From assembly GCA_016283985.1 (NCBI GenBank), contig JAEENZ010000057.1:1-6662 (forward strand): DNA of 6,662 nt, in the 5' to 3' direction. The notes beneath the pieces are model-generated. The model did not search any database. It saw only the letters and a program-made list of their open reading frames with translations, and was not told the DNA's origin. The stretch's first letter is position 1; every line of letters starts with the position of its first letter. Made by a program: the position numbers and the translations under genes. Of this stretch, positions 1 through 6,662 are shown piece after piece. The DNA is from Bacteroidales bacterium. GTDB taxonomy: Bacteria > Bacteroidota > Bacteroidia > Bacteroidales > UBA932.

Positions 1-513
1 TGGGCAGGCATCTTCCTTTCGTTCCAGTATCCCATCGAGATTCCCGGCGTGAGCATCACCAACTTTATGAAGGCGGCGGTGAACGCACGCCGCAAGGCAA
101 AGGGCGAGCCGGAGATGGCTCCCGCGCAGTTCCTCAAGCTCCTCAAGGAGAAGATGGCCTTCGTGAAGATGAAGGGAGAATTCGCAAAGAGAGAGGTGAA
201 CGTGGGCTTCAGTGGTGGGGAGAAAAAGCGTAACGAGATATTCCAGATGGCGATGCTCGATCCGGTGTTCAGCATCTTGGACGAGACCGACAGCGGCCTC
301 GACGTGGACGCGCTCAAGATAGTGGCGGACGGCGTGAACGCCCTCCGCAGCCCCGAGAAATCCGCCATCATCATCACCCACTACAGGCACCTGCTGGAGC
401 TGGTGACCCCGGACGTGGTGCATGTGCTGAAGGATGGAAAGATCATCGCCACCGGTGGCATGGAACTGGCGGATCAGATTGAAAACCAAGGATTTGAGAG
501 CATAAATGGATAG
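1..513 (+). CDS. sufC: Fe-S cluster assembly ATPase SufC (C-terminal 170 residues, 5' end outside window)
   Basis: This is the ABC-type ATPase of the SUF Fe-S cluster assembly complex; it acts in the cytoplasm and drives conformational change of the SufB-SufD scaffold. The frame is open from base 1 and begins WAGIFLSFQYPIEIPGVS, the Q-loop region typical of SufC. Other motifs are the ABC signature FSGGEKKR (bases 208-231), the Walker B/D-loop FSILDETDSGLD (268-303), with the aspartate-glutamate pair, and the switch histidine in IIITHY. The family is about 250 residues long, so roughly 80 N-terminal residues, including Walker A, lie upstream. A GTG at base 49 is in frame but internal, because the family homology runs through it. 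The stop overlaps the start of the next gene by 8 bp, which indicates translational coupling. All visible motifs are intact. Confidence 0.96.
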   Translation, partial: WAGIFLSFQYPIEIPGVSITNFMKAAVNARRKAKGEPEMAPAQFLKLLKEKMAFVKMKGEFAKREVNVGFSGGEKKRNEIFQMAMLDPVFSILDETDSGLDVDALKIVADGVNALRSPEKSAIIITHYRHLLELVTPDVVHVLKDGKIIATGGMELADQIENQGFESING

Positions 514-1096
514 GATTTATCGGGTAGGAATCGATGAGGTGCCCAAGCGCCTGACGCTGGAGGAGAACGAACATCTCCGCCTCACGTTCATCGTGATGCC
601 CGGCGTCAGCGCTGATATTCCTTTCGAAATCAAGATAGGCAAGTCCGGGGTGGTGCTGGAGATTTTCGGGCTGTATCTCTGCCCCCACAGCGAGCAGGTG
701 AAGTTTGACATCACCGTGCGCCACATGGTGGGAGGAGCGTTCTCGCGCCAGACCTTCCGTGGCATCGTGGGCGGAACTGCACGCGCTGAGTTCGACGGCT
801 TGGTGTACGTGGCCCCGGATGCCCAGAAGACCGAGGCCTACCAGGAGAACCGTTCCATCCTCCTCTCCGAAGGGGCCGTGGCCGAGACCCATCCCCAGCT
901 GGAGATCTACGCCGACGATGTAAAGTGCTCGCACGGAGCAACTACCGGCTACCTGAATCCGGATGAACTCTTCTACCTGCGCAGCCGCGGCATCCCCGAA
1001 AAGGAGGCCCGCAAGATGCAGATGATATCCTTCGTATCCCCGGTGATTTCTCATTTGCCGGAGGAGATGCAGGAGCAGATACTATCCCGCCTATGA
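506..1096 (+). CDS. sufD: Short SufD-type Fe-S cluster scaffold protein (196 aa)
   Basis: This is the SufB/SufD-family scaffold partner of SufC. In the canonical complex SufD pairs with SufB to build the nascent Fe-S cluster. The family is recognised from the C-terminal core: beta-helix-like alternating hydrophobic strands (about residues 25-145), then HPQLEIYADDVKCSHGAT (129-146) and LNPDELFYLRSRGIPEKEA (150-168). The C-S-H at 141-143 matches by position the Cys/His pair that I recall as functionally important in E. coli SufD (C358/H360). SufD is usually over 400 residues; here the N-terminal half is absent. The truncation is not caused by the window edge, since sufC occupies the upstream DNA. 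ATG 506 overlaps the sufC stop, and the TGA overlaps the ispE ATG in an ATGA. The short form may be a lineage-specific minimal SufD; SufB is not in the window. Confidence 0.88.
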   Translation: MDRIYRVGIDEVPKRLTLEENEHLRLTFIVMPGVSADIPFEIKIGKSGVVLEIFGLYLCPHSEQVKFDITVRHMVGGAFSRQTFRGIVGGTARAEFDGLVYVAPDAQKTEAYQENRSILLSEGAVAETHPQLEIYADDVKCSHGATTGYLNPDELFYLRSRGIPEKEARKMQMISFVSPVISHLPEEMQEQILSRL

Positions 1097-1881
1097 CGGT
1101 CTACCCTAACGTGAAGCTGAATCTGGGGCTGCGGGTGCTGGGCAAGCGCCCGGACGGCTACCATGAGCTGGAGAGCCTTTTCATCCCCTGGGACGGCTTC
1201 CGGGACGAGCTTTGCTTGGAGCCCGCGGCCGAGTTCGGGATCGAGATCGGCGGCCCCTGCTACCGCGGATGGGACCCTTCGGAGGACCTGACCGCCCGCG
1301 CTTGGAGGCTGCTTCGGGATGAGTTCGGGATAGGACCTGTGCGCATCCGTTTGACCAAGAATTCCCCCGTGGGGGCAGGTCTCGGAGGCGGTTCCGCAGA
1401 TGGTGCCTTCGCCCTCCGCGCCCTTTCGGACCTGTTCGGCCTGGGCCTTTCGGACGATGCCCTCGCGGCCCTCGCCGCCCGCCTCGGCTCCGACTGCCCC
1501 TTCTTCATCTACAACCGCCCCATGTTCGTCTCCGGCCGCGGGGATGTGTTGGAAGCGTTCGATATCGACCTGTCCGGATATCGGATTGAAGTTGCTGTGC
1601 CGGAAGGGGTTGCGGTCAGCACCCGTGAAGCGTATGTTGGGCTGGACGCGCAGGTGGAGGTGTTGCCTCCGAGAGGCATGCCAGCCTCCACCCTGCGCAA
1701 GGTGCTGCGTTCGCCAGTGACCTCCTGGCGGGGGCGGCTGGTTAACGACTTCGAACGCAGCGTCTTCCCTGCCCATCCGGAAATCGCAGCGCTGAAAGAG
1801 CGCTTCTACGCGGATGGTGCCACCTACGCCTCTATGTCCGGCTCCGGCTCCGCCGTATTTGCTTTATTCCCGTCGAAGTAG
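1093..1881 (+). CDS. ispE: 4-(cytidine 5'-diphospho)-2-C-methyl-D-erythritol kinase
   Basis: This cytoplasmic GHMP-family kinase phosphorylates CDP-methylerythritol at the 2-hydroxyl using ATP, step four of the MEP route to isopentenyl diphosphate. Visible motifs are the N-terminal YPNVKLNLGLRVLGKRPDGYHELES (residues 4-28) with the expected catalytic lysine K8, the glycine-rich ATP loop PVGAGLGGGSAD (92-103), LGSDCPFF (131-138) with the expected catalytic D134, and the C-terminal GHMP motif SMSGSGSAVFALF (247-259). At 262 residues it is slightly shorter than most IspE proteins but has every motif. It starts in a 4-bp ATGA overlap with sufD, so its translation is probably coupled to the suf genes. 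IspE itself has no Fe-S cluster, but IspG and IspH of the same pathway do. The gene is strongly G+C-rich. Confidence 0.96.
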   Translation: MTVYPNVKLNLGLRVLGKRPDGYHELESLFIPWDGFRDELCLEPAAEFGIEIGGPCYRGWDPSEDLTARAWRLLRDEFGIGPVRIRLTKNSPVGAGLGGGSADGAFALRALSDLFGLGLSDDALAALAARLGSDCPFFIYNRPMFVSGRGDVLEAFDIDLSGYRIEVAVPEGVAVSTREAYVGLDAQVEVLPPRGMPASTLRKVLRSPVTSWRGRLVNDFERSVFPAHPEIAALKERFYADGATYASMSGSGSAVFALFPSK

Positions 1882-1893
1882 TAACTTAGCAAC

Positions 1894-4539
1894 ATGAAAC
1901 CTGGCCTGAAGCATCTGATAACAGCGTGCTTGTTGTTTGCGTCCATCGTGTGCGGAGCGCAGACAACCAAGGTACGCGGCCGGGTAACTGACGAAAACGG
2001 CGAGGGGATCCCCTTCGTCGGCGTCTACTTCAAGGGCACTACCGTCGGCATCACCACCGACATGGAAGGCTACTACATCATCGAAACCCGCGATCCGAAA
2101 TGCGTTGTGCTGGCGGCCCAGCTGCTTGGCTACGACACGCGCATGTCGATGGTGAACTACGGCCAGTTCAACGAGATCAACTTCGTGCTTCCCCTGACCG
2201 ACAACCGGCTGACCGGTGCGAAGGTCCGGGCAGACAACAAGAAGGCCCGCGAACTTCTGGCCAACATCCAGCAGCACCGTTCCACCAACGATCCTGATGC
2301 CCATCAGGAGTATGTCTGCGAGGTTTACAACAAGATGGAACTGGACCTCACGCACCCGGCTGAACAGCTGGATGGCAAGAGGTTCAAGAAGGAATTCGGC
2401 TTCGTGTTCGACTATATCGACACCTCGGCCGTGTCCGGCGTGCCCTATCTGCCGGTGATGATTTCCGAGACCATAGCGGAGCGCAAGCACCGCAGCAATC
2501 CGGAATTCAACACCGAGACGGTGCTTGCGAACCGCATCTCCGGACTCAACCCGGACGGCAACAACATGCTCAGCCAGTTCACCGGTTCGCTGCACCTGAA
2601 GATCAACTTCTATCGCTCCTTCATCAACGCTTTCGACGTGCAGTTCCCGTCCCCGATATCGGAAACCGGCCTGCTCTACTACAACTACTATATCATTGAT
2701 ACGCTGCATGTCGACGGACGCAAGACCCTGCTGGTGCGATATCATCCCAAGCAGCTGGTCTCCACTCCGGCGTTCGACGGGGAGATGCGCATAGACTGCG
2801 AGGACTTCGCCCTGCGCAGCATCCACGCCAACATGAAGAACGCCACCAATGTAAACTGGCTCCGCGACCTGGTGCTGGATTCGGAGTACGAGCGCCAGGC
2901 GGATTCCACCTGGTTCTACAAGTCGGACAAGCTTTATGTAGACCTGTCCATGTCCCTGCGGGATTCTTCCAAGATGTTGTCTTTCATCGGCAAGAAAGAT
3001 ATGTCGTATTCCAAGGTCCGTTTCGAGCTGGACGAGAAACTGAATTCCGGCATGGGGATGGTGCGCGTGGATGAGGGTGCCAGCAAGAAGGATGATTCCT
3101 ACTGGGCTGAGGCCCGTCCGGAACCACTTTCGGCGAAGGAGCAGGAGATATACGACATGGTGGAGAAGATCCAGACCGTGCCCTTCTACAAGAGCCTCTA
3201 CGAGATAGTCTATACCGCCATCAACGGCTACTACGAGGTGGGGAAGATAGGTTTTGGCCCGTATTTCAAACTATTGAGTTTCAATGCGTTGGAGGGCCTC
3301 CGTCCGCAGTTTGGCATGCGCACGTCCAAAGATTTCAGCCTCACGGACCGCTTCACCGTCTACGGGGCCTATGGCACCAGGGACAAGACCCTGAAGGGAG
3401 GCGCCACCTGGGAGCATCTCTTCGGGCGCATCCCCGAACGGAAACTCACGCTTTCCGCAAAGTACGACGTCTACCAGATGGGCAGTGCGGCTGCCAATTC
3501 AATAGGCGAAGGCAACATCCTCGCCACCATCTTCGGAGGCAGCTACAACAACAAGCTCTGCATGATGTCGTCTTTCGCAGGCAGCTACGCGCACGAGTTC
3601 TCCACCCGGGTGAACGGCGAGATCGGCTTCAATTTCAAGCGCTTCTATCCAAACGAGGCTGGATGGCTGCCGGAGATCCGACAGGTATCCTTCTACGCCC
3701 CCGATTCCACCAAGATCCACAGCGTGGCGGCGAACGAGTTCTACGTCGCCTTGCGCTTTTCGAAGGATGAAACGGTGAACCGCGGGCTGTTCAAGAAGCA
3801 GTATGTCTACTCCGACTATCCTTCCGTAACATTTTCGCTGGCGGGCTCGCCCGAAGGTCTCCGCGAGGGGGATTACAGCTACCTGCGACCGGAATTCACC
3901 CTGCGCTGGAGCCCCCGCGTGCCCCCGTTCGGAACGTCGAAGATTTACATCAATGCCGGCAAGATCTTCGGGCACGTGCCCTATCCGCTGCTTCACTTCC
4001 ACGAGGGGAACAGCACCTATCTGCTCAACCGCTTCTCGTTCGCGTGCATGGAGTTCATGGAGTTTGCGTCGGACGAATGGCTGACCATCTTCTGGAACCA
4101 CTGCTTCAACGGATTCTTCTTCGGTAAGATGCCCGTGATCCGCAAGCTGGGATGGAGGGAGGAAGTGTCCCTGAGGGCGGCCTGGGGATCGCTATCCGAT
4201 GCCAACAACGGCAACCTGGCTAAGGTGAGCGTTACTGACATGCAGGCACCCATGCTCTTCCCGAACGGCACTTCGTCACTTGGAAAACTGCCGTATGTGG
4301 AATTTGGAGTCGGCGTGTCCAACATCCTGAAATTCATCCGTGTAGACTGCTACTGGCGCGGCACTTACCGCGACGCCCGCTATGTCGTGGTGGAAGACCC
4401 CACCGGCAAACCCGTCAAGCCTATCATCGACCCCGCCACCGGCCTCCCCATCGAAGACCCCACCCTGCGCCAGAAGGTCCTCGGCCGCATCAAGACCCCC
4501 AACTTTGCCGTCAAGATCGGCGCGGAGTTCAAGTTCTGA
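1894..4539 (+). CDS. DUF5686 / carboxypeptidase-like regulatory domain outer-membrane protein (881 aa)
   Basis: This is a large Bacteroidota cell-envelope protein of unknown function. A Sec signal peptide spans residues 1-22: positive MKPGLK, a hydrophobic stretch, and a likely cut after the CGA. Next comes a carboxypeptidase-like regulatory (beta-sandwich) domain at about 26-100, with VRGRVTDENGEGIPFVGV and GITTDMEGYYII. The remainder is the DUF5686 region. Its C-terminal half has many alternating aromatic/polar strands (for example FGMRTSKDFSLTDRFTVYGAYG) and ends in FAVKIGAEFKF with a terminal phenylalanine, as in outer-membrane beta-barrels. The full length fits the family. It starts 12 bp after ispE with no recognisable promoter between, so it is probably read from the suf-ispE transcript. 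Export or assembly of surface components is possible, but nothing in the sequence shows a substrate. Confidence 0.87.
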   Translation: MKPGLKHLITACLLFASIVCGAQTTKVRGRVTDENGEGIPFVGVYFKGTTVGITTDMEGYYIIETRDPKCVVLAAQLLGYDTRMSMVNYGQFNEINFVLPLTDNRLTGAKVRADNKKARELLANIQQHRSTNDPDAHQEYVCEVYNKMELDLTHPAEQLDGKRFKKEFGFVFDYIDTSAVSGVPYLPVMISETIAERKHRSNPEFNTETVLANRISGLNPDGNNMLSQFTGSLHLKINFYRSFINAFDVQFPSPISETGLLYYNYYIIDTLHVDGRKTLLVRYHPKQLVSTPAFDGEMRIDCEDFALRSIHANMKNATNVNWLRDLVLDSEYERQADSTWFYKSDKLYVDLSMSLRDSSKMLSFIGKKDMSYSKVRFELDEKLNSGMGMVRVDEGASKKDDSYWAEARPEPLSAKEQEIYDMVEKIQTVPFYKSLYEIVYTAINGYYEVGKIGFGPYFKLLSFNALEGLRPQFGMRTSKDFSLTDRFTVYGAYGTRDKTLKGGATWEHLFGRIPERKLTLSAKYDVYQMGSAAANSIGEGNILATIFGGSYNNKLCMMSSFAGSYAHEFSTRVNGEIGFNFKRFYPNEAGWLPEIRQVSFYAPDSTKIHSVAANEFYVALRFSKDETVNRGLFKKQYVYSDYPSVTFSLAGSPEGLREGDYSYLRPEFTLRWSPRVPPFGTSKIYINAGKIFGHVPYPLLHFHEGNSTYLLNRFSFACMEFMEFASDEWLTIFWNHCFNGFFFGKMPVIRKLGWREEVSLRAAWGSLSDANNGNLAKVSVTDMQAPMLFPNGTSSLGKLPYVEFGVGVSNILKFIRVDCYWRGTYRDARYVVVEDPTGKPVKPIIDPATGLPIEDPTLRQKVLGRIKTPNFAVKIGAEFKF

Positions 4540-4546
4540 ACGTGGA

Positions 4547-5128
4547 TTAAAGGATTTTTACAGATGTCAGGCCGTGCCGCTCTCCTGCGACATAACGAGA
4601 TTCGCTTGCAGATCCCGACCTGCGGAAACGGTCAAGATACAAAGGGCGACCTGGTTGAATCTGAAGACATTCGAAACTATCTCCTGGTTGCAGGCTGGAG
4701 TTTAAGGATTCTTCCACCACAAACCGATTGCAACCGATATAGGAAACCGTCACAAGCCTGTCTGGAAACCAACCAAGTTGAAGCCTGGAGCCGGGAACAA
4801 GACGGGTTGAAAGCACGGACTCGCCCGAAAACTCTTCCGACTCAACGGGGGAAGATGCTTTGAGTGCAGCACAGTAACTCTTCCAGGAAGAAGCTCCGAC
4901 AAAGCGCGAAAGCACATCCAGTGTTCTTACGGAGACAAAGCTGGTGCTTCTGGTAGAGTAGCCCCAAAGACGCTCAAGAGTGCTCTCCGACAAATGTTCA
5001 CGATGAGATGCCTCAACCACATCCGCCAAAGCTATGAAGCTATTGTGCGTCTGGAGAGGCTGACCGAAAACTTCCTCTACGCGTGAGCGAAGAGCAGCAA
5101 TTTCCGGTATATTTACTGAAACTGACAT
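4547..5128 (-). CDS. Uncharacterised Bacteroidota protein with STLERLWGY-type N-terminal domain (193 aa)
   Basis: Function is unknown. Residues about 8-92 form a mostly helical domain containing LSESTLERLWGYS (47-59) and SVRTLDVLSRFVGASSWKSYC (66-86). I know this pattern from many Bacteroides-group hypothetical proteins, where it looks like a compact helix-turn-helix-like unit. After an acidic/serine linker (93-107), the C-terminal part (about 108-193) is beta-rich and has GDSFECLQIQPGRPLYLDRF and YVAGERHGLTSVKIL, also conserved in that family from memory. I chose the ATG at 5128. A longer form from 5161 would place its first 11 codons over this gene's own -7 promoter box and add residues unlike the family. 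The gene is divergent from the kinase, with 47 bp between start codons, and convergent with the DUF5686 gene, with 7 bp between stops. DNA binding and regulation of the shared promoter are plausible but not shown. Confidence 0.8.
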   Translation of the reverse strand: MSVSVNIPEIAALRSRVEEVFGQPLQTHNSFIALADVVEASHREHLSESTLERLWGYSTRSTSFVSVRTLDVLSRFVGASSWKSYCAALKASSPVESEEFSGESVLSTRLVPGSRLQLGWFPDRLVTVSYIGCNRFVVEESLNSSLQPGDSFECLQIQPGRPLYLDRFRRSGSASESRYVAGERHGLTSVKIL

Positions 5129-5158
5129 TGTATGACAAAGGTAAAAACAATATCTTTG
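5127..5158 (+). promoter_or_regulatory. Bacteroidota-type promoter for the kinase gene
   Basis: ATTG (5127-5130) lies 20 bases before TATCTTTG (5151-5158, exact TAnnTTTG). Centre spacing is again 26. Transcription should begin near 5161-5162, about 14 bases before the kinase ATG at 5176. The -33 box overlaps the start codon of the opposite gene, and the -7 box lies upstream of the opposite -7 box on the other strand, so the two promoters occupy the same DNA. Confidence 0.77.
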
Positions 5159-5167
5159 CATTGCAAT
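5136..5167 (-). promoter_or_regulatory. Bacteroidota-type promoter for the minus-strand gene
   Basis: Read on the minus strand, ATTG (5167-5164, -33 box) is followed after 20 bases by TACCTTTG (5143-5136, an exact TAnnTTTG -7 box). The centre-to-centre distance of 26 equals the Bacteroides consensus spacing. The predicted start of transcription is about 5132-5133, only 4-5 bases before the ATG at 5128, so the mRNA would be almost leaderless. Confidence 0.75.
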
Positions 5168-5175
5168 GTCAATTT

Positions 5176-6252
5176 ATGTCACAATTGTTGAGTGAGACAC
5201 TTAGGGAGATAACTCCCTCCCTTTCTGATGGCCAATACTCTATTTTGGATGCCATCAGGGATGGTCGCATTTATCTGGCCGAAAAGGCCGGAAAACGATT
5301 CGTCCTAAAAACAGCCGATAGTGCCAAAGGGCTGGAAATGCTCAAGCGCGAGTACGAACTCTCCATCGGCTTGTCTCATCCTTCTCTGGCATATGTTTTC
5401 ACCTGGGAGGAGAACTCCCCGGTAGGGCCTTCCATCGTTCAGGAGTATATTGACGGGCGCACATTGGATTCTTGGCTGGCCGAAAGACCAAGCGCGAAAG
5501 AGCGCAAACGCATAATGGGCGAGCTGTTGTCCGTCGCGGCATATCTGCACCGTAAAGGCATTGTCCATAACGACTTGACCCCTTCGAACATACTTGTCAC
5601 AAGGACCGATGATTCCCTCAAAATCATAGACCTTGGCTTTGCCGATTCTGATGCATATTCCCAAAAGGCCAGAGGCGGCACCCGGGGTTACGCATCTCCT
5701 GAGTTGATTGCCGGGAAGGAGACTGATGCCCGTAGTGACATTTATTCCATCGGAAGGTTGATGAAGGATATCTTTCCCGGGCGTTTCCGTTGCATTTCAC
5801 ATCGTTGCCTGCGCGAGAATCCGGAGAATAGGTATCAATCGGTTCAAGACCTTCAGAAGGCGATTAAAAACCGAAAGATCCTGCCACGGATGGCCCTTTG
5901 CCTGGTCTTGGCCGCAATTGTTGCATTGCCCTATATAATTGATTACAAAGAGGAAGCCGGGGAAAAGGCCGCGATCAAAGATGCCAAAGCCAAGGTGGAG
6001 GCGGTCTACGAGCGGGCCGTTCCGGCTTTCCGGGAAGCAATCTTGGAGGCAAAGACGGTTCAGGAGGTCAATGATGCCTGGACGGTTTTCCTGGAAGATC
6101 AAAAACAAGTGAATTTCAATATCCCGGACGCCGCTCCGGAGGCTGTTCGCCCCGCAATACGCGACTACATCCTTCATAGAAACAACGAAATCCTTCCCGT
6201 TCTGGGCGAAGAGCTAAACTCCAGAATGCGCGAGCTCTCCGGAATAAAATGA
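5176..6252 (+). CDS. Membrane-anchored Hanks-type Ser/Thr protein kinase (358 aa)
   Basis: This is a eukaryotic-like kinase with a single membrane span. Kinase landmarks are FVLK with ATP-site lysine K45, a likely helix-C glutamate E59 or E61, the catalytic loop HNDLTPSN (131-138) with D133 and N138, metal-binding DLG (152-154), the activation-segment end GTRGYASPE (168-176), D188 in RSDIYSIG, and R219 in NPENRY. Two features are odd: the glycine-rich loop is degenerate (DAIRDGRIYLA), and HRD reads HND, so activation-loop phosphorylation may not be needed. Residues about 236-255 form one transmembrane helix preceded by KNRK, placing the kinase in the cytoplasm and the last ~100 helical, charged residues outside it, perhaps as a sensor. 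An in-frame GTG at 5083 is rejected because it lies inside the opposite gene and upstream of the promoter. The gene is less G+C-rich than the suf-ispE block. Substrate is unknown. Confidence 0.88.
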   Translation: MSQLLSETLREITPSLSDGQYSILDAIRDGRIYLAEKAGKRFVLKTADSAKGLEMLKREYELSIGLSHPSLAYVFTWEENSPVGPSIVQEYIDGRTLDSWLAERPSAKERKRIMGELLSVAAYLHRKGIVHNDLTPSNILVTRTDDSLKIIDLGFADSDAYSQKARGGTRGYASPELIAGKETDARSDIYSIGRLMKDIFPGRFRCISHRCLRENPENRYQSVQDLQKAIKNRKILPRMALCLVLAAIVALPYIIDYKEEAGEKAAIKDAKAKVEAVYERAVPAFREAILEAKTVQEVNDAWTVFLEDQKQVNFNIPDAAPEAVRPAIRDYILHRNNEILPVLGEELNSRMRELSGIK

Positions 6253-6265
6253 CATTAAAAGACTA

Positions 6266-6296
6266 CTTGCGTTGCAATAGCCGGTCATTATCTTTG
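6266..6296 (+). promoter_or_regulatory. Bacteroidota-type promoter downstream of the kinase gene
   Basis: CTTG (6266-6269) stands 19 bases before TATCTTTG (6289-6296), an exact TAnnTTTG box; centre spacing is 25. Transcription is predicted near 6300. The box and next base (TATCTTTGC) are identical to those of the kinase promoter. It would drive the structured RNA region and the gene at 6592. Confidence 0.66.
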
Positions 6297-6344
6297 CGCT
6301 ACGCGACATTCCGTATGGTAGTGCAGTATATAAAGAAAAAACGT

Positions 6345-6352
6345 TATATTTG
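6345..6352 (+). promoter_or_regulatory. Possible second -7 box (TATATTTG)
   Basis: This is an exact TAnnTTTG match, but no TTG is found at the proper -33 distance (only AGTG at about 6320-6323). If used, transcription would start near 6356, just after the 5' arm of the hairpin at 6348-6390, and remove that arm's 8-base core from the RNA. It may be a chance match in A+T-rich DNA. Confidence 0.3.
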
Positions 6353-6390
6353 TCTGTGAAGGCCAGCAGTGGCCTGAGACATAGACAAAT
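6348..6390 (+). other. Stem-loop: 11-bp outer stem plus inner tetraloop hairpin
   Basis: ATTTGTCTGTG (6348-6358) pairs with CATAGACAAAT (6380-6390) over 11 pairs, one of them G-U. Inside, after a small internal loop, GGCCA (6361-6365) pairs perfectly with TGGCC (6370-6374) around GCAG. No T-run follows, so it is not a classical terminator of the kinase gene. Its 3' arm is also the 5' closing strand of the larger structure that follows. Confidence 0.6.
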
Positions 6391-6566
6391 AGCGTTTGCT
6401 TTTTGCTCTGACCGGGTAGAAACGTAGGAAATTTCTTTAGCAGGTTCAGCAGCAAGTTGTAAACGCCCGCAACCAATATCCGCAAGGGTATTCGCGGGCG
6501 TGACTTGTACCTGCTTTGGTTTCCTACGACCACTACCGGACGAGTTACGCCCGCGTTATTTGTATG
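6380..6566 (+). ncRNA. Long bulged-hairpin RNA, about 187 nt: small RNA or structured leader
   Basis: The segment folds by hand into one rod. The stems, in order, are: 6380-6382 with 6564-6566; 6385-6394 with 6554-6563 (10 pairs, one G-U); CTC 6406-6408 with GAG 6542-6544; 6412-6419 with 6533-6539 (7 pairs, one bulged G); 6423-6431 with 6520-6528 (9); 6439-6445 with 6509-6515 (7); 6453-6457 with 6503-6507 (5); 6464-6470 with 6494-6500 (7, all G-C); and 6475-6481 with 6486-6492 (7, one G-U), closed by the GNRA loop GCAA. Unpaired bubbles are 6395-6405/6545-6553 and 6432-6438/6516-6519. No convincing ORF lies in it and a promoter lies upstream. The rod-with-bubble shape and size recall 6S RNA, but I cannot confirm a family. 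It ends 25 nt before the next ATG without a T-run, so a cis-acting leader is equally possible. Confidence 0.62.
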
Positions 6567-6591
6567 CCCTGAAATCAAAACAATAACCGAT

Positions 6592-6662
6592 ATGGGACTT
6601 TTAAACAACATTAAAGATGCCTTCAACAAGGCCGAATTTACAGTTGCTCCTAACAAGAAACT
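6592..6662 (+). CDS. Start of a small uncharacterised protein gene (first 23 codons, 3' end outside window)
   Basis: The ATG at 6592 opens MGLLNNIKDAFNKAEFTVAPNKK and runs off the window edge. The sequence is an amphipathic helix (LLNNIKDAFNKA) followed by a short beta-like stretch; it has no signal peptide. I do not recognise it with confidence. It follows the structured RNA by 25 bases of A-rich DNA with no Shine-Dalgarno sequence, as is usual in Bacteroidota, and is probably transcribed from the promoter at 6266-6296. An opposing minus-strand frame over the same DNA (6656-6288) would cross the RNA hairpin and looks like a shadow. Confidence 0.6.
   Translation, partial: MGLLNNIKDAFNKAEFTVAPNKK

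What the first reader, a model, noticed from the sequence alone, without database searches (positions are those of the whole stretch)
5119..5175. Two face-to-face promoters built on one palindrome between divergent genes
Each strand carries TTG-N20-TAnnTTTG, and both are placed symmetrically about base 5147. Each -33 box lies just beyond the transcription start of the opposite promoter. Two RNA polymerases could hardly bind at once, so the transcription of the kinase and its divergent partner is probably mutually exclusive. This is a simple way to make a toggle.
Basis: partly seen in the sequence, partly recalled or inferred. Interest (0 to 1): 0.72.

Follow-up and report, generated by a model that had tools for sequence, protein, structure and literature searches.

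The report
Conserved two-way promoter with operator repeats
Two gene switches pointing in opposite directions share one short piece of DNA, and repeated landing sites for what is probably the neighbouring gene's own control protein sit on that piece and again in front of the next operon, so it looks like the control centre of a small regulatory module rather than a bare toggle.

Summary
In detail: TTG-N20-TAnnTTTG lies on both strands, centred on 5147. In 17 loci (window and 16 genomes) both -7 boxes, their 7-bp gap and the plus promoter are kept in 17, the minus promoter in 16; 37 of 53 columns of 5129-5181 are invariant, against 0 of 13 fourfold coding sites. Facing -7 boxes are common in 22 genomes searched (231 places, reversed control 15), so the overlap alone is ordinary. 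The spacing is specific and tracks the divergent gene's protein, which has a predicted lambda-repressor-like HTH domain. Best reading: an autoregulatory switch in which this protein activates itself and the cargo operon and shuts off the divergent Ser/Thr kinase; binding and signs are inferred. Polymerase exclusion is plausible; a toggle is not shown. A structured RNA without an Rfam match often precedes cargo genes.

The parts
4547..5128 (-). Divergent gene P0002: 193 aa, N-terminal lambda-repressor-like HTH (predicted) plus C-terminal small beta barrel; start codon 5128-5126 lies 7 nt after its -7 box (predicted leader about 3 nt)
   Evidence: 371 homologues at E<=0.001, most of the 120 listed being 193 or 194 aa, which fits this start; models and fold comparison; no Pfam or NCBIfam match; ATG 7 nt after the box in 24 of 33 loci
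5176..6252 (+). Ser/Thr protein kinase, 358 aa; hydrophobic segment near residue 250 (seen by eye) and a C-terminal tail
   Evidence: Pfam PF00069 E 1.5e-26; 1476 homologues at E<=0.001, 120 listed
5128..5158 (+). Kinase promoter: -33 TTG 5128-5130, N20, -7 TATCTTTG 5151-5158; predicted start 5163
   Evidence: kept in 17 of 17 near loci
5136..5166 (-). P0002 promoter: -33 TTG 5166-5164, N20, -7 TACCTTTG 5143-5136; predicted start 5131
   Evidence: complete in 16 of 17 near loci, -7 box in 17 of 17
5119..5175 (.). Imperfect palindrome centred on 5147, arms 5119-5143 and 5151-5175
   Evidence: shuffles; position-by-position conservation
5124..5137 (+). Site L: GACATTGTATGACA (GACA-N6-GACA); -39 to -26 of the kinase promoter, -6 to +8 of the P0002 promoter
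   Evidence: present in 18 of 33 divergent loci (17 near loci and L055). Stricter pattern GACATTGNNNGACAAAG: one match in each of 14 of 14 genomes, all at this locus; control 1 match
5167..5180 (-). Site R: GACATAAATTGACA on the minus strand (GACA-N6-GACA-N23-TAnnTTTG); -49 to -36 of the P0002 promoter, +5 to +18 of the kinase
   Evidence: 23-bp spacing to the -7 box in 16 of 16 near-clade loci including the window (the other five, L080 and L084-L087, have no reverse site there)
6251..6264 (+). Site C: GACATTAAAAGACT directly behind the kinase; -50 to -37 of the cargo promoter
   Evidence: GAC[AT]-N6-GAC[AT]-N24-TAnnTTTG in 21 of 21 loci; genome-wide check
6267..6296 (+). Cargo promoter P1: TTG 6267-6269, N19, TATCTTTG 6289-6296; predicted start 6301
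6345..6352 (+). Second -7 box (P2) just before the structured RNA
   Evidence: a TAnnTTTG at this place in the 14 loci printed
6351..6584 (+). Conserved structured RNA between the cargo promoters and the cargo start codon (ATG 6592)
   Evidence: no Rfam match at gathering score and only weak unrelated matches, best E 1.7, below gathering

Best explanation
The segment is the shared control region of a two-gene signalling module: a predicted HTH DNA-binding protein (P0002, minus strand) and a Ser/Thr kinase, probably membrane-bound (plus strand). Two complete sigma-A-type promoters of the Bacteroidota kind are interleaved, so polymerase can use only one at a time (inferred from geometry). P0002, or a complex containing it, binds direct repeats GACA-N6-GACA, one helical turn apart. 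Site R sits just upstream of the -33 box of the P0002 promoter, where an activator would stand, and at the same time over the first transcribed bases of the kinase. Site L covers the -33 and spacer of the kinase promoter and the start point of P0002. Site C repeats the activator position in front of the next operon. Proposed working: low P0002 fills R and C, raises P0002 and the cargo operon and blocks the kinase; more P0002 also fills L and shuts the region down; the kinase sets the activity of P0002, perhaps by phosphorylation. Shown by sequence comparison: promoter boxes, repeats, spacing, conservation, linkage. Inferred: that they are used, the identity of the binding protein, the signs of regulation and the kinase's role.
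Confidence: 0.6

Rival explanations
1. A bare toggle: polymerase exclusion between two interleaved promoters makes transcription of kinase and partner mutually exclusive, without a dedicated regulator.
For: Overlap of both promoters and its conservation.
Against: In E. coli basal competition was too low at all five bidirectional promoters tested (PMC12825309). Facing -7 boxes are common in the 22 genomes searched. It does not explain the invariant GACA pairs, their N6 spacing or the same site at the cargo promoter. L055 drops the kinase -7 box but keeps the rest.
Confidence: 0.1
2. The two promoters simply co-express a divergent gene pair from a compact region, an ordinary bidirectional control region; the symmetry only reflects that each side needs the same boxes.
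For: 231 facing -7 box pairs in 22 genomes against 15 control matches; 12 of 20 checked lie between divergent ORFs, against 1 of 98 control positions. The variable positions of the palindrome do not covary.
Against: The strict double TTG-N20 arrangement with a 7-bp gap occurs once per genome in 15 of 22 genomes, at this locus, with no control match; the conserved GACA elements lie partly outside the core boxes.
Confidence: 0.2
3. Another regulator, for example an OmpR/PhoB-type response regulator, binds the direct repeats; P0002 does something else.
For: Direct repeats of TGTCA one turn apart resemble PhoB sites (recalled, pitch 11 there). No direct evidence links P0002 to the sites.
Against: The repeat tracks the P0002 family and the operator-promoter pattern occurs about once per genome, not as a broad regulon; pitch is 10 here.
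Confidence: 0.15

Closest known systems
RcoLS20 switch of conjugative plasmid pLS20 (PMC4207663; abstract and passages read)
   Same: Overlapping divergent promoters; HTH regulator encoded on one side; repeated motifs over and beside the core promoters; proposed here as there: activation of its own promoter with repression of the divergent one
   Different: Bacillus plasmid, conjugation genes, DNA looping over 75 bp and a peptide signal; here Bacteroidota promoters, a Ser/Thr kinase partner and a second site at a cargo operon; regulation not shown here
Phage lambda OR with PRM and PR (recalled; compared with pLS20 in passages of PMC4207663)
   Same: HTH regulator, divergent promoters, one site that can activate one promoter while blocking the other
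   Different: Lambda promoters do not interleave and operators are inverted repeats (recalled); here direct GACA repeats
Restriction-modification controller protein C.Esp1396I (PMC4041747; passages read, mostly of the introduction)
   Different: C protein sites are inverted repeats and control restriction-modification genes; none were found among the proteins of the window given to Pfam
Bidirectional promoters of E. coli and Salmonella (PMC12825309: abstract, passages, Discussion; PMC10268837: abstract and passages)
   Same: Symmetric DNA, divergent transcription, steric exclusion of polymerases
   Different: There one shared -10 element with starts 7-25 bp apart (18 most often); here two separate -7 boxes and predicted starts 32 bp apart

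Membership tests
Bacteroidota sigma-A (sigma-ABfr) promoter | TAnnTTTG at -7 | tested here: met
   Both strands; 17 of 17 near loci; consensus from PMC7366714 and PMC9723704 passages
Bacteroidota sigma-A (sigma-ABfr) promoter | TTTG-like element near -33 | tested here: met
   TTG at N20, preceded by A, so ATTG rather than TTTG; minus side lost in L018
Bacteroidota sigma-A (sigma-ABfr) promoter | Mapped transcription start 5 nt after the box | not testable with these tools
   No RNA data
Bidirectional promoter (shared -10, starts 7-25 bp apart) | One shared symmetric -10 element and starts 7-25 bp apart | tested here: not met
   Two separate -7 boxes; predicted, not mapped, starts 5163 and 5131, 32 bp apart; definition from PMC10268837 passages
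Genetic toggle switch | Two mutually repressing outputs with bistability | not testable with these tools
   Only physical overlap is shown
RcoLS20/lambda-type autoregulatory divergent switch | HTH regulator encoded on one side of divergent promoters | tested here: inconclusive
RcoLS20/lambda-type autoregulatory divergent switch | Promoters overlap and repeated motifs lie over and beside them | tested here: met
   Sites L and R
RcoLS20/lambda-type autoregulatory divergent switch | Regulator binds, activates its own promoter and represses the other | not testable with these tools
   Needs binding and reporter assays
R-M controller (C) protein | Small single-domain protein linked to restriction and methyltransferase genes | tested here: not met
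   193 aa with a second beta domain; neighbours in the window are a kinase and a DUF5686 protein
PhoB/OmpR direct-repeat operator | Direct repeats with 11-bp pitch (recalled) | tested here: inconclusive
   Pitch is 10 bp; the binding protein is unknown
Hanks-type Ser/Thr kinase | Protein kinase domain above the curated cut-off | tested here: met
   PF00069 93.8 bits against cut-off 31.7

The most novel reading that the evidence does not exclude
This is the control centre of an undescribed Bacteroidales signalling module. A membrane Ser/Thr kinase and a new HTH family, the P0002 family, share an interleaved promoter pair; the HTH protein, switched by the kinase, reads GACA-N6-GACA direct repeats and drives both itself and an exchangeable cargo operon, usually headed by a structured RNA family that is not in Rfam.
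Probability: 0.45. Interest if true: 0.72.

Novelty: new variant of a known kind. Interest (0 to 1): 0.55.

Why it matters
Bacterial Ser/Thr kinases are common, but few have a known transcription factor with known sites (recalled). Here the candidate factor, its operator, its own promoter and one target promoter are all predicted to the base and conserved across many Bacteroidales genomes, so kinase-to-gene signalling in this group becomes directly testable. It also gives a concrete picture of how divergent promoters are packed there: two facing -7 boxes, mostly 4-5 bp apart (hand count of part), unlike the shared -10 element of E. coli.

Tried and rejected
Own genome of the window: none is held. 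Plasmid records: no match to 5050-5250. Palindrome as RNA hairpin: rejected by reasoning, since both predicted transcripts start inside it. Covariation of the palindrome arms: none seen; variable positions change without their mirror partner (positions 12-16 from the centre), so the symmetry is that of the boxes. PDB sequence relatives of P0002: none at E<=1. PADLOC: P0002 and four of the five cargo proteins given had no match; the fifth (from L081) hit PDC-S48 at 1.2e-08 and BnzA at 5.4e-04; the kinase hits PD-T4-6, mad6 and other models, almost all over its kinase domain, not taken as evidence of defence. Literature: searches listed nothing on a Bacteroidales kinase-HTH pair of this kind or on bidirectional promoters in Bacteroides (no paper at all); two searches listed 10 of 14 and 8 of 13 papers; only the open PMC part was searchable, and these listings were read only as titles and abstract starts (PMC4207663, listed, was then read in passages). 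For the structured RNA only (10 of 221 papers listed) and Rfam were tried. Foldseek on both models gave no match at E<=0.001. ARAGORN found no tRNA or tmRNA.

Rows dropped before counting: L011 and L012, duplicates of L001 and L002. The 33 divergent loci come from the loci fetched (for the best 30 of all matches). Near clade means P0002 identity of 55% or more and kinase start offset 48 or 51 (17 of 33). The pattern GAC[AT] at the cargo site was widened after seeing the window's GACT. Genomes (14; 22) were picked because they hold a P0002 relative. The gap counts for one search are a hand count of the 75 rows listed for 7 of 22 genomes; of 25 places listed for three of these genomes 20 were fetched, leaving out three at this locus and two near contig ends. 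Model A1 used P0002 and 59 of the 120 listed homologues; A2 used 48 of the 55 N-terminal references; the RNA alignment A3 used 11 loci. L060 and L067 are partial P0002 matches, counted but not among the 33; L047 and L055 lie near contig ends.

Full report
The observation. Reading 5119-5175 directly, the plus strand carries TTG 5128-5130, 20 bases, TATCTTTG 5151-5158; the minus strand carries TTG 5166-5164, 20 bases, TACCTTTG 5143-5136; both are symmetric about 5147. They are the only TTG-N20-TAnnTTTG matches in the 6662-base window. The inverted repeat has arms 5119-5143 and 5151-5175, 76% complementary. Of 20,000 dinucleotide shuffles of 5100-5200, one reached the same symmetry, 100 held any such promoter and none had two in this register. 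The box TAnnTTTG is the -7 element of the main Bacteroidota sigma factor (passages of PMC7366714, and PMC9723704; the latter places it at -12 to -5), which gives predicted starts at 5163 and 5131. The promoters are divergent and interleaved rather than face-to-face.

The genes. Plus: a 358-aa Ser/Thr kinase, PF00069 E 1.5e-26. Minus: P0002, 193 aa, no Pfam or NCBIfam match, but 371 homologues at E<=0.001, most of the 120 listed being 193 or 194 aa, which fits a start at 5128. Its start codon lies 7 nt after its own -7 box, a leader of about 3 nt; the same 7 nt occur in 24 of 33 loci. Short leaders are unusual in this phylum: about 3.7% under 10 nt in B. thetaiotaomicron, 5.5% leaderless in F. 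psychrophilum.

Conservation. Searches with P0002 found it in 69 of 299 genomes of one family at E<=1e-3, in 2 of 26 genomes of one genus at E<=1e-40, and in 18 of 200 (E<=1e-40) and 21 of 400 (E<=1e-55) genomes of another. Of the loci fetched, 33 including the window have the kinase divergent within 300 nt. In the 17 near ones (window and 16 genomes) the start codons are 48 or 51 nt apart; both -7 boxes and their 7-bp gap are present in 17 of 17, the full plus promoter in 17 of 17 and the full minus promoter in 16 of 17 (L018 lacks TTG). Outside that clade, 10 of 16 keep facing -7 boxes with gaps of 5-12 bp, while 6 do not (L019, L021, L022, L042, L053, L055). P0002 proteins of the near clade are 57-84% identical pairwise; 37 of 53 positions of 5129-5181 (32 of 47 strictly between the genes) are invariant against 0 of 13 fourfold sites in the same gene, Fisher p 3e-6 for the 53.

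How unusual is the geometry? The strict pattern (both TTG-N20 promoters, 7-bp gap) is found once per genome in 15 of 22 genomes, at this locus, with no control match. The looser class of facing -7 boxes 4-10 bp apart is common: 231 places in 22 genomes against 15 for the reversed control. In a hand count of the 75 rows listed for 7 genomes, gaps of 4 (27) and 5 (31) dominate; gap 7 has 8, four of them at this locus. Of 20 such places fetched from 3 genomes (none at this locus), 12 lie between divergent ORFs, against 1 of 98 control positions. So interleaved divergent promoters are a normal device here, and the overlap by itself is not a special toggle.

The second layer. The near clade shares more than promoter boxes: TGACA at 5123 and 5133, and TGTC at 5167 and 5177, each pair 10 bp apart. 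In L016, L018, L045, L047 and L050 the last TGTCA is kept although the base before it has changed and an ATG in the same frame follows three codons on; these five look closely related, so this is weak support for a role as DNA rather than as start codon. Generalised to GACA-N6-GACA, the repeat occurs within 156 nt of the P0002 start in 18 of 21 loci at 55% identity or more, 7 of 10 at 45-55%, and 2 of 27 below 45%; other spacings from N3 to N9 occur in at most one locus of any band. In single intergenic regions 0-8 of 1000 shuffles contain it. With a matrix built from the near sites, the best score in L020, L055, L057 and L058 (0 of 1000 shuffles), L061 (2), L021 (3), L059 (4) and L056 (13) is better than chance; in L022 (91), L053, L052, L002, L019, L042 and L027 (168-464) it is not, and L023 (14) lacks the GACA pair. 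In L020, L057 and L058 the core GACATAAAAAGACA stands on the other strand, about 53 nt from the P0002 start. This is what a protein-binding site does, not a promoter box or an RNA element.

A third site. A genome-wide search for GACANNAAANGACA gave 60 matches against 26 for the reversed control in 22 genomes; besides the intergenic site it showed a second match behind the kinase in many genomes. With 20 larger regions plus the window, GAC[AT]-N6-GAC[AT] followed by exactly 24 bases and TAnnTTTG is found downstream of the kinase in 21 of 21 loci; in the window it is 6251-6264 with TATCTTTG at 6289-6296. In L068, L075, L076 and L083 about 1-3 kb of other genes lies between kinase and site, and the site stays with the promoter. 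Genome-wide a stricter form of this site-plus-promoter pattern gives 20 matches in 18 of 22 genomes and no control match; misses are G412, G231, G354 and G416, and G366 has three. The P0002 promoter has the same layout with 23 bases in 16 of 16 near-clade loci. So P0002 and cargo promoters are built alike: a direct repeat at about -50 to -36, upstream of or over the -33 box, the usual place of an activator next to sigma (general knowledge).

Positions. Site R (5167-5180) is -49 to -36 for P0002 and +5 to +18 for the kinase; site L (5124-5137) is -39 to -26 for the kinase and -6 to +8 for P0002; site C (6251-6264) is -50 to -37 for the cargo. A protein on R could activate P0002 and block the kinase; on L it would block both. 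L055 is a natural variant: the kinase -7 box reads TTCCTTTG, a TATCTTTG lies 63 bp further on (without TTG at N17-N23), and the kinase starts about 133 nt from P0002, yet L and R are kept. Conversely L052 keeps both promoters but has no GACA pair between the genes, while L080 (same genome) has the cargo site.

Comparison with the known. The closest worked-out logic is RcoLS20 of pLS20: overlapping divergent promoters, an HTH regulator that activates its own weak promoter at low level, represses it at high level and represses the divergent promoter (PMC4207663 abstract and passages). C.Esp1396I uses one activating and one repressing site and a third at a start point (PMC4041747 passages). Bidirectional promoters of enterobacteria share one -10 element with starts 7-25 bp apart (PMC10268837 passages); here predicted starts are 32 bp apart. 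Work on them shows that exclusion matters only once one direction is activated (PMC12825309 abstract, passages and Discussion). The present case may work like these but cannot be filed as a member, since binding and regulation are untested.

The cargo. Genes behind site C vary: of nine proteins given to Pfam five matched (OmpA domain, ion channel, TerB, zinc ribbon, PD-(D/E)XK) and four did not; others look like lipoproteins by eye. In 14 of the 17 regions window and L068-L083 a full-length structured RNA lies behind site C, L070 has it cut by the contig end, and L072 and L081 have none in the fetched region; the model found none in the four distant regions L084-L087. Pair counts on 18 sequences: 97.9% standard pairs, 11 pairs changed on both sides against 2.9 in shuffles, and 34-46% paired when slid (the alignment was fitted to the structure). 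Rfam has no match at gathering score and only weak unrelated ones below it. It occurs in 21 of 200 genomes of one genus at E<=1e-5, in three checked cases without the module within about 1.5 kb.

Verdict. The best-supported reading is an autoregulatory, interleaved divergent promoter controlled by the neighbouring HTH protein through direct repeats shared with a cargo operon.

Noticed in passing
6345-6584 (+): Conserved structured RNA of about 235 nt with a -7 box at its 5' end, before variable cargo genes; no Rfam match at gathering score; covariation support; 21 of 200 genomes of one genus. In L094, L096 and L097 it occurs without the kinase, P0002 or operator within about 1.5 kb.
   Followed up: partly
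22 genomes: Facing -7 boxes (CAAAnnTA-N4..10-TAnnTTTG) are about 15 times as frequent as a reversed control, with gaps of 4-5 bp favoured in the 75 rows listed: perhaps a general divergent-promoter geometry of this group.
   Followed up: partly
5166-5195 (+): Mirror image of the P0002 start codon: ATG 5166 opens a short out-of-frame ORF that would overlap the kinase start and end at TGA 5193-5195; it could dampen kinase translation.
   Followed up: no
4547-5131 (-): P0002 is probably translated from a nearly leaderless mRNA (ATG 7 nt after TTTG in 24 of 33 loci).
   Followed up: partly
L068, L075, L076, L083 between kinase and site C: Other genes lie in the gap; by eye they look like HipB/HipA, a PD-(D/E)XK transposase-like protein, a nucleotidyltransferase/HEPN pair and a BRO-like protein (labels recalled, not from a call). 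The place may be an insertion hot spot.
   Followed up: no
G366 C17:2603-2648; G329 C31:98333-98378: Further copies of the operator-promoter pattern; the one in G329 lies near a second P0002 relative (L061).
   Followed up: no
1894-4539 (+): DUF5686/carboxypeptidase-regulatory-like domain protein next to the module.
   Followed up: no
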